Assembly: GCA_017964255.1 (NCBI GenBank)
Contig: JAGCSI010000030.1
Coordinates: 1-53,211 of the forward strand
Length of the DNA: 53,211 nt
Reading direction: 5' to 3'
Source of the DNA: Bacteroidales bacterium
GTDB lineage: Bacteria > Bacteroidota > Bacteroidia > Bacteroidales > WCHB1-69
Shown: positions 1 through 53,211 of the stretch, one piece after another
Layout: every line of letters starts with the position of its first letter
Position numbering within the stretch: the stretch's first letter is position 1
Notes under the pieces: generated by a model
Databases searched by the model: none
What the model was told of the DNA's origin: nothing
Seen by the model: the letters and a program-made list of their open reading frames with translations, nothing else
Program-made: the position numbers and the translations under genes

Positions 1-1
1 C

Positions 2-418
2 TGCCAGCTGCTGCCCAAGGACAAGCCTCGCTACCTGATGGGCGTGGGCACTCCCGCCAACATCATCGAGGGCATTTCCATGGGGGTGGATATGTTCGAC
101 TGCGTGATGCCCACCCGCAACGGCCGCAACGGCATGATTTTTACCTGGGACGGCATTCTGAACATGCGAAACGAGAAGTGGAAGAACGACTTCACCCCGA
201 TAGACGCCAACAGCGAGCTGTTCGCCGACCGCGAGTACACCCGTGCCTACCTGCGCCACATGTATGTGGCCGACGAAATCTTAGGCCCCATGATTGGCAG
301 CATCCACAATCTGCACTTCTATCTGGATTTGGTGAAAACCGCCAGAAAACACATCATTGATGGTGATTTTGCCACTTGGAAGAATGAAGTATTGCCAAGG
401 ATTTCGCAAAGATTGTAA
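2..418 (+). CDS. tgt: Queuine tRNA-ribosyltransferase, C-terminal part
   Basis: This is the 3' end of a bacterial Tgt, which exchanges guanine-34 for preQ1 in the anticodon of GUN tRNAs. The reading frame is open from base 2, so the gene begins outside the window. Visible family signatures are RYLMGVGTP, the GVDMFDCVMPTRNGRNG block carrying a catalytic Asp and substrate-binding residues, and the following TWDG strand. The final 60 residues match the family tail up to QRL, so the 3' end looks complete. The usual C-terminal zinc-ligand cysteines (CxCxxC) lie partly upstream and are not visible here. The family call is firm; only about a third of the protein is present. Confidence 0.93.
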   Translation, partial: CQLLPKDKPRYLMGVGTPANIIEGISMGVDMFDCVMPTRNGRNGMIFTWDGILNMRNEKWKNDFTPIDANSELFADREYTRAYLRHMYVADEILGPMIGSIHNLHFYLDLVKTARKHIIDGDFATWKNEVLPRISQRL

Positions 419-652
419 TTCTAGTGATCAGGGGACAGGGGCCAGAGATTAGGAGTCAGTGATTAGGGGTTAGGATTAAGGATTACAGGATTACAGGATT
501 AAGAATTAAGAATTCAAAATCCAAAATCCAGAATCCAAAATCCATAATCCAGAATCCCATAATCCCGTAATTCCGTAATCCTGTAATCCTGTAACCTTCT
601 CACCTTCTCACCTTCTAACCATCTAAAAAAAACATAAACCATATTTTAAGGA
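419..652. repeat. Low-complexity GGATTACA/AATCC repeat tract between tgt and topB
   Basis: The whole intergenic stretch is built of short degenerate repeats: GATTAGG/GGATTACAGG units at about 440-500, then AAAATCCA units, then GTAATCCT units, then CACCTTCT units ending near 620. The block at 479-499 is the inverted counterpart of 577-596, so the tract can fold into a long stem with a loop of about 80 nt. No ORF or recognisable promoter box was seen in it. Related AATTCAAAATTC and GGTTAGAAGG motifs recur at 6855-6882, 28891-28915 and inside the gene at 43965-44939. Confidence 0.75.
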
Positions 653-2740
653 ATGATCGTTTGCATCGCTGAAAAACCAAGTGTCGCCAGAGAAATCGCC
701 AATGTGCTCGGTGCCAAGCAGTCACACGACGGCTACATTGAGGGCAACGGCTATCAAGTGACCTGGACCTTCGGACACCTGTGCACACTGAAGGAGCCCC
801 ACGACTACACCCCCATGTGGAAGCAGTGGTCGCTCAGCAGCCTCCCCATGATACCACCCAAATTCGGCATCAAACTGATCGACAGCCCTTCTATTAAAAA
901 ACAATTTGCTATCATTGAAGGATTAATGCAAAAGGCCGACCGCATCGTCAACTGCGGTGATGCCGGTCAGGAAGGCGAACTGATTCAGCGCTGGGTGATG
1001 CAGAAAGCCCGCGCCAACTGCCCCGTCGATCGACTATGGATTTCCTCTCTGACAGAAGAATCTATCCGCGAAGGCTTTAAGCAGCTCAAAGAGCAGTCCA
1101 ACTACCAGCCACTGTACGAGGCTGGATTGTCACGTGCCATCGGCGACTGGCTTTTGGGCATGAACGCCACCAGGCTCTATACCCTCAAGTACGGCAAAGA
1201 ACGGCAGGTGCTCTCCATTGGCAGGGTACAGACCCCCACCCTCGCTCTCATCGTGAAGCGCTACCACGAAATACAAAACTTCAAGCCCAGCGCCTATTGG
1301 GTGCTGTCCACCGTATATCGAGACACCACTTTCACCGCCACCAAGGGCAAGTACCAGTCGGTAGAAGAAGGACAAGAAGACTTGCAACGCATTATTGGAA
1401 AAGAATTTACCATCACCGATATCAGCACCAAAAAAGGCAAGGAGGCACCACCAAGGCTTTACGACCTCACCTCTCTGCAGGTGGAATGCAACAAGAAATA
1501 CGGTTTCTCGGCAGAGCAGACCCTGCAGTTGATCCAGAGCCTGTATGAGAAGAAACTGACCACTTACCCCCGTGTAGATACCACCTACCTCAGCGACGAT
1601 ATCTATCCCAAGTGCCCCGGCATACTGAAAGGCATCACCAACTACAGTGCCCTGACAGCGCCTTTGTTGGGCAAGAAGCTACCCAAAAGCAAGAAAGTGT
1701 TCGACAACAGCAAAGTCAGCGACCACCATGCCATCATTCCCACGGGTTTGAACCCGAAATCGCCGCTGTCAGCCCAAGAAGCCTGCGTTTATGACGAAGT
1801 TTGCCGCCATTTCATAGCCGTTTTCTATCCCGACTGTGTGTTTTCCAACACTAATGTGACCGGCATCGTGGAAGAAGTGCAGTTCAAGACCACGGGCAAG
1901 CAGATTCTCGATCCGGGATGGAGGGTGGTCATCAAGGCAGAAGCCCCTTCGGGCAAGGACAAAAGCGAGGCCAAGGCTGACAGCAAGAACAAAGCCAAGA
2001 GCAGTGACGATGACGATGAGGAAAACAAGAACGAAGAACGGGTGTTGCCCTTGTTTGTCAAGGGAGAGCACGGTCCCCACGAGCCCACGCTGAGCGAGAA
2101 GTGGACCAAGCCACCCAAACCCTACACCGAGGCCACCTTGCTGCGAGCCATGGAAACCGCCGGCAAGACCGTGGACGATGAAAGTCTGCGCGAGGTGATG
2201 AAAGAAAACGGCATCGGCCGTCCCTCTACCCGTGCTGCTATCATTGAGACGCTATTCAAACGCGACTATATCAAGAAAATTCGCAAAAGTCTTGAACCCA
2301 CCCCAACGGGTATTGAACTCATCAGCCTGATTCGCGAGGAACTGCTCAAAAGCGCCGAGTTGACAGGCATCTGGGAGAAGAAACTGCGACAGATTGAGCA
2401 GAAGCAATACTCCGCCCAGCAGTTCATTGACGAGCTGAAGCAGATGGTGAACGACATTGTGTTGCAGGTGTTGCGGGATGACAGCGACCGCCGCAAGATT
2501 GCCTCTCCTACCCCCTCTTCGACCGCCACTGCTGTCAACAACAGCAATAGCAGCAACAATACCACTGCCGTCAACAGCAACAATAGCAACAGCAACAGTA
2601 GTGGGAGCAACAATGCCTCCGCCGACAGCATTATCGGTCAGCCCTGTCCGCTGTGCGGCAAGGGACGCATTATCAAAGGTCGGACGGCCTACGGGTGCTC
2701 GGAATGGAAGAGCGGCTGCGGATGGAGAAAAGCATTTTAA
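653..2740 (+). CDS. topB: DNA topoisomerase III (type IA)
   Basis: A 695-residue type IA topoisomerase that passes single strands through a transient break, usually acting in decatenation and recombination intermediates. The N-terminus MIVCIAEKPSVAREIA is the TOPRIM start with its catalytic Glu. The acidic GDAGQEGELI motif follows near residue 105. The active-site tyrosine lies in TTYPRVDTTYLS (Tyr305). The GRPSTRAAIIETL block of domain I is also present. Two insertions look unusual: an acidic/basic stretch (residues about 440-465) and a Ser/Asn-rich linker (about 617-655) before a C-terminal four-cysteine zinc ribbon (PCPLCGKG...CGW). The start is the only Met fitting the TOPRIM strand. The gene appears to be transcribed alone. 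Confidence 0.95.
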   Translation: MIVCIAEKPSVAREIANVLGAKQSHDGYIEGNGYQVTWTFGHLCTLKEPHDYTPMWKQWSLSSLPMIPPKFGIKLIDSPSIKKQFAIIEGLMQKADRIVNCGDAGQEGELIQRWVMQKARANCPVDRLWISSLTEESIREGFKQLKEQSNYQPLYEAGLSRAIGDWLLGMNATRLYTLKYGKERQVLSIGRVQTPTLALIVKRYHEIQNFKPSAYWVLSTVYRDTTFTATKGKYQSVEEGQEDLQRIIGKEFTITDISTKKGKEAPPRLYDLTSLQVECNKKYGFSAEQTLQLIQSLYEKKLTTYPRVDTTYLSDDIYPKCPGILKGITNYSALTAPLLGKKLPKSKKVFDNSKVSDHHAIIPTGLNPKSPLSAQEACVYDEVCRHFIAVFYPDCVFSNTNVTGIVEEVQFKTTGKQILDPGWRVVIKAEAPSGKDKSEAKADSKNKAKSSDDDDEENKNEERVLPLFVKGEHGPHEPTLSEKWTKPPKPYTEATLLRAMETAGKTVDDESLREVMKENGIGRPSTRAAIIETLFKRDYIKKIRKSLEPTPTGIELISLIREELLKSAELTGIWEKKLRQIEQKQYSAQQFIDELKQMVNDIVLQVLRDDSDRRKIASPTPSSTATAVNNSNSSNNTTAVNSNNSNSNSSGSNNASADSIIGQPCPLCGKGRIIKGRTAYGCSEWKSGCGWRKAF

Positions 2741-2745
2741 AGTTG

Positions 2746-2787
2746 TAGCCTCGGAGAGGCGTAACGCACGCAGTGCAATTAACACCA
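2746..2787 (+). repeat. Dispersed repeat, copy also at 32037-32084 in inverse orientation
   Basis: The segment beginning TAGCCTCGGAGAGGC and ending TTAACACCA matches the reverse complement of 32037-32084 with only a few differences. It contains its own short inverted repeat (CCTC GGAG AGG). It starts immediately after the topB stop codon and runs into the 44-base inverse copy of the hairpin unit described at 2990-3059. Confidence 0.7.
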
Positions 2788-2989
2788 CACAAGCCTTCAG
2801 GCGCAGTGTGGTGGATGAAGATACTCATACACTACAAGCATCTCGGGGAGATGCGATAGACTTGCTGAATGATGGCGAGAGGTCGCATATCGGAGATATG
2901 CTCATATGGCACCCACGACACCTCCTATCTCGAGGTAGTGACAAGATGTCGCATATCTCCGATATACGTATGAAATGCGATCTGCTTGT

Positions 2990-3059
2990 CACCACACTGC
3001 GCTCCGCTTGTGTGGTGTTAATTGTGCCTGTCGGCACGTCTCATGCCTCCGGCATGCCG
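2990..3059 (+). repeat. 70-bp three-hairpin repeat, copy 1
   Basis: This unit is identical to 3119-3188. It folds into three consecutive stems: CACCACAC/GTGTGGTG with a 12-nt loop, GTGCC/GGCAC with a 4-nt loop, and CATGCC/GGCATG with a 3-nt loop. An inverted partial copy of the first stem lies at about 2775-2818. There is no plausible gene in 2741-3400; short ORFs here are made only of repeat sequence. Confidence 0.85.
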
Positions 3060-3118
3060 TCGTGACCGATATTGTGTGGTATCAGTTGTCACCATACTAC
3101 GCATACCTCATGTGCTGT

Positions 3119-3188
3119 CACCACACTGCGCTCCGCTTGTGTGGTGTTAATTGTGCCTGTCGGCACGTCTCATGCCTCCGGCATGCCG
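3119..3188 (+). repeat. 70-bp three-hairpin repeat, copy 2
   Basis: Exact direct repeat of 2990-3059, offset by 129 bp. It is followed by an AGTTGACA/ATAGTTGA microsatellite (about 3190-3228) of the same kind as the CAACTGTCAACT tract at 21625-21656. From 3230 to 3400 the DNA becomes AT-rich and leads into the rpmE2 promoter. Confidence 0.85.
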
Positions 3189-3403
3189 AGATAGTTGACA
3201 GTTGACAATTAATAGTTGATAGTTGACGGTTTTTGGGGTAAAATTTTGCAAGAATTGGGAAGGATTTGGAAGATGCGGGAATTTCACTCACATCTTCAGA
3301 ATTTCACACATTAATATAAACAACTTATAATCAATATTATACATAATATACACTTCTCGAAACAAAATTTCCCTCATGATGCTTTTTGTATTGATATTTT
3401 TTG

Positions 3404-3411
3404 TATTTTTG
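3404..3411 (+). promoter_or_regulatory. Promoter -7 box (TATTTTTG) for rpmE2
   Basis: TATTTTTG matches the Bacteroidota TAnnTTTG consensus. A TTTTTG element sits at a fitting -33 distance upstream (about 3383-3388). It lies 39 bp before the rpmE2 ATG. Confidence 0.8.
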
Positions 3412-3449
3412 CACTCCAAAATTTGATTAACTATTAAAACCAAAACATA

Positions 3450-3710
3450 ATGAAAAAAGGTATTCATCCAAAAGAGTATAGAACAGTGGTTTTCAAGGAC
3501 ATGTCCAATGAGATTGCATTCTTGACCAAGTCAACTGTTGCAACGAAGGACACCATTGTTTGGGAAGACGGCAAGGAATATCCCTTGGTAAAATTGGAAA
3601 TCTCCAACACTTCACACCCCTTCTTCACCGGTAAGATGAAGTTGGTTGACACTGCCGGTCGTGTGGATAAATTCCGCAGCAAATACGGCAATTTCGGCAA
3701 GAAGAACTAA
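3450..3710 (+). CDS. rpmE2: 50S ribosomal protein L31, type B
   Basis: An 86-residue large-subunit ribosomal protein. [19 protein letters not shown], the [10 protein letters not shown] motif and the [15 protein letters not shown] tail are diagnostic of L31. The N-terminal region lacks the CxxC zinc motif, placing it in the type B (zinc-independent) group. It has its own promoter upstream and a strong hairpin terminator 22 bp downstream, so it is a monocistronic unit. Confidence 0.97.
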
Positions 3711-3731
3711 GAGATTTAGCTGTACAAAAAA

Positions 3732-3759
3732 AACGGGGTTCGATGAATCCCGTTTTTTT
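3732..3759 (+). terminator. Intrinsic terminator of rpmE2
   Basis: Stem AACGGG/CCCGTT with an 11-nt loop, followed by a run of seven T residues. The T run passes directly into the next promoter box. Confidence 0.85.
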
Positions 3760-3760
3760 A

Positions 3761-3768
3761 TATCTTTG
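3761..3768 (+). promoter_or_regulatory. Promoter -7 box (TATCTTTG) for sdaA
   Basis: TATCTTTG lies 19 bp upstream of the sdaA ATG at 3788. It rules out the earlier in-frame ATG at 3743, which falls inside the terminator loop upstream of this box. Confidence 0.8.
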
Positions 3769-3787
3769 CTTTTCAAATTCAACGATT

Positions 3788-4990
<1,203 letters not shown>

Positions 4991-5047
4991 CACCCACATT
5001 CTTACACAAAAAATGACAAAGTCAGTACTGATATTTAATTTTTTTTA

Positions 5048-5055
5048 TATCTTTG
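5048..5055 (+). promoter_or_regulatory. Promoter -7 box (TATCTTTG) for the lipoprotein at 5094
   Basis: TATCTTTG lies 38 bp before the ATG, with a T-rich -33 region. Confidence 0.75.
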
Positions 5056-5093
5056 CACTTTAATCTTTTCAAATTAACAAAAAAAATAAAATC

Positions 5094-5954
5094 ATGAAAA
5101 AAGTTTTATCCATCATGCTTCTCGCATGCATTGCCATGCTGTTTGCCGCATGTCACAAAGACGGTGTTTACAATCCCTCCAAGAAAATTAGCAAGATTTA
5201 TTATGTCTTTTCTTCTGGAACTAAGCATTTAGACGAAGTTTGGACATGGAATAAAAACAACACCCTTGAAAAAATAGACTTTTATGATGATGGCCTGTAC
5301 AAAACCTACAACTTCTCCTATGAGAAGAAACGCTTGGTCCGTATGAACGACTATGGAAACAACCGTTCTATCGAATATAAATACGACAACAAAGGGTTGA
5401 AAGAAGCCAATTATTACCGTAACGGAAACTTAGTTGAGACTTACACATTCACGCATAAAAACGGAAAAATATCCCAAATTACTGAAACATATTACGGTTA
5501 CAAAGGTGGTCCCGACAAATATGACTTAAACGCCCTGCAATTCATCATACCAGATGAAATGGCAACAGCCGCTTTTAAGACCAGTAAGAAAATCAAAAAG
5601 GACAGCAAAGGAACCTATACTTGTACCTATGACTTGACATGGACAAAAAACAACATTACCAAAATGGTTTATAACGACTATGAAGATGGGGAGACCTATT
5701 CGTATGAAACACAATATGACAAGAAAAACAACCCGTTTTACGGAGCATATCTCAGCTTCTATTTTGAAGAAAATGTTCAATATCAATCAAAGAACAACAT
5801 AACCCGAATCGAATACACTGAAACTGAGGATGGTCAAACTGAAAGATCAGTAATCAACTACGAATACACCTATGATGGTCAGTGGCCAATATCCATAAGA
5901 TATATTGATGAAGACGGATACGCTGGAGGAAGAGAATATGAATACACCAAATAA
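5094..5954 (+). CDS. Hypothetical lipoprotein with YD-like repeats
   Basis: A 286-residue secreted lipoprotein. The signal is MKKVLSIMLLACIAMLFAAC, with lipobox FAAC placing the lipidated Cys at residue 20. The mature part contains repeated Tyr/Asp/Asn-rich strands (KYDNKGLKEANYYRNG, YDKKNNPF, YEYTYDGQWP) resembling the degenerate beta-hairpin repeats of DUF4595/RHS-like Bacteroidota surface proteins. Such proteins are usually anchored in the outer membrane and their substrates are unknown. Base composition is noticeably more AT-rich than sdaA and mazG on either side. No function is assigned. Confidence 0.8.
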   Translation: MKKVLSIMLLACIAMLFAACHKDGVYNPSKKISKIYYVFSSGTKHLDEVWTWNKNNTLEKIDFYDDGLYKTYNFSYEKKRLVRMNDYGNNRSIEYKYDNKGLKEANYYRNGNLVETYTFTHKNGKISQITETYYGYKGGPDKYDLNALQFIIPDEMATAAFKTSKKIKKDSKGTYTCTYDLTWTKNNITKMVYNDYEDGETYSYETQYDKKNNPFYGAYLSFYFEENVQYQSKNNITRIEYTETEDGQTERSVINYEYTYDGQWPISIRYIDEDGYAGGREYEYTK

Positions 5955-5977
5955 TTAACCAATTAGCAAAATGTGCA

Positions 5978-6037
5978 AATTAGCAAATTGATTTTTTCAT
6001 CAATTAACCAATTTACTAATTAACTAATTTGCTAATT
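5978..6037. terminator. Bidirectional terminator-like inverted repeat
   Basis: AATTAGCAAATT (5978-5989) and AATTTGCTAATT (6026-6037) are perfect inverted arms lying between two convergent genes. Further AATTAACCAATT-type repeats fill the loop. The right arm overlaps the mazG stop codon. The stem is AT-rich, so its strength is uncertain. Confidence 0.55.
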
Positions 6038-6803
6038 AAAGAGTCTTCGCTTCTTGCCAGAAGGCTTCCATCTCATTGAGGGTCAGGTCACCGATAAAGC
6101 GGCCTGACTCTTTTGCTTTCTGCTCGATATACTGGAAGCGCTTGATAAACTTGCGGTTGGTTTTTTCGAGCGCATCCTCAGGGTTGACTTTGATGAAGCG
6201 GGCGTAGTTGATGAGGGCGAAAAGCACATCACCGAATTCATCTTCAATTTTGTCAGACTGATCTGCCACCTCTGTTTTCAGTTCTCCGAGTTCCTCTTCC
6301 ACCTTGGCCCACACCTCTTCAGTGTTGTTCCAGTCAAAACCCACTCCACGGGCTTTCTCCTGAATACGATAAGCTTTCACCATAGCAGGCAAAGCCGACG
6401 GCACACCACCCAGGACCGAACGGTTACCTTCTTTTTTTAGCTTGATTTTTTCCCAATTATTGCGCACATCTTCCGCTGTAGCAGCTTTTTCGTTGCCGAA
6501 AATATGCGGATGTCTGACAATCAGTTTCTCGCAGATGCCATTGGCCACATCGGTGATGTCAAAATGTTTGTCTTCAGAGGCAATTTTGGAATAAAAAACA
6601 ATATGCAGGAGCAAATCTCCCAGTTCTTTCTTCAAATCATCATAATCTTTCTCGATGATAGCGTCCGACAGCTCGTAGGTCTCCTCGATGGTCAAATAAC
6701 GAAGACTGTCAATGGTCTGCGTGCTATCCCACGGGCATTTCTGCCGCAGTTCGTCCATAATATCTAACAAACGCTTAAAAGCGATTAATCTTTGGTCTTC
6801 CAT
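6036..6803 (-). CDS. mazG: Nucleoside triphosphate pyrophosphohydrolase MazG
   Basis: About 255 residues. It hydrolyses NTPs and dNTPs to NMPs plus pyrophosphate and is implicated in housecleaning and in lowering alarmone levels. The first MazG domain shows CPWDSTQTIDSLRYLTIEETYEL (EExxE metal ligands) and KKELGDLLLHIVFYSKIA. A second domain shows GVGFDWNNTEEVWAKVEEELGEL and EDEFGDVLFALINYARF. The start is set at the ATG of MEDQRLIAFKRLL, because the longer reading begins with a TTG that lies inside the -7 box at 6825-6832. It is convergent with the lipoprotein gene and sits alone on its strand. Confidence 0.95.
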   Translation of the reverse strand: MEDQRLIAFKRLLDIMDELRQKCPWDSTQTIDSLRYLTIEETYELSDAIIEKDYDDLKKELGDLLLHIVFYSKIASEDKHFDITDVANGICEKLIVRHPHIFGNEKAATAEDVRNNWEKIKLKKEGNRSVLGGVPSALPAMVKAYRIQEKARGVGFDWNNTEEVWAKVEEELGELKTEVADQSDKIEDEFGDVLFALINYARFIKVNPEDALEKTNRKFIKRFQYIEQKAKESGRFIGDLTLNEMEAFWQEAKTL

Positions 6804-6824
6804 GATGTTCCATTTTTGAGGCGG

Positions 6825-6832
6825 CAAATTTA
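6825..6832 (-). promoter_or_regulatory. Promoter -7 box (TAAATTTG) for mazG
   Basis: Read on the minus strand, TAAATTTG lies 21 bp upstream of the chosen mazG start codon. Confidence 0.7.
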
Positions 6833-6877
6833 CGAAAATTTACGCCAATCCCTAATTCAAAATTCAAAGTTCAAAAT

Positions 6878-7012
6878 TCAAAAAAAATGAATCTCGCTGG
6901 CAATGCGGTAATTACGTCCGAACTTGTCCTTGAAATCCAATAATTGTTGCTCAAAATTCCTCACATCCACCGAGAAAACCTTACCACAATTGGGACATTT
7001 GATTTCTTTCAT
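6878..7012 (-). CDS. Small 44-residue zinc-ribbon ORF, possibly a truncated gene
   Basis: Minus-strand ORF starting MKEIKCPNCGKVFSVDV. The CPNCGKVF knuckle resembles the N-terminal zinc ribbon of larger Bacteroidota proteins such as the DUF2130 group. The ORF ends with EIHFF and a TGA formed by the start of an AATTCAAAATTC repeat tract (6855-6882). It has a good TATCTTTG promoter box at 7068-7075, which argues that transcription really starts here. It could be a genuine small protein or the surviving 5' end of a gene cut off by the repeat. Coding status is uncertain. Confidence 0.4.
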   Translation of the reverse strand: MKEIKCPNCGKVFSVDVRNFEQQLLDFKDKFGRNYRIASEIHFF

Positions 7013-7067
7013 GAATTACAACTATCGTATTTATTCCCTACATTTGGAAAAAGGGAAAAACGATTTG

Positions 7068-7075
7068 CAAAGATA
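7068..7075 (-). promoter_or_regulatory. Promoter -7 box (TATCTTTG), minus strand
   Basis: Minus-strand TATCTTTG about 55 bp upstream of the 44-residue ORF. It is divergent from the plus-strand promoter at 7156. Confidence 0.6.
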
Positions 7076-7155
7076 CAACTTTTTATCTACAACAATTATA
7101 TATATTTCGATCGAAATATCCTCTGGAAAAGAGGCCACCGCATCAAAATAAATAG

Positions 7156-7163
7156 TATCTTTG
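7156..7163 (+). promoter_or_regulatory. Promoter -7 box (TATCTTTG) for the binding protein/phosphatase operon
   Basis: TATCTTTG. The in-frame TTG at 7161 lies inside the box and so cannot be the start codon of the downstream gene. Confidence 0.75.
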
Positions 7164-7187
7164 CATTTTAAAATGATGTATCGTATA

Positions 7188-8159
7188 ATGAATTGTCTTA
7201 AAAAATTTTGTTTCAACACTGCGCACTATGTCATCATTGCACTACTTTTTCTAACGATGAATATAAAGGCGCAAGGACAGGAAAAATTCATTTTCACACC
7301 GCAGTGGACGGCACAGGCACAATTTGCCGGCTACTACGTGGCCCAGGAAAAAGGATTCTACAAGGAAGCCGGGCTTTCGGTAGAGATTATCCACCCTTCC
7401 ACCACGCACCCGGCATTGAAGCGTATCCACAACAACGAAAGCCATGCCACCACCTTGCAACTCTGTCAGGCTATGAAGATTTTGGATGAAGGAGTCGAGG
7501 TTGTGAATATCTTGCAGACTTCAATGAACAATGCCATGGTTATCGTGTCGCGCCGCGGCGTTGATCCTCTGACACAAAAAGGAGAGCGTGTGGGTATCTG
7601 GAGCGCAGGTTTCGGCGAACTGGCTAAATGTATGAGTACAAAAGAACATCTAGACTATGAATGGACGCCTTTTGCCACGAATGTGAACCTGTTTGTAGCG
7701 GGTGCCATTGATGCGACGCTGGCCATGAGCTACAATGAGTATTTTCAGCTGGTGCAGACAGGTCTACCTGTGGACGGGAAGTGTGTATACCGTTTCTGCG
7801 ACCACGGTTACAACGTGCAGGAGGATGGCGTGTATATGACACGTGAATATTACGAGAAACATCGTGCGGAAGCCAAGAAGTTTGCCGAAGCCAGCCGTAA
7901 AGGATGGGAATGGGCGGCGGCACATCCTGAGGAAACACTGGATATCGTGATGAAATATGTGCATGAGAACCAAATTGTCACCAACAGGGTTTTGCAGAAA
8001 CTGATGCTGGAAGAAATACTCCGCCTGCAGGTCGACCGTGAATCGGGGAAACGGGAGTTCCGCCTTCGTCCCGACATGGTGAAACGAGCCAGTGATTTGA
8101 TGATGGAGTGCAACTTGTTGGAACATGAGATCACTTACGAACAATTAATCGCTAAATAG
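7188..8159 (+). CDS. Periplasmic NMT1/ThiY-like substrate-binding protein
   Basis: About 323 residues with a signal peptide ending near NIKAQGQ. The mature protein has the NMT1/THI5-like fold hallmarks: FTPQWTAQAQFAGYYVAQEKGFYKEAGLSVEI at the N-terminus and NLFVAGAIDATLAMSYNEYFQL in the second lobe. Family members bind thiamine precursors, nitrate or sulfonates for ABC importers. No ABC permease or ATPase is nearby. Instead, the gene is followed after 2 bp by a membrane SpoIIE-type phosphatase with a periplasmic domain, so a role as ligand-sensing subunit of that phosphatase is inferred. ATGs at 7173 and 7176 are alternative starts, but they lie very close to the -7 box. Confidence 0.8.
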   Translation: MNCLKKFCFNTAHYVIIALLFLTMNIKAQGQEKFIFTPQWTAQAQFAGYYVAQEKGFYKEAGLSVEIIHPSTTHPALKRIHNNESHATTLQLCQAMKILDEGVEVVNILQTSMNNAMVIVSRRGVDPLTQKGERVGIWSAGFGELAKCMSTKEHLDYEWTPFATNVNLFVAGAIDATLAMSYNEYFQLVQTGLPVDGKCVYRFCDHGYNVQEDGVYMTREYYEKHRAEAKKFAEASRKGWEWAAAHPEETLDIVMKYVHENQIVTNRVLQKLMLEEILRLQVDRESGKREFRLRPDMVKRASDLMMECNLLEHEITYEQLIAK

Positions 8160-8161
8160 CC

Positions 8162-10102
8162 ATGAAGTTCAGATTTTTATCTATTATCAGAAGCTCGCTT
8201 CCAATCCGACTGAGCCTTATTGTCGTCATTTTCACCGCCATCATTCTGATAGCCGCATTAGCCTTTTTGTTCAGAGTCTCGCGTGAGGCTATTCGTGAGG
8301 AAGCCATAGAACGGGCCACGAACCAGTTGGAGAACACCACTCTGCGCGTGAACGACATCCTTAACGGAGTGGAGATTGCCTCTATACACACCGAGTGGTT
8401 GGTAAATCGTCACCTCTATTTATCAGACTCCATGTTTGTTTATTCACGCCAAATTTTAGACAACAACCCGAATCTTAATGGCTGTTCCATCGCTTTCGAA
8501 CCCGATTTTTTCCCTGGGCGCGGGCGCTATTTTTCCGCCTACTCATACAACGACAATGGGGTGATCAGAACTACGCAGGAAGGAAACGATCATTACGAAT
8601 ATTTCTATATGGATTGGTATCAGCTTTGCAAGCTGTTGGACCGTCCGGTCTGGACGGAGCCCTTCATGGATTATAATCCCAACGACATTTACTCCAAAGA
8701 TATGATTGCTTCATACTGCAGACCTTTGAAAGACAAGGATGACCAGTATGTCGGAACGCTTTCAGTGGATATTTCTCTGGGATGGCTCTCCAAAACCATT
8801 TCTGCCGTAAAGCCTTATCCTCATTCTTATAGCATCATGATCGGCCAGGGCGGCACCTACTTTGTGCATCCTGACACGACCAAACTCGTATATCAGTCCA
8901 TTTTCACCGAATCAATGGATCATCCTGATTCGGCTATGGTGGAACTTGGACATGCCATGCAACGTGGAGACAAGGGAATGCGCCAACTGAAGGTAGATGG
9001 TGAGGACTGTTATGTCTTCTTCAATCCTATTGGCACAACCGGTTGGAGCGTGGCCATTGTTTGTCCCGAAAGTGACATTTTCGGTGGCTTCGACCAATTG
9101 CGCCGCTCCGTAATAGGAACGGTAATCGCAGGCTTGATACTGTTGATGCTGGTGTGCGGCCTTGTCATCCGCCACGAGTTAAAGCCTCTCACCCTTCTTG
9201 CCCGCCAAGCGGAAACAGTAGCTTCAGGTGATTTCAGCAAGACCTTGCCTTATGACGGAAGAAGTGATGAGGTGGGACAACTTAGCGATTCGTTTACCAA
9301 CATGCAACACTCGCTGGTCAATTACATCGAAGAATTGAAAAATACCACCGCACAAAAGGCCTCTATAGAAAACGAACTGAAGGTGGCCAGCGAAATCCAG
9401 ATGAGCATGGTGCCCCGTATGTTCCCGCCATTCCCCAACCGTAAAGATATCGACTTGTTCGCCTTCATGACTCCTGCCAAAGAGGTGGGCGGCGACCTCT
9501 ATGATTTCTTCATTCAGGATGAAAAGCTTCACTTCTGTGTGGGGGATGTCTCTGGCAAAGGTATTCCCGCCAGCCTCTTCATGGCTGTCACGCGCAACCT
9601 CTTCCGTATCGTGGCACAGCAGGGCCTCTCGCCAGAAGATATTGCCAGTCGAATCAACAATATTCTTTCCAAGGACAATGAGCAGTTCATGTTCGTCACG
9701 ATGTTCATCGGCAAGGTTGACCTATGCACCGGCCACCTCGATTATTGCAACTGCGGCCATAATGCCCCGATTATCAACGGCCAATTCCTTGAGATGAAGT
9801 ATCGTAACCAGCCTCTCGGACTTTTGGAGGGTGTTCCGTTCTATGGCGAAAGCATCGACTACATCAAGGACAAACAAATACTGCTGTACACCGATGGTCT
9901 CAACGAAGCTGAGAACTCGGACAAGGAGATTCTTGGCAACGAGCGTCTGATTGAGCTGATGCAAGATGCACAGGACAAGGATGCGCACCAGGTGATTGAC
10001 ATGCTGGTAGCCACCGTCGAAGAGCACAGGGCTGGTGCCGATCCTAATGATGACTTAACCCTCTTATGTTTGACCATCAAAAATATGGACAATCAGGCAT
10101 AA
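8162..10102 (+). CDS. Membrane sensor SpoIIE-family serine phosphatase (Cache-HAMP-PP2C)
   Basis: 646 residues. The order is TM1 (about 16-38), a periplasmic double-Cache-like sensor domain (about 45-300, with GCSIAFEPDFFPGRGRYFSAY), TM2 (about 320-342), HAMP (about 343-395), a short coiled coil, then a SpoIIE/PP2C domain (about 420-640). Metal-binding motifs GGDLYDF, VGDVSGKG, YTDGLNEAE and PNDDLTLL are all intact. Such phosphatases dephosphorylate STAS anti-anti-sigma proteins in partner-switching pathways. One STAS protein is encoded at 52001. The gene overlaps functionally with the binding protein 2 bp upstream. The natural substrate is not shown by the sequence. Confidence 0.9.
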   Translation: MKFRFLSIIRSSLPIRLSLIVVIFTAIILIAALAFLFRVSREAIREEAIERATNQLENTTLRVNDILNGVEIASIHTEWLVNRHLYLSDSMFVYSRQILDNNPNLNGCSIAFEPDFFPGRGRYFSAYSYNDNGVIRTTQEGNDHYEYFYMDWYQLCKLLDRPVWTEPFMDYNPNDIYSKDMIASYCRPLKDKDDQYVGTLSVDISLGWLSKTISAVKPYPHSYSIMIGQGGTYFVHPDTTKLVYQSIFTESMDHPDSAMVELGHAMQRGDKGMRQLKVDGEDCYVFFNPIGTTGWSVAIVCPESDIFGGFDQLRRSVIGTVIAGLILLMLVCGLVIRHELKPLTLLARQAETVASGDFSKTLPYDGRSDEVGQLSDSFTNMQHSLVNYIEELKNTTAQKASIENELKVASEIQMSMVPRMFPPFPNRKDIDLFAFMTPAKEVGGDLYDFFIQDEKLHFCVGDVSGKGIPASLFMAVTRNLFRIVAQQGLSPEDIASRINNILSKDNEQFMFVTMFIGKVDLCTGHLDYCNCGHNAPIINGQFLEMKYRNQPLGLLEGVPFYGESIDYIKDKQILLYTDGLNEAENSDKEILGNERLIELMQDAQDKDAHQVIDMLVATVEEHRAGADPNDDLTLLCLTIKNMDNQA

Positions 10103-10163
10103 GATTTTTGTTCGCTAAATATCAAACTTCATCAACGAGAATAATTAAACAACTTATCGACCT

Positions 10164-11564
10164 ATGAAACGTTTCTTGCCCTGTTTGCTGGTCTTCATTC
10201 TGACAGGTGCCTGCTTTCAAACCAAAGCTCAGGATAATACTACGACGCTGTATTTCAGCACAAAAGAAATGCCCAACCTCATCAAATGTCTGCCCGCACC
10301 GCCAGACACCATTGGCGCGGATTTCGCTCACGACATCATGCGCTACATGTGGGGCAAAACACAACGGAGCGATGCTGAGCGCGCAGCGATTGCCGAACGC
10401 GATGCCGTATGGTCTTACGAGGCTCTTTTGGCCGAGTTCAACGTGCCTTTTGGGCTGACAATCTCAAAAGAAGGCACACCGGAAATCTACAAACTGATGG
10501 TCAACAGCCTCTCCACTATCGACCAGACGCGTGTGGAACCCAAGGCGTATTACATGCGCAAACGACCCTTTGTGCGCTTTCAGGAACACTTGCTCACAGT
10601 ATATGAAGAAGATGAGCTGAGGAACGAGGGCTCCTACCCGTCGGGGCACAGCCAGCGCGGCTATACGACGGCTTTATTGCTCTCTGAAGTCAACCCTGCC
10701 AATGCCGACACCATCATGGCGCGAGGCTACATGTATGGTGAAAGCCGCGTCATCGTAGGCGCCCACTGGCAGAGCGATGTGGATGCCAGCCGCCTTGCCG
10801 GCGCCATCGGACTGGCCCGTCTGCATACCAGCCCGGAGTTTCTGGCGCAACTTGCCAAAGCCCAAAACGAGTTCAAGCGACTGACAGGACAGATGTCCCC
10901 CACCGACGATGCGTCGCAGTTCGTGAATTTGGCCGAAGCTGTTCCCGATGCCATTCTCGAAATCCGCTATTACAGCACCTATAACTTTGTTGGGGCCAGA
11001 GTAGACGGCTATATGGAGCCGGTGGCGCTGCTTACCCGTCAGGCCGCTGACAGTCTTCGTGCCGTAAATGACGACCTGCTGAAACAGGGTTACCGCCTGA
11101 AAATTTACGATGCTTACCGTCCGCAGTGCGCCGTTGACCACTTTGTGCGCTGGGGCACCGACATCAGCGATACGCTCATGAAACCGTATTTCTATCCTGA
11201 TGTACCTCGCGACAAACTCTTCGAACTCGGATACATCGCTGAGCACAGCAGTCACACTCGCGGTTCCACTGTAGATCTTACCCTGTTTGACATGAGGACA
11301 GAAAAAGAGGTGGATATGGGCGGCACCTTCGATTGGTTCGGCCGTGAAAGCCACCCCGATTTCGGAGGCAATCCCGAAACAGGGGAATACAAGCCCAACA
11401 ACCGTATCACCGCCGAGCAGTTCCGCAACCGTATGATTCTGCGCAGAGCCATGATGCGCCACGGTTTCAATCCCTATCCTAACGAATGGTGGCACTTCAC
11501 CTTGAAGGACGAACCGTTCCCCGACACCTACTTCACCTTCCCTGTGAAGCGGCTTGCCGATTAA
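10164..11564 (+). CDS. Fusion of PAP2-type acid phosphatase and D-Ala-D-Ala dipeptidase (VanX/DdpX)
   Basis: 466 residues with a signal peptide (MKRFLPCLLVFILTGACFQTKAQ). Residues about 25-235 are a class A acid phosphatase/PAP2 domain: KRPFVRF, YPSGHSQRGY and GESRVIVGAHWQSDVDA form the C1-C3 catalytic motifs. Residues about 250-466 are a VanX-like zinc dipeptidase: YDAYRPQ, SSHTRGSTVDLTLFDM (His/Asp zinc ligands) and the EWWHF motif. Both active sites look intact. The first could act on lipid-linked or nucleotide phosphates, the second on D-Ala-D-Ala, so a periplasmic cell-wall salvage role is inferred. The fusion is the odd feature. It is monocistronic or weakly linked to the next gene. Confidence 0.9.
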   Translation: MKRFLPCLLVFILTGACFQTKAQDNTTTLYFSTKEMPNLIKCLPAPPDTIGADFAHDIMRYMWGKTQRSDAERAAIAERDAVWSYEALLAEFNVPFGLTISKEGTPEIYKLMVNSLSTIDQTRVEPKAYYMRKRPFVRFQEHLLTVYEEDELRNEGSYPSGHSQRGYTTALLLSEVNPANADTIMARGYMYGESRVIVGAHWQSDVDASRLAGAIGLARLHTSPEFLAQLAKAQNEFKRLTGQMSPTDDASQFVNLAEAVPDAILEIRYYSTYNFVGARVDGYMEPVALLTRQAADSLRAVNDDLLKQGYRLKIYDAYRPQCAVDHFVRWGTDISDTLMKPYFYPDVPRDKLFELGYIAEHSSHTRGSTVDLTLFDMRTEKEVDMGGTFDWFGRESHPDFGGNPETGEYKPNNRITAEQFRNRMILRRAMMRHGFNPYPNEWWHFTLKDEPFPDTYFTFPVKRLAD

Positions 11565-11647
11565 AAAAGGACAAAAAAATTCATTTTTTCGAGGACACAA
11601 AAAAAGAAAAACAGCAAGAAAGTCTGAGCGACTCCACCCACAAAGAG

Positions 11648-12265
11648 TTGAAAGTGCTCCTCATCAACGGCAGTCCCCGCAAAGAGGGCAACACCTATCT
11701 GGCCCTCATGGAAGCCGCCAAGGAATTGGAAAAGAACGGCATCGCCACCGAGTTGCTGCAAATCGGCACCCAAGCCATGCACGGCTGTACCGCATGCAAC
11801 CATTGCAAAAAGACCAATCGCTGCGTGTTCGACGACGACCTCTGTAACCGCGCCATCGACCTGATGGCAGAATGTGATGCCATCATCGTGGGCTCGCCCA
11901 CCTACTACGGACAGCCCAATGGCACACTGCTCAGCTTGATGCAGCGCATGTGCTACGCCGCACCACAAGTGATGCAGAACAAGCCCGCCGCTGCCGTGGC
12001 CGTTTGTCGCCGGGGCGGCGCATCAGCGGTGTACCAGACCCTGCTAATGCCTTTCCAGATGCTCAATATGCCCATCGTCACCTCGCAATACTGGAACATT
12101 GTGTATGGCCGCGACGAGGGCGAGGCCGCATTGGATGCCGAGGGCTTGCAAACCATGCGCACCATGGCCGACAATATGGCATGGATGCTGAAGAAAATCC
12201 ACAACGGCGACCCCAACTACCCAGAAAGAGAAACAGAACGCAAGGTGACGAACTTTATAAAATAA
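11648..12265 (+). CDS. NADPH-dependent FMN reductase / flavodoxin-fold protein
   Basis: About 206 residues of the flavodoxin-like FMN reductase family. LLINGSPRKEGNTY is the FMN phosphate loop, CTACNHCKKTNRCVFDDD is the cysteine cluster seen in iron-sulfur-flavoprotein-like members, and VGSPTYYGQPNG contacts the isoalloxazine ring. The family normally begins MKVLLINGSPR; here the matching codon is TTG at 11648 (KEL-KVLLING). The frame stays open upstream with no ATG nearer than 11486, which is inside the dipeptidase gene, so the TTG start is favoured but not certain. It lies 83 bp after the dipeptidase gene, so co-transcription is possible. Confidence 0.85.
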   Translation: MKVLLINGSPRKEGNTYLALMEAAKELEKNGIATELLQIGTQAMHGCTACNHCKKTNRCVFDDDLCNRAIDLMAECDAIIVGSPTYYGQPNGTLLSLMQRMCYAAPQVMQNKPAAAVAVCRRGGASAVYQTLLMPFQMLNMPIVTSQYWNIVYGRDEGEAALDAEGLQTMRTMADNMAWMLKKIHNGDPNYPERETERKVTNFIK

Positions 12266-12394
12266 CGTATGTGTCCAGCACATGGTGTCTTGTCAACTCC
12301 AGCGTTAATTCCCATAATACTGTTTTTTTCTTCACACAAAAAAACTAAATGAAATTTATTTTCGAAACCTATAAGTTGCATAAATAAAAAGTAG

Positions 12395-12402
12395 TATTTT
12401 TG
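12395..12402 (+). promoter_or_regulatory. Promoter -7 box (TATTTTTG) for the toxin-antitoxin pair
   Basis: TATTTTTG lies 26 bp upstream of the ATG at 12429. The rest of 12266-12428 shows only AT-rich DNA. Confidence 0.75.
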
Positions 12403-12428
12403 CAGCAGCATTTCAAACTCAATAGACA

Positions 12429-12971
12429 ATGACATTTGACAAAATTATTGAAGACGGTCGATTATGGGCAGTGCGTTTTAACAAAGACAATCAGAATGCT
12501 CTCCAAAAAGTGTTGTCTCAATGGAGCGATGCAGAATGGCTGGCTGACTTTTTTACACAAAATCTTGACGACTTGATTTCCTATTTCAAGATTACAAATA
12601 TAGAAGATGCCATTTATCAAACCATGGAAGACAGGGATGAGTTGGCTTGTATCATCATGGACATTTCTCCAGATGCCAATCTTGACCATTTTTTCCGTCC
12701 GCTCGAAAATAACCGATCAAATGAAATGATCCTTGGAAAAGAGAAAGGCCGTCCTCACCGCAGAAGTTGGTTACGACTGTATGCCATCAAACTGAGTATG
12801 GGCATTTATATTATCACTGGCGGTGCCATTAAACTGACAAGAACAATGCAGGAAAGGGAACATACTTTGCAAGAATTAGAAAAAATGGAGAAAGTGAGGA
12901 ATTTTTTGATTCGAGAACATGTTTTTGATGAAGACAGTTTCACAGATTATCAACAGGAGGTAGAATTATGA
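12429..12971 (+). CDS. Putative HigB/Gp49-like toxin with N-terminal extension
   Basis: 180 residues. The C-terminal half (SWLRLYAIKLSMGIYIITGGAIKLTRTMQEREHTLQELEKM) has the pattern of RelE/HigB/Gp49-type ribosome-dependent RNases: a strand ending in an ITGG-like turn, then a helix with RE..L..E. An N-terminal 90-residue region has no recognised domain. The stop overlaps the next gene's start by 4 bp (ATGA), and that gene encodes an HTH protein, the standard layout of a higBA pair with the toxin first. Toxin activity is inferred from context and weak similarity. Confidence 0.6.
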   Translation: MTFDKIIEDGRLWAVRFNKDNQNALQKVLSQWSDAEWLADFFTQNLDDLISYFKITNIEDAIYQTMEDRDELACIIMDISPDANLDHFFRPLENNRSNEMILGKEKGRPHRRSWLRLYAIKLSMGIYIITGGAIKLTRTMQEREHTLQELEKMEKVRNFLIREHVFDEDSFTDYQQEVEL

Positions 12972-13282
12972 CACAGGAAGAAGCAATTGCAAGATTAAGC
13001 CGTTACCAATCTGACGAACCTACCAAATGGATGGTTGCTGAAGAAAGAATCCGTTACGCCAAAGCAAAAGGCTGGCTTCGGTATTCCCGCAAAATAGCCA
13101 TCAAAATGGCTATGGCGATGAAGCAGCAAGGTCTTTCCCGACAAGATGTTGCAGACCGAATGGAATGTTCTCCACAATACATTTCCAAACTGTTAAAAGG
13201 AGAAGAGAATCTCTCTCTTGAAACTATCTGCAAACTGGAAGACGCACTGAACATTGCTATTCTGCAGTATGAATTTGCGTAG
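12968..13282 (+). CDS. HTH (XRE/Cro) antitoxin
   Basis: 104 residues. Residues about 45-95 form a helix-turn-helix: IAIKMAMAMKQQGLSRQDVADRMECSPQYISKLLKGEENLSLETICKLEDAL. It is coupled to the preceding toxin-like gene by a 4-bp overlap, so it is the likely antitoxin and repressor of the promoter at 12395. N-terminal residues 1-40 probably contact the toxin. Confidence 0.85.
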   Translation: MTQEEAIARLSRYQSDEPTKWMVAEERIRYAKAKGWLRYSRKIAIKMAMAMKQQGLSRQDVADRMECSPQYISKLLKGEENLSLETICKLEDALNIAILQYEFA

Positions 13283-13327
13283 GGAATGGCTGATCTCTTT
13301 TTTTGCAAAAATAAAAACTAACTAACA

Positions 13328-13417
13328 ATGATCAACCAAATTATCGCTTTCAATAAGACATTCGTGGCGCAGAAGGGCTACGAAAAGTATAAGTCTATTT
13401 ATTATACTCTAGCTTAG
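13328..13417 (+). pseudogene. 5' remnant of a beta-carbonic anhydrase gene
   Basis: The ATG at 13328 opens MINQIIAFNKTFVAQKGYEK, which is the N-terminus of Bacteroidota beta-class carbonic anhydrases (normally continuing into the CMDTRL zinc motif). After about 22 codons the match stops and the frame runs into the antisense of the acrB 3' end, reaching a stop at 13417. The gene was therefore cut at about 13393, exactly where acrB ends. No zinc ligands remain, so it cannot be functional. A complete copy may exist elsewhere. Confidence 0.7.
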
Positions 13418-16400
13418 CGGACGCATTCTTGCTGATTTTTTCCTGTATTTTCCGAAACACGACAAACAATACCGGCACACTGAGCAGCAAGCCGAAGGTG
13501 CCGAAAAGCATGCCACCGACCACACAGACGCCGATCGTGCGGCTGCCGTTGGCGCCTACACCCGACGCAAACATCAGAGGTAGCATACCGATAATCATGG
13601 TGAGTGAGGTCATCAGGATGGGTCGGAGACGCACTTTGGCACTGCTGAGCGCCGCCTCGGTGAGCGACATCCCCTCACTGCGCGCCTGCGAGGCGTATTC
13701 GGTGAGCAGGATGGCCGTTTTCGACAGAAAACCTACCAGCATCACCATCCCAATCTGCATGTAAATATTATTCTCCACGCCAAACAGCTTGGCAAACAGC
13801 AGACTGCCCGCCAGACCAAAGGGCACCGACAGCATCACCGCCAGCGGGATGAATAGGCTTTCGTAGAGAGCCACCATCACAAGATAGGCAAAGATGATGC
13901 ATATCAGGAATATGAGAATTATTCTGCCTGATGTCTGGCTCTCCTCGCGGGTAATGCCGCCAAACTCGAGACTGTACCCCACAGGCAACTCCTTCGCGGC
14001 AGTTTCCTGAATGGCACGGATAGCACGACCGGAGCTACTACCCTCAGCCACACTGCCCGAGACATCGATGCTGGGGAACATGTTGAAACTGTTGATGGAC
14101 TGAGGCATATACTCCTTGGTGAGCGTGACGAACTGGTTGATGGGCATCATCTCGCCGCTTTCGGATCGCACAAAGAGGTTCGCTAACGACTCGGGGCGGT
14201 TGCGGTCGGAAGGACGAAGCTGCAAATCAACTTGATACACCTTGTTGTATTTGTTGAAATTGGAGATGTAGTCGCCGCCCAGATAGGCCCCCATCTCGTT
14301 GAGCACGGTGGAGGGTGCAACGCCCATCTTCTTGCACCGTGCCACATCCAAATCCACGCGGTACTGCGGATAGTTGACATCGTAGCTCGAATAGACCTCG
14401 CTGATTTCGGGGCACTCGCTCAGCTTTTCCGTAAAGCGGGTGGTGACTTCGTGCAGCGTCTTGGCGTCTTGTCCGTTGCGTCCCTGTACCGAGAACTCGA
14501 AGCCGCCGTTGCCGCCATAGCCCTCCACCATGCCAGGTTCGGAAACAAAACTCTGCGCCTCAGTTTCTTGTACCAGCAGTTCATTGATTCGTTCCATTAC
14601 GGTGGTGGACGAATGAGCTTTCCCTTTGCGATCCTTCCAGGGCTTCAGTTGGATAAAGATATTGGCGCTGTTGCTTCCGGAGCCTACGCCTACCACACCT
14701 CCAACATCCTGCACTTCGGGCAACTCGCGGATTTTGTCGCAAGTACGGTTCATCATATCAAAAGTTTTATTGGCGGTATAGCCCGAAGGTGCCGTAAGGT
14801 CTGCGAAGAGCGTACCCATATCTTCATTGGGTATAAAGCCAGTGGGAACAAGCTTGAAGAGGATACCGAACAGCAGCAGGGTGACGCCCACCCCGACGGC
14901 CACCACCCCTTTGCGATGTAACAAACGTTGTATGATGGAAATGTAGTGCTTCAGCAAGGCGTTGAAGGTTGTTTCGTAGGCGGTACGGATCCACAATTGC
15001 AGGGATGTTTTTCCCGTTTTTTGTAGAGACGTTTCATGAAACATCTCTACGGATGGTTTCAAAATCAATGCACATAATGCCGGTGACAGCGTCAGCGCGT
15101 TGATCAGCGAAATGCCTACGGCGACCGCCATTGTCAGACCAAACTGCTTGAAAAAGATGCCGGTGGTGCCGCCCATAAACGCCACGGGGATGAAGATGAC
15201 CATAAAGACCAGCGTGGTGGTGAACAGCGTGACCGAAAGTCCGTTCATAGCGTCCTCCGAGGCTTTGCGGGCGGAGGTGTAGCCCTCGTCAAAACGGGCT
15301 TTCACCGCCTCTACCACCACGATGGAATCGTCCACCACGGTACCGATGACCAGCACCAACGCGAAAAGTGTCAGCAGATTGACCGAGAAGCCCGCCAACT
15401 TCATAAAGGCAAAAGTGCCGATAAGCGACACGAGGATGCCGACGGCGGGAATCAGCGTAGCACGAAAATCTTGCAGGAAAAACAGCACCACCACCAACAC
15501 CAGCACGATGGCGATAATGAGTGTCAGTATCACCTCGCGGATGGATGCGAAGAGAAAGTCGTTGGTGTTGTCGAAGGTAACAATCTTCACATCCTTGGGC
15601 AGCGATTTCTCGCTTTCAGCCAACAGTTTGTCTATTTCGAGGTTGATTTTGGTGGCGTTGGAGCCGGCCATCTGGCTCACCGAGCCCATCACGCCCGGAT
15701 GCCCGTTAATGCTGTTGATGTAGTCGTAATCCGACTGCCCCAGCTCAACATCTGCCACATCCTTCAGCAGCAGTTCCTCTCCAGTGGGCAGCGAGGCTAT
15801 CACAAGATCCCCGAACTCCGACACCTCGGTTTTGCGCCCCGTGTAACGCAGCACATACTGGAACACATTGTCGGAATTGCTGCCCAACGAACCGACTGAG
15901 GCCTCGATGTTCTGTTCAGCCAGCACGGCGGATATGTCGCTGGGCATCAGCTTGTGTCGGGCCATCACGTCGGGTTTGAGCCAGATGCGCAGGGCGTATT
16001 GCGCGCCCCATACTTCCACCTTGCCCACGCCCTTGATACGGAGCAGGGCGGGACGCAAGTTGTTGTAAAAATAGTTGCTGAGGAAGTTCTCGTCGTAGGT
16101 GCCGTTGGGACTCTCCAGCGCAATGATACGAAGCTGTCCGGGTTGCCGTTTTTCGGTGCTTACACCCGTTTTCAACACCTCGGCAGGCAGCTGCCCCTGC
16201 GCCTGGATGACACGGTTCTGCACATTCACGGCGGCCATATCGGCATTGGCACCTTGCTCGAAGTAGATGGTGATGCTAGCCGAGCCGTTGCTGGCCGACG
16301 AGGTCATATAGGTCATTCCTTCCACACCATTGATGGCCTCCTCCAGCGGCATCACCACGCTCTTCTGTACCGTTTCGGCACTCGCCCCCGGATAGCTTGC

Positions 16401-16541
16401 CCACACGTAGATGGCGGGCGGCGCGATGTCGGGATAGCGCTCCACCGGCAGCGACAGCAGCGAAATTACACCCAGCAGCACGATGATCACGCTGATGACC
16501 ATCGAAAGGAGCGGACGATGGATGAAGGTTTGGGTACTCAT
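13395..16541 (-). CDS. RND multidrug efflux transporter permease (AcrB/MexB family)
   Basis: 1048 residues, the full length for hydrophobe/amphiphile RND pumps. The N-terminus (MSTQTFIHRPLLSMVISVIIVLLG), the proton-relay motif GTVVDDSIVVVEAV in TM4, the large periplasmic loops, and the conserved C-terminal TM block (LMTSLTMIIGMLPLMFASGVGANGSRTIG) are all present. It drives drug/proton antiport with a periplasmic adaptor and a TolC-like channel. The adaptor gene is 3.8 kb upstream on the same strand (20397), with an unrelated cassette between, and no TolC homologue follows. A palindromic repeat is built into the central cytoplasmic loop (15023-15050). Confidence 0.95.
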   Translation of the reverse strand: MSTQTFIHRPLLSMVISVIIVLLGVISLLSLPVERYPDIAPPAIYVWASYPGASAETVQKSVVMPLEEAINGVEGMTYMTSSASNGSASITIYFEQGANADMAAVNVQNRVIQAQGQLPAEVLKTGVSTEKRQPGQLRIIALESPNGTYDENFLSNYFYNNLRPALLRIKGVGKVEVWGAQYALRIWLKPDVMARHKLMPSDISAVLAEQNIEASVGSLGSNSDNVFQYVLRYTGRKTEVSEFGDLVIASLPTGEELLLKDVADVELGQSDYDYINSINGHPGVMGSVSQMAGSNATKINLEIDKLLAESEKSLPKDVKIVTFDNTNDFLFASIREVILTLIIAIVLVLVVVLFFLQDFRATLIPAVGILVSLIGTFAFMKLAGFSVNLLTLFALVLVIGTVVDDSIVVVEAVKARFDEGYTSARKASEDAMNGLSVTLFTTTLVFMVIFIPVAFMGGTTGIFFKQFGLTMAVAVGISLINALTLSPALCALILKPSVEMFHETSLQKTGKTSLQLWIRTAYETTFNALLKHYISIIQRLLHRKGVVAVGVGVTLLLFGILFKLVPTGFIPNEDMGTLFADLTAPSGYTANKTFDMMNRTCDKIRELPEVQDVGGVVGVGSGSNSANIFIQLKPWKDRKGKAHSSTTVMERINELLVQETEAQSFVSEPGMVEGYGGNGGFEFSVQGRNGQDAKTLHEVTTRFTEKLSECPEISEVYSSYDVNYPQYRVDLDVARCKKMGVAPSTVLNEMGAYLGGDYISNFNKYNKVYQVDLQLRPSDRNRPESLANLFVRSESGEMMPINQFVTLTKEYMPQSINSFNMFPSIDVSGSVAEGSSSGRAIRAIQETAAKELPVGYSLEFGGITREESQTSGRIILIFLICIIFAYLVMVALYESLFIPLAVMLSVPFGLAGSLLFAKLFGVENNIYMQIGMVMLVGFLSKTAILLTEYASQARSEGMSLTEAALSSAKVRLRPILMTSLTMIIGMLPLMFASGVGANGSRTIGVCVVGGMLFGTFGLLLSVPVLFVVFRKIQEKISKNASAKLEYNK
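15023..15050. repeat. 28-bp palindromic repeat inside acrB
   Basis: GTAGAGACGTTTCA followed by TGAAACATCTCTAC forms a nearly perfect palindrome (one G/T wobble pair). It encodes about residues 498-507 (MFHETSLQ) in the loop joining the two halves of the RND transporter, a place tolerant of insertions. Palindromes of this GTAGAGACGTTxCATGxAACGTCTCTAC type are known as mobile short repeats in other phyla; the relationship here is inferred. Confidence 0.65.
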
Positions 16542-16565
16542 AGCAATTCCTTATCAAATTTTGCG

Positions 16566-16573
16566 CAAAATTA
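16566..16573 (-). promoter_or_regulatory. Possible promoter -7 box (TAATTTTG) for acrB
   Basis: Minus-strand TAATTTTG lies 24 bp upstream of the acrB start codon. Its presence would let acrB be expressed without read-through from acrA. Confidence 0.5.
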
Positions 16574-16638
16574 TAGGGATTGTGCCGATGGCGTTGCGGG
16601 AAAGTGTGTGAAACGGGAATAATGGAGGGTGAAGTGAA

Positions 16639-16648
16639 GGGGGGGGGG
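16639..16648. repeat. Ten-G homopolymer tract upstream of acrB
   Basis: Run of ten G residues (ten C on the acrB sense strand), 98 bp upstream of the acrB start and 126 bp upstream of the proposed defence-operon -7 box. Such tracts are prone to slippage. The remainder of 16574-16728 shows no gene. Confidence 0.8.
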
Positions 16649-16728
16649 CAGGATGCAAACAATGGCTTTAGGAAAAGAGTAGAAAAAAGTGATCAAATAT
16701 GCTGATCATCATAAGGTTGTATTTTTTT

Positions 16729-16754
16729 GTGAAAAATTCACGTGAATTTTTCAC
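16729..16754. promoter_or_regulatory. Perfect 26-bp palindrome (operator candidate) before the AbiL-like operon
   Basis: GTGAAAAATTCAC followed by GTGAATTTTTCAC is a perfect palindrome. Its right arm covers the expected -33 element of the promoter at 16774. A second, imperfect dyad (TGATCA...TGATCA) lies at about 16690-16709. The position suggests a repressor or activator site for the two-gene operon downstream. Confidence 0.6.
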
Positions 16755-16773
16755 GTCATATAAAGAAAATTTG

Positions 16774-16781
16774 TATCTTTG
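16774..16781 (+). promoter_or_regulatory. Promoter -7 box (TATCTTTG) of the AbiL-like operon
   Basis: TATCTTTG lies 30 bp before the ATG at 16812 and 19 bp after the palindrome. Confidence 0.8.
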
Positions 16782-16811
16782 CAGCCCGTATGAATTTGTA
16801 ATACCATTGTC

Positions 16812-18107
16812 ATGTTATTGAGAATCACCATTCAGAATTTGTTGTCTTTCTATGAAAAGACCACATTCGACATGTTTCCGAACCCGAAACGTGAGATTTT
16901 TGCCAATCATATCAATACAAATGAAAAAATCCCACTACTCAAGCATGCTTTGATATATGGGGCTAATGGATCGGGCAAATCTAATTTCGTAAAAGTGTTG
17001 CGATTCTTAAAGTCATTTGTCACAATAGACAATTTTCTGAATATCATTGATTTGAATGACTTTTTCTTTCAATTGGTTCGCACCAATAATGAACCAATGA
17101 AAATTGAAATTGAATTTTTCACCAAATGTAATTATTATATTTACCAATTGGAAATTCAGCATTCTCAAAAGAATAACATTAGAGAACGGCTGTTGTTGTC
17201 TGGTCTTGGCGAACAGGATGACACTTTGATATTTGAGAGGGTTGGTGATGTTGTGACTCCAACTACCGACAACAAGCTTTCAACAGATTTGTTGAAGAAG
17301 AACAATGGTTCTTCGATAATCTGTTTAAACACCAAGTACCCTGTGATTAATGAAAAACACATTCAAATTGCTTATGATTGGTTTCTTAATGATTTTGATA
17401 TCATCACCATCAACTCTCAAACACCTTTTTTGATTGACATGATGTCGAATAACAAGCAATTACTTGATTATGCCAACATCCTGCTTTCGCATTTGCATAT
17501 TACGGATTCGCTCAAGGTGGGAGAAACACCTATTGAAAAGTGGATGTCGAATAAGAAAAACGCCTCAGAACTACAACAGATGCTTCTCAGGAACCCTATA
17601 AGTGAGCATACCGGATTAACGTCCTTTTCCAACAACCGAAACAACTTCAACATTACTATGAAAAATGGAGAACAAATTGTTCAAGAATTTCTATTTGAAC
17701 AATTAGGCATTGGTGGCTATAAAAAGAAAATGAATATTGCCAGTCAATCCGATGGAACCGTACGCTTGCTCACACTGATACCAGCTTTATATAATGCCAG
17801 TAGAGGAAAAGTTGTGGTGATTGATGAGGTTGAAAATAGTATGCATCCTAATCTCATCTATAATCTGCTGAAATACTTCTTCAATAGTGAATCAAAAGGA
17901 CAACTCATCTGTACTACTCATCTGACCTTATTCCAAGACCAACAGGATTTAATTCGCCCAGATGAGTTGTGGAAGGTTGAAAAGGAGAATGGCAATTCTA
18001 AAATGCATTCGTTTAATGACTATAAGATACACAACACCATGAATATAGAGAAAGGGTATCTTGAAGGTCGATATGGCGGAGTTCCACAAATCTCAATCAT
18101 AGAATAA
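16812..18107 (+). CDS. AAA-type ATPase, AbiLi/RloA-like defence protein
   Basis: 431 residues of the AAA_21/SMC-like ATP-binding group. It opens with LLRITIQNLLSFYEKTTFDM, the usual start of this family. Walker A is GANGSGKS (residues 50-57), Walker B is VVVIDEVENSMHPN (Asp338/Glu339), and the His switch is CTTHLTLF. Homologous ATPases pair with RloB proteins in the AbiL abortive-infection and RloAB arrangements. Here the RloB partner starts on the very next base. The presumed role is an ATP-driven sensor that controls the partner nuclease during phage infection; this is inference from family and pairing. It is more AT-rich than acrA and acrB on either side. Confidence 0.85.
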   Translation: MLLRITIQNLLSFYEKTTFDMFPNPKREIFANHINTNEKIPLLKHALIYGANGSGKSNFVKVLRFLKSFVTIDNFLNIIDLNDFFFQLVRTNNEPMKIEIEFFTKCNYYIYQLEIQHSQKNNIRERLLLSGLGEQDDTLIFERVGDVVTPTTDNKLSTDLLKKNNGSSIICLNTKYPVINEKHIQIAYDWFLNDFDIITINSQTPFLIDMMSNNKQLLDYANILLSHLHITDSLKVGETPIEKWMSNKKNASELQQMLLRNPISEHTGLTSFSNNRNNFNITMKNGEQIVQEFLFEQLGIGGYKKKMNIASQSDGTVRLLTLIPALYNASRGKVVVIDEVENSMHPNLIYNLLKYFFNSESKGQLICTTHLTLFQDQQDLIRPDELWKVEKENGNSKMHSFNDYKIHNTMNIEKGYLEGRYGGVPQISIIE

Positions 18108-18887
18108 ATGGCAGACGACAGATATTATCAGAAGAGGAATCCCGAAAAAGAGCCATTGGAGGGTGTTGTGGGCAAATATTTGACTTCAACAGCTTCTAAT
18201 GATAATGAATTGTCTGTTTCAAATCTCGCATATACAAAACCCGAAGCCACACTTCAGCCTAAAGCATACCTGATTGTCTTTTCTGGCGGTACAGAAAGGG
18301 AGAAAAACTATTTCTACCTAATAAAGCACAATACCTTGTTATACCCAGATATAAAAGTTGATTTCTTTGCTGAACCAAATTTTGAAAAAGGAGGCAAACC
18401 CTTAATAACAAGCTTTGCGATAGGCAAGGTGAATGAATATCGTGAATCCGCCAGTGTGGATAATCCCGACAGTTACTGGTTGCTTACTGATGTTGACCAT
18501 TTTGAGCAATTTCTTGCGGAAATGAAAACTGAATGCGATAAAAATGGCATTGAATTAATCATAAGCAATTCTTGTTTTGAAGTATGGTTGTATTATGCTG
18601 AAAAAGCTGACAAATGTTTGGGTTTTGAAATCCCTGACGATAAAAACAAAATTAGTTCCGCATTCAAGACTTGGGCTGACACACAAATCAAAGGCGGATT
18701 AAAACCTCGAAAGGCAATCTTGATGATTGAACAGAATATCGCCAATGCCAGAGCGAACTATTCTGAAAAAAATGGATTTCCAACCCTGTTCTCAACACAG
18801 ATGTTTTATTTGGCAGAGAAAATGTTGCCGTATGTTAAAGATGGTAATGAGAAGATTCTAGGGGAGAAGAATTCCCGAAGGAAATAA
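18108..18887 (+). CDS. RloB-like Toprim-type protein (AbiLii-like)
   Basis: 259 residues. Toprim-like motifs are visible: GGTEREKNYF (Glu63), TDVDHFEQF (Asp128, Asp130) and the RloB signature SNSCFEVWLYY (153-163). The first 50 residues are variable and look disordered. RloB proteins are predicted metal-dependent nucleases that act with an AAA ATPase as phage-defence effectors. The gene abuts the upstream ATPase with zero spacing, so translation is probably coupled. All acidic residues expected for catalysis are present. The exact cleavage target is not known from sequence. Confidence 0.85.
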   Translation: MADDRYYQKRNPEKEPLEGVVGKYLTSTASNDNELSVSNLAYTKPEATLQPKAYLIVFSGGTEREKNYFYLIKHNTLLYPDIKVDFFAEPNFEKGGKPLITSFAIGKVNEYRESASVDNPDSYWLLTDVDHFEQFLAEMKTECDKNGIELIISNSCFEVWLYYAEKADKCLGFEIPDDKNKISSAFKTWADTQIKGGLKPRKAILMIEQNIANARANYSEKNGFPTLFSTQMFYLAEKMLPYVKDGNEKILGEKNSRRK

Positions 18888-18934
18888 TCTTAGGTGGGTA
18901 CTCCTTCGTCATACACTGAAGCATATTAAATATG

Positions 18935-20245
18935 TCAACTATTCACGACCCATGTCGTACAATTTAACAGTCCTCCTTCTTTGGCTATTTCATTGTAATT
19001 GATTGTTTCGATTTGTTTGTTGGGAAATGTTTTTTGTAAGATATCCACAACTTGTTTGTCCTCTTCACGATTAAATATCGGCAACACTATCAAATCATTA
19101 ACCTCTAAATAGTTTACATAGATTCCGATTGCACTTTCTGGATGATTTGGATCTTTGTCTTCAAAAAATGGAATGTCAATATATGCAAGGCTATATGTGT
19201 CGATAGCCTTCTGCAAACCTTCTTTCATGTATTGGTATTCGTTAGTACGTCGTTCATTGCCAATTATAGTATATTTGTCCACAAATCTGACCATTCCGTC
19301 TGAGTGTCCTGTCAAATCTTCCGATTGTGATTTTAGCGCAGGAATAATGATAACATCTTCACATTCTAACAGTTTTGACAAATTGTTTATCAGAGCTTTT
19401 TTTTCGGATTCATAGTTGGGGTTCCCTTTTTGAATGATGCCATTTTCTGAAAAAACTCTATCCGACACTATTGCCCTTCCATCACAAATAAGGACATTTC
19501 CGCCATCTAAGTTTATGTCAGATGTTGTTATTTCAAAATCACTCAACCAGTCATTCTTCTTTCGTATTTCTGTTATGTCGGAACGCAACTCTTCCCATTC
19601 TTTTTTACCTTTCAAATAAGATGGATCGTATTTAAACTGGATAAATCTTCCTGATTTTGTTTGGACAGGCATATAATCACGACACCAGATATCTTTTGTT
19701 CCTTTTATGAACGAGTATTTTACATGATGCCTTTCCAGAATCTCAATCAAGTTTTGGCATGTTATTGGGTGTCTGCTCATCAGCAACTCTGACATATATA
19801 CGGTTTGTTCAGAATTGTCCGGAGATAATGGGTAAGCATGTGGTTTGGCAGATGAACTGTTTTCTTTTTCAGAATGCTTGCTTTTGCTCTTGATTTTGAT
19901 GTATTCAGCTCTTTTTGTCCGACTATCATATCCCAAAAATTTCTTGCATACTTCTTCATTTGGTTCAATCTCGTTACTCACACAAATGTCCAAAAACACA
20001 TCTTCCCTTCCTTTGTTTGGCAATACAAAATTCTGTATATATTCCTTTCTTATACGATTCCCCATCAAAACATTCATTTTTTTCAAGACTTTACGATGTT
20101 CTTTGCTTGTTAATTTCTTATCCACAAGCATGTCCATCAATTTTGTAAGCGGTTGTTTCTTTAGCCTTTTGTATAAAGGCACAACCGTTACGCCTCCAAT
20201 AGCTATTAATCCACTAACAATCCCAATTATAGATTCAACAGTCAT
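18935..20245 (-). CDS. Membrane-anchored agmatine/peptidyl-arginine deiminase-family protein
   Basis: 436 residues in two parts. Residues 1-26 form one membrane helix (ESIIGIVSGLIAIGGVTVV) with a basic cytoplasmic flank, followed by a helical module to about 105 (LMDMLVDKKLTSKEHRKVL; GRIxKEYIQNF-like core) and a Ser/Lys-rich linker. Residues about 145-436 are a guanidino-group-modifying enzyme of the agmatine deiminase/PPAD fold: IWCRDYMP (Asp190), NLDGGN (Asp247), GHSDGMVRFVD (His314, Asp316) and the nucleophile in GGLLNCTTWV (Cys429). All catalytic residues are present. There is no signal peptide, so the catalytic part should be cytoplasmic. It converges with the RloB gene and sits in the cassette that separates acrA from acrB. 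Substrate unknown: free agmatine, arginine or protein arginine. Confidence 0.85.
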   Translation of the reverse strand: MTVESIIGIVSGLIAIGGVTVVPLYKRLKKQPLTKLMDMLVDKKLTSKEHRKVLKKMNVLMGNRIRKEYIQNFVLPNKGREDVFLDICVSNEIEPNEEVCKKFLGYDSRTKRAEYIKIKSKSKHSEKENSSSAKPHAYPLSPDNSEQTVYMSELLMSRHPITCQNLIEILERHHVKYSFIKGTKDIWCRDYMPVQTKSGRFIQFKYDPSYLKGKKEWEELRSDITEIRKKNDWLSDFEITTSDINLDGGNVLICDGRAIVSDRVFSENGIIQKGNPNYESEKKALINNLSKLLECEDVIIIPALKSQSEDLTGHSDGMVRFVDKYTIIGNERRTNEYQYMKEGLQKAIDTYSLAYIDIPFFEDKDPNHPESAIGIYVNYLEVNDLIVLPIFNREEDKQVVDILQKTFPNKQIETINYNEIAKEGGLLNCTTWVVNS

Positions 20246-20293
20246 TTTTTTATCGTTAAAAAATCAAAGACAAAACAATACGTATAATTTCTT

Positions 20294-20313
20294 TCACACT
20301 ATAATCAGTGTGA
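20294..20313. promoter_or_regulatory. Inverted repeat in the deiminase leader
   Basis: TCACACT-ATAATC-AGTGTGA is a perfect 7-bp inverted repeat just downstream of the deiminase promoter box. A regulator could bind here and block transcription. Confidence 0.5.
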
Positions 20314-20321
20314 CTAATTTG

Positions 20322-20329
20322 CAAAAATA
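20322..20329 (-). promoter_or_regulatory. Promoter -7 box (TATTTTTG) for the deiminase gene
   Basis: Minus-strand TATTTTTG with a good upstream context, 76 bp before the start at 20245. Its presence shows the deiminase is transcribed independently of acrA. Confidence 0.75.
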
Positions 20330-20396
20330 CAACTTTTTCCAATATGAAATATTGATTGATGTGATAAGTCTTAATTACATTATCAATCTTTTTCCA

Positions 20397-21482
20397 TTAC
20401 CTCACTCTTTCTCCTTCCTCCACAAACCCCGCGCCTTTGGCGATAATCACATCCCCCTCCTTGAGGCCACTCACTACCACATACTCCTTGCCATTGTTTT
20501 GGCTTTCCACTTGGATGATGGTGGAGACCGTCTTGCCGTCAACGACCTTATACACATACACTTTGTCCTGAATCTCGTAGGTAGCCTCCTGCGGTATGAC
20601 GATGGCGTTTTTCCTCACGGAGGGCATCACGATTTTACCCGTGCCGCCACTGAGCAGGATGCCGTCGCGGTTGTCGAAGAGGGCACATACGGAGACCGCC
20701 CCTGTGGCCTCGTCCACAATGCCGCTGATGCTCTCCACCCGCCCCGTCTGGCCGTAGAACTGGCCATTCGGGAGGAGTAAACGTACCTCAGGCATCTGAT
20801 TAACAGCTGCTTCCATCGTCTTATGCTCGCTCAGGTAATCCATCAAGACGGTTTCGCTCATCGAGAAATAGGCACGGATGTGGCGGTTGTCGGCCACGAC
20901 GGTTAGACCATCCTGAAGGTTGGAACTCACAAAATCACCCTTTCTATAGCGTATTCTTCCAACCACCCCGTCCGAAGGGCTGCGCAATTCCGTATAACTG
21001 AGGTCGTTTCGTGCGGAAGTAAGGGCTGCTTGCGCTGCTGCCAAATTGGCTTTCGCCATGTCAAGTTCGCTTTCCGACAGAGCCAACTCATGGTCAGAGA
21101 TGACATTCTTTGCGTAGAGTTTCCTCTTGCCTTCATGCTCTAGTTGCGCCTTACCCAAAGCTGCCGTCATTTGCTGCACGTTGGCGTTGGCCGCCTCCTC
21201 CGCTGCCCTGTAGGTCGCCGCCTCCACCCGAAACAGCAGCTGTCCCTCCTTCACCTGTTGTCCCTCCTTTACGTAAATACCTTGCAGATAGCCTTCAATG
21301 CGCGGAATAATGCGTATATCCTGCTGTCCCTTCAGTGAAGCGGCATACTCGGTGGACAACTCGTGGTCACTGGCTGTAATGGTCAGCAACTCATAGTGTT
21401 TAGGCTCGTCGCCCTCGTTCTGCTGCCGCGATGCGCATGAAAGCATCAGCACCGGCAGCAACAACCATATCATCCTCTTCAT
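20397..21482 (-). CDS. RND efflux periplasmic adaptor (AcrA/MFP family) lipoprotein
   Basis: About 361 residues. A lipoprotein signal (MKRMIWLLLPVLMLSC) anchors it in a membrane. The biotinyl-lipoyl half-motifs (RIEGYLQGIYVKEGQQVKEGQLLFRVE and LRSPSDGVVGRIRYRKGDFV) flank a helical hairpin (about 85-140), followed by beta-barrel and membrane-proximal domains. It links the AcrB-type pump to an outer membrane channel. Upstream on the same strand are a LytTR regulator and a histidine kinase. Downstream, the expected adjacent acrB is displaced to 16541. The Met at 21491 is a less likely start because it removes the charged signal start from the N-terminus. Confidence 0.93.
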   Translation of the reverse strand: MKRMIWLLLPVLMLSCASRQQNEGDEPKHYELLTITASDHELSTEYAASLKGQQDIRIIPRIEGYLQGIYVKEGQQVKEGQLLFRVEAATYRAAEEAANANVQQMTAALGKAQLEHEGKRKLYAKNVISDHELALSESELDMAKANLAAAQAALTSARNDLSYTELRSPSDGVVGRIRYRKGDFVSSNLQDGLTVVADNRHIRAYFSMSETVLMDYLSEHKTMEAAVNQMPEVRLLLPNGQFYGQTGRVESISGIVDEATGAVSVCALFDNRDGILLSGGTGKIVMPSVRKNAIVIPQEATYEIQDKVYVYKVVDGKTVSTIIQVESQNNGKEYVVVSGLKEGDVIIAKGAGFVEEGERVR

Positions 21483-21624
21483 TTTATACATCCTTATAAA
21501 TTTTGATGCAAAAGTGAGGATTTATATATAAACTATCAATGTAATTATGAATGAAGCGGGAAAAATCAATGATGAACCGTCATTAAAACTATTTGCTCAG
21601 AAGAAACATTCTGTAGCAGTTCAA

Positions 21625-21656
21625 CAACTGTCAACTGTCAACTCTCAACTGTCAAC
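21625..21656. repeat. CAACTGTCAACT microsatellite between acrA and the regulator gene
   Basis: Four degenerate copies of CAACTGTCAACT end just before the response regulator stop codon. Together with AT-rich DNA they fill the 21483-21659 gap, where no ORF of substance occurs. The same motif appears inverted at about 3190-3228. Confidence 0.7.
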
Positions 21657-21659
21657 TTG

Positions 21660-22409
21660 TCAAAAGTCCAGCCAGCGCTTTACCGCCGACACCTTCTCGC
21701 GGCTTACAATGACCTCCGTGTCGGGATAGCCTTTGAGGTGGACACGCATCTTGCCGAGAAAGTGGGCTGACAGTTTCTCCACTGCCGCCGCGCTGACAAC
21801 ATACTGCCGGTTGACGCGCATAAACCGCTCGGGGTCAAGTTGTTTCTCCAACTCATCCAGTGTCATGTTCAGCAGGTGCGATTTGCCGCCGGTGGTGTAG
21901 AGGCGGACAATGCCGTCGCTGATTCCCACGTGGCTCATCTCACTCACGGGCACTACGAGGAAGGTGTCACGAAAGGCAATGAGGAAACGCTCGCGGTAAC
22001 GGATGGTACCCGCTGAGGCTAACAGCTGCCGAATGTCTTCCGTGGTGGTGGTGCGTTCCACGACCACCTTGTCCAACGCCCGCCGAAGTTCCTCGACATC
22101 AATGGGTTTTAGCAGGTAGTCGAGGCCGTTGTATTTGAAGGCCTGCAACGCATATTGGTCGTAGGCGGTGGTGAAAATCACAGGCACCGACTGCGGGGCG
22201 GACTTCAACCCCACAAAACTCAACCCGTCGCCCAGCCGGATGTCCGACAAAATCACATCCGGGGCATTCTCTGCTTGCTTGAAGAAATCCTCCACCTCAG
22301 CATTGCTCGCCAGTACGGCCACAATCTCATCATCAGGGCGAATATCCTTCACCAACCTCACCAGTCGGTCGGCATTGTTCTGCTCATCTTCTATAATTAA
22401 AATTCTCAT
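21660..22409 (-). CDS. LytTR-family response regulator
   Basis: 249 residues. The receiver domain (about 1-120) has the acidic pocket IIEDEQN, the phosphoacceptor in VILSDIRLGD, and Lys in YLLKPID. The C-terminal LytTR DNA-binding domain (about 145-249) shows FLIAFRDTFLVVPVSEMSHVGISDGIVRL and NRQYVVS. It lies 21 bp downstream of a cognate His_kinase gene and upstream of acrA, so control of the efflux genes is inferred. Confidence 0.93.
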   Translation of the reverse strand: MRILIIEDEQNNADRLVRLVKDIRPDDEIVAVLASNAEVEDFFKQAENAPDVILSDIRLGDGLSFVGLKSAPQSVPVIFTTAYDQYALQAFKYNGLDYLLKPIDVEELRRALDKVVVERTTTTEDIRQLLASAGTIRYRERFLIAFRDTFLVVPVSEMSHVGISDGIVRLYTTGGKSHLLNMTLDELEKQLDPERFMRVNRQYVVSAAAVEKLSAHFLGKMRVHLKGYPDTEVIVSREKVSAVKRWLDF

Positions 22410-22430
22410 AAGACTTTCAATTTTCCGTTT

Positions 22431-23225
22431 TCAGTTTTCTACGATCACTGGTATCGTTATCGCATAGCTGTCGCTGCCATCTTCAATCCGCACCTTTTGG
22501 CGGGTAAGCAAGCGGTACCGTTCCTCGATGTTGTGGATGCCGATTTGGGTGGATTCAGGCACGGGCACGAGGCGTTTGTTGTTGCGCACAGTGATGTTCC
22601 GGCCGTCACCAAAGATATCGATGGTCAGCGGGTGCGCCATGGTGTGTTCGTTGTGCTTGATGGCATTCTCCACTATCATCTGCAACACAGCGGGCGGCAC
22701 ACTTCCCTGACCATCAGCCACATCGGCTGCAATGTTCACGCGGATAGTGTCGCCAAAACGCTCGTCCAGCAACTGCAGATACTGTCGCAGGTAGGTCAGC
22801 TCGTCCTGCAAGCTCACCTTGTCGTGCTCAAGGTGCGAGAGGGCGTAGCGATAGACATTGGAGAGGTTCATCAGGTATTTCGAGGCTTTTTGCGGGTCCA
22901 CCTCAATCAGTTCGGCCAGCGTGCTGAAGTTGTTGAACACGAAATGCGGGTTAATCTGGTTCTCCAGCGCCAGCAACTTGTAGCGGTCGCGCTCGCGTTC
23001 GGCACGGTCGTAGGAGCGCAGGTAATAGATGGTGGCCATGAATGTGACGAAACAGCACACGGCATAGTCAAGCAGCATTTCCAACGGATGGAACGGCCAT
23101 CCTTTGTAGAACTCCATTCTCAGATCCGGGTCGAAGAGGAACCATACCAGATAGTATAACAGCCAACTCATCAAGGAGATGACAGCCACGATCAGAATGA
23201 TGTAAAAGACACGTTTTTTCTTCAT
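22431..23225 (-). CDS. Sensor histidine kinase (His_kinase/LytS type)
   Basis: About 264 residues. Two membrane helices (about 7-28 and 45-65) with almost no periplasmic domain are followed by a PF06580-type kinase: phosphoacceptor block LENQINPHFVFNNFSTLAELI, and an ATPase part with VPPAVLQMIVENAIKHN and a GIHNIEERYRLL G-box. It partners with the LytTR regulator that starts 21 bp downstream. The start is set at MKKKRVF because the longer reading needs a TTG. A TATCTTTG promoter is present upstream. Confidence 0.92.
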   Translation of the reverse strand: MKKKRVFYIILIVAVISLMSWLLYYLVWFLFDPDLRMEFYKGWPFHPLEMLLDYAVCCFVTFMATIYYLRSYDRAERERDRYKLLALENQINPHFVFNNFSTLAELIEVDPQKASKYLMNLSNVYRYALSHLEHDKVSLQDELTYLRQYLQLLDERFGDTIRVNIAADVADGQGSVPPAVLQMIVENAIKHNEHTMAHPLTIDIFGDGRNITVRNNKRLVPVPESTQIGIHNIEERYRLLTRQKVRIEDGSDSYAITIPVIVEN

Positions 23226-23252
23226 CAGAAACAAGATTTAAAAATCAGAATG

Positions 23253-23260
23253 CAAAGATA
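23253..23260 (-). promoter_or_regulatory. Promoter -7 box (TATCTTTG) of the kinase-regulator-efflux operon
   Basis: Minus-strand TATCTTTG, 27 bp before the kinase start. It probably initiates the transcript for kinase, regulator and acrA. Confidence 0.75.
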
Positions 23261-23352
23261 CAAGATGTTTCCATTGGAAAACACAAAACTGCGCTGAAGC
23301 GGGAATTTTTGAAGGTGAATTGTCACAGCAGTATTTTAACGATTTATTTTCG

Positions 23353-23360
23353 TATCTTTG
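23353..23360 (+). promoter_or_regulatory. Promoter -7 box (TATCTTTG) for the DUF5714 gene
   Basis: TATCTTTG, 16 bp upstream of the chosen ATG at 23377. This excludes the earlier in-frame start at 23320. Confidence 0.75.
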
Positions 23361-23376
23361 CCGAATTTTTTTCAGA

Positions 23377-24180
23377 ATGAAAATAACGGATATCTTTCTG
23401 GCAGCTGTTTTGATTTTATGTATGACCGCCTGTACGGAAAACCAAGCCAAAAAAGAAACAAACAATATGAAAAATGAAGAATGCCTGATTTGTGGCGCAC
23501 CACTGGAATACCTTGAACAGGACACACTGATGGAATGCGTGCTTTGCCACAAGCAAGAACCCAGCAAGACCCGCTGCGTTGAAGGTCATTATGTATGCTC
23601 CGATTGCCACACCGCAGGAATGGACTCTATCGTCGCCTTATGCATGGCCGAGACTTCCAAAGACCCCATCGCTATCTTGGAGAAGATGATGTCGCAGCCG
23701 TTCTGTCACATGCACGGTCCTGAGCACCATGTGCTGGTGGGTGCCGCCTTGTTGACAGCCTACAACAACGCAGCAACAGACTCAATGAAGGTGGACCTGC
23801 AATCAGGCCTCCTCGAAGTGATGAGCCGCGGACGGCAGGTACCGGGAGGCGCCTGTGGTTATATGGGCGCTTGCGGAGCCGCTGTCAGCACCGGTATTTT
23901 CCTATCGGTGGTCACCCGCAACACTCCGCTCTCCACCGAAACCTGGCAATTATGCAACCTGATGACGGCTCGCGCTCTGGAGCAGGTGGCCCTGAACGGC
24001 GGCCCGCGTTGCTGCAAGCGCGACTCCTATCTGTCAATACTTACTGCTATAGATTTCGTGAAAGAGCATCTCGGTGTGGAGATGGAGAAAGCCGAAGTGA
24101 AATGCACGCGCAGCCGCATCAACAACCAGTGCATCGGCAAGAAATGCCCCTTCTCGCCCGTGAAGGAAACAAGCAAATAA
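23377..24180 (+). CDS. DUF5714-family cysteine-rich protein, predicted lipoprotein
   Basis: About 267 residues. The N-terminus (MKITDIFLAAVLILCMTAC) is a lipoprotein signal with lipobox MTAC. The rest is the DUF5714 domain: CLICGAPLEYL, MECVLCHKQEPSKTRC, CSDCHTAG, FCHMHGPEHHVLVG, GGACGYMGACGAAVSTGIF and a C-terminal CKRDSYLS...CTRSRINNQCIGKKCPF. The many CxxC and His motifs suggest metal or iron-sulfur binding. In other genomes this domain often accompanies radical-SAM enzymes and starts near the internal Met at 23467. Here a secretion signal is added, which is unexpected. No catalytic role is assigned. Confidence 0.8.
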   Translation: MKITDIFLAAVLILCMTACTENQAKKETNNMKNEECLICGAPLEYLEQDTLMECVLCHKQEPSKTRCVEGHYVCSDCHTAGMDSIVALCMAETSKDPIAILEKMMSQPFCHMHGPEHHVLVGAALLTAYNNAATDSMKVDLQSGLLEVMSRGRQVPGGACGYMGACGAAVSTGIFLSVVTRNTPLSTETWQLCNLMTARALEQVALNGGPRCCKRDSYLSILTAIDFVKEHLGVEMEKAEVKCTRSRINNQCIGKKCPFSPVKETSK

Positions 24181-24253
24181 AAAATTGATGAATGTCGCAA
24201 CCATTGCCGGAACGGAAGGATATTTCAGGAAGATGCCAGAATAAAAGTCTTTA

Positions 24254-24907
24254 TCACAAATACATAAAGACAACCACCAGATTGTTGGCGACATGGAACA
24301 AAAATGAGGCAACAATGCCGTAGCCTACGCGAACATAACCAAAAAACAGTCCGGATAACATGTGCATCGCCAAATTTATCAAAACAAACAATGCTCCCGC
24401 AAAGCTGGCAACATCTATGAAATTATGGGCATGCATCAATCCGAAAAGGATGGCTGACAGATAAAAAATTATCGGGAACTTGGCGTTGATTATCTGTTTC
24501 TTAAGCAACAAAGCAACCGCTCCCCCACCCGCTAACGCGACAATGCATCTTAAAACAAGCCGGTCTGTTGAATACATCGCATCAGCCAGAAACATCGACG
24601 CCATACACCAGACAAAACAAACTGAGGATATAAGAATGGTCACCGTGTTTCTTTTCAACCATAGTCTGAATGATAACTCTTCAAGCAAAGGTGGTATGAA
24701 AAGAACCATCCACAAGGGCAAAACCGTCGGCAAATCCCTTAAACCTGAATCAGGGGTGTTGTCTTTGAAAACCACATGAGAAACTATGGCCACAATGATT
24801 TTAATGATATAAATTGTCAAAAATATCAACAATACCGACCATATTTTCTTCGCCGGCAACTTCAAATCCTCGGAGGGGTTTTTCAAATAATTGATAAAAT
24901 CACGCAT
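24254..24907 (-). CDS. CPBP-family intramembrane glutamic endopeptidase
   Basis: About 217 residues with six to seven membrane helices. The CPBP (Abi/CAAX-like) motifs are EELSFRLWLKR, FGLMHAHNF and FLFHVANN, supplying the Glu-Glu pair and the His/Asn of the intramembrane active site. Family members process prenylated or peptide substrates in the membrane, or act in bacteriocin immunity. The substrate here is unknown. The ATG at 24907 is used because the longer form needs a TTG. It converges with the DUF5714 gene. Confidence 0.85.
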   Translation of the reverse strand: MRDFINYLKNPSEDLKLPAKKIWSVLLIFLTIYIIKIIVAIVSHVVFKDNTPDSGLRDLPTVLPLWMVLFIPPLLEELSFRLWLKRNTVTILISSVCFVWCMASMFLADAMYSTDRLVLRCIVALAGGGAVALLLKKQIINAKFPIIFYLSAILFGLMHAHNFIDVASFAGALFVLINLAMHMLSGLFFGYVRVGYGIVASFLFHVANNLVVVFMYL

Positions 24908-25036
24908 TTCAATCAAATCAAATTATGCTTAACAGGGTTGATTATTTACGCTGCAAATATAAATAAGTTTTGTCATATCTTGTTTATCCTTGCCAAAATC
25001 TTTAGGACAGATGATTATCGGGGTACGATTTTTTTG

Positions 25037-25044
25037 TATCTTTG
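25037..25044 (+). promoter_or_regulatory. Promoter -7 box (TATCTTTG) for the TonB-type receptor
   Basis: TATCTTTG, followed by an unusually long leader of about 145 nt (25052-25196). Confidence 0.75.
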
Positions 25045-25051
25045 CCGAAAG

Positions 25052-25196
25052 ATTTCGTCAGAGCCGGGGTATCGGGCTTTCCTTTCTCTGCGAAGCAGTT
25101 CATTTTAAATAAACACCTGTAAAAATGGTGACCTTTTAGTTGAAGAAAAACACGCCCTTGGCATTTGTCCAACAAAGGGCATATTGTGAAAACCCT
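25052..25196 (+). promoter_or_regulatory. Long structured 5' leader of the receptor gene
   Basis: The leader contains CACC/GGTG and GCCCTT/AAGGGC hairpins (the second at about 25153-25180). No known riboswitch class was recognised. The in-frame TTG at 25140 is unlikely as a start, because the signal peptide begins at 25197. Confidence 0.35.
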
Positions 25197-27560
25197 ATGA
25201 ATAAGATCCTCACCGCTACCTTAGTCCTGCTTCTATCAGTAGCTTGCATGCCACTCTCGGCACAGCAGAACCGCTGCAAGGTGACGGGCGTTGTTTCAGC
25301 AACAAATAACCACACGCTACAGTATGCTTCCGTATATGTCACGCATAACGATAGTGTGATTAATGGAACGCTAACGAACCAAGAGGGTCGCTTTCAATTG
25401 GAGATAGCACAGACGAAGGATTCTTGCATCCTGACGGTGGTCTTTATGGGATATAAAACCAGACAACTGTCATTTGTGACGAATTCTCCGCAGGTTTCTT
25501 TGGGCACCATCCTGATGGAAGCCACCTCACAACAGTTAGAAGAGGTGAATGTTACAGCCAAACAGGAAGGCGGGACGTATGTGGATGTAACGCAAACGAG
25601 ACTACAACCCACTGACGCTACGCAGTGGATGGGCGGCTCCATCGGCGATGTGCTGCGAACCGAGCCGTCCGTAACCATTGATCCCAGCGGGAATGTTTCC
25701 CTTAGAGGCAACGGCAATGTGCTGCTGCTCCTCGACGGCGTACCCACCAATCTCGGCTCCATCGATGCCATTCCTTCGTCCAATGTGGCGAGCATTGACA
25801 TCATCAAGAACCCGAATGCCACCTACGATGCGGAAGGCACCGGCGGCATCATCAATATCGTCACCAAGAAGGGCACAGCCAAAGGACTGAGCGGAATGGC
25901 GGCCATCAACTACGGCTTCAACCACTTCACTAACGGCAGCCTCGCACTGAACTATACCCGCAATAAATTCGCATTTCGCTTTAGCTATCAGCTGAAATAC
26001 GAGGACGATGTCAACAATGGTTACCTCTACCGCTACTATCGCTCCACGGGCGACAGTCTCAGCCAGCAGATTCACGCCCTGCGGACGACTTTCAACAACA
26101 ATGTAGCCTTGGGGTTCACCATCAAACCCAACCTCAAAACCACTATCGATCTCGACCTTCGGTTGATCATACCACGGCTGAATACGGTGCAGGATTTGTC
26201 CAATAACTGGTTTTACGACAGCACATTGGTACACGAAAACCGTCGCAGCGATGTGACCTGGAACCGCGAGAACCTAGACGGCAGCTTTGCCTTCAAGCGG
26301 GTTATCACCCCAGGCAAGCTATCTTTCAGCGTAAAAGCAAATGTATCGAAAATCTGGGGGCACCGCCCGTCTTACTATTTCTTAGAGGGCGACTCTGTCA
26401 GCAAGTCGGTGTCGGGCGGCAGTCCGCTGCTCACCTCCGCGCAAACCGACTGGCGCATCATCCGGAAGTACGGTTTCTGGGATGCGGGCGTGAAGTTCTC
26501 GTACCGCCAAAACAACATTTACCACGATTTCTACGTGAAGGATAACGCGGAGTGGGAATATTCCCATCAGTTCAGTAACGACCTGATGCACAGGGAGTAC
26601 GTACCTGCCGCCTACGTGCAGTTCACTTCCAAACAGGGAAAACATTTCTCGTGGAGTGCGGGCTTGCGTGCCGAGTACAGTCGCACGCAGCTGCACAGCG
26701 ACAAGGAGGTGCTGGATGAGGCGACGCAGCACTTTTTCCTCGGACCGTCGTTGTCCCTCAAATACGCCTTTTCGGAGAAGCATTCGCTCTCGTTCGCCTA
26801 TTCGCGGCGCATCACCCGCCCCACCTATCCGCAGCTCAACCCTTACATGAGCATGATTGACCCTCATAACTTCGAGCAGGGCAACATGCACCTCAAGCCC
26901 GAAACTGCCGACAATGCCGATTTGCTCTATCAGTACAAGTCGAAGAAATTTCGCATCTCTACCGGACTGTATGCCAACTATATCCACAACTACATCACCC
27001 AGGTGGCCCGTTTTGAGGGAGATGTGCTGCTGATGACCTACATCAACGCCAACTCGCAAACCAAGGCCGGTTTGGACGTAAATCTTACCGCGGATCCCTG
27101 GAAGTGGATGTCGTTGATGGTGGGCGCGAACACCTACTACCTCCGCTCGGTCGGCAACATCGACGAGTGGGACATCTCGAACAGCGGCTGGGTCAACAAC
27201 AGCAACGTGCAACTCAGTTTCAAGCCCATCAAGGGGATGAATATCACCCTGCAATATTTCCTGAACACACCGCAATATTACCCGCAGTTCACCACGCTTT
27301 TTTCGCACTACATGAACATCGGCATCAGCCAGAAGTTCCTGAAAGGCGCACTCACGGTCTCCGCGCAGCTTACCGACGTCTTCAACACCCGCAAGTGGGA
27401 AGTCTTCTCAGACAACCAGTACTACCGCCTGGAGAACATGCTGAAAAACAAGAGCCGAATGTTCTGGTTAGGAATCAGTTACAACTTCAACGCCTACAAG
27501 AAGTCAGGCACCTCCAAACCTGCGAACGACGACCGCAGCATCATTAGGACAGGCGTATAG
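25197..27560 (+). CDS. TonB-dependent receptor-like outer membrane beta-barrel protein
   Basis: 787 residues. A signal peptide (MNKILTATLVLLLSVACMPLSAQ) is followed by a carboxypeptidase-regulatory-like beta sandwich (about 25-105: VTGVVSATNNHTLQYASVYV). Next is a plug domain (about 115-215) with GNVSLRGNGNVLLLLDGVPTNLG and NPNATYDAEGTGGIINIVTKKG, then an OMP_b-brl_3 barrel ending in strands up to GISYNFNAYKKSG. It belongs to the non-SusC group, with no SusD partner downstream. Such receptors import metal chelates or small peptides, but the substrate cannot be told. There are about 45 extra residues after the last barrel strand. Confidence 0.9.
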   Translation: MNKILTATLVLLLSVACMPLSAQQNRCKVTGVVSATNNHTLQYASVYVTHNDSVINGTLTNQEGRFQLEIAQTKDSCILTVVFMGYKTRQLSFVTNSPQVSLGTILMEATSQQLEEVNVTAKQEGGTYVDVTQTRLQPTDATQWMGGSIGDVLRTEPSVTIDPSGNVSLRGNGNVLLLLDGVPTNLGSIDAIPSSNVASIDIIKNPNATYDAEGTGGIINIVTKKGTAKGLSGMAAINYGFNHFTNGSLALNYTRNKFAFRFSYQLKYEDDVNNGYLYRYYRSTGDSLSQQIHALRTTFNNNVALGFTIKPNLKTTIDLDLRLIIPRLNTVQDLSNNWFYDSTLVHENRRSDVTWNRENLDGSFAFKRVITPGKLSFSVKANVSKIWGHRPSYYFLEGDSVSKSVSGGSPLLTSAQTDWRIIRKYGFWDAGVKFSYRQNNIYHDFYVKDNAEWEYSHQFSNDLMHREYVPAAYVQFTSKQGKHFSWSAGLRAEYSRTQLHSDKEVLDEATQHFFLGPSLSLKYAFSEKHSLSFAYSRRITRPTYPQLNPYMSMIDPHNFEQGNMHLKPETADNADLLYQYKSKKFRISTGLYANYIHNYITQVARFEGDVLLMTYINANSQTKAGLDVNLTADPWKWMSLMVGANTYYLRSVGNIDEWDISNSGWVNNSNVQLSFKPIKGMNITLQYFLNTPQYYPQFTTLFSHYMNIGISQKFLKGALTVSAQLTDVFNTRKWEVFSDNQYYRLENMLKNKSRMFWLGISYNFNAYKKSGTSKPANDDRSIIRTGV

Positions 27561-27625
27561 GCAATTGTATCTCGCCATTGCAGATTGCAAGTTTTTTTTG
27601 TATACATGCAAACCGAACAATTTCG

Positions 27626-27633
27626 TATCTTTG
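27626..27633 (+). promoter_or_regulatory. Promoter -7 box (TATCTTTG) for the membrane protein at 27681
   Basis: TATCTTTG, 14 bp upstream of an ATG at 27648 that is followed two codons later by TGA. Confidence 0.7.
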
Positions 27634-27680
27634 CAAAAAAAGAAAAAATGAGCTGAACAATCATCATTATCGAGACAATT

Positions 27681-28145
27681 GTGCTAACTATTGCATTTAC
27701 TGCAATGATACTGATTCCATTGGTAAAGAATCCTGTATGGTGGATTGCTGACTATCCTGAGGACATTCAGGAAGAGTATTTCAAGACCCATGAACGTATA
27801 CCTTCCAAATTCTTCACGCCAACTGTTCTACTGAAGAAAGGGATGGCCATAATCATAGCTCTCGTGTTATTGCTCGTGGTGGTCAAACTGGCGGGAGCCT
27901 ACGATTTCTGGTCAGCATTGGCTATAGGCTATGGGATATGGCTCTTCATCGACTGGTACGACTGCTTTTTCTTGGACTGGGTGTTGTTTGCCAAGCTGAA
28001 AAAAGTACGCTTGCCAGGCACCGAGCACATGGACGAGGCCTACCACCAAAAGAAATACCACTTTGTGCAATCCTGCTGGGGTATGCTTATCGGCCTTATT
28101 CCCTGCCTCATCGGCGCAGGACTTTACTCATGGTTGTTGTGCTAA
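27681..28145 (+). CDS. Hypothetical membrane protein, start codon possibly destroyed
   Basis: Reading from GTG at 27681 gives 154 residues with three or four helices: [30 protein letters not shown], a [21 protein letters not shown] region, and a C-terminal [18 protein letters not shown]. Hydrophobic, gene-like sequence continues upstream in the same frame (TIIIIET) to an ATG at 27648, but the third codon there is TGA. The original protein therefore probably began MS[10 protein letters not shown] and now relies on GTG 27681 or an ATT/ATC. The promoter box fits the 27648 ATG. No domain was recognised. DUF1905 follows after 4 bp. Confidence 0.65.
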
Positions 28146-28149
28146 AATA

Positions 28150-28446
28150 ATGACGATTGACATGAACATCGAAAACAATCGTATATCGGAATTCGATGCG
28201 GTAATCCTGCAAAACGAAGGTATGGATGCCGCCTACGTGGAGGTGCCGTTCGACATTAAGAAGATGTTCGTCAAAGGCCGCCTGCTGGTGCACGCCACTT
28301 TTGACGGTGTGCCATACGACGGCCAGATCGTGAAAATGGGAACGCCCTGCTACATCATTGGGGTTCGAAAGGACATCCGAAAGCAAATTGGCAAAAGCTT
28401 CGGCGATCTGGTACATGTCACATTTTATGAAAGGAAAGAGAAATAA
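28150..28446 (+). CDS. DUF1905 domain protein
   Basis: About 98 residues. The pattern [60 protein letters not shown] and VHVTFYER is that of the small beta-barrel DUF1905 family, which has no established function. The ATG at 28150 lies 4 bp after the upstream stop codon. Longer readings overlap that membrane-protein gene and lack family similarity. Confidence 0.85.
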
Positions 28447-28534
28447 CATTTAATAGCTATGAAAACAACTCTGAAATAACTTTCGAGTTGCAGTTTTTTT
28501 TCATCCAACATATCATAAAATAAAGAAAAAGTTG

Positions 28535-28542
28535 TATATTTG
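28535..28542 (+). promoter_or_regulatory. Promoter -7 box (TATATTTG) of hipBA
   Basis: TATATTTG with TTG just upstream, 27 bp before hipB. Confidence 0.7.
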
Positions 28543-28569
28543 CAGCTGTAATTAAAAGTTGTAGTAATT

Positions 28570-28890
28570 ATGAGCAAGACTACGATGGGCACCAAATTGC
28601 CCAGAAAGCTGGAGCAAAAGATGCAGACGGTGGGCGAGCAAATCAAACTGGCCCGCCTAAGACGTAATCTCAGTATAGCACAAGTGGCTGAACGAGCTAC
28701 CTGTTCGCCGCTGACCGTGGCGCGGATTGAAAAAGGCTCCCCCACGGTGGCTATCGGCATCTATCTGAGGGTGTTGTACGCCTTGCAGCTCGACGATGAC
28801 ATTCTGTTGTTGGCGCAAAAGGACGAGTTGGGTAGAGCCTTACAGGATCTTGCGCTAAAACGTCGCGAACGTGCGTCAAAGAAGGGATAG
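28570..28890 (+). CDS. HipB-like HTH antitoxin
   Basis: 106 residues. Residues about 24-80 form an XRE helix-turn-helix: IKLARLRRNLSIAQVAERATCSPLTVARIEKGSPTVAIGIYLRVLYAL. The C-terminus is basic (LKRRERASKKG). It precedes a HipA-like kinase gene, so it is the probable antitoxin and autorepressor of the hipBA operon. The 30-bp gap to hipA is a GGTTAGAAGG microsatellite. Confidence 0.88.
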   Translation: MSKTTMGTKLPRKLEQKMQTVGEQIKLARLRRNLSIAQVAERATCSPLTVARIEKGSPTVAIGIYLRVLYALQLDDDILLLAQKDELGRALQDLALKRRERASKKG

Positions 28891-28920
28891 AAGGTTAAAG
28901 GGTTAGAAGGTTAGAAGAGT

Positions 28921-30267
28921 ATGAAGACTTTATATGTTTATGCAGATTTTGATTGGCTGGACGCACCGACGCTGGTGGGCGAGTTGGGCTATGAGTCGCT
29001 TCGTGGCTCGGACAGCTATGCCTTCAAGTTTGATAACGATTGGCTTCGACAGTACGGGAGTCTTTTTCTGAGTGCCGACATCAACAACTACCCGGGACAG
29101 CAATACACCCGGCCCGGACGTGACATTTTCGGCTGTTTCAGCGATGCATTGCCCGACCGATGGGGTAAGCTCTTGCTGAACCGACGCGAACAGATTTTGG
29201 CAACAGAAGAGCGGCGACCCATAAGAAGACTATCTTCGTTCGATTATCTAATTGGTATCGACGACTTTTCGCGCATGGGTGGCTTCCGTTTTAAGATGGC
29301 ACCCGATAGCGAGTTCATCAACCGATGGAGCAGCGAGAGCCATCAAGCTCGCTTGAATGGCCGAGTCGCGACAGAGGAAGACGAAGTCAACTGTGATAGC
29401 CATCTCCGCATTCCTCCATTGACCGACCTCCGTTCGTTGGTTGCCGCCAGTATGGAGATTGAGAAAAGCGAGGAACTGAACAGTTTGCCCGAAAAGAAAT
29501 GGATTCAGCAGCTGGTCCATCCGGGAAGCTCATTGGGTGGCGCTCGTCCCAAAGCGGGAGTGAGAGACACCGACGGCTGTCTTTATGTGGCCAAGTTCCC
29601 TTCGCGTAACGACGATTACGATGTGTCGCTATGGGAACACCTGAGCCATCTGCTAGCAAAGAAAGCGGGAGTGATTGCCGCTGAAACGAGTGTTATTCCC
29701 TCAGGCGGCAAATACCATGCTCTGCTCTCCAAACGCTTCGACAGAACAGCTGACGGACGGAGAATCCATTTCGCCTCAGCGATGACCCTCTTGGGACTAA
29801 CTGACGGAAGCGACGCTCAAACGGGCAACGGTTATCTCGACATTGTCGATTTCATCCTCCAGAATTGCTGTCAAGTGGAGGACAACCTGCGGCAGCTTTA
29901 TCGTCGCGTAGCGTTCAACATCGTTATCGGCAACACTGATGACCATTTCCGCAACCACGGCTTCCTGCTCACCCCACGGGGCTGGACATTATCGCCTGCC
30001 TACGACATGAATCCCACCACCAACGAATACCAAAGCCTTCTCATCACTTCTTCATCCAACAAGTCAGACTTGAATCTCCTTTTGGAAGCCTCTGAAGAAT
30101 ACATGATTGGCAAGGAGGAGGCTGCCAAGATTATTAGCGAGGTAACTGATGCGGTCAAAGCTTGGCGGAGGATGGCTGCCACACTTGGAATCGCGAAGCG
30201 TGAGATGGAGTTGTTTGAAAACACTATTAAAACAGGCTGTAATTTGTATAAAAAGGAAAAGTCATGA
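28921..30267 (+). CDS. HipA-like serine/threonine kinase toxin
   Basis: 448 residues. The N-terminal couple_hipA region (about 1-100) includes FGCFSDALPDRWG. The C-terminal kinase shows GSSLGGARPKAGVRD (P-loop), YVAKFPS (ATP-binding Lys), FNIVIGNTDDHFRNHGFLL (catalytic Asp and Asn) and SPAYDMNP (the DFG equivalent). HipA kinases phosphorylate glutamyl-tRNA synthetase or other targets and cause growth arrest. All catalytic residues are intact, so it should be active. A second, frameshifted kinase-like gene follows at 30396. Confidence 0.93.
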   Translation: MKTLYVYADFDWLDAPTLVGELGYESLRGSDSYAFKFDNDWLRQYGSLFLSADINNYPGQQYTRPGRDIFGCFSDALPDRWGKLLLNRREQILATEERRPIRRLSSFDYLIGIDDFSRMGGFRFKMAPDSEFINRWSSESHQARLNGRVATEEDEVNCDSHLRIPPLTDLRSLVAASMEIEKSEELNSLPEKKWIQQLVHPGSSLGGARPKAGVRDTDGCLYVAKFPSRNDDYDVSLWEHLSHLLAKKAGVIAAETSVIPSGGKYHALLSKRFDRTADGRRIHFASAMTLLGLTDGSDAQTGNGYLDIVDFILQNCCQVEDNLRQLYRRVAFNIVIGNTDDHFRNHGFLLTPRGWTLSPAYDMNPTTNEYQSLLITSSSNKSDLNLLLEASEEYMIGKEEAAKIISEVTDAVKAWRRMAATLGIAKREMELFENTIKTGCNLYKKEKS

Positions 30268-30354
30268 TATCAGAGAAGATACCCTCACAAGATACCTGTA
30301 AAGTATTTATGTGGGTCATTTCATGGCGCAATCACACATTATCAAAAAAATTTG

Positions 30355-30362
30355 TATTTTTG
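30355..30362 (+). promoter_or_regulatory. Promoter -7 box (TATTTTTG) for the frameshifted gene
   Basis: TATTTTTG, 33 bp upstream of the ATG at 30396. Confidence 0.7.
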
Positions 30363-30395
30363 CACATTATTGGACAATGATTCAACTGTATTAAA

Positions 30396-31206
30396 ATGAA
30401 CAATCAAGACTTTTGGCATAGCATCCATTCAATTATTGACGAGGGTTTCACTGCCAACGGTCTATCTAAACTAGAGTCGTATGCAGAACAATTCATTACA
30501 CAACGGCTTATATATAAACGATTTTCATCGGCAGAACAGTATGGCTGCTCAATGGGAGGTTCTACGCATGTCATTGCATCCCTACTCGCGGGAGCAAATG
30601 CTGCAGCAGATAGAGGAATTTCGCAGGAACTCACTTTCAAAGAGGAAAGCGAACTCGGAAAGACGCAAGAGTCTTTGATAGAAAGTTGGGCAAGAAAAGT
30701 GAACTGTTGGTATGACAATGCCGACGAAACCCTTACCCTTGAGTTGGGGGAGCAATTGGCCGAAGGTGGTGAGGCACATGTGTATCAACATGGGTATAAT
30801 CTTATCAAAGCGATAGGGCTGGACTATTACCATCCAACCTATTCTTGCTGTGGATCGCATCAGCCTTCATAATACGTTTTTCCCTGAAACCAGGTTGGCG
30901 GTAGTTGGATTTGGACGCTTCCGTGATGGAACTTTTCATATCATTGTGGAGCAACCCTATATCCAAGGTTCGCAAATGACGGATGAAGAAATTGCCTTGT
31001 TTGCTGAAAACATCGGATTCAAACTTATCAATCCAAGAAATTGGACTTTTACCACTCCTGAAATCTATTTGAGCGACCTCCACGATGAAAATGTGATACG
31101 CTCAAAAGAAGGAAACATTTTCGTGGTGGATTGCGATATACGTATCAATACTCCAAACCTTCGTTGCGGAGGGGTTCGTGGCCTCGCGACAGAGGTAGAG
31201 ATATAA
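30396..31206 (+). pseudogene. Frameshifted putative polyvalent-protein-type kinase
   Basis: Two overlapping ORFs form one gene. Frame 1 runs 30396-30872 (to ...KAIGLDYYHPT, then nonsense). The continuation is in the +1 frame and is readable from about 30838 to 31206 (PILAVDRISLHNTFFPETRL ... YLSDLHDENVIRSKEG ... VVDCDIRIN). The junction is near 30838. Reassembled, it gives about 270 residues resembling the kinase domain found in phage polyvalent proteins: GGEAHVYQHG nucleotide loop, LSDLHDENV catalytic loop, VDCD metal site. A one-base insertion explains the break. Either it is a recent inactivation or a sequencing error; programmed shifting has no visible slippery site. Confidence 0.65.
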
Positions 31207-31210
31207 TAGG

Positions 31211-31990
31211 ATGATGGAAAACTACCAACAAAAGAACCGTAAAAATGCAATATTGCTAAGCCTATTGCTTGCATTGATCTTTGCATACCCAACACTTATG
31301 GCTGCAAGCGATGTGGTTATAGATGGCTCTGTCCAGTGGACTTCTTTGATACTGACTTTGTTATTTGGTATATGGGTGCTTCTACCGTTTGCGGTTATTT
31401 TGTTTTACAAGGGTGATGAGACTAAACAACGAGATGAAAAAAACAAGCAGAAATTTTCACGAATACTAATAATTGTCGGATCTATCGTTTGGGGTGTGGT
31501 GTTCTTTGGTTTTGGCCTATTTGCACTCACTAATTATTTTGGTCATAAGGATATCAAATATGAAGATCTCCATCGTATCGACGGTACTATATCAAAGGTT
31601 GCCATAGAGAGTGTCAAATCTCGAAAAACCTACACCAGTGTATTGCTGATAGAATACCCACAATATCGATTTTATATACCCTTCGTTGATAAAACCTTGA
31701 AGAGTGAATCATCTATTACACTATATGTTTCTGTTCGTGATTATCAGCGAGTCATAGAAAAAAACGCACTTACAAACAAGCAGCTCCATACACAAGATCA
31801 ATACGCCCCATTTGTAGTTGCATACGAATCCGACAACTCCTGTGTTACCTTATCTGACTATAATGAGTGGTCTCGAACGAATTCGAAATGGGGTTTATAT
31901 GTAGGAATTGTATGCATCCTATTCGGAATTGGTGGGGAAATCTGGATCTTCCGGCGGAAAGGGGAAAGAGAACAAACACCTCAGGCATAG
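31211..31990 (+). CDS. Hypothetical membrane protein
   Basis: 259 residues. There are membrane helices at about 13-32, 44-64 and 84-106, and one near the C-terminus (LYVGIVCILFGIGGEIWIF). Between the third and fourth helices lies a domain of about 120 residues with beta-strand character (RIDGTISKVAIESVKSRKTY, VLLIEYPQYRFYIPFVDK). It starts 5 bp after the frameshifted kinase gene, so it belonged to the same transcript. No family was recognised. Confidence 0.75.
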   Translation: MMENYQQKNRKNAILLSLLLALIFAYPTLMAASDVVIDGSVQWTSLILTLLFGIWVLLPFAVILFYKGDETKQRDEKNKQKFSRILIIVGSIVWGVVFFGFGLFALTNYFGHKDIKYEDLHRIDGTISKVAIESVKSRKTYTSVLLIEYPQYRFYIPFVDKTLKSESSITLYVSVRDYQRVIEKNALTNKQLHTQDQYAPFVVAYESDNSCVTLSDYNEWSRTNSKWGLYVGIVCILFGIGGEIWIFRRKGEREQTPQA

Positions 31991-32036
31991 AGCGGCGATC
32001 TATTTAAGGGGTGAAAATCGCGGGGTTGACCCAGGG

Positions 32037-32084
32037 TGGTGTTAATGGCACTGCGTGCGTGATGCCTCTCCGAGGCTGTGAGCC
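32037..32084 (-). repeat. Second copy of the dispersed repeat from 2746-2787
   Basis: The reverse complement of this segment (ending ...GGAGAGGCATCACGCACGC...) matches 2746-2787 with about 85-90% identity by eye. It occupies the gap after the membrane protein gene. The rest of 31991-32125 shows no gene. Confidence 0.7.
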
Positions 32085-32125
32085 TTCCAATCATTCGTTT
32101 CTGACAGCCGCGTCGAACTTTTTTG

Positions 32126-32133
32126 TATTTTTG
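32126..32133 (+). promoter_or_regulatory. Promoter -7 box (TATTTTTG)
   Basis: TATTTTTG with TTTT upstream. It is 174 bp from the 4hbD start but only 54 bp from the truncated ORF at 32188, so it probably belonged to the lost gene. Confidence 0.7.
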
Positions 32134-32187
32134 CCATTTAAATAATCGCCTTGTGTTCATCAGAAAAGTTTGAAGAAAGCATAATCA

Positions 32188-32295
32188 ATGGCCAATATCG
32201 TAACAAGTCTTAGGATTGTCTGCAGCTTAAATGATTTGTGTTTTATTATTAATGTAACGAAGGGCGTACGGTGGCCACCAAAGCCTGGATCTTAA
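32188..32295 (+). pseudogene. Possible 5' remnant of a CDP-alcohol phosphatidyltransferase gene
   Basis: The ORF starts MANIVTSLRIVCSL, which matches the N-terminus of PgsA/CDP-alcohol phosphatidyltransferases (MxNIxTxLRIxxS). After about 14 codons the similarity ends and the frame closes at TAA 32293-32295. It has a correctly spaced promoter. The match is short, so the assignment is tentative. Confidence 0.4.
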
Positions 32296-32306
32296 AAACT
32301 TAAACT

Positions 32307-33422
32307 ATGTTTACCGTAAAAAGCAACATACATCAATTCGACAACTTCGAGCAGTTTGCCCGTGAGTTCCAGTTGGACTCCGATGACTTGGTCATCACCC
32401 AGTCGTTTATCTATGAGCCCTACATCAAGAAGCTCTCCCTGCCCTGTCACTTTGTGATGCAAGAGAAGTATGGTCTCGGCGAACCGAGTGACGAGATGAT
32501 TCAGAGCATTATGAACGACCTCTCTGGATGTCGTTACGACCGCATCGTTGCGGTGGGAGGCGGCACTGTCATCGACATTGCAAAACTCTTTGCATTAGGC
32601 ATCCTGCCGAACGTTACCGATGCTTTTGAGCGCAAAATCCCCATCGTGAAGAGGAAGCGGCTTGTCGTCGTGCCCACCACATGTGGCACTGGAAGCGAAG
32701 TGACCAACATCTCCATCGCCGAGCTCAAGCAGCGTCACACCAAGCTCGGACTGGCCGACAACGCTATTCTGGCCGACGATGCGGTGCTTATCCCGGAACT
32801 TTTGACTTCGCTGCCGTTCAAGCCTTACGCTTTCAGTGCCATTGATGCCTTGATTCATGCCACCGAGAGTTTCCTCTCGCCTAAGGCGACTCCCTACAGC
32901 CGACTCTTTTCTGTGGAGGCCATTCGCCTTATTCTGCCCGTCTTTAAGGGCATCGCCGAGCAGGGACCCGACTATCGTCTGGGGCAGCTCGAACCTATGC
33001 TGCGCGCCAGCAACTATGCCGGCATCGCCTTCGGCAACGCAGGCTGTGCCGCCGTCCACGCCTTGAGCTATCCGCTGGGAGGCAACTACCACGTGCCGCA
33101 TGGCGAAAGCAACTACCAATTCTTCACCCATATCCTCAATATCTATGCGCGGAAAAACGCTTCGGGAGCCATCAAGGAACTCAATGAACTGTATGCCTCG
33201 TTGCTGGGTTGCGCGTCGGAACCCGAGGATCTCTATGCCGCTGTTGACAAGGTGCTCTCCTGCATGGTACCCAAACGCTCGCTGCGTGAGTACGGCATGA
33301 AGGCAGAGGAATGTGAGACGTTCGCCGACAGCGTGCTGGCCTCCCAGCAGCGTCTGCTGAATAACAACTACGTGAGTCTCTGCCGTGAGGAAATAGTGGA
33401 AGTGTACAAGGCTCTGTATTGA
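32307..33422 (+). CDS. 4hbD: 4-hydroxybutyrate dehydrogenase (iron-type alcohol dehydrogenase)
   Basis: 371 residues, the same length as the Clostridium kluyveri enzyme. It interconverts succinate semialdehyde and 4-hydroxybutyrate with NAD(H) in the succinate-to-butyrate route. Signatures are QEKYGLGEPSDEMI, the VGGGTVIDIAKL nucleotide motif, VVPTTCGTGSEVTN, ALIHATESFLSPKA and the metal-binding HALSYPLGGNYHVPHGESN. No other pathway gene (4-hydroxybutyryl-CoA dehydratase, CoA transferase) is in the window. It is read from a promoter 174 bp upstream, or from an unrecognised closer one. Confidence 0.93.
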   Translation: MFTVKSNIHQFDNFEQFAREFQLDSDDLVITQSFIYEPYIKKLSLPCHFVMQEKYGLGEPSDEMIQSIMNDLSGCRYDRIVAVGGGTVIDIAKLFALGILPNVTDAFERKIPIVKRKRLVVVPTTCGTGSEVTNISIAELKQRHTKLGLADNAILADDAVLIPELLTSLPFKPYAFSAIDALIHATESFLSPKATPYSRLFSVEAIRLILPVFKGIAEQGPDYRLGQLEPMLRASNYAGIAFGNAGCAAVHALSYPLGGNYHVPHGESNYQFFTHILNIYARKNASGAIKELNELYASLLGCASEPEDLYAAVDKVLSCMVPKRSLREYGMKAEECETFADSVLASQQRLLNNNYVSLCREEIVEVYKALY

Positions 33423-33462
33423 ATGTTTGTCTGTGTTTATTGTTTCTGTTCAATCAACATCC

Positions 33463-33480
33463 GCCGTCCGCAAGGATGGC
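33463..33480 (+). terminator. Weak GNRA-loop hairpin after 4hbD
   Basis: GCCGTCC-GCAA-GGATGGC forms a 7-bp stem (one G-U pair) with a GCAA tetraloop. The T tract that follows is poor, so its function as a terminator is doubtful. Confidence 0.35.
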
Positions 33481-33511
33481 AGCCGTTTTCAAATCCAGTC
33501 GGGGCGTTTTT

Positions 33512-34048
33512 TTATATTGGCTCTACCCAATCACAAGCACTGTCCGTTTTTTTATGCCACACACCATTGCTGTCGGCATACACGTCTTCGCTGCAAATAT
33601 CAATTGGGTTGCAGGTGAACTTTATGTAGTTGCTGCCGTCATCCGCTGTTTCGACAAATATGAAAATATCGCCTTCCTCAGTAAGGAATACTACTTGTTG
33701 ATTTCCATTGTAGATTTTGGTGTCGAGATCCACCACGTCGTACTTCATGCCTTTACTCTCCAAATAATCCACCGCTTCGCTGAAATAATACGCTCTGTCG
33801 TCGTAGACGATAAACCTGTCTTCACCCAACTCAATGCTGTCCTTTTCAAAATCCGGACGGTACTTGATGTAAACCACCTGCACTGAGTTAGGCGTTTTCA
33901 AATCCTTGAAGTGGTATTCTTTAGCACTGCTGACAGTTGTTGTGTCGTTTTGTTGTTCGCTGTCGATGCTTGTCCCGCTCTTGCAGGCGGTCATCATTCC
34001 GAGGGCGCACACCATCGCGCCGAGTAAAAAGAGTTTCTTCATATTCAT
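33512..34048 (-). CDS. Hypothetical lipoprotein
   Basis: About 178 residues with signal (M)NMKKLFLLGAMVCALGMMTAC and lipobox MTAC. The mature domain has alternating strands (AKEYHFKDLKTPNSVQVVYIKY, GDIFIFVETADDG) and no recognised family. The start codon overlaps the stop region of the small membrane protein gene at 34048, so the two are translationally coupled. The ATG at 34042 is the alternative. Confidence 0.75.
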   Translation of the reverse strand: MNMKKLFLLGAMVCALGMMTACKSGTSIDSEQQNDTTTVSSAKEYHFKDLKTPNSVQVVYIKYRPDFEKDSIELGEDRFIVYDDRAYYFSEAVDYLESKGMKYDVVDLDTKIYNGNQQVVFLTEEGDIFIFVETADDGSNYIKFTCNPIDICSEDVYADSNGVWHKKTDSACDWVEPI

Positions 34049-34269
34049 TATGTCACTATCAGAAAATAAACGGTAAGACTTAATATGGTAGCGAAAGATA
34101 GGATATGGGCAATAATCATACATTTTGAGAAAATACCGCCTTCTCTATAATGTGTTTTTATATCTTGTAACCATGTGAAATCAAATTTTATGCGACAATA
34201 AAGATCTGCTACCAAATAAATGACAACAGCGGGTACTATACAATTCCATATATTCAGGACTGTGTCCAT
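34048..34269 (-). CDS. Small two-helix membrane protein
   Basis: 73 residues starting MDTVLNIWNCIVPAVVIYLV. There is one helix at about 6-22 and a second at the C-terminus (CMIIAHILSFATILSLTVYF), joined by a basic cytoplasmic loop. A promoter box at 34336-34343 fits this start rather than the longer frame to 34401, which contains the promoter. The function is unknown; it is paired with the lipoprotein gene. Confidence 0.65.
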   Translation of the reverse strand: MDTVLNIWNCIVPAVVIYLVADLYCRIKFDFTWLQDIKTHYREGGIFSKCMIIAHILSFATILSLTVYFLIVT

Positions 34270-34335
34270 TAAGCTCGTCGTTTTATAAATTAACGTCACA
34301 TAACAGCTGTTATTGCCTGCTCGGCAACAACGCTG

Positions 34336-34343
34336 CAAAAATA
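34336..34343 (-). promoter_or_regulatory. Promoter -7 box (TATTTTTG), minus strand
   Basis: Minus-strand TATTTTTG, 66 bp before the small membrane protein start. Confidence 0.7.
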
Positions 34344-34399
34344 CAACAATTCTAACTATAGGATACAGAAAAGTCAAAAGGTTGCAGCTTGTCATTGTC

Positions 34400-34432
34400 A
34401 AACGGCAGGCCTGAGGGTCTGCCGTTTTTTTT
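34400..34432 (+). terminator. Strong plus-strand terminator with no upstream gene
   Basis: Stem AAACGGCAG/CTGCCGTTT with a 10-nt loop, followed by eight T residues. The nearest plus-strand gene upstream is 4hbD, 1 kb away beyond two minus-strand genes. The remainder of 34433-34529 is AT-rich with no ORF. Confidence 0.75.
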
Positions 34433-34529
34433 GTTCCAAACGGAACTTTTCTTCTTTTTTTTGCGAAAAATAGACTATTAACATTTAAATATAATTGATT
34501 GTCAATATTTTATATTTCCTAAAAAATGT

Positions 34530-34537
34530 TAATTTTG
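34530..34537 (+). promoter_or_regulatory. Promoter -7 box (TAATTTTG) for the glycosyltransferase
   Basis: TAATTTTG, 25 bp upstream of the ATG. Confidence 0.7.
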
Positions 34538-34562
34538 CAGCGGTTATTAAAAATGTTATCGT

Positions 34563-35729
34563 ATGAAGATATTATTTGTCGTAAACAACTTTTTCTGCGA
34601 AGGCAATGGACTTGACGAATCGGCAAGACGAACCGTGAAGGCATTGCGTGAGGCAGGACAGGAAGTTCGTGTTCTTTCAGGCAAAAACCTGGAAGATCCC
34701 AATGGTGAGAAAGCGGATTATGAGATGGAAAATTTCGATTTCCCCTTCGTACAGCCAATGCTTTCGTCATTCGGCTACCATTTTGCCAAGTGGAAGGGAC
34801 CACAAATTGAGGAAGCGGTTCGCTGGGCGGACGTCATCCACATGGAAGAGACCTTCTTTCTCCACCGTGCCGCCATGAAATGGGCATTAAAGCTGGGCAA
34901 GCCCCTTGTGGGCACCTACCACGTGCATCCAGAGAACATCATCTTCAACACCCTGGGGTTCCGTGGCGGTTTTCTGACGTGTCAACTTATCTTGCGTCAT
35001 TGGTGTCACGCTTTCTACCGTCATTACAAATATATACAATGTCCTACGGAGAATGTCCGTGAACGCTTGGTCCGCCACCGCGTCAAAGCGCATTGTTTCA
35101 CCCTCTCCAATGGCGTGATTCCGGATAAATGTATCCGTCTGATCACTCCCCCGGAGAACTACTATGACGAGAATCGTCCACTCGACCTGATTTACATCGG
35201 TCGCACGGCTGTGGAGAAAGACCAACCAACGTTATATAAGGCCATACGTCTCAGCAAGTATGCGAAACGTATTCGCCTGCACATCGCAGGCCGTGGTCCT
35301 AAACTGGAACAATACACCCGTATGGCCGAAAAACTATACGAAGACGGTGTGGTCAGTTACAAGCCGACCATTGGCTACTACAATCGCGATCAGCTGCGCC
35401 ACTTGGCTGCCAATGCTGACTTGGCCGTACATTGCGCCTACATTGAAGTGGAAGGCATGAGCATCACAGAGGCCCTGCAGCAGGCCGTTGTGCCCGTAAT
35501 CGCCACCGCGCGCTACTCCGGCACTTCGGCGTATGCCCTGGATGAGCGCAGCAAATTTCCATCAAAAAATGCGAAAGCGCTTGCTGAACGTATCGACTAC
35601 TGGTTCGACCACCCGAAAGAGCGTTGGGAGATGGGCTTTAAATATGCCGAATCGATGAACAACTACGACATCAACAAGGTGGTTGCAAAAAGACTTATTG
35701 AAATGTACGAGGCTGCGATTCGGAAATAA
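34563..35729 (+). CDS. Family 4 glycosyltransferase
   Basis: 388 residues with the GT-B fold. The N-terminal half starts MKILFVVNNFFCEGNGLDES, in place of the more usual GGxE loop. The C-terminal half has LIYIGRTAVEKDQPTLYKAI, RLHIAGRGPKLEQ, VHCAYIEVEGMSITEALQQAVVPVIA (the ExxxxxxxE nucleotide-sugar motif) and an ATARYSGT loop. The acceptor is unknown; related Bacteroidota proteins act on diacylglycerol or cell-surface glycans. It is monocistronic with its own promoter. Confidence 0.88.
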   Translation: MKILFVVNNFFCEGNGLDESARRTVKALREAGQEVRVLSGKNLEDPNGEKADYEMENFDFPFVQPMLSSFGYHFAKWKGPQIEEAVRWADVIHMEETFFLHRAAMKWALKLGKPLVGTYHVHPENIIFNTLGFRGGFLTCQLILRHWCHAFYRHYKYIQCPTENVRERLVRHRVKAHCFTLSNGVIPDKCIRLITPPENYYDENRPLDLIYIGRTAVEKDQPTLYKAIRLSKYAKRIRLHIAGRGPKLEQYTRMAEKLYEDGVVSYKPTIGYYNRDQLRHLAANADLAVHCAYIEVEGMSITEALQQAVVPVIATARYSGTSAYALDERSKFPSKNAKALAERIDYWFDHPKERWEMGFKYAESMNNYDINKVVAKRLIEMYEAAIRK

Positions 35730-35900
35730 TTACATGTAGCGGGCTACTCTATTTTCCAATTCGATTCAAGCTGTCAAGTCGTGCATTGAGGGCTTCAAAA
35801 GCTAAAAAAATTGATTTTCCACCCGCCTATCCTCAATAATGGGGGTGTCTGAAAAGCAGAATCGTCACAAATGAGGATGTCAGGCTAAGGGCATTTTTAC

Positions 35901-35908
35901 TATTTTTG
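35901..35908 (+). promoter_or_regulatory. Promoter -7 box (TATTTTTG) of the hemerythrin-LuxR operon
   Basis: TATTTTTG, 21 bp before the ATG at 35930. The 35730-35900 stretch before it shows nothing recognisable. Confidence 0.75.
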
Positions 35909-35929
35909 CCACATCAAAATAGCTATAAC

Positions 35930-36625
35930 ATGCCCCTTAAGAAAATTACATTCTCAAAAGATAGCAAACTGGCTGAACTGATGGCGGAAGACCGTCGGCT
36001 GTTGCTGCTTTTGTCACGTTTCGGCATCGGATTAGGTTTTGGCGACCGCAATGTGGATCAGGTGTGCCAGATGAATCAGGTCAATGTCAATCTCTTCCTG
36101 ATGATATGCGAAATATACTCCAACGGAGATTTCAGACCGGCAAAGGAAGAACTCCAAAAAATCGACTTGAGCGACCTTCTCTCTTACTTGAAGGCTTCGC
36201 ACCGGTATTATCTTGACGAACGTTTCCCGCACATCGAGGAGCATCTGCAAAATATCATCAAAGCCTGCGGACAGAAATACGGTCCCATGCTCAGCCATTT
36301 TTACGATGAATACAAGCAGGAGGTGATGCGGCATATACAATATTATGAGGAAGAAGTTGTGTTCCCTTACATCGAGGCTTTGCTCAATGGACAGCACAGC
36401 GATTCATACAAAATCAATGAATTTGAGCACAATCACACCAATATCCAGGATACCCTCGATGACATGATGAATATTCTTCTGAAATATCTGCCCGGTGACA
36501 TTCTGCCGAAAGAACGCATCGAGATTTCGCTTGACATCATGGACTTGAGCGACGACCTCAACCGCCATTCACTCATCGAGGACCGCATCCTCATCCCCTA
36601 CGTTGAATTACTTGAAAACGCTTAG
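35930..36625 (+). CDS. Hemerythrin-domain protein (ScdA/YtfE-like)
   Basis: About 231 residues. The N-terminal 70 residues resemble the ScdA_N region but lack its cysteine. The hemerythrin-like four-helix part supplies histidines in FPHIEEHLQNI, MLSHFYDEYKQEVMRHIQYYEEEVVFPYIEAL, EFEHNHTNIQD and NRHSLIEDRILIPYVELLE, with the Glu residues that bind a di-iron centre. Such proteins repair iron-sulfur clusters or sense nitric oxide or oxygen. The gene lies 2 bp before a LuxR-type regulator, suggesting a sensor/regulator pair. The start at 35930 follows the promoter. Confidence 0.85.
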   Translation: MPLKKITFSKDSKLAELMAEDRRLLLLLSRFGIGLGFGDRNVDQVCQMNQVNVNLFLMICEIYSNGDFRPAKEELQKIDLSDLLSYLKASHRYYLDERFPHIEEHLQNIIKACGQKYGPMLSHFYDEYKQEVMRHIQYYEEEVVFPYIEALLNGQHSDSYKINEFEHNHTNIQDTLDDMMNILLKYLPGDILPKERIEISLDIMDLSDDLNRHSLIEDRILIPYVELLENA

Positions 36626-36627
36626 CC

Positions 36628-37215
36628 ATGAGAAACCGTGTTATCATTTGTTCGTCTTTTGAAATGGTCTCCATTGGCTTGGCTGAGATAATTGGTAGCT
36701 TAGCGCAGTTCGATGTGGTATCTTGCCTCGATAGCCCCGAGTACCTCTCCGAGAAAATCATGACCACCAGTGCCAACATGGTCATCATCGACCCTTCGGT
36801 ATTGGGGTACCAGAACAAGGATTTCATCTTTCAGTTCAAGAAAAAACACCCGCATGTCACGCTCATCGCTTTGGTGACCACCAGCCTCGACCATTCGTGG
36901 CTGGTGCCTTATTGCGGTGTTATCGAAATCCAAGACACCCGTTCAAAAATCATCGACAAGATGAGTGAATTTGTCAAAAATGACAAGCAGAAAAAAAACG
37001 AGGATGTGGAACTCTCGAAACGGGAGACTGATGTGCTGATTGCCATAGCCAAAGGCATGATGAACAAGGAGATAGCCGACCAGATGAACCTCTCGGTCCA
37101 TACGGTCATCTCCCACAGGAAAAACATCACCCGGAAAACGGGCATCAAATCCGTCTCCGGCCTGACCGTTTATGCCTTGCTCAACAATTTGATTGACGAA
37201 AACGAATTAATATAA
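36628..37215 (+). CDS. LuxR-type transcriptional regulator with receiver-like domain
   Basis: 195 residues. The N-terminal about 115 residues have a receiver-like fold (NRVIICSSFEMVSIGLAEII, NMVIIDPSVLG, LIALVTTSLD) but lack the usual acidic pair, so phosphorylation is doubtful. The C-terminal LuxR HTH is ELSKRETDVLIAIAKGMMNKEIADQMNLSVHTVISHRKNI. It is encoded 2 bp after the hemerythrin gene, whose state it may read out. Confidence 0.88.
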   Translation: MRNRVIICSSFEMVSIGLAEIIGSLAQFDVVSCLDSPEYLSEKIMTTSANMVIIDPSVLGYQNKDFIFQFKKKHPHVTLIALVTTSLDHSWLVPYCGVIEIQDTRSKIIDKMSEFVKNDKQKKNEDVELSKRETDVLIAIAKGMMNKEIADQMNLSVHTVISHRKNITRKTGIKSVSGLTVYALLNNLIDENELI

Positions 37216-37288
37216 ATCTTGTAAACAATGGAATTGACATTGAATCTGCCTCCATTTAGTAATTTTGGTTAATGTTGTTATCGGAATC

Positions 37289-37330
37289 GGCGCCGACATC
37301 ACGCCAGCCTGTAGCGAGATGTCCGGCGCC
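37289..37330. repeat. GC-rich inverted repeat between the LuxR and CDF genes
   Basis: Arms GGCGCCGACATC (37289-37300) and GATGTCCGGCGCC (37318-37330) pair with a single bulged base around a 17-nt loop. There is no T tract on either side, so an intrinsic terminator is unlikely. It stands out from the AT-rich surroundings. Confidence 0.6.
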
Positions 37331-37389
37331 CACTGTCCGGAGGAGAGAAGCGGAATCGCCAAAAGTGAGGAGTCATACATCAAAAGAAG

Positions 37390-37397
37390 TATTTTTG
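37390..37397 (+). promoter_or_regulatory. Promoter -7 box (TATTTTTG) for the CDF transporter
   Basis: TATTTTTG, 23 bp before the ATG at 37421. Confidence 0.75.
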
Positions 37398-37420
37398 TAA
37401 ACTCATAACTCATCATTTCC

Positions 37421-38359
37421 ATGGAACATATTCATAAAGAACATCATCAAAACCAAGAGCACCATCACCAGCATCATCATCACCATCATGCCGCGCCGAC
37501 ACAGTCGCTGAACGGCATCTTCATCCTGTCCATCATTCTCAACGGACTTTTTGTGCTGATTGAAGCAGGTGTAGGGCTCTGGCAAGATTCACTGTCGTTG
37601 CTCAGCGACGCGGGGCACAACCTCAGCGACGTGTTCAGCCTCTTGCTTGTACTCATCGCCTTCCGCTTAGCCAAAGCGCAGCGGAACGAGCGTTTTACTT
37701 ACGGATACCGCAAGTCCACCATCCTCATCTCATTGCTGAATGCCGTCATCCTGCTGGTAGCGGTGGGAGCTATCGTAATCGAGAGCATCCACAAATTCAG
37801 CGAACCCACCGAGGTAAACGGCATTGCCGTATCATGGACCGCGGGGGTGGGCATCCTCATCAACGGAGCGACGGCATTGTTGCTCATGCGAGGGCAAAAG
37901 AGCGACCTTAACGTGCGTGGCGCCTTCCTCCACATGGCAGCCGACACACTGGTATCCATCGGTGTGGTCATCAGCGGCATCATCATTTATTACACCGGCT
38001 GGACCATTATCGACCCCATTGTGTCGCTCATCATTGCTGCCGTCATCCTCGTCTCCACCTGGAAACTGCTTTCCGACAGTCTGAGACTTGCTGTGGACGG
38101 CATTCCCGACGGGGTTGAGTTACAGGAAATCAAGCAGCTGATTGTCGCCGAAGAGCATGTAAGAGGAACGCACCATATCCATGTGTGGGCCATCAGCACC
38201 ACCGAGACCGCCCTCACAGCCCATGTGGTCATTGACAACCTCAGTTACTGGCCGCAGGTTTCGGAGCAGCTCAAGCACACTCTTGCCGAGCATGGCATCA
38301 CCCACGCCACCCTGGAGCCCGAAACCGTAGAGCATCAGTGCCAAGATAAGGAGTGTTAA
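37421..38359 (+). CDS. Cation diffusion facilitator (CzcD/ZitB-like)
   Basis: 312 residues. A His-rich cytoplasmic N-terminus (residues 3-23, with six consecutive His) precedes six membrane helices. Metal-site motifs are LLSDAGHNLSDVFSLLL in TM2 and LHMAADTLVSIGVV in TM5, giving the HxxxD tetrad typical of zinc exporters. The C-terminal cytoplasmic domain (about 215-300) has the VRGTHHIHVWAISTTETALTAHVVID fold. It exports Zn2+ or a related ion using the proton gradient. The stop codon directly abuts a gene remnant at 38360. Confidence 0.94.
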   Translation: MEHIHKEHHQNQEHHHQHHHHHHAAPTQSLNGIFILSIILNGLFVLIEAGVGLWQDSLSLLSDAGHNLSDVFSLLLVLIAFRLAKAQRNERFTYGYRKSTILISLLNAVILLVAVGAIVIESIHKFSEPTEVNGIAVSWTAGVGILINGATALLLMRGQKSDLNVRGAFLHMAADTLVSIGVVISGIIIYYTGWTIIDPIVSLIIAAVILVSTWKLLSDSLRLAVDGIPDGVELQEIKQLIVAEEHVRGTHHIHVWAISTTETALTAHVVIDNLSYWPQVSEQLKHTLAEHGITHATLEPETVEHQCQDKEC

Positions 38360-38965
38360 ATCAAGCTTGATAATGCTGAGGGGCAAAGCGTTTACCTTTG
38401 CAAACACATCGATGATAATACTGACGCGGTTATTGACAGCAGCGTCATCTCTGACAAAACAGCTGTGCTGACCGCCCCCAACGACAACCCGCAAACGCTC
38501 TATATCATCAAATTCAACAAGAACGACCACTGTGGAATCTACACCTTCTTCACCGAAAACCAAAACACAACGATTACAGGCAACCGCGATGACATGCCGC
38601 ATTGGACCGTTAAAGGCTGTCCTACCATGGACATTTTAATGGCTCACCATGAAGAGTCAATGAAGTTGTATGAAGAGCCTATTATGGCTGCCTATATGGA
38701 GCTTGAGGAGGCTGGATTGGCAGGAGATACGGTAAAGTTTGCTGAAACCAACGACCAAGTTCAACTTCTCATCAAAGAGTATTTCAATCATGAGGCAGAT
38801 TTCATTAGAAATCACGCAGATAGTTACCTCGGGCACTATATGCTCGACGACATGAAAGAAGATCTTGATTTTGAACTTGTAAAAGAGTTAGCTGCCGGCC
38901 TCAGCAACCTTACGGCGTTCCAACTCATAAGATCCTATTGGAAGGAGAATTACGAACTCTATTGA
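38360..38965 (+). pseudogene. Remnant of a DUF4369-type gene, 5' and 3' truncated
   Basis: An open frame begins on the base after the CDF stop codon: IKLDNAEGQSVYLCKHIDDN, then TDAVIDSSVISDK. This strand pattern is the DUF4369 domain that precedes thioredoxin domains in Bacteroidota lipoproteins. The helical middle (NHEADFIRNHADSYLGHYML) fits the region after DUF4369. There is no start codon, signal peptide or thioredoxin domain. The frame stops at 38965 within a second gene remnant. Confidence 0.6.
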
Positions 38966-39186
38966 ACAAAGAATTCATCGAAGTAAATACCTTACACCAC
39001 CAGGCTGCCAAAGATCTCGGTGGTAATTTGACAGCGATGGCTGTCGCTCCCGATGGCATTATAGAAGCAGTCCAAATACCGGACAAGCATTTTGTATGGG
39101 CTGTTCAATGGCATCCTGAATACATGTTCAGAACAGACCCTGCCAGTTTGGCTATATTCTCATGTTTCGTCAAGCATTGTAAATAA
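38938..39186 (+). pseudogene. C-terminal remnant of a gamma-glutamyl-GABA hydrolase-like (peptidase C26) gene
   Basis: 82 residues in a different frame. EFIEVNTLHHQAAKDLGG, PDGIIEAVQIPDKHFVWAVQWHPEYMF and the final SLAIFSCFVKHC match the tail of class I glutamine-amidotransferase-type hydrolases (His and Glu of the catalytic triad in QWHPE). The nucleophile-containing N-terminal two-thirds is absent. Its frame begins within the DUF4369 remnant, so two different truncated genes are joined at about 38940. Confidence 0.6.
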
Positions 39187-39254
39187 GTATGCTATTTCCC
39201 ATCGGAGGTTGTTTTTTACGTGTGCCGTTTGAACGTTTTTTTTCTTGGCCATTG

Positions 39255-40538
39255 TTATTGTTTGATTGGATGCACCAGCAGTTCGGTCATTCCGTATATA
39301 GCCATATAGCTTGCTATTGAGCCGAGACCCATACTGGCCCGTCGTTCGTCGAGGTGCTCAATGTCCTCGATAGGGTCGAATGCAGTGATGCCGTCAATTG
39401 TTGTCAGCTGCGTGCCGTACAGTTGCGGTTTGCCCTGATGTACCAAATCGCGGTCGGTCATATAGGCAATCCAGATGAGGTCAAAGTTGCCATTGTCTGC
39501 TGCCGGTTTGGCGTGCTCCAAGAACCAATGCAGAAACTCCGGCTCTGAATGTTGCGCCAACAATGATGCATCGTTCACTCCTTGGTGGCCAACATTGTCG
39601 TAGGTCGGAAAACCATATTGGTCAATGAGTTCCTGTAGTCGAACGATGTTCAATGAGTCAGTCTTTTGAATCTCTCGTCTCAGACTGTCAGGCCATGTGC
39701 CATCTTTGGGCAACAGGTGACGTAGCCGCTGGTCTTCATCGCACATTGTCTTAAGTTGTTCACGATAGGTTTCGTTCAGATTTTCACGACCAATATCCTC
39801 TCTGTCGACTATATCGTGGACAATTTTGCCGTCGTTATAGTCACCGTTGTCAATAGCCGCCAGAGCCTCTTTGAAATACCATTGCTTGAACTCCTTCGAC
39901 ATATACTGCGCAATATATGTTGCAAAGTCGTTGCACAGGGGACCGACCCTTGTCAAAGTAGGGAAACCGCGTTCCGCTATAAGTTGCTTGAGTTCAGCTT
40001 CGTTGCGTGTTTCCACTTCGCGGAGTGCAGTCTTCAGGGAATCCTCATTCTGACTGCCATTGCCCACTATATTTCTCAGCGCCTGTTCGGCCCGTTTCAT
40101 TTCCAGTAGGCGGTTCTGATAGACGGTATCTTGATAGCCACGAGGCGACACAATGGCCACCAATTCATCCCAATAGTCCAACGAATCAACACCATAGTCG
40201 GCAGCCTCTCGCTCCAAATATTTCATATCGAACCATTTGCTGTTGGCTGCACGGAACATCACTCTTTTCTCAGCCTCGCTGCCAGGATTGTATGCATGCG
40301 TCAGCCACATAAAATACATTATCGACATATAGTCGGCGGAAGTGATGCTGTAGACGGAATCCATCAGACAATACGTGTTGTAGGCGGTCTTATATTCCTG
40401 CCGATTGAGTGCATCCATTGCCGAGGACTGCAGATTGTCGTAGGATGGGATGCCTGACTGCACTTCTTGCGCCGACACAACTAAACAAGCGGCGAAGGTG
40501 AGTGCCGCCATAAGGATGATTCTCTTGCTTGTTTTCAT
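39255..40538 (-). CDS. Secreted DUF6624-type protein with a tandem repeat
   Basis: 427 residues with a signal peptide (MKTSKRIILMAALTFAACLVVSAQ). After an N-terminal helical part there are two related blocks. Block 1 (about 165-240) has LKQLIAERGFPTLTRVG and IAQYMSKEFKQWYFKEAL. Block 2 (about 290-380) has LQELIDQYGFPTYDNVG, LAQHSEPEFLHWFLEHAK and IAYMTDRDLVHQGKPQLYGTQ. This pattern is that of the DUF6624 domain, whose role is unknown. The first block lacks the last segment. There are no neighbours on its strand. Confidence 0.75.
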   Translation of the reverse strand: MKTSKRIILMAALTFAACLVVSAQEVQSGIPSYDNLQSSAMDALNRQEYKTAYNTYCLMDSVYSITSADYMSIMYFMWLTHAYNPGSEAEKRVMFRAANSKWFDMKYLEREAADYGVDSLDYWDELVAIVSPRGYQDTVYQNRLLEMKRAEQALRNIVGNGSQNEDSLKTALREVETRNEAELKQLIAERGFPTLTRVGPLCNDFATYIAQYMSKEFKQWYFKEALAAIDNGDYNDGKIVHDIVDREDIGRENLNETYREQLKTMCDEDQRLRHLLPKDGTWPDSLRREIQKTDSLNIVRLQELIDQYGFPTYDNVGHQGVNDASLLAQHSEPEFLHWFLEHAKPAADNGNFDLIWIAYMTDRDLVHQGKPQLYGTQLTTIDGITAFDPIEDIEHLDERRASMGLGSIASYMAIYGMTELLVHPIKQ

Positions 40539-40717
40539 ATTGAATGATGTTTTAATTGTCTTGGTTGATTGATTTATTAACCCACTTCTACTCTATTAGT
40601 CGCCCCAAAAGTCGATTTCGTTACATTGAAAATGATTTTTTTCAATTAGTTTGTAAGTGATTGATGTTTAATGGACTTCGCACAAAAAGAACCCGTTGAT
40701 GAATGATTAACCTTAAG

Positions 40718-40745
40718 ATCGTAGCCTTCGGGCTGCGATTTTTTT
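40718..40745 (+). terminator. Plus-strand terminator-like hairpin with no gene upstream
   Basis: ATCGTAGCC-TTCG-GGCTGCGAT followed by a run of seven T. It sits immediately before the promoter box at 40748, and no plus-strand gene ends upstream. The other part of 40539-40717 shows nothing recognisable. Confidence 0.65.
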
Positions 40746-40747
40746 CG

Positions 40748-40755
40748 TATCTTTG
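40748..40755 (+). promoter_or_regulatory. Promoter -7 box (TATCTTTG) for the lipoprotein at 40810
   Basis: TATCTTTG. The T tract of the adjacent hairpin covers part of the spacer. Confidence 0.75.
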
Positions 40756-40809
40756 CCACAGATTATCAAGACGACTAAATGAGAAGTTAACCACAAAAAT
40801 CATATCATC

Positions 40810-41610
40810 ATGAAGAAAATGATTCTGGTGCTCGCTGCCACCCTCATCTGCGGCGCATGTTTTTTCACCTCCTGCAAGAAAGAAAAAGACAAAGACAACA
40901 CAGACCTCAATCTCAAAGAGAATATTATCGGGACGTGGATAACGGCCGACAAGAACGGACAGCCCATGCCAACCAACGAGAAACTTGTCTACACCTTTGT
41001 CTCCACCACTAAAGCTTTGGTGAGCGCATCGCTCACCCATCCGGAAATTGGCTCTCACTGGAGCGACCAATATGAAGCCAATATTACTATCAGCGACAAC
41101 AAGGTGACCATTAACATGAACCTTGACGAGCATACGACGGCGGAGGAGGAGTACACCGTCACAGCCATCAACGGCTCGGAGTTCACCGCAAATCACAAGG
41201 TGACCATAATGGTTGACGGCAACGTCTTGCTTTCCGATGAAAATGTCCTTCGCCTCGTCAAGCAGACCGTCTACTACAAACAGGACATCCTCGGCACCTG
41301 GGAAGGACATTGCACCAGCACAGGCTCGGTGTTCGACGACGGACAGGAACACCGCTGGAAATATAAGGCCGACGGCACCTATGTTTATTTTGTGAAGGAC
41401 GGCGACAACTGGATATCCGGCGACAACACGCTGAACGAATACTTCGTGGACGGCACGCTGCTCTGCACCCGCTGGATTGACAATGGCGTGGAAAACCGCG
41501 AGTGGTGGGAAATCAGCATCAAGGACAACCAGATGCATTGGACGGCCACCCGCCAAAACGACGACGGCAGCACCTTCACCGCTACCTTCGAGATGGAGAA
41601 GATCAAATAA
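40810..41610 (+). CDS. Lipocalin-like lipoprotein, paralogue A
   Basis: 266 residues. Lipoprotein signal MKKMILVLAATLICGACFFTSC. Two successive beta-rich domains each open with an ILGTW/IIGTW motif (IIGTWITADKNGQPM and ILGTWEGHCTSTG), the pattern of lipocalin-like Bacteroidota lipoproteins. It is clearly related along its length to the gene at 45101 (shared NTDLNLKENIIG, EFTVTAINGSEFTANHK, EYFVDGTLL). The function is unknown; it is presumably outer-membrane anchored. The two paralogues bracket the three-gene operon at 41698-44939. Confidence 0.8.
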   Translation: MKKMILVLAATLICGACFFTSCKKEKDKDNTDLNLKENIIGTWITADKNGQPMPTNEKLVYTFVSTTKALVSASLTHPEIGSHWSDQYEANITISDNKVTINMNLDEHTTAEEEYTVTAINGSEFTANHKVTIMVDGNVLLSDENVLRLVKQTVYYKQDILGTWEGHCTSTGSVFDDGQEHRWKYKADGTYVYFVKDGDNWISGDNTLNEYFVDGTLLCTRWIDNGVENREWWEISIKDNQMHWTATRQNDDGSTFTATFEMEKIK

Positions 41611-41670
41611 ACAGTGTTGTTTACAGATTATAAATTTTCTATAATAGATTTTCTATAATGGATTTTTTTG

Positions 41671-41678
41671 TATCTTTG
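41671..41678 (+). promoter_or_regulatory. Promoter -7 box (TATCTTTG) of the ATPase-phosphatase-lipid kinase operon
   Basis: TATCTTTG, 19 bp before the ATG. Two direct copies of GATTTTCTATAATxG lie just upstream (41635-41665). Confidence 0.75.
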
Positions 41679-41697
41679 CCGAAAAAAATGAAGTGCA

Positions 41698-42834
41698 ATG
41701 ACAAATCCGTTTTTCATCACAGGCATTATCCCGGAACCCTATTTCTGCGACCGTGAGAAAGAAACGCAGCAGCTTGTCCGCATCATTGAGAACAAAGCCC
41801 ACATCCTGCTGACCTCGGCAAGGAGAATGGGAAAGACCCAGCTGATCTACCATGTGTACGAACAACCCGCCATCAAATCAGACTTTCTCACCTTCTATGT
41901 AGATATTTTCCCCACCACAAGCCTGCACGAGATGGTGCTCTTTCTCAGTAAGGAAATCTATTCCAACCTGGTACCAAAAGGAAAGAAAGCCCTGAATTTC
42001 TTCCTCAGCACCATCAAGTCGCTGACAGGCAGTCTAGGCTATGACCCCGTAACGGGTATGCCCTCGTTCGATGTCAAATTAGGCGACATCCACAATCCGG
42101 AACTCACTCTCCAGGAAATCTTCGGTTATCTGGAAAAGGCAGACAAACCTTGCATCTTCGCCATCGATGAGTTTCAGCAGATCACCCATTATCCCGAGAA
42201 GAACGTGGAAGCGCTGCTCCGCACTTATATCCAACGCATGAACAACTGCCTGTTCATCTTCGCCGGCAGCAACAGGCATATCCTCGAAAGCATGTTCAAC
42301 TCCACCGCAAGGCCCTTCTACAACAGCACGGAGCAATTCCATCTGGAGCGAATATCCAAGGAGGTCTACACAAGTTTTGCCCTTCAACAAACCACCGATG
42401 CAGGCAAGAGTCTCACTCCCGAGGCTGCAAGCCTCGCTTACGACCTGTTTGAGGGTCACACCTATTACGTCCACCATATCCTTCACAATGCCTTTGCCAA
42501 CGCGGTTCCGCAAAAGGCGATGGATGAGGAAGACATCAGGAAAGCCTTGGATGAAGTGCTGGATACACGGAGCCGTTCCTTCTCAAACATCATGAACAAG
42601 CTTAACTTCAAGCAAAAGGAGACGCTTGTCGCCATTGCCAAAGAAGGCAAAGCCAGCGGCGTGACTTCGGTGGCTTTTGTCAAGAAGCACGCTCTTTCGT
42701 CGGCCAGTTCGGTACAATACGCCATAACCACCCTGTTGGAGGGCCAACTGCTGACTTACGAGGATGACGGAAAGACGAAAGTCTATTCTGTTGCCGACCG
42801 CTTTTTAGGATATTGGATTAGGAAAAACTACTAA
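41698..42834 (+). CDS. AAA-family ATPase (ATPase_2/PF01637-like)
   Basis: 378 residues. FFITGIIPEPYFCDREKETQQL starts the nucleotide-binding part, with Walker A TSARRMGKTQLIYH, Walker B PCIFAIDEFQQI, and sensor IFAGSNRHILESMF. The C-terminal about 90 residues resemble a winged helix (TLVAIAKEGKASGVTSVAFVKKHALSSASSVQYAITTLLEGQLL). Members of this STAND-like group often sense signals or nucleic acid, though the role of this subtype is unknown. It is followed after 12 bp by a SpoIIE phosphatase gene, so it is probably co-transcribed with that gene and the diacylglycerol kinase. Confidence 0.85.
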   Translation: MTNPFFITGIIPEPYFCDREKETQQLVRIIENKAHILLTSARRMGKTQLIYHVYEQPAIKSDFLTFYVDIFPTTSLHEMVLFLSKEIYSNLVPKGKKALNFFLSTIKSLTGSLGYDPVTGMPSFDVKLGDIHNPELTLQEIFGYLEKADKPCIFAIDEFQQITHYPEKNVEALLRTYIQRMNNCLFIFAGSNRHILESMFNSTARPFYNSTEQFHLERISKEVYTSFALQQTTDAGKSLTPEAASLAYDLFEGHTYYVHHILHNAFANAVPQKAMDEEDIRKALDEVLDTRSRSFSNIMNKLNFKQKETLVAIAKEGKASGVTSVAFVKKHALSSASSVQYAITTLLEGQLLTYEDDGKTKVYSVADRFLGYWIRKNY

Positions 42835-42846
42835 ATAATTACCAAG

Positions 42847-43968
42847 GTGAATAACAGATCTTTTTCAAGCAGGTTGAGTTGGAGAATCATCGGCATCGTT
42901 TCGGTGGTCTTCTTAGCCTCTTTCATCATTGTCGGGCTTGCTTCCGAATATATCATCACCCATGAAAACGCCAGCGCTGTCTCGTGGGTGCTGGCCCTGT
43001 GCCTGCTGGCAGTGGGCTTGGTGGGATTGATTATCATTTTTTTCATGTGCCGCCGTGAGATACGTCGGATGACACGCCCTGTCACGGAACTCTCGGTGTC
43101 GGCGCTGAATATGGCCAAGGGCAATTTCAAGGCCAAGCTGCCGGAAATCAACAGCAAGGATGAGATGCTACGCCTGCACGACAGCTTCGTTTATTTGCAA
43201 AACTCCATCTCGGACTACATCGGACAGCTCAAAACCACCAAAAGCGACAAGGAACGCATGGAGTCGGAACTCAACGTGGCACGCACCATCCAAATGGGGA
43301 TGCTGAACACCGACTTTCCCCCACAGCTCCACGCATTGCTGAAACCTGCCAAGGAGGTGGGCGGCGACCTCTACGATTTCATCCGCAAAGGCGATGTGCT
43401 CCATTTCGCCGTCGGCGATGTCAGCGGCAAAGGTGTTCCAGCCTCGCTGGTGATGGCGATTACCCGGGCCTTGCTCCATTTTGTGACCACCCTCGACCTG
43501 CCATTGAACCAGTCGGTGAGTCGCATTAACAACAGCATTGCGGATGGCAACAGCAACGACATGTTCGTCACCCTTTTCGTCGCACGCATCAATTTGAAGA
43601 CGCTCCGGATGGACTATTGCAATGCCGGTCACAACCCACCAATTGTCATTCTGCCCGACGGTACCACCCATCTCCTCCCGGTCAAAAGCAACTTGGCGGC
43701 TGGACTATTGGAACAGTTCCCTTACGAAGCCGAACACATTGACCTTGAACCGGGCACCCGCCTCGTGACATACACCGACGGCGTCACGGAAGCAGAGAAT
43801 GACCGCCTGGAGCAATACGGAGAAGAGCGGCTGATGGAGAAAATACAGCAGCTTGAGGCCGATATGGACGAAGAATCCGTCGTCAACCACATCTATCAGT
43901 CCGTAACAGCTTTCACCGCAGGCCACCCGCAAAACGACGACATCACCATAATGAGCTTAAAAGTATGA
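42847..43968 (+). CDS. Membrane SpoIIE-family phosphatase (HAMP-PP2C)
   Basis: 373 residues starting at GTG. Two membrane helices (about 13-33 and 42-65), HAMP (about 65-120) and coiled coil, then PP2C (about 140-373) with AKEVGGDLYDFI, VGDVSGKGVPASLVMAITRALL, CNAGHNPPIV, YTDGVTEAEND and PQNDDITIM. All metal ligands are present. There is no periplasmic sensor, unlike its relative at 8162 with which it shares the catalytic core. It probably dephosphorylates a STAS protein. The stop overlaps the next start by 4 bp. Confidence 0.9.
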   Translation: MNNRSFSSRLSWRIIGIVSVVFLASFIIVGLASEYIITHENASAVSWVLALCLLAVGLVGLIIIFFMCRREIRRMTRPVTELSVSALNMAKGNFKAKLPEINSKDEMLRLHDSFVYLQNSISDYIGQLKTTKSDKERMESELNVARTIQMGMLNTDFPPQLHALLKPAKEVGGDLYDFIRKGDVLHFAVGDVSGKGVPASLVMAITRALLHFVTTLDLPLNQSVSRINNSIADGNSNDMFVTLFVARINLKTLRMDYCNAGHNPPIVILPDGTTHLLPVKSNLAAGLLEQFPYEAEHIDLEPGTRLVTYTDGVTEAENDRLEQYGEERLMEKIQQLEADMDEESVVNHIYQSVTAFTAGHPQNDDITIMSLKV

Positions 43969-44939
43969 AATACATCTATATTATCAACGGGCGGGCCGAC
44001 AAGGCAGCGCAATACCAAGACTTCTTTCAGCAGCTGAAAGAAAATCCTCACCTCCACGAGGTGTATACCACCCTGGGCGAAGGCGATGCGACGCGCTATG
44101 TGCGCCTCTACTGCGACCTGCATCCAGAGGAGGAGGTCTGTTTTGTGGCCTGCGGTGGCAACGGCATCATCAACGGAGTCGCTTCAGGCTTGGTAGGCTA
44201 TGCGTATGCTAATTTTGAATTACAAAATTCGAATGATGGGGTTCAAAATTCAGAATTCAAAATTCAAAATTATGCTTCCAACAAGACCATGGCCATCCTC
44301 TATTTCGGCGGCACCACCAACGATATTATCATCAACTTCCCCGGGCGTGACTTCCGCAGCGTGAAGGATATGCTCAACGGCACGGTGACCCCGACCGACA
44401 TCATCCAGGTCAACGACAGCTACTGCCTCAACGTCTGCAACATCGGCTTCAACTCCAAGGTCGCCTCCCGCGCCAACGAGCTCGTCGCCAAGGGCAAGTC
44501 AGCACACCAAGCCTACACGAGGGGCGTGATAAATGCTATCCTTACCAGCCGTTTCAACCGCATTAAGGTTACTGTGGACGGAAAACGCATTGCCAGAGGC
44601 CCAATGGTACTTTGCACATTCGCCAATGGACGGCGTGTGGGAGGCGAATTCAACTGCGCACCAAATGCCAAGGTGGACGATGGCCTGATGGATGTGTGCT
44701 ATTTCCGCGTCATGAGCCTTCTGCGGTTCCTGACGCTGATTTCTCTATACCGCAGCGGCCGGCATATCGGCAGCCGCGCAGGGAGGAACAAAGTCCTCTA
44801 CCGGCAAGCTCGCGAGGTGGTCATCAGCAGCAAAGACCTTATCGACATCTATATCGACGGCGAGCAGCTTCCTGGCTCCCAGTTCCACCTCAAGATACTG
44901 CCCGGAGCGCTCCCCCTTCGACTGCCTAAAAAAAGTTAA
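43965..44939 (+). CDS. Diacylglycerol/lipid kinase-family protein with an in-frame insert
   Basis: 324 residues of the DAGK catalytic family (YegS/DgkB-like). VCFVACGGNGIINGVASGL is the nucleotide loop (GGN in place of the usual GGDGT). GGTTNDII corresponds to the GTxNDFAR segment. The C-terminal half shows FNCAPNAKVDDGLMDVCYF and YIDGEQLPGS. Residues 83-103 are encoded by an AATTCAAAATTC repeat and have no counterpart in the family. The loss of the Asp in GGDGT makes lipid kinase activity doubtful. It overlaps the phosphatase gene by 4 bp. Confidence 0.8.
   Translation: MKYIYIINGRADKAAQYQDFFQQLKENPHLHEVYTTLGEGDATRYVRLYCDLHPEEEVCFVACGGNGIINGVASGLVGYAYANFELQNSNDGVQNSEFKIQNYASNKTMAILYFGGTTNDIIINFPGRDFRSVKDMLNGTVTPTDIIQVNDSYCLNVCNIGFNSKVASRANELVAKGKSAHQAYTRGVINAILTSRFNRIKVTVDGKRIARGPMVLCTFANGRRVGGEFNCAPNAKVDDGLMDVCYFRVMSLLRFLTLISLYRSGRHIGSRAGRNKVLYRQAREVVISSKDLIDIYIDGEQLPGSQFHLKILPGALPLRLPKKS
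44211..44272. repeat. AATTCAAAATTC repeat tract inserted in the lipid kinase gene
   Basis: 62 bp of AATTTTGAATTACAAAATTC-like units, whose length keeps the frame. Closely similar tracts lie in intergenic DNA at 6855-6882 and 505-560. Confidence 0.75.
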
Positions 44940-45036
44940 CTCGTTATAATCCAATGAAAAATAAATCTAACAAATAATGTCGTTTTCGACGACAGCGCAA
45001 AAATCAGCTTGAAATCTTCAGACTACGATTATTCCG

Positions 45037-45044
45037 TATCTTTG
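45037..45044 (+). promoter_or_regulatory. Promoter -7 box (TATCTTTG) for lipoprotein paralogue B
   Basis: TATCTTTG with a leader of about 55 nt. The gap 44940-45036 holds no gene. Confidence 0.75.
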
Positions 45045-45100
45045 CCATTCAAAAACCAAGTAAACAAAGAATTGAGCATTAAAATCAAAACAATATCTCA

Positions 45101-45907
45101 ATGAAGAAACTTTTCATGGTGCTCGCCGCCACCGTTATCTGCGGCGCATGCCTTTTTACCTCTTGCAAGAAGGACAAAGTCAACACAGACCTCAACCTCA
45201 AAGAGAATATTATCGGGAAGTGGATGCCGGCGGACATCGACGGCCAGCCGGTGCTGACCGACAAGAAGTCCGTATACACCTTCGTCTCCTCCACCAAGGC
45301 ATATATGAGCGTCTCGACCAACCCGCAGCAAGGCGAGGGAACCGTTTGGAACGACCAGAAGGAACTTGATGTCGCCATCAGTGGCAACACAATGACCCTC
45401 ACCAACCACTCTGACGAGCATACCACTATGGTTGAGGAGTTCACCGTCACCGCCATCAACGGCTCGGAGTTCACGGCCAACCATAAACTGACCGTGAAGG
45501 TTGACGGTTCCGTGGTGCTTTCCAACGAAGGTGTCATCCGCTTTGTCAAAACCTCCGCCGACTACTCAGCCGCCATACTCGGCACTTGGGAATGTCTCGA
45601 AATCACTGGCGGTGAGACCAACAACGACGACAACGCCCGTCTCGAGTTCCTCTCCGACGGCACTTACAACTTCTACCGCCTCAACGACACTGGCCAGTGG
45701 GAGGTCGTGACCAACCGCGAGTTCCAGAACTACTTTGTCGATGGCACCTTGCTGGCCACCCGATGGAAGAACGCCGGCGAGGACGAGCTCCGCGAGTGGT
45801 GGGAGGTTGCCTCCCTCGCCAACGGCCAAATGCAGTGGACGGCCCTCCGCCAAAACCCCGACGGCACCACCTTCCAGCAGGGCGTGAAGTGGGTGAAAGT
45901 GAATTGA
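45101..45907 (+). CDS. Lipocalin-like lipoprotein, paralogue B
   Basis: 268 residues with signal MKKLFMVLAATVICGACLFTSC. Two GxW-type domains open with IIGKWMPADIDGQPV and ILGTWECLEITGG. It is homologous to the gene at 40810 along its whole length; the N-terminal third is nearly the same, including at the DNA level around NTDLNLKENIIG. It is monocistronic, with a strong terminator after it. Binding function, if any, is unknown. Confidence 0.8.
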   Translation: MKKLFMVLAATVICGACLFTSCKKDKVNTDLNLKENIIGKWMPADIDGQPVLTDKKSVYTFVSSTKAYMSVSTNPQQGEGTVWNDQKELDVAISGNTMTLTNHSDEHTTMVEEFTVTAINGSEFTANHKLTVKVDGSVVLSNEGVIRFVKTSADYSAAILGTWECLEITGGETNNDDNARLEFLSDGTYNFYRLNDTGQWEVVTNREFQNYFVDGTLLATRWKNAGEDELREWWEVASLANGQMQWTALRQNPDGTTFQQGVKWVKVN

Positions 45908-45932
45908 CAAAGTCGCAAACCGCAAATCTCAT

Positions 45933-45973
45933 TCCGCAATTCCAGCAAAAAGCTCGGAATTGCGGATTTTTTT
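45933..45973 (+). terminator. Terminator after lipoprotein paralogue B
   Basis: TCCGCAATTCC and GGAATTGCGGA form a perfect 11-bp stem with a 12-nt loop, followed by seven T. Confidence 0.9.
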
Positions 45974-45974
45974 G

Positions 45975-45982
45975 TACTTTTG
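45975..45982 (+). promoter_or_regulatory. Promoter -7 box (TACTTTTG) for the phosphotransferase
   Basis: TACTTTTG directly after the terminator, 27 bp before the ATG at 46010. Confidence 0.7.
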
Positions 45983-46009
45983 CAGCATGATACTTAACCC
46001 TATGGTAAT

Positions 46010-46858
46010 ATGAACGAAACTATAATCAACTTGAACGACTATGAGCCATCCGGCGCCGGTGCCCTTGGCGAGAGCTACATCAGCAAAAGCAATCCAAACA
46101 TCCTGCTTAAACTTTATTCCCGTGAGCGGGAACAAATGGGTTATGACGAATATGAGCGGGCCTGCAAGGTGTACAAAATCGGGGTACCCTGCCCTGCCCC
46201 TGGCGAGCTGGTGCGCACCGAAGAGGGACTTCTCGGCATCCAGTTTCACCGCATTATGGGCAAGAAGTCATACGCCCGTGCCTTGAGTGAGCATCCCGAA
46301 CGGTTGGAAGCGTATGCCGCCCGCTTCGCCGAAGAGTGCAAGAAGCTGCACTCCATCCGTCCCGAGCCGGGAGTTTTCCCCACCGCCAAGGAACAGTGCC
46401 TGTCGCACATCCGCCTCGACAAGTTTCTCTCCGATGAAGAAAAAGCGGGGCTGGAACGCTACGTCAACAATCTTCCAGACACCGACACAGCTCTTCACGG
46501 CGACCTGCACTACGGCAATATCATCTTCACCGAAGATGGAAAGCAATATTTCATCGACCTCGGTGACTTCTGCACGGGCAGTCCGCTTTTCGACCTGGCT
46601 ATCGTTTACAGGCAGACGTGTCTTATGCCAGAACCCTTTATCAAGGAAAACTATCACATCGATGCAGCTACGGCGAAAGCTTTCTGGCACGCCTTTGTGC
46701 CGCAATATTTTGGTCCCGATGCCCGCATCGAAGAGGTGGAGGCGATGCTGGAGCCCTACAACACGCTACGCTCTCTCGCCCTCGAACATTCCATTGGCAA
46801 ATATCGTCCCGCCATCCGTCCCGCCCTGCGGGAAATGATTGAAGGCAGCTCGAAATAA
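46010..46858 (+). CDS. Aminoglycoside phosphotransferase-like small-molecule kinase (TIGR02172-like)
   Basis: 282 residues of the APH/ChoK kinase fold. Nucleotide-binding strand ILLKLYSRERE carries the Lys. The catalytic loop is ALHGDLHYGNIIF (Asp, Asn), and the metal motif FIDLGDFCTGSPLFDLAIV replaces DFG. It fits the TIGR02172 group of uncharacterised kinases. The substrate is unknown; resistance function should not be assumed. It lies 39 bp upstream of the fused ABC importer, and shared transcription is possible. Confidence 0.85.
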   Translation: MNETIINLNDYEPSGAGALGESYISKSNPNILLKLYSREREQMGYDEYERACKVYKIGVPCPAPGELVRTEEGLLGIQFHRIMGKKSYARALSEHPERLEAYAARFAEECKKLHSIRPEPGVFPTAKEQCLSHIRLDKFLSDEEKAGLERYVNNLPDTDTALHGDLHYGNIIFTEDGKQYFIDLGDFCTGSPLFDLAIVYRQTCLMPEPFIKENYHIDAATAKAFWHAFVPQYFGPDARIEEVEAMLEPYNTLRSLALEHSIGKYRPAIRPALREMIEGSSK

Positions 46859-46897
46859 ACAAGTGTTCAATGTAATTCTCAAGAAAATTAATCAGAA

Positions 46898-49687
46898 ATG
46901 AGAAAAAATATACCTTGGATGCTCGCCGCCATCCTCACCATCTGCGGCTGTTTTTTGTTGACCGGCTGCTCCGGCCCAAAATGGAGCGTGTCTGAAAGTT
47001 TTTACAACAATCTCATAACCGAGGATCGTTACAGGATGATTCTCGATGGCTTGCAGGTAACCCTCATCATCACCTTTTGCGCAGCCATACTGGGCACCCT
47101 GCTGGGCGGTTTGGTGTGCTGGATGCGTATGAACCGTCGGTCCTGGCTACAAAAAGTGGCCAAGGTCTATATCGACATCATGCGCGGCACCCCCGTGCTG
47201 GTGCTGCTCATGTTGATGTATTATGTGGTGTTGGCACCGATGAAAGCCACGGGTATCGTGGTAGCCATCATCACCTTTGCCATGAACATGGCGGCCTACG
47301 TCAGCGAAATGCTCAGAACCGCCATTCAGGGCATAGACCGCGGACAGACAGAGGCGGGCCTTGCCTTGGGGTACACGCGTCGGCAGACGTTTGTCAGAAT
47401 TGTGCTGCCGCAGGTAATCAAGTCTGTGATGCCCGTCTATCAGGGCGAGGTGATCAGCCTGCTGAAGGGCACCAGCGTCGTGGGCTACATCGCCGTGGCC
47501 GACATGACCAGGGCCTCCGATCTTATCCGCTCACGCACTTTCGACGCCTTCTTCCCCCTTATCGTGACGGCCATCATCTATTTCCTCATGGCGTGGCTCA
47601 TCGGGCTGTTGCTGACTTCGCTGGTACAGCGCAAGCGCATGAAAGCCATCGTGGCGGCTTTGGCGTTGGCAATAGGCGCAACAGTGTGCTACGTTCCGGC
47701 AATAACCAGTTCCGACAACACCAAGACCGAAGTGGTAGCGGACACTCCTGATGTATTCAAGTCACTTTCCGGCAAGCGTGTCGGCGTCGTCATCGGTAGC
47801 GTACAGGACATTGCCGTAAGCAACTATGCACCCGATGCCGACATTATGCGGATTACAAGTAGCGCCGACGTGTTGGCTGCGTTAGAGAACGGCAAGGTGG
47901 ACGTTGCCGGTTGGGATAATCTCACGGTGTCGTTCAACAAGGAGATAGCCTCGAAGGTGGACACCGTGAACGCCTGCCTGCCAGCGACACCCATCGGAGC
48001 TTGCTTCCAGCTGGACAACATAGAGCTAAAACAGGACTTCGACAGCTTCCTGGCAGAAATACGCAACGACGGCACCTACCAGAAAATTGTTGACCGATGG
48101 AGCAATGCCGATGACCTCTCGGCGGTGGCTCGGCCTCAGAGGCACAGCACAGGTCGCACACTGCGCGTAGCCATCTACCCGGCTTATCCTCCTTTCAGTT
48201 TCATCAGTTCCGGCGAGCCCACTGGCTTGGAGATCGAACTGCTAAGCGAGTGGGCCAACCGTCGCAACTGGCAACTGGAGTTCCTCGCCATGGAATTCTC
48301 CTCACAGATTCCCGCCGTGCAGACGGGTAAGGCCGATATGGCCATGGGGGCCATCAGCATCACCGAGGAGCGACAGAAACAAGTGCTTTTCTCCGAAGGC
48401 TACCTTGTAGAACATATCGTGTTGATCACCCGTAAAGGGGAAGCAGGGATACTCACCAATCCTGCGCCGTCTTCCGAAATCGAAAAAGACACGAAAATTT
48501 GGCCGTGGGCAACTGCCATCCTTGTTATCATAATTGCTGGCGGTGCATGGCTTATTATTCGCCGTAAACACAGCACACAAGAACCATCATCTGCCAACTC
48601 TCAACCTTCAGCTCAACCCTCTGATGCGCCCATCATCAGCATCTCCCATCTGAAGAAAAGTTATGAAAACCTGGACGTTTTGCGCGACATCAATACCGAT
48701 GTACATCAAGGTGAGGTCATCTCCATTATCGGTCCTTCAGGTACGGGAAAGAGCACCTTGTTGCGATGCCTGAACCTGTTGGAGCAACCCACCGGCGGCA
48801 GCATTTTCGTTGATGGAGAGGACATCCTCACCAAAGGCTATCCCGTCCATTTGATGCGCCAGAAGATGGGCATGGTATTCCAGAGTTTCAATCTCTTCCC
48901 TCACAAAACCGTGTTGGAAAACGTCATGTTGGCCCCTTGCCAGTTGCACCATGAAGAGCCTGAAAAAGCCCGCGAGGAAGGGCTGGCACTCCTGCGCAAA
49001 GTAGGATTGGCGGAGAAAGCCGATGTCTATCCTTCAAGCCTCTCCGGCGGTCAGAAACAGCGTGTGGCTATCGCCCGAGCCTTGGCCATGAAGCCCGAAA
49101 TCCTCCTTTTCGATGAGCCTACCTCTGCTCTTGACCCCACAATGGTGGGCGAAGTGCTCAGCGTTATCCGCCAACTGGCTAACGAAGGAATGACCATGCT
49201 CATCGTCACCCACGAGATGAAATTCGCCCACGACGTGAGCACACGCATCTTCTTCATGTACAACGGATATATCCATGAGGACGGTTCTCCCAAGCAAGTT
49301 TTCGAGAATCCTGTCCACAGCGCCACCAAAGCCTTCATACAGCGTATCCGCAAGGAGGTGTTCGAGATTGACGGCTCCGACTTCGACTTCTTGGGTATGC
49401 AGTCGGCTATCAATGCTTTCTGTTACAAATACGGTATTACGGAGAAGCAGGAAACAGCGCAGCAGCTGACGGCCAAGATGCTCGACGACGTGATGGCCGC
49501 CTACCGTCCCATCACCGTCCGCATCACCCACAGCGAGCAATCGGGCGTCACCGCTCTTGACTTCATGGTGAAGAAGATGGAAACAACACCGTTGAGCAAC
49601 GCACAGCGTAGCGAACTGTCCGGGCTGTGCCAGCAGGTAGTGGAAGAGCCTACCAAGTTAGGTTTTCGTGTGAAACTTTGCATTTAA
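46898..49687 (+). CDS. Single-chain amino-acid ABC importer: permease, rearranged binding domain, ATPase
   Basis: 929 residues. Residues about 1-250 are a HisM/GlnP-type permease (LQVTLIITFCAAILGTLLGG; EMLRTAIQGIDRGQTEAGLALGYTRRQTFVRIVLPQ is the EAA loop). After an extra helix (about 248-268), residues about 287-405 match the second half of an SBP_bac_3 binding protein (LSGKRVGVVIGS ... FLAEIRNDGTYQKIVDRW). Residues about 422-520 match the first half (LRVAIYPAYPPFSFI ... FSEGYLVEHIVLITRKG). A helix (about 547-567) leads to a PAAT-type ATPase: Walker A GPSGTGKST (612-620), LSGGQKQR, Asp739/Glu740. The last about 100 residues form an unidentified domain. Topology is consistent: binding part periplasmic, ATPase cytoplasmic. 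A polar amino acid substrate is likely. Confidence 0.88.
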   Translation: MRKNIPWMLAAILTICGCFLLTGCSGPKWSVSESFYNNLITEDRYRMILDGLQVTLIITFCAAILGTLLGGLVCWMRMNRRSWLQKVAKVYIDIMRGTPVLVLLMLMYYVVLAPMKATGIVVAIITFAMNMAAYVSEMLRTAIQGIDRGQTEAGLALGYTRRQTFVRIVLPQVIKSVMPVYQGEVISLLKGTSVVGYIAVADMTRASDLIRSRTFDAFFPLIVTAIIYFLMAWLIGLLLTSLVQRKRMKAIVAALALAIGATVCYVPAITSSDNTKTEVVADTPDVFKSLSGKRVGVVIGSVQDIAVSNYAPDADIMRITSSADVLAALENGKVDVAGWDNLTVSFNKEIASKVDTVNACLPATPIGACFQLDNIELKQDFDSFLAEIRNDGTYQKIVDRWSNADDLSAVARPQRHSTGRTLRVAIYPAYPPFSFISSGEPTGLEIELLSEWANRRNWQLEFLAMEFSSQIPAVQTGKADMAMGAISITEERQKQVLFSEGYLVEHIVLITRKGEAGILTNPAPSSEIEKDTKIWPWATAILVIIIAGGAWLIIRRKHSTQEPSSANSQPSAQPSDAPIISISHLKKSYENLDVLRDINTDVHQGEVISIIGPSGTGKSTLLRCLNLLEQPTGGSIFVDGEDILTKGYPVHLMRQKMGMVFQSFNLFPHKTVLENVMLAPCQLHHEEPEKAREEGLALLRKVGLAEKADVYPSSLSGGQKQRVAIARALAMKPEILLFDEPTSALDPTMVGEVLSVIRQLANEGMTMLIVTHEMKFAHDVSTRIFFMYNGYIHEDGSPKQVFENPVHSATKAFIQRIRKEVFEIDGSDFDFLGMQSAINAFCYKYGITEKQETAQQLTAKMLDDVMAAYRPITVRITHSEQSGVTALDFMVKKMETTPLSNAQRSELSGLCQQVVEEPTKLGFRVKLCI

Positions 49688-49692
49688 TTTCA

Positions 49693-49700
49693 TATTTTTG
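49693..49700 (+). promoter_or_regulatory. Promoter -7 box (TATTTTTG) of the alarmone operon
   Basis: TATTTTTG, 20 bp before the ATG at 49721. Confidence 0.75.
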
Positions 49701-49720
49701 CAAAAAATATACAACGCAAA

Positions 49721-50359
49721 ATGAACAAGATTATCATTACTATCAACCGCGAATGCGGCTCAGGCGGCGGCGAGATTGCACGCCTGTTGGGAGAGAAACT
49801 TGGTTTTAAGGTCTATGGTCGCACGGTGCTTGAGGCTGTGGCTAAGCATTTTGGAATCACCCTTGAAGAAATGGACCACATCAAGGCCCAGAAGACAAAC
49901 TGGTGGGACGAGTTCTGCAGCTTCTACCAACAGTTCGGCGCTGCCGGATACACGCCTGGTACCATCGCCGACCCCACTCCAAAGAGTGTATATTATACTG
50001 AAGAACGGTTTCTGCGCGAATTGGCTGAAAAGGAAAGCTGTATCATCGTGGGCCGCGCTGGATTCCATATTTTCCGCGATGACCCGAACGCATTGCACAT
50101 TCTCATCATGGCCAAACGGGAGGCTCGTATCGCACGCATCGCCAGAAAGCAGAACCTCAGTGCAGAGGAAGCCGCCAAGGTGGTGGATAGCGTTGACAAG
50201 GCAAGAGACAACTTCGTGCAGACTGTTGCCGAAACCTCGCGCTACGATGCCCGCAACTATAACTTCGTGTTTGATGTAACAGGCATGGATCCTGAAAAAG
50301 TGGCATCGTTTATGGCTGATAACATCCGTAACTATGGAAACAAAATTATCACACACTGA
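49721..50359 (+). CDS. Cytidylate kinase-like protein (Cytidylate_kin2)
   Basis: 212 residues. IITINRECGSGGGEIARLLGEKLG is the P-loop region of the PF13189 group, in which the canonical GKT is replaced by a GGxE-type loop. FLRELAEKESCIIVGRAGFHIFRDDPNALHILIMAKREARI is the NMP-binding/lid area. The real substrate of this group is not established. It heads an operon with an alarmone synthetase, whose start lies 26 bp inside this gene. Confidence 0.85.
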   Translation: MNKIIITINRECGSGGGEIARLLGEKLGFKVYGRTVLEAVAKHFGITLEEMDHIKAQKTNWWDEFCSFYQQFGAAGYTPGTIADPTPKSVYYTEERFLRELAEKESCIIVGRAGFHIFRDDPNALHILIMAKREARIARIARKQNLSAEEAAKVVDSVDKARDNFVQTVAETSRYDARNYNFVFDVTGMDPEKVASFMADNIRNYGNKIITH

Positions 50360-51422
50360 CGAACTGCTGACGCAGTATCGAAACCTGCTGCCGGTATTTG
50401 AAAAAATGGCGGAAGTAATCCCTGAGAGGCTGAAAGACTTCTTCGAGGAAGCGGGCATCATCGTGGCTGCCGTGGAACATCGTGTGAAGACGGAAAGCTC
50501 CCTGACCGGAAAACTTCAACTTAAAGGAGAAAAATACCAAAGCATTTACGACATCACCGATGTGGTAGGCATCCGCGTGATATCCTTCTATAACGACGAT
50601 GTGGATAAAGTAGCCTCCGTCTTGGAGCGTCTGTTCGAAATTGACTGGGAAAACTCCATCGACAAGCGCAAGGCGCATGAGATTGACAGTTTCGGCTATC
50701 TTTCCCTGCATTACATCTGCCGCATCCCCGAGTCGGCCTATTCCGTCCCTGGGCATCCCGAGTTGAACAAGATTCGTTTTGAAGTGCAGATGCGCACCGT
50801 TCTGCAGCACGCCTGGGCCAACATGAACCACGACACGGGCTATAAGAGCGGGGTGGAGATTCCCAACGTATATAAGCGCAACCTGAGTCGCCTGGCAGGA
50901 ATGCTGGAGCTGGTGGACGATGAGTTCAGCCGCATCCGTCAGGAGCTCGCCGACTATCGCCGTCAGGTGCAGAAACTGGTGGCATCGGGCAACTTGGACG
51001 AGGTACCACTCGACGGCGACTCTTTCAAAAGCTATCTCCAAATTGGCCCCTTTGATGCATTGATGTACCGCATCGCCTCCATCAATCAGGCGGAGATTCA
51101 GCCCGTGGACCTGTCCAATTTCCTCCCGCTGTTCAAGGCGATGGGTTTCCATACCCTTGGCGATATCAACAAGCTAATCAAAGAATATTCCGAAGCGGCC
51201 TACCAAATCTCCTGTTTCCAGATTGGACTAACCGACATTGACATCCTTTCTTCCTCTGTGGCACCGCAAAATCTCTGCACAGCCTGTATCCTTAAAAGGG
51301 GTGGCGGCAGCCTCGGCTTGACCTGGATGCTCGACGTATTGAACGGACCTTCCGAAGTCAACAAAGCAATGGCTGAATTCCTGCTGGAACAAACAAAAGA
51401 CCTTCCCTTTATGAATCAATAA
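50334..51422 (+). CDS. RelA/SpoT-type (p)ppGpp synthetase domain protein
   Basis: 362 residues. The synthetase domain (about 30-200) shows VEHRVKTESSLTGKLQLKGEKY, ITDVVGIRVISFYNDDVDKV, GYLSLHYICRIP and FEVQMRTVLQHAWANMNHDTGYK, all typical of alarmone synthetases. No hydrolase HD, TGS or ACT domain is present. The C-terminal about 160 residues are helical and unassigned. It overlaps the kinase gene by 26 bp and is followed after 3 bp by a separate HD hydrolase gene, so synthesis and degradation are encoded side by side. Confidence 0.88.
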   Translation: METKLSHTDELLTQYRNLLPVFEKMAEVIPERLKDFFEEAGIIVAAVEHRVKTESSLTGKLQLKGEKYQSIYDITDVVGIRVISFYNDDVDKVASVLERLFEIDWENSIDKRKAHEIDSFGYLSLHYICRIPESAYSVPGHPELNKIRFEVQMRTVLQHAWANMNHDTGYKSGVEIPNVYKRNLSRLAGMLELVDDEFSRIRQELADYRRQVQKLVASGNLDEVPLDGDSFKSYLQIGPFDALMYRIASINQAEIQPVDLSNFLPLFKAMGFHTLGDINKLIKEYSEAAYQISCFQIGLTDIDILSSSVAPQNLCTACILKRGGGSLGLTWMLDVLNGPSEVNKAMAEFLLEQTKDLPFMNQ

Positions 51423-51425
51423 ACT

Positions 51426-52004
51426 ATGGCAAACAAACCTTTGAATACAGAATTATTGGACCACGCTATCATTTTCGCTGTCCACGCCCATGCGGGGACC
51501 GAACGCCGTGGAAAAGGCTATCCCTATATCGTTCACCCCATGGAAGCGGTGGAGATTGTGGCCACCATGACCGCCGACCAGGAACTGCTGGCCGCAGCAG
51601 CACTGCACGACACGGTAGAGGATACCGATGTGACCGTAGAGCAGCTCAGAGCCGAATTTGGCGAGCGAATCGCCTCTTTGGTGGCCGACGAAAGCGATGT
51701 GATGCCCGAAGGCATGACCGAGGAAGCCAGCTGGCATCAACGCAAGCAGGCTGCCATCGACCGCCTTTCAAAAGCCAGCCACGATGCCAAGATGGTGGCC
51801 TTGGGCGACAAACTTTCCAACATGCGAGCCATCGCCCGCGACTATGCCGAGCTGGGCGACGCCCTTTGGAACCGTTTTCATGCCAAAGACCCCAAAGACC
51901 ACGAGTGGCACTACAGAGGCCTCGCTGACGCACTATGCGAATTGGAGGAGACTGAGGCATACCGCGAATTCGAATCATTAATCAACCAAGTATTTTCAAA
52001 ATGA
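51426..52004 (+). CDS. HD-domain (p)ppGpp hydrolase, MESH1-like
   Basis: 192 residues. HAHAGTERRGKGYPYIVHPMEAVEIV, AAALHDTVEDTDVT (metal-binding HD with the ED pair) and LGDKLSNMRAIARDY are the hydrolase motifs of SpoT/MESH1. It lacks a synthetase domain. It lies between the synthetase gene and a STAS gene with which it shares a 4-bp overlap. It probably resets the alarmone made by its neighbour. Confidence 0.88.
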   Translation: MANKPLNTELLDHAIIFAVHAHAGTERRGKGYPYIVHPMEAVEIVATMTADQELLAAAALHDTVEDTDVTVEQLRAEFGERIASLVADESDVMPEGMTEEASWHQRKQAAIDRLSKASHDAKMVALGDKLSNMRAIARDYAELGDALWNRFHAKDPKDHEWHYRGLADALCELEETEAYREFESLINQVFSK

Positions 52005-52306
52005 TGACTGTTACCATTGAAAACACAAACGATATGACAATCGCCCATTTGGTGGGTCGTCTCGATACCCCCACAACTGCAGAGGTATCACCCTATTTTG
52101 AGCAACTGCAGAATGCCGCCGACGGCACGGTGTTGCTCGATTGCAAAGATCTTACCTACATCGCCAGCTCGGGTCTCCGTCTTTTTCTCTCTTTGCGCAA
52201 AGTATCTATAGCAAAGGGAGGAAAAGTGATTGTCAAAAGCCTCAGCAACGATGTTCGTCAGGTATTTATGATAACCGGATTCCTCAATCTATTCGAAATA
52301 CAATAA
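52001..52306 (+). CDS. STAS-domain anti-sigma factor antagonist
   Basis: 101 residues. IAHLVGRLDTPTTAEV and LLDCKDLTYIASSGLRLFLSLRK are the SpoIIAA-like STAS pattern. Ser57 in the SSG loop is the expected phosphorylation site reversed by SpoIIE phosphatases such as those at 8162 and 42847. The start overlaps the hydrolase gene by 4 bp. No partner anti-sigma kinase gene of the RsbW type was recognised in the window. Confidence 0.92.
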   Translation: MMTVTIENTNDMTIAHLVGRLDTPTTAEVSPYFEQLQNAADGTVLLDCKDLTYIASSGLRLFLSLRKVSIAKGGKVIVKSLSNDVRQVFMITGFLNLFEIQ

Positions 52307-52336
52307 TCACACCCTTGCTCTCGACGTTCGATGGGT

Positions 52337-52364
52337 AAAAATGTTGCGCACAGGCAACATTTTT
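52337..52364 (+). terminator. Terminator of the alarmone-STAS operon
   Basis: AAAAATGTTGC-GCACAG-GCAACATTTTT: a perfect 11-bp stem ending in a T run. Confidence 0.9.
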
Positions 52365-52452
52365 TAAATGATGCTGTTTATGTGCAACATTGTTTTTGCA
52401 CCGCAAAACTGATTCATTATAGATGCAATGATTTCGAATCAATACTCCACTT

Positions 52453-52493
52453 AACGGATATAAACCGCTGATTATTGGACAATTATATCCGTT
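52453..52493. promoter_or_regulatory. Inverted repeat upstream of the OhrR-type gene
   Basis: AACGGATATAA and TTATATCCGTT are perfect 11-bp inverted arms separated by 19 nt. They may form a hairpin or a distal operator. The rest of 52365-52534 shows nothing more. Confidence 0.5.
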
Positions 52494-52534
52494 GTACTTT
52501 TTCGGCTGCGAGTTTTTTTTTCACTTTTTTCAAA

Positions 52535-52550
52535 ATATCGCTTGCGATAT
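52535..52550. promoter_or_regulatory. Operator-like palindrome over the -33 element
   Basis: ATATCGC-TT-GCGATAT is a perfect palindrome. Its centre coincides with the TTG (52542-52544) placed 18 bp before the -7 box, a typical site for MarR-family autorepression. Confidence 0.6.
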
Positions 52551-52562
52551 AAAATATTTTTG

Positions 52563-52570
52563 TATTTTTG
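52563..52570 (+). promoter_or_regulatory. Promoter -7 box (TATTTTTG) for the OhrR-type gene
   Basis: TATTTTTG, 22 bp before the ATG. Confidence 0.75.
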
Positions 52571-52592
52571 CATCGTGAACGATATAATTTGA

Positions 52593-53045
52593 ATGATGGC
52601 ATACGAACAACTGAAATTGGACAATCAACTTTGCTTCCGCCTCTACACGGCGACGAGACTCACGATTGGAGCTTACCATCCATACCTCAACCCATTGGGC
52701 ATCACTTATCCGCAGTATCTTGTGATGCTTGTGCTTTGGGAACAGAACAAGCAGCCTGTCTGCGACATCGCCAAAAGTCTGCTGCTCGACACCAACACTG
52801 TCACGCCGCTTTTGCAACGTATGGAAAAGATGGGGCTGGTCAAGCGTACCCAAGGCAAGGAAGATGCCCGCCAGCGCATCGTCTCGTTGACCAAGAAAGG
52901 CATGGAAATGCAAGAGCAAGCGAAGCATATCCCCGAATGTCTTACCGCAGACATCATTAAAAAAGCAAATGAAGAGGAGGAATACATGGGTATGATTCCC
53001 ATGCTCGACAAACTTATCGAAGGACTTAAACAACCTAATAAATAA
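52593..53045 (+). CDS. MarR-family regulator, OhrR-like
   Basis: 150 residues. LKLDNQLCFRLYTATRLT with Cys14 is the organic-hydroperoxide-sensing start of OhrR proteins. GITYPQYLVMLVLWE and VCDIAKSLLLDTNTVTPLLQRMEKMGLVKR form the winged helix with its recognition helix. It most likely represses its own transcript until Cys14 is oxidised. The neighbour downstream is a possible ferritin-like gene rather than the usual ohr. The next Met codon is an equally possible start. Confidence 0.88.
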   Translation: MMAYEQLKLDNQLCFRLYTATRLTIGAYHPYLNPLGITYPQYLVMLVLWEQNKQPVCDIAKSLLLDTNTVTPLLQRMEKMGLVKRTQGKEDARQRIVSLTKKGMEMQEQAKHIPECLTADIIKKANEEEEYMGMIPMLDKLIEGLKQPNK

Positions 53046-53064
53046 CAATTAAAAATTTAAAGCT

Positions 53065-53211
53065 ATGACAAAAGAAGAAGCATTAAAAGCATTCGCCTAT
53101 ATGGGCGCAGTATGGTTTGGTAACAGTAAGCAACACTTTGCCTTCTCGGCATACGACCGTTTCAACGGCTGGAACAAACTCGCCGACAAATGGAAAGAGG
53201 AAGCCGAAGAA
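53065..53211 (+). CDS. Start of a possible ferritin-like protein, cut by window end
   Basis: Only 49 residues are seen: MTKEEALKAFAYMGAVWFGN, then an AFSAYDRFNGWNKLADKWKEEAEE helix. The E-E-A-E-E ending of a helix after a WNKLAD segment recalls ferritin/Dps-type diiron helices, but the rest is missing. It is 19 bp after the OhrR-like gene, so it is probably in the same operon and part of the oxidative-stress response. The identification is tentative. Confidence 0.45.
   Translation, partial: MTKEEALKAFAYMGAVWFGNSKQHFAFSAYDRFNGWNKLADKWKEEAEE

Follow-up and report, generated by a model that had tools for sequence, protein, structure and literature searches.

A predicted membrane-anchored deiminase in a Bacteroidales genome may be the partnerless form of a mobile enzyme family with exchanged companions

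INTRODUCTION

Why would a bacterium encode a deiminase that is predicted to sit at the inner face of its membrane, beside a pair of AbiL-like genes? Deiminases serve in metabolism, and those that are secreted citrullinate proteins. The gene that raises the question lies on a contig of a Bacteroidales bacterium (GenBank assembly GCA_017964255.1, contig JAGCSI010000030.1), and the whole stretch of 53,211 nucleotides that we analyzed is called the window here. A sequence-only reading of the window had tentatively taken the gene for a membrane-bound member of a defense cassette. Here we ask what kind of enzyme it encodes, whether it belongs with its neighbors, and which companions its relatives keep.

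RESULTS

Gene, fold, and membrane orientation

The open reading frame was confirmed, from ATG to stop, as a minus-strand gene of 436 codons in a gut bacterium (Table 1). Its product matches Pfam PAD_porph (PF04371) over residues 182 to 432 (E = 1.8e-28; 100.2 bits against a gathering score of 25), and Asp190, Asp247, His314, Asp316, and Cys429, which we take to be the residues that act in catalysis, are invariant in a 62-sequence alignment of deiminase relatives, as are D396, G425, N428, and others. When the profile from this alignment was compared with solved structures, it matched the agmatine-deiminase fold (1xkn, 3.2e-22; 6b10, 8.9e-21; 2jer, 1.7e-16), with 2cmu and 3hvm as further nearest relatives. 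The catalytic set that the sequence-only reading had named is thus present, and the window deiminase is, judging from its sequence, a catalytically complete member of a known enzyme family in a variant form.

The AlphaFold2 model (mean pLDDT, 89.8) places a helix at residues 3 to 30, more helices up to residue 128, and a low-confidence linker at residues 129 to 142, followed by the deiminase fold. Both the model and the hydrophobicity bear out the N-terminal membrane helix and helical module (here, the N-module) that had been claimed. The most hydrophobic stretch spans residues 6 to 22; the net charge is 0 ahead of it, and the 15 residues that follow carry +5. Under the positive-inside rule, the +5 flank predicts that the enzyme faces the cytoplasm, and this sequence pattern suggests an N-out/C-in orientation. 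Among 71 N-module ORFs (three split loci are counted twice), 63 bear more positive charge on the C-terminal flank of the helix than on the N-terminal one. The charge pattern therefore agrees with the earlier placement of the enzyme at the inner face of the membrane and with a helix that is not a signal peptide.

Table 1. Features of the deiminase locus in the window
Feature	Position	Strand	Basis or remark
Membrane-anchored deiminase (predicted), 436 aa	18935..20245	-	ORF call, Pfam, alignment, AlphaFold2 model
N-terminal module, residues 1-115: membrane helix (about 3-30) and helical module	19901..20245	-	Module profile searches, AlphaFold2 model, charge pattern
Low-confidence linker, residues 129-142	19820..19861	-	pLDDT below 50
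Deiminase domain, residues 143-436	18938..19819	-	Invariant residues in 62 sequences; PF04371
Catalytic codon D190	19676-19678	-	
Catalytic codon D247	19505-19507	-	
Catalytic codon H314	19304-19306	-	
Catalytic codon D316	19298-19300	-	
Catalytic codon C429	18959-18961	-	
TAnnTTTG promoter-like element (TATTTTTG), 84 bp upstream of ATG	20322..20329	-	17/39 relatives vs 3.1 expected
Perfect 7-6-7 palindrome TCACACT-N6-AGTGTGA	20294..20313	.	Separates the promoter-like element from the ATG
AbiLi-like ATPase and RloB/AbiLii-like pair	16812..18887	+	Neighbor, judged outside the deiminase unit
Low-GC islet	16542..20396	.	Splits RND efflux operon, adaptor (20397-21491) from pump (13395-16541)

Relation to agmatine deiminases

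Since the Pfam family and the nearest solved structures include agmatine deiminases, the protein might be an ordinary enzyme of polyamine metabolism to which a membrane anchor has been added. Its score against AguA (TIGR03380), however, is 57.8 bits, far below the equivalog cut-off of 381.8. Its own genome (74% complete) holds one match to the N-carbamoylputrescine amidase AguB, a point in favor of the metabolic identity, but this match reaches 67 bits (E = 1.5e-18) against a cut-off of 410.25, so that no AguB stands above the cut-off there. Together, the AguA and AguB scores make free agmatine less likely as the main substrate. The window protein also has Asn-Cys and Asp-Gly-Gly-Asn motifs at positions where agmatine deiminases presumably have His-Cys and Glu-Gly-Gly. 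Occurrence is patchy as well (at E = 1e-10, 53 genomes out of 393 from the order have a match, canonical-length homologues included), and ordinary polyamine operons, named beforehand as the setting of a nondefensive enzyme, were looked for and not seen in 24 loci judged by eye. We therefore consider an ordinary metabolic role improbable.

Genomic setting

The deiminase gene and the AbiL-like pair (35 to 38% GC, against 54 to 55% in the flanking pump genes) separate the adaptor of an RND efflux operon from its pump. The adaptor directly adjoins the pump in all 11 other RND loci that were taken from related genomes (12 loci, the window's included, were drawn from 34 listed pump matches), so that a block of about 3.85 kb, holding the deiminase and the AbiL pair, appears to have been inserted into the window operon. 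No orthologous empty site was seen among these loci, and since identity to the nearest RND pumps does not exceed 54%, it is the general rule of an adaptor next to its pump that the comparison could show. Elsewhere in the window, an HTH gene is followed by a HipA-like kinase gene (28570 to 30267; Pfam HipA_C, 1.4e-47).

The two genes beside the deiminase are AbiLi-like (PADLOC, E = 1.3e-64) and RloB/AbiLii-like (Pfam, E = 6.8e-14; PADLOC, 6.9e-13). When the other deiminase loci (the best 80 of 264) were searched by blastp (E = 1e-4; flanks of 8 kb or less, 47 of the 80 loci having 4 kb or more on each side), no relative of AbiLi or RloB was found in any of the 80. The proposed cassette with AbiL is accordingly not supported, and we rejected AbiL as a functional partner of the deiminase.

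The gene had also been credited with its own promoter and a dyad. Upstream of the start codon lies a TAnnTTTG element, which we take to be a Bacteroidetes promoter motif; the same motif stands upstream of 17 of 39 N-module relatives that have no same-strand gene just upstream, where letter shuffles predict 3.1. The palindrome is real and is the sole site in the genome with at most one mismatch, but 7-bp dyads precede 3 of those 39 relatives, against 3.3 expected. Given that the motif is enriched and dyads are not, the promoter-like element is a feature of the family and the dyad is not, and the dyad was rejected as a family operator.

A low-GC islet shared with an AbiL-like pair and a promoter-like site of its own would suit an anti-phage effector that acts alone, in which infection triggers the anchored enzyme to deplete agmatine or arginine or to citrullinate proteins. 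Against this reading stand the absence of AbiL from all 80 other loci and the outcome of a PADLOC (2023) search, in which neither the window deiminase nor its relatives L129 and L124 matched any family; an assignment to defense by way of known systems thus finds no support.

Relatives of the deiminase

Short peptide patterns, which reach close relatives only, were searched in one genome per species across 84,980 species and yielded 264 stretches that encode deiminase relatives, from which the best 80 loci were kept. Among the 393 genomes of the order there were 58 deiminase matches, of which eight weak ones were not taken and L159, L160, and L170 were dropped. The family was found mainly in the window's order, Bacteroidales. 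Carriage by phages or plasmids was rejected: no record matched over 80% of the query, with partial matches in 8 plasmid and 7 phage records. Viral contigs gave one weak contig with a single protein and 13 with distant relatives found by profile, and a PHROGs search with the window deiminase gave no result. On two viral contigs (L186, 6007 to 7600; L195, 1066 to 2611), a deiminase-family gene stands directly before one that resembles phosphatidylserine decarboxylase (Pfam, 9.5e-18 and 5.1e-33). Two nearly identical loci, L038 and L039, come from a Lachnospiraceae MAG and a Prevotella MAG, for which a binning error is more likely than transfer.

Our counts cover 68 loci with the N-module and 52 without it, exclusive of the window; L033, which has one deiminase of each kind, is in both. 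The matching ORF counts, 71 and 54, take L009, L054, L070, L118, and L156 twice. Left out were L082 to L117, which are short copies of kept loci or of L118 to L137, L157, and L158 (this exclusion also removed the N-module locus L087, whereas L086 and L088 match L078 and L060), together with L001, L138, L139, L159, L160, L170, and L171, the last a duplicate of L050.

The architecture varies among these relatives. The deiminase is split into two adjacent ORFs at L009, L054, and L070, carries Sel1 repeats fused to its C terminus at L147 (Pfam) and L109 (by eye), and has other N-terminal domains at L089 and L142 (by eye). Several close relatives (L043, L045 to L048, and L050) begin with a signal-peptide-like sequence and L062 with a lipoprotein-like one, which would place those enzymes outside the cytoplasm. 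At L043, L045, L046, L047, L048, and L050 (around 7500 to 9000), the signal-peptide-like deiminase lies downstream of a glycosylase-like gene, and in all of these but L045 a 114-aa gene is called just upstream. A stretch similar to this 114-aa gene recurs inside fused proteins, for example, at L089 and L142 (by eye).

Distribution of the N-module

A 45-row profile of the N-module gave strong matches in 4 of the 393 genomes of the order, each on this deiminase, and, among 395 genomes sampled from the phylum, in the window's own genome only. The suggestion that the module recurs on other enzymes in defense islands therefore came out negative, with deiminases as the only carriers in both sets, and we rejected the N-module as a domain common to effectors. 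That it was not found on other effectors also speaks against the window protein as an anti-phage effector. Four weak matches (E = 2e-4 to 1e-3) look unrelated, three being regulator-like and one ferritin-like by eye, and among solved structures the module had no match (best E = 0.29).

DNA-enzyme-like partners of relatives without the N-module

A DNA-enzyme-like gene lies within 700 bp and on the same strand at 37 of the 52 loci without the N-module and at 0 of the 68 loci with it (by ORF, 38 of 54 and 0 of 71). The window deiminase likewise has no DNA enzyme within 700 bp on its strand. The 37 partners divide into 30 glycosylase-like, 4 HNH-like, and 3 Mug-like genes; the other 15 of the 52 loci have no recognized partner within this distance.

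The glycosylase-like partner is about 200 aa long and is usually encoded directly upstream of the deiminase, often overlapping its start. Counting all upstream partners, 18 of 34 overlap the deiminase start; at L125, L148, and L157 the partner is downstream, and at L149 partner and deiminase are fused in one ORF of 513 aa. Across 20 aligned copies of the glycosylase-like protein, Glu40, Tyr42, Gly70, Asp72, Leu86, Arg88, and Arg144 are invariant. Its similarity to methylpurine-DNA glycosylase (PF02245) lies under the curated cut-off in both copies that matched (L120, E = 3.7e-5 over nearly the whole profile; L194, 0.0093), and nine of the 11 copies scanned had no match. Compared with solved structures, the partner profile found no glycosylase (best E = 0.2, to an unrelated chain). 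These sequence comparisons argue weakly for a glycosylase identity.

The linkage between partner and deiminase recurs at the level of whole genomes. Among the 393 genomes of the order, the glycosylase-like partner had 36 strong matches (E under 1e-10), 27 of which lie within 1.7 kb of a deiminase match, 26 on the same strand; in the exception, in genome G023, the partner faces a deiminase of canonical length. The nine unlinked matches fall into genomes that have a deiminase match at another place (three) and genomes that have none (six). A search of 385 genomes of the phylum gave 5 matches, 3 of them in newly met genomes, and the deiminase was adjacent in all 3. The glycosylase-like partner was not found in the window's genome (74% complete), and a search of plasmids for it gave no result.

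The remaining partners are more diverse. HNH-like genes occur at L124, L127, L133, and L137, where three match Pfam HNH under the cut-off (0.002 to 0.069) and L133 has no match; the L127 protein matches PHROG endonuclease VII (1.6e-9). Mug-like genes occur at L121, L129, and L143. The L121 and L129 proteins have no Pfam match, and a phmmer search related the L121 protein (4e-5) to 2l3f, which is recorded only as uncharacterized and which we take to be a putative uracil-DNA glycosylase. The distant relative L195 on a viral contig, which stands outside the 37 of 52, has a GIY-YIG nuclease partner (Pfam, 1.3e-8). When eight partner proteins were run through PADLOC, the sole match, a weak one, linked an HNH-like partner with Csn2 (E = 0.005). 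On another viral contig (L185, 4797 to 6825), a DUF6642 gene with a weak CHAT match, a glycosylase-like partner, and a deiminase stand in a row. At L033 (8001 to 11654), an N-module deiminase faces, about 1.2 kb off, a glycosylase-like gene that is accompanied by a second, truncated deiminase of 180 aa.

The pairing of deiminase and DNA enzyme in these relatives points to an undescribed two-part unit. This exchangeable partner, which lies outside the window, is the better lead, and the window deiminase is kin to the proposed two-gene unit, not a member of it. A literature search, with subscription journals mostly outside its scope, found no title or abstract opening on this deiminase or its pairing with a DNA enzyme.

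The two-gene order, the overlapping starts, and the exchange of partners also recall a toxin-antitoxin pair, in which the DNA enzyme would be a toxin that the deiminase neutralizes by citrullinating an arginine; Arg88 and Arg144, invariant in the glycosylase-like partner, would be suitable targets, and the N-module form would be an orphan or repurposed antitoxin. The fused ORF at L149 and the partners downstream of the deiminase fit this arrangement poorly, and we rate it as rather unlikely.

Exchange of companions in the deiminase tree

A tree of 99 deiminase domains was built after 20 ORFs that lack the search motif and all ORFs shorter than 260 aa had been set aside. Its topology requires 8 changes of the N-module label, and well-supported branches force at least 4 of these; the five rows closest to the query include the partner-bearing L043, L045, and L047. 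A tree that holds the 61 N-module rows together was rejected (p-AU = 3e-8) in a test on 87 rows, from which 22 divergent rows, eight near-copies, ORFs shorter than 240 aa, and two ORFs that lack the motif had been removed. Since a single N-module clade is rejected and module and partner do not coincide in the loci counted, the N-module and the DNA enzyme look, from these sequences, like companions that can stand in for each other beside a mobile deiminase core. The exclusion is mostly a contrast between clades: supported branches offer only 4 independent pairs, too few for a sign test (median p = 0.5, not significant). Recombination inside the deiminase gene could give the same broken N-module clade.

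Neighboring genes

At 28 of the 68 N-module loci, a same-strand gene within 150 bp belongs to one of five clusters (0, 1, 2, 6, and 49) with lipoprotein- or signal-peptide-like members, which fits a role in the envelope as well as one in conflict. In clusters 0 and 2 (L027, 9338 to 10141; L071, 3605 to 3988), lipoprotein-like proteins with a common domain of the LTFKGKKTV type adjoin N-module deiminases, a short form upstream and a longer form downstream. Taken together with the signal-peptide-like forms of the deiminase, the 28 loci would be consistent with an envelope or stress enzyme that is cotranscribed with lipoproteins or exported proteins and modifies proteins near the membrane. However, the neighbors vary between loci (they form 740 clusters, none of which is present in more than 12 loci), nothing of this kind adjoins the window gene, and the charge pattern predicts a cytoplasmic enzyme, so we regard an envelope function as unlikely.

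Neighbors with likeness to defense genes bear on the anti-phage reading. At E = 1e-6, PADLOC assigned 54 families among the sampled neighbors of N-module loci (110 of 361 genes) and 110 families among those of other loci (110 of 319 genes); these are raw counts with several models per gene, from a sample that left out six near-copy loci, and give a hint only. Within the first 25 families of each set, the N-module neighbors include PDC-S27, viperin-like, and dGTPase families, and the neighbors of loci without the module include some strong matches, such as GajB, REase_II, and several PDC candidates. The latter, together with the L129 unit that lies directly before an HsdR-like gene (by eye), favor an anti-phage effector, whereas the lower number of families beside N-module loci, the kind to which the window gene belongs, counts against one. 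The window deiminase may have an anti-phage action; that it acts alone as such an effector seems to us about as doubtful as the envelope function.

DISCUSSION

We favor, at slightly less than an even chance, the reading that the window gene encodes a mobile, self-standing, catalytically complete, and membrane-anchored deiminase, the partnerless form of a family in which the core is constant and the companion is exchanged. This interpretation is drawn from comparisons of genes and their surroundings. The gene would be a mobile accessory gene whose product is held by its N-terminal helix at the inner face of the cytoplasmic membrane. The deiminase would be the constant core, and its companion either a separate methylpurine-glycosylase-like, Mug-like, or HNH-like gene or the fused N-module. 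At the level of residues and fold, Cys429, with His314 and Asp190, Asp247, and Asp316, would hydrolyze a guanidinium to a ureido group, and arginine in protein would be a more likely substrate than free agmatine or arginine. The companion may set the site of action, at nucleic acid with a DNA enzyme and at the membrane with the N-module, and the likeliest setting would be genetic conflict, in which the enzyme could serve as toxin, effector, or neutralizer. Several observations count against this reading: the weak matches of the glycosylase-like and HNH-like partners to their families, the missing Pfam match of the Mug-like ones, the signal-peptide- and lipoprotein-like starts of some relatives, the lipoprotein-like neighbors of N-module loci, the 15 loci in which no partner was recognized, and the small number of independent pairs in the tree.

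A larger claim, which we put forward only tentatively and hold to be clearly less probable, is that Bacteroidales have an undescribed two-component conflict or defense system, in which a constant deiminase acting on protein or nucleic acid is combined with an exchangeable glycosylase or nuclease. The window gene would then be a single-protein version in which a private N-module replaces the DNA enzyme. If this is true, an intracellular mobile deiminase that swaps a membrane anchor for DNA-excising or DNA-cutting partners would link arginine deimination to bacterial genetic conflict.

Comparison with known systems

The window protein belongs to the same family as agmatine deiminase and the Porphyromonas-type peptidylarginine deiminase (PF04371) and has the same catalytic positions. 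It differs from these enzymes in its shorter catalytic domain (about 290 aa) and its N-terminal membrane and helical module, and from agmatine deiminases in its Asp-Gly-Gly-Asn and Leu-Asn-Cys motifs. Passages of PMC13060105 treat agmatine deiminase as a metabolic pathway, named apart from the defense island.

The window's genome also encodes a second PAD_porph protein (L198, 907 to 2598 on contig C145; 563 aa), of the secreted PPAD type. In contrast to this protein, which has a signal-peptide-like start and a T9SS-type C terminus (by eye), the window protein has neither and lacks a C-terminal extension. The AbiL pair adjoins the window deiminase and is similarly low in GC, yet the association is not conserved (0 of 80 loci).

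The usual partner of the relatives resembles methylpurine-DNA glycosylase (AAG/MPG, PF02245), below the family cut-off, and its invariant Glu40 and Tyr42 sit where AAG/MPG has its catalytic Glu and a Tyr. The window protein is a variant of a known enzyme family; the two-gene unit seen in its relatives may amount to more.
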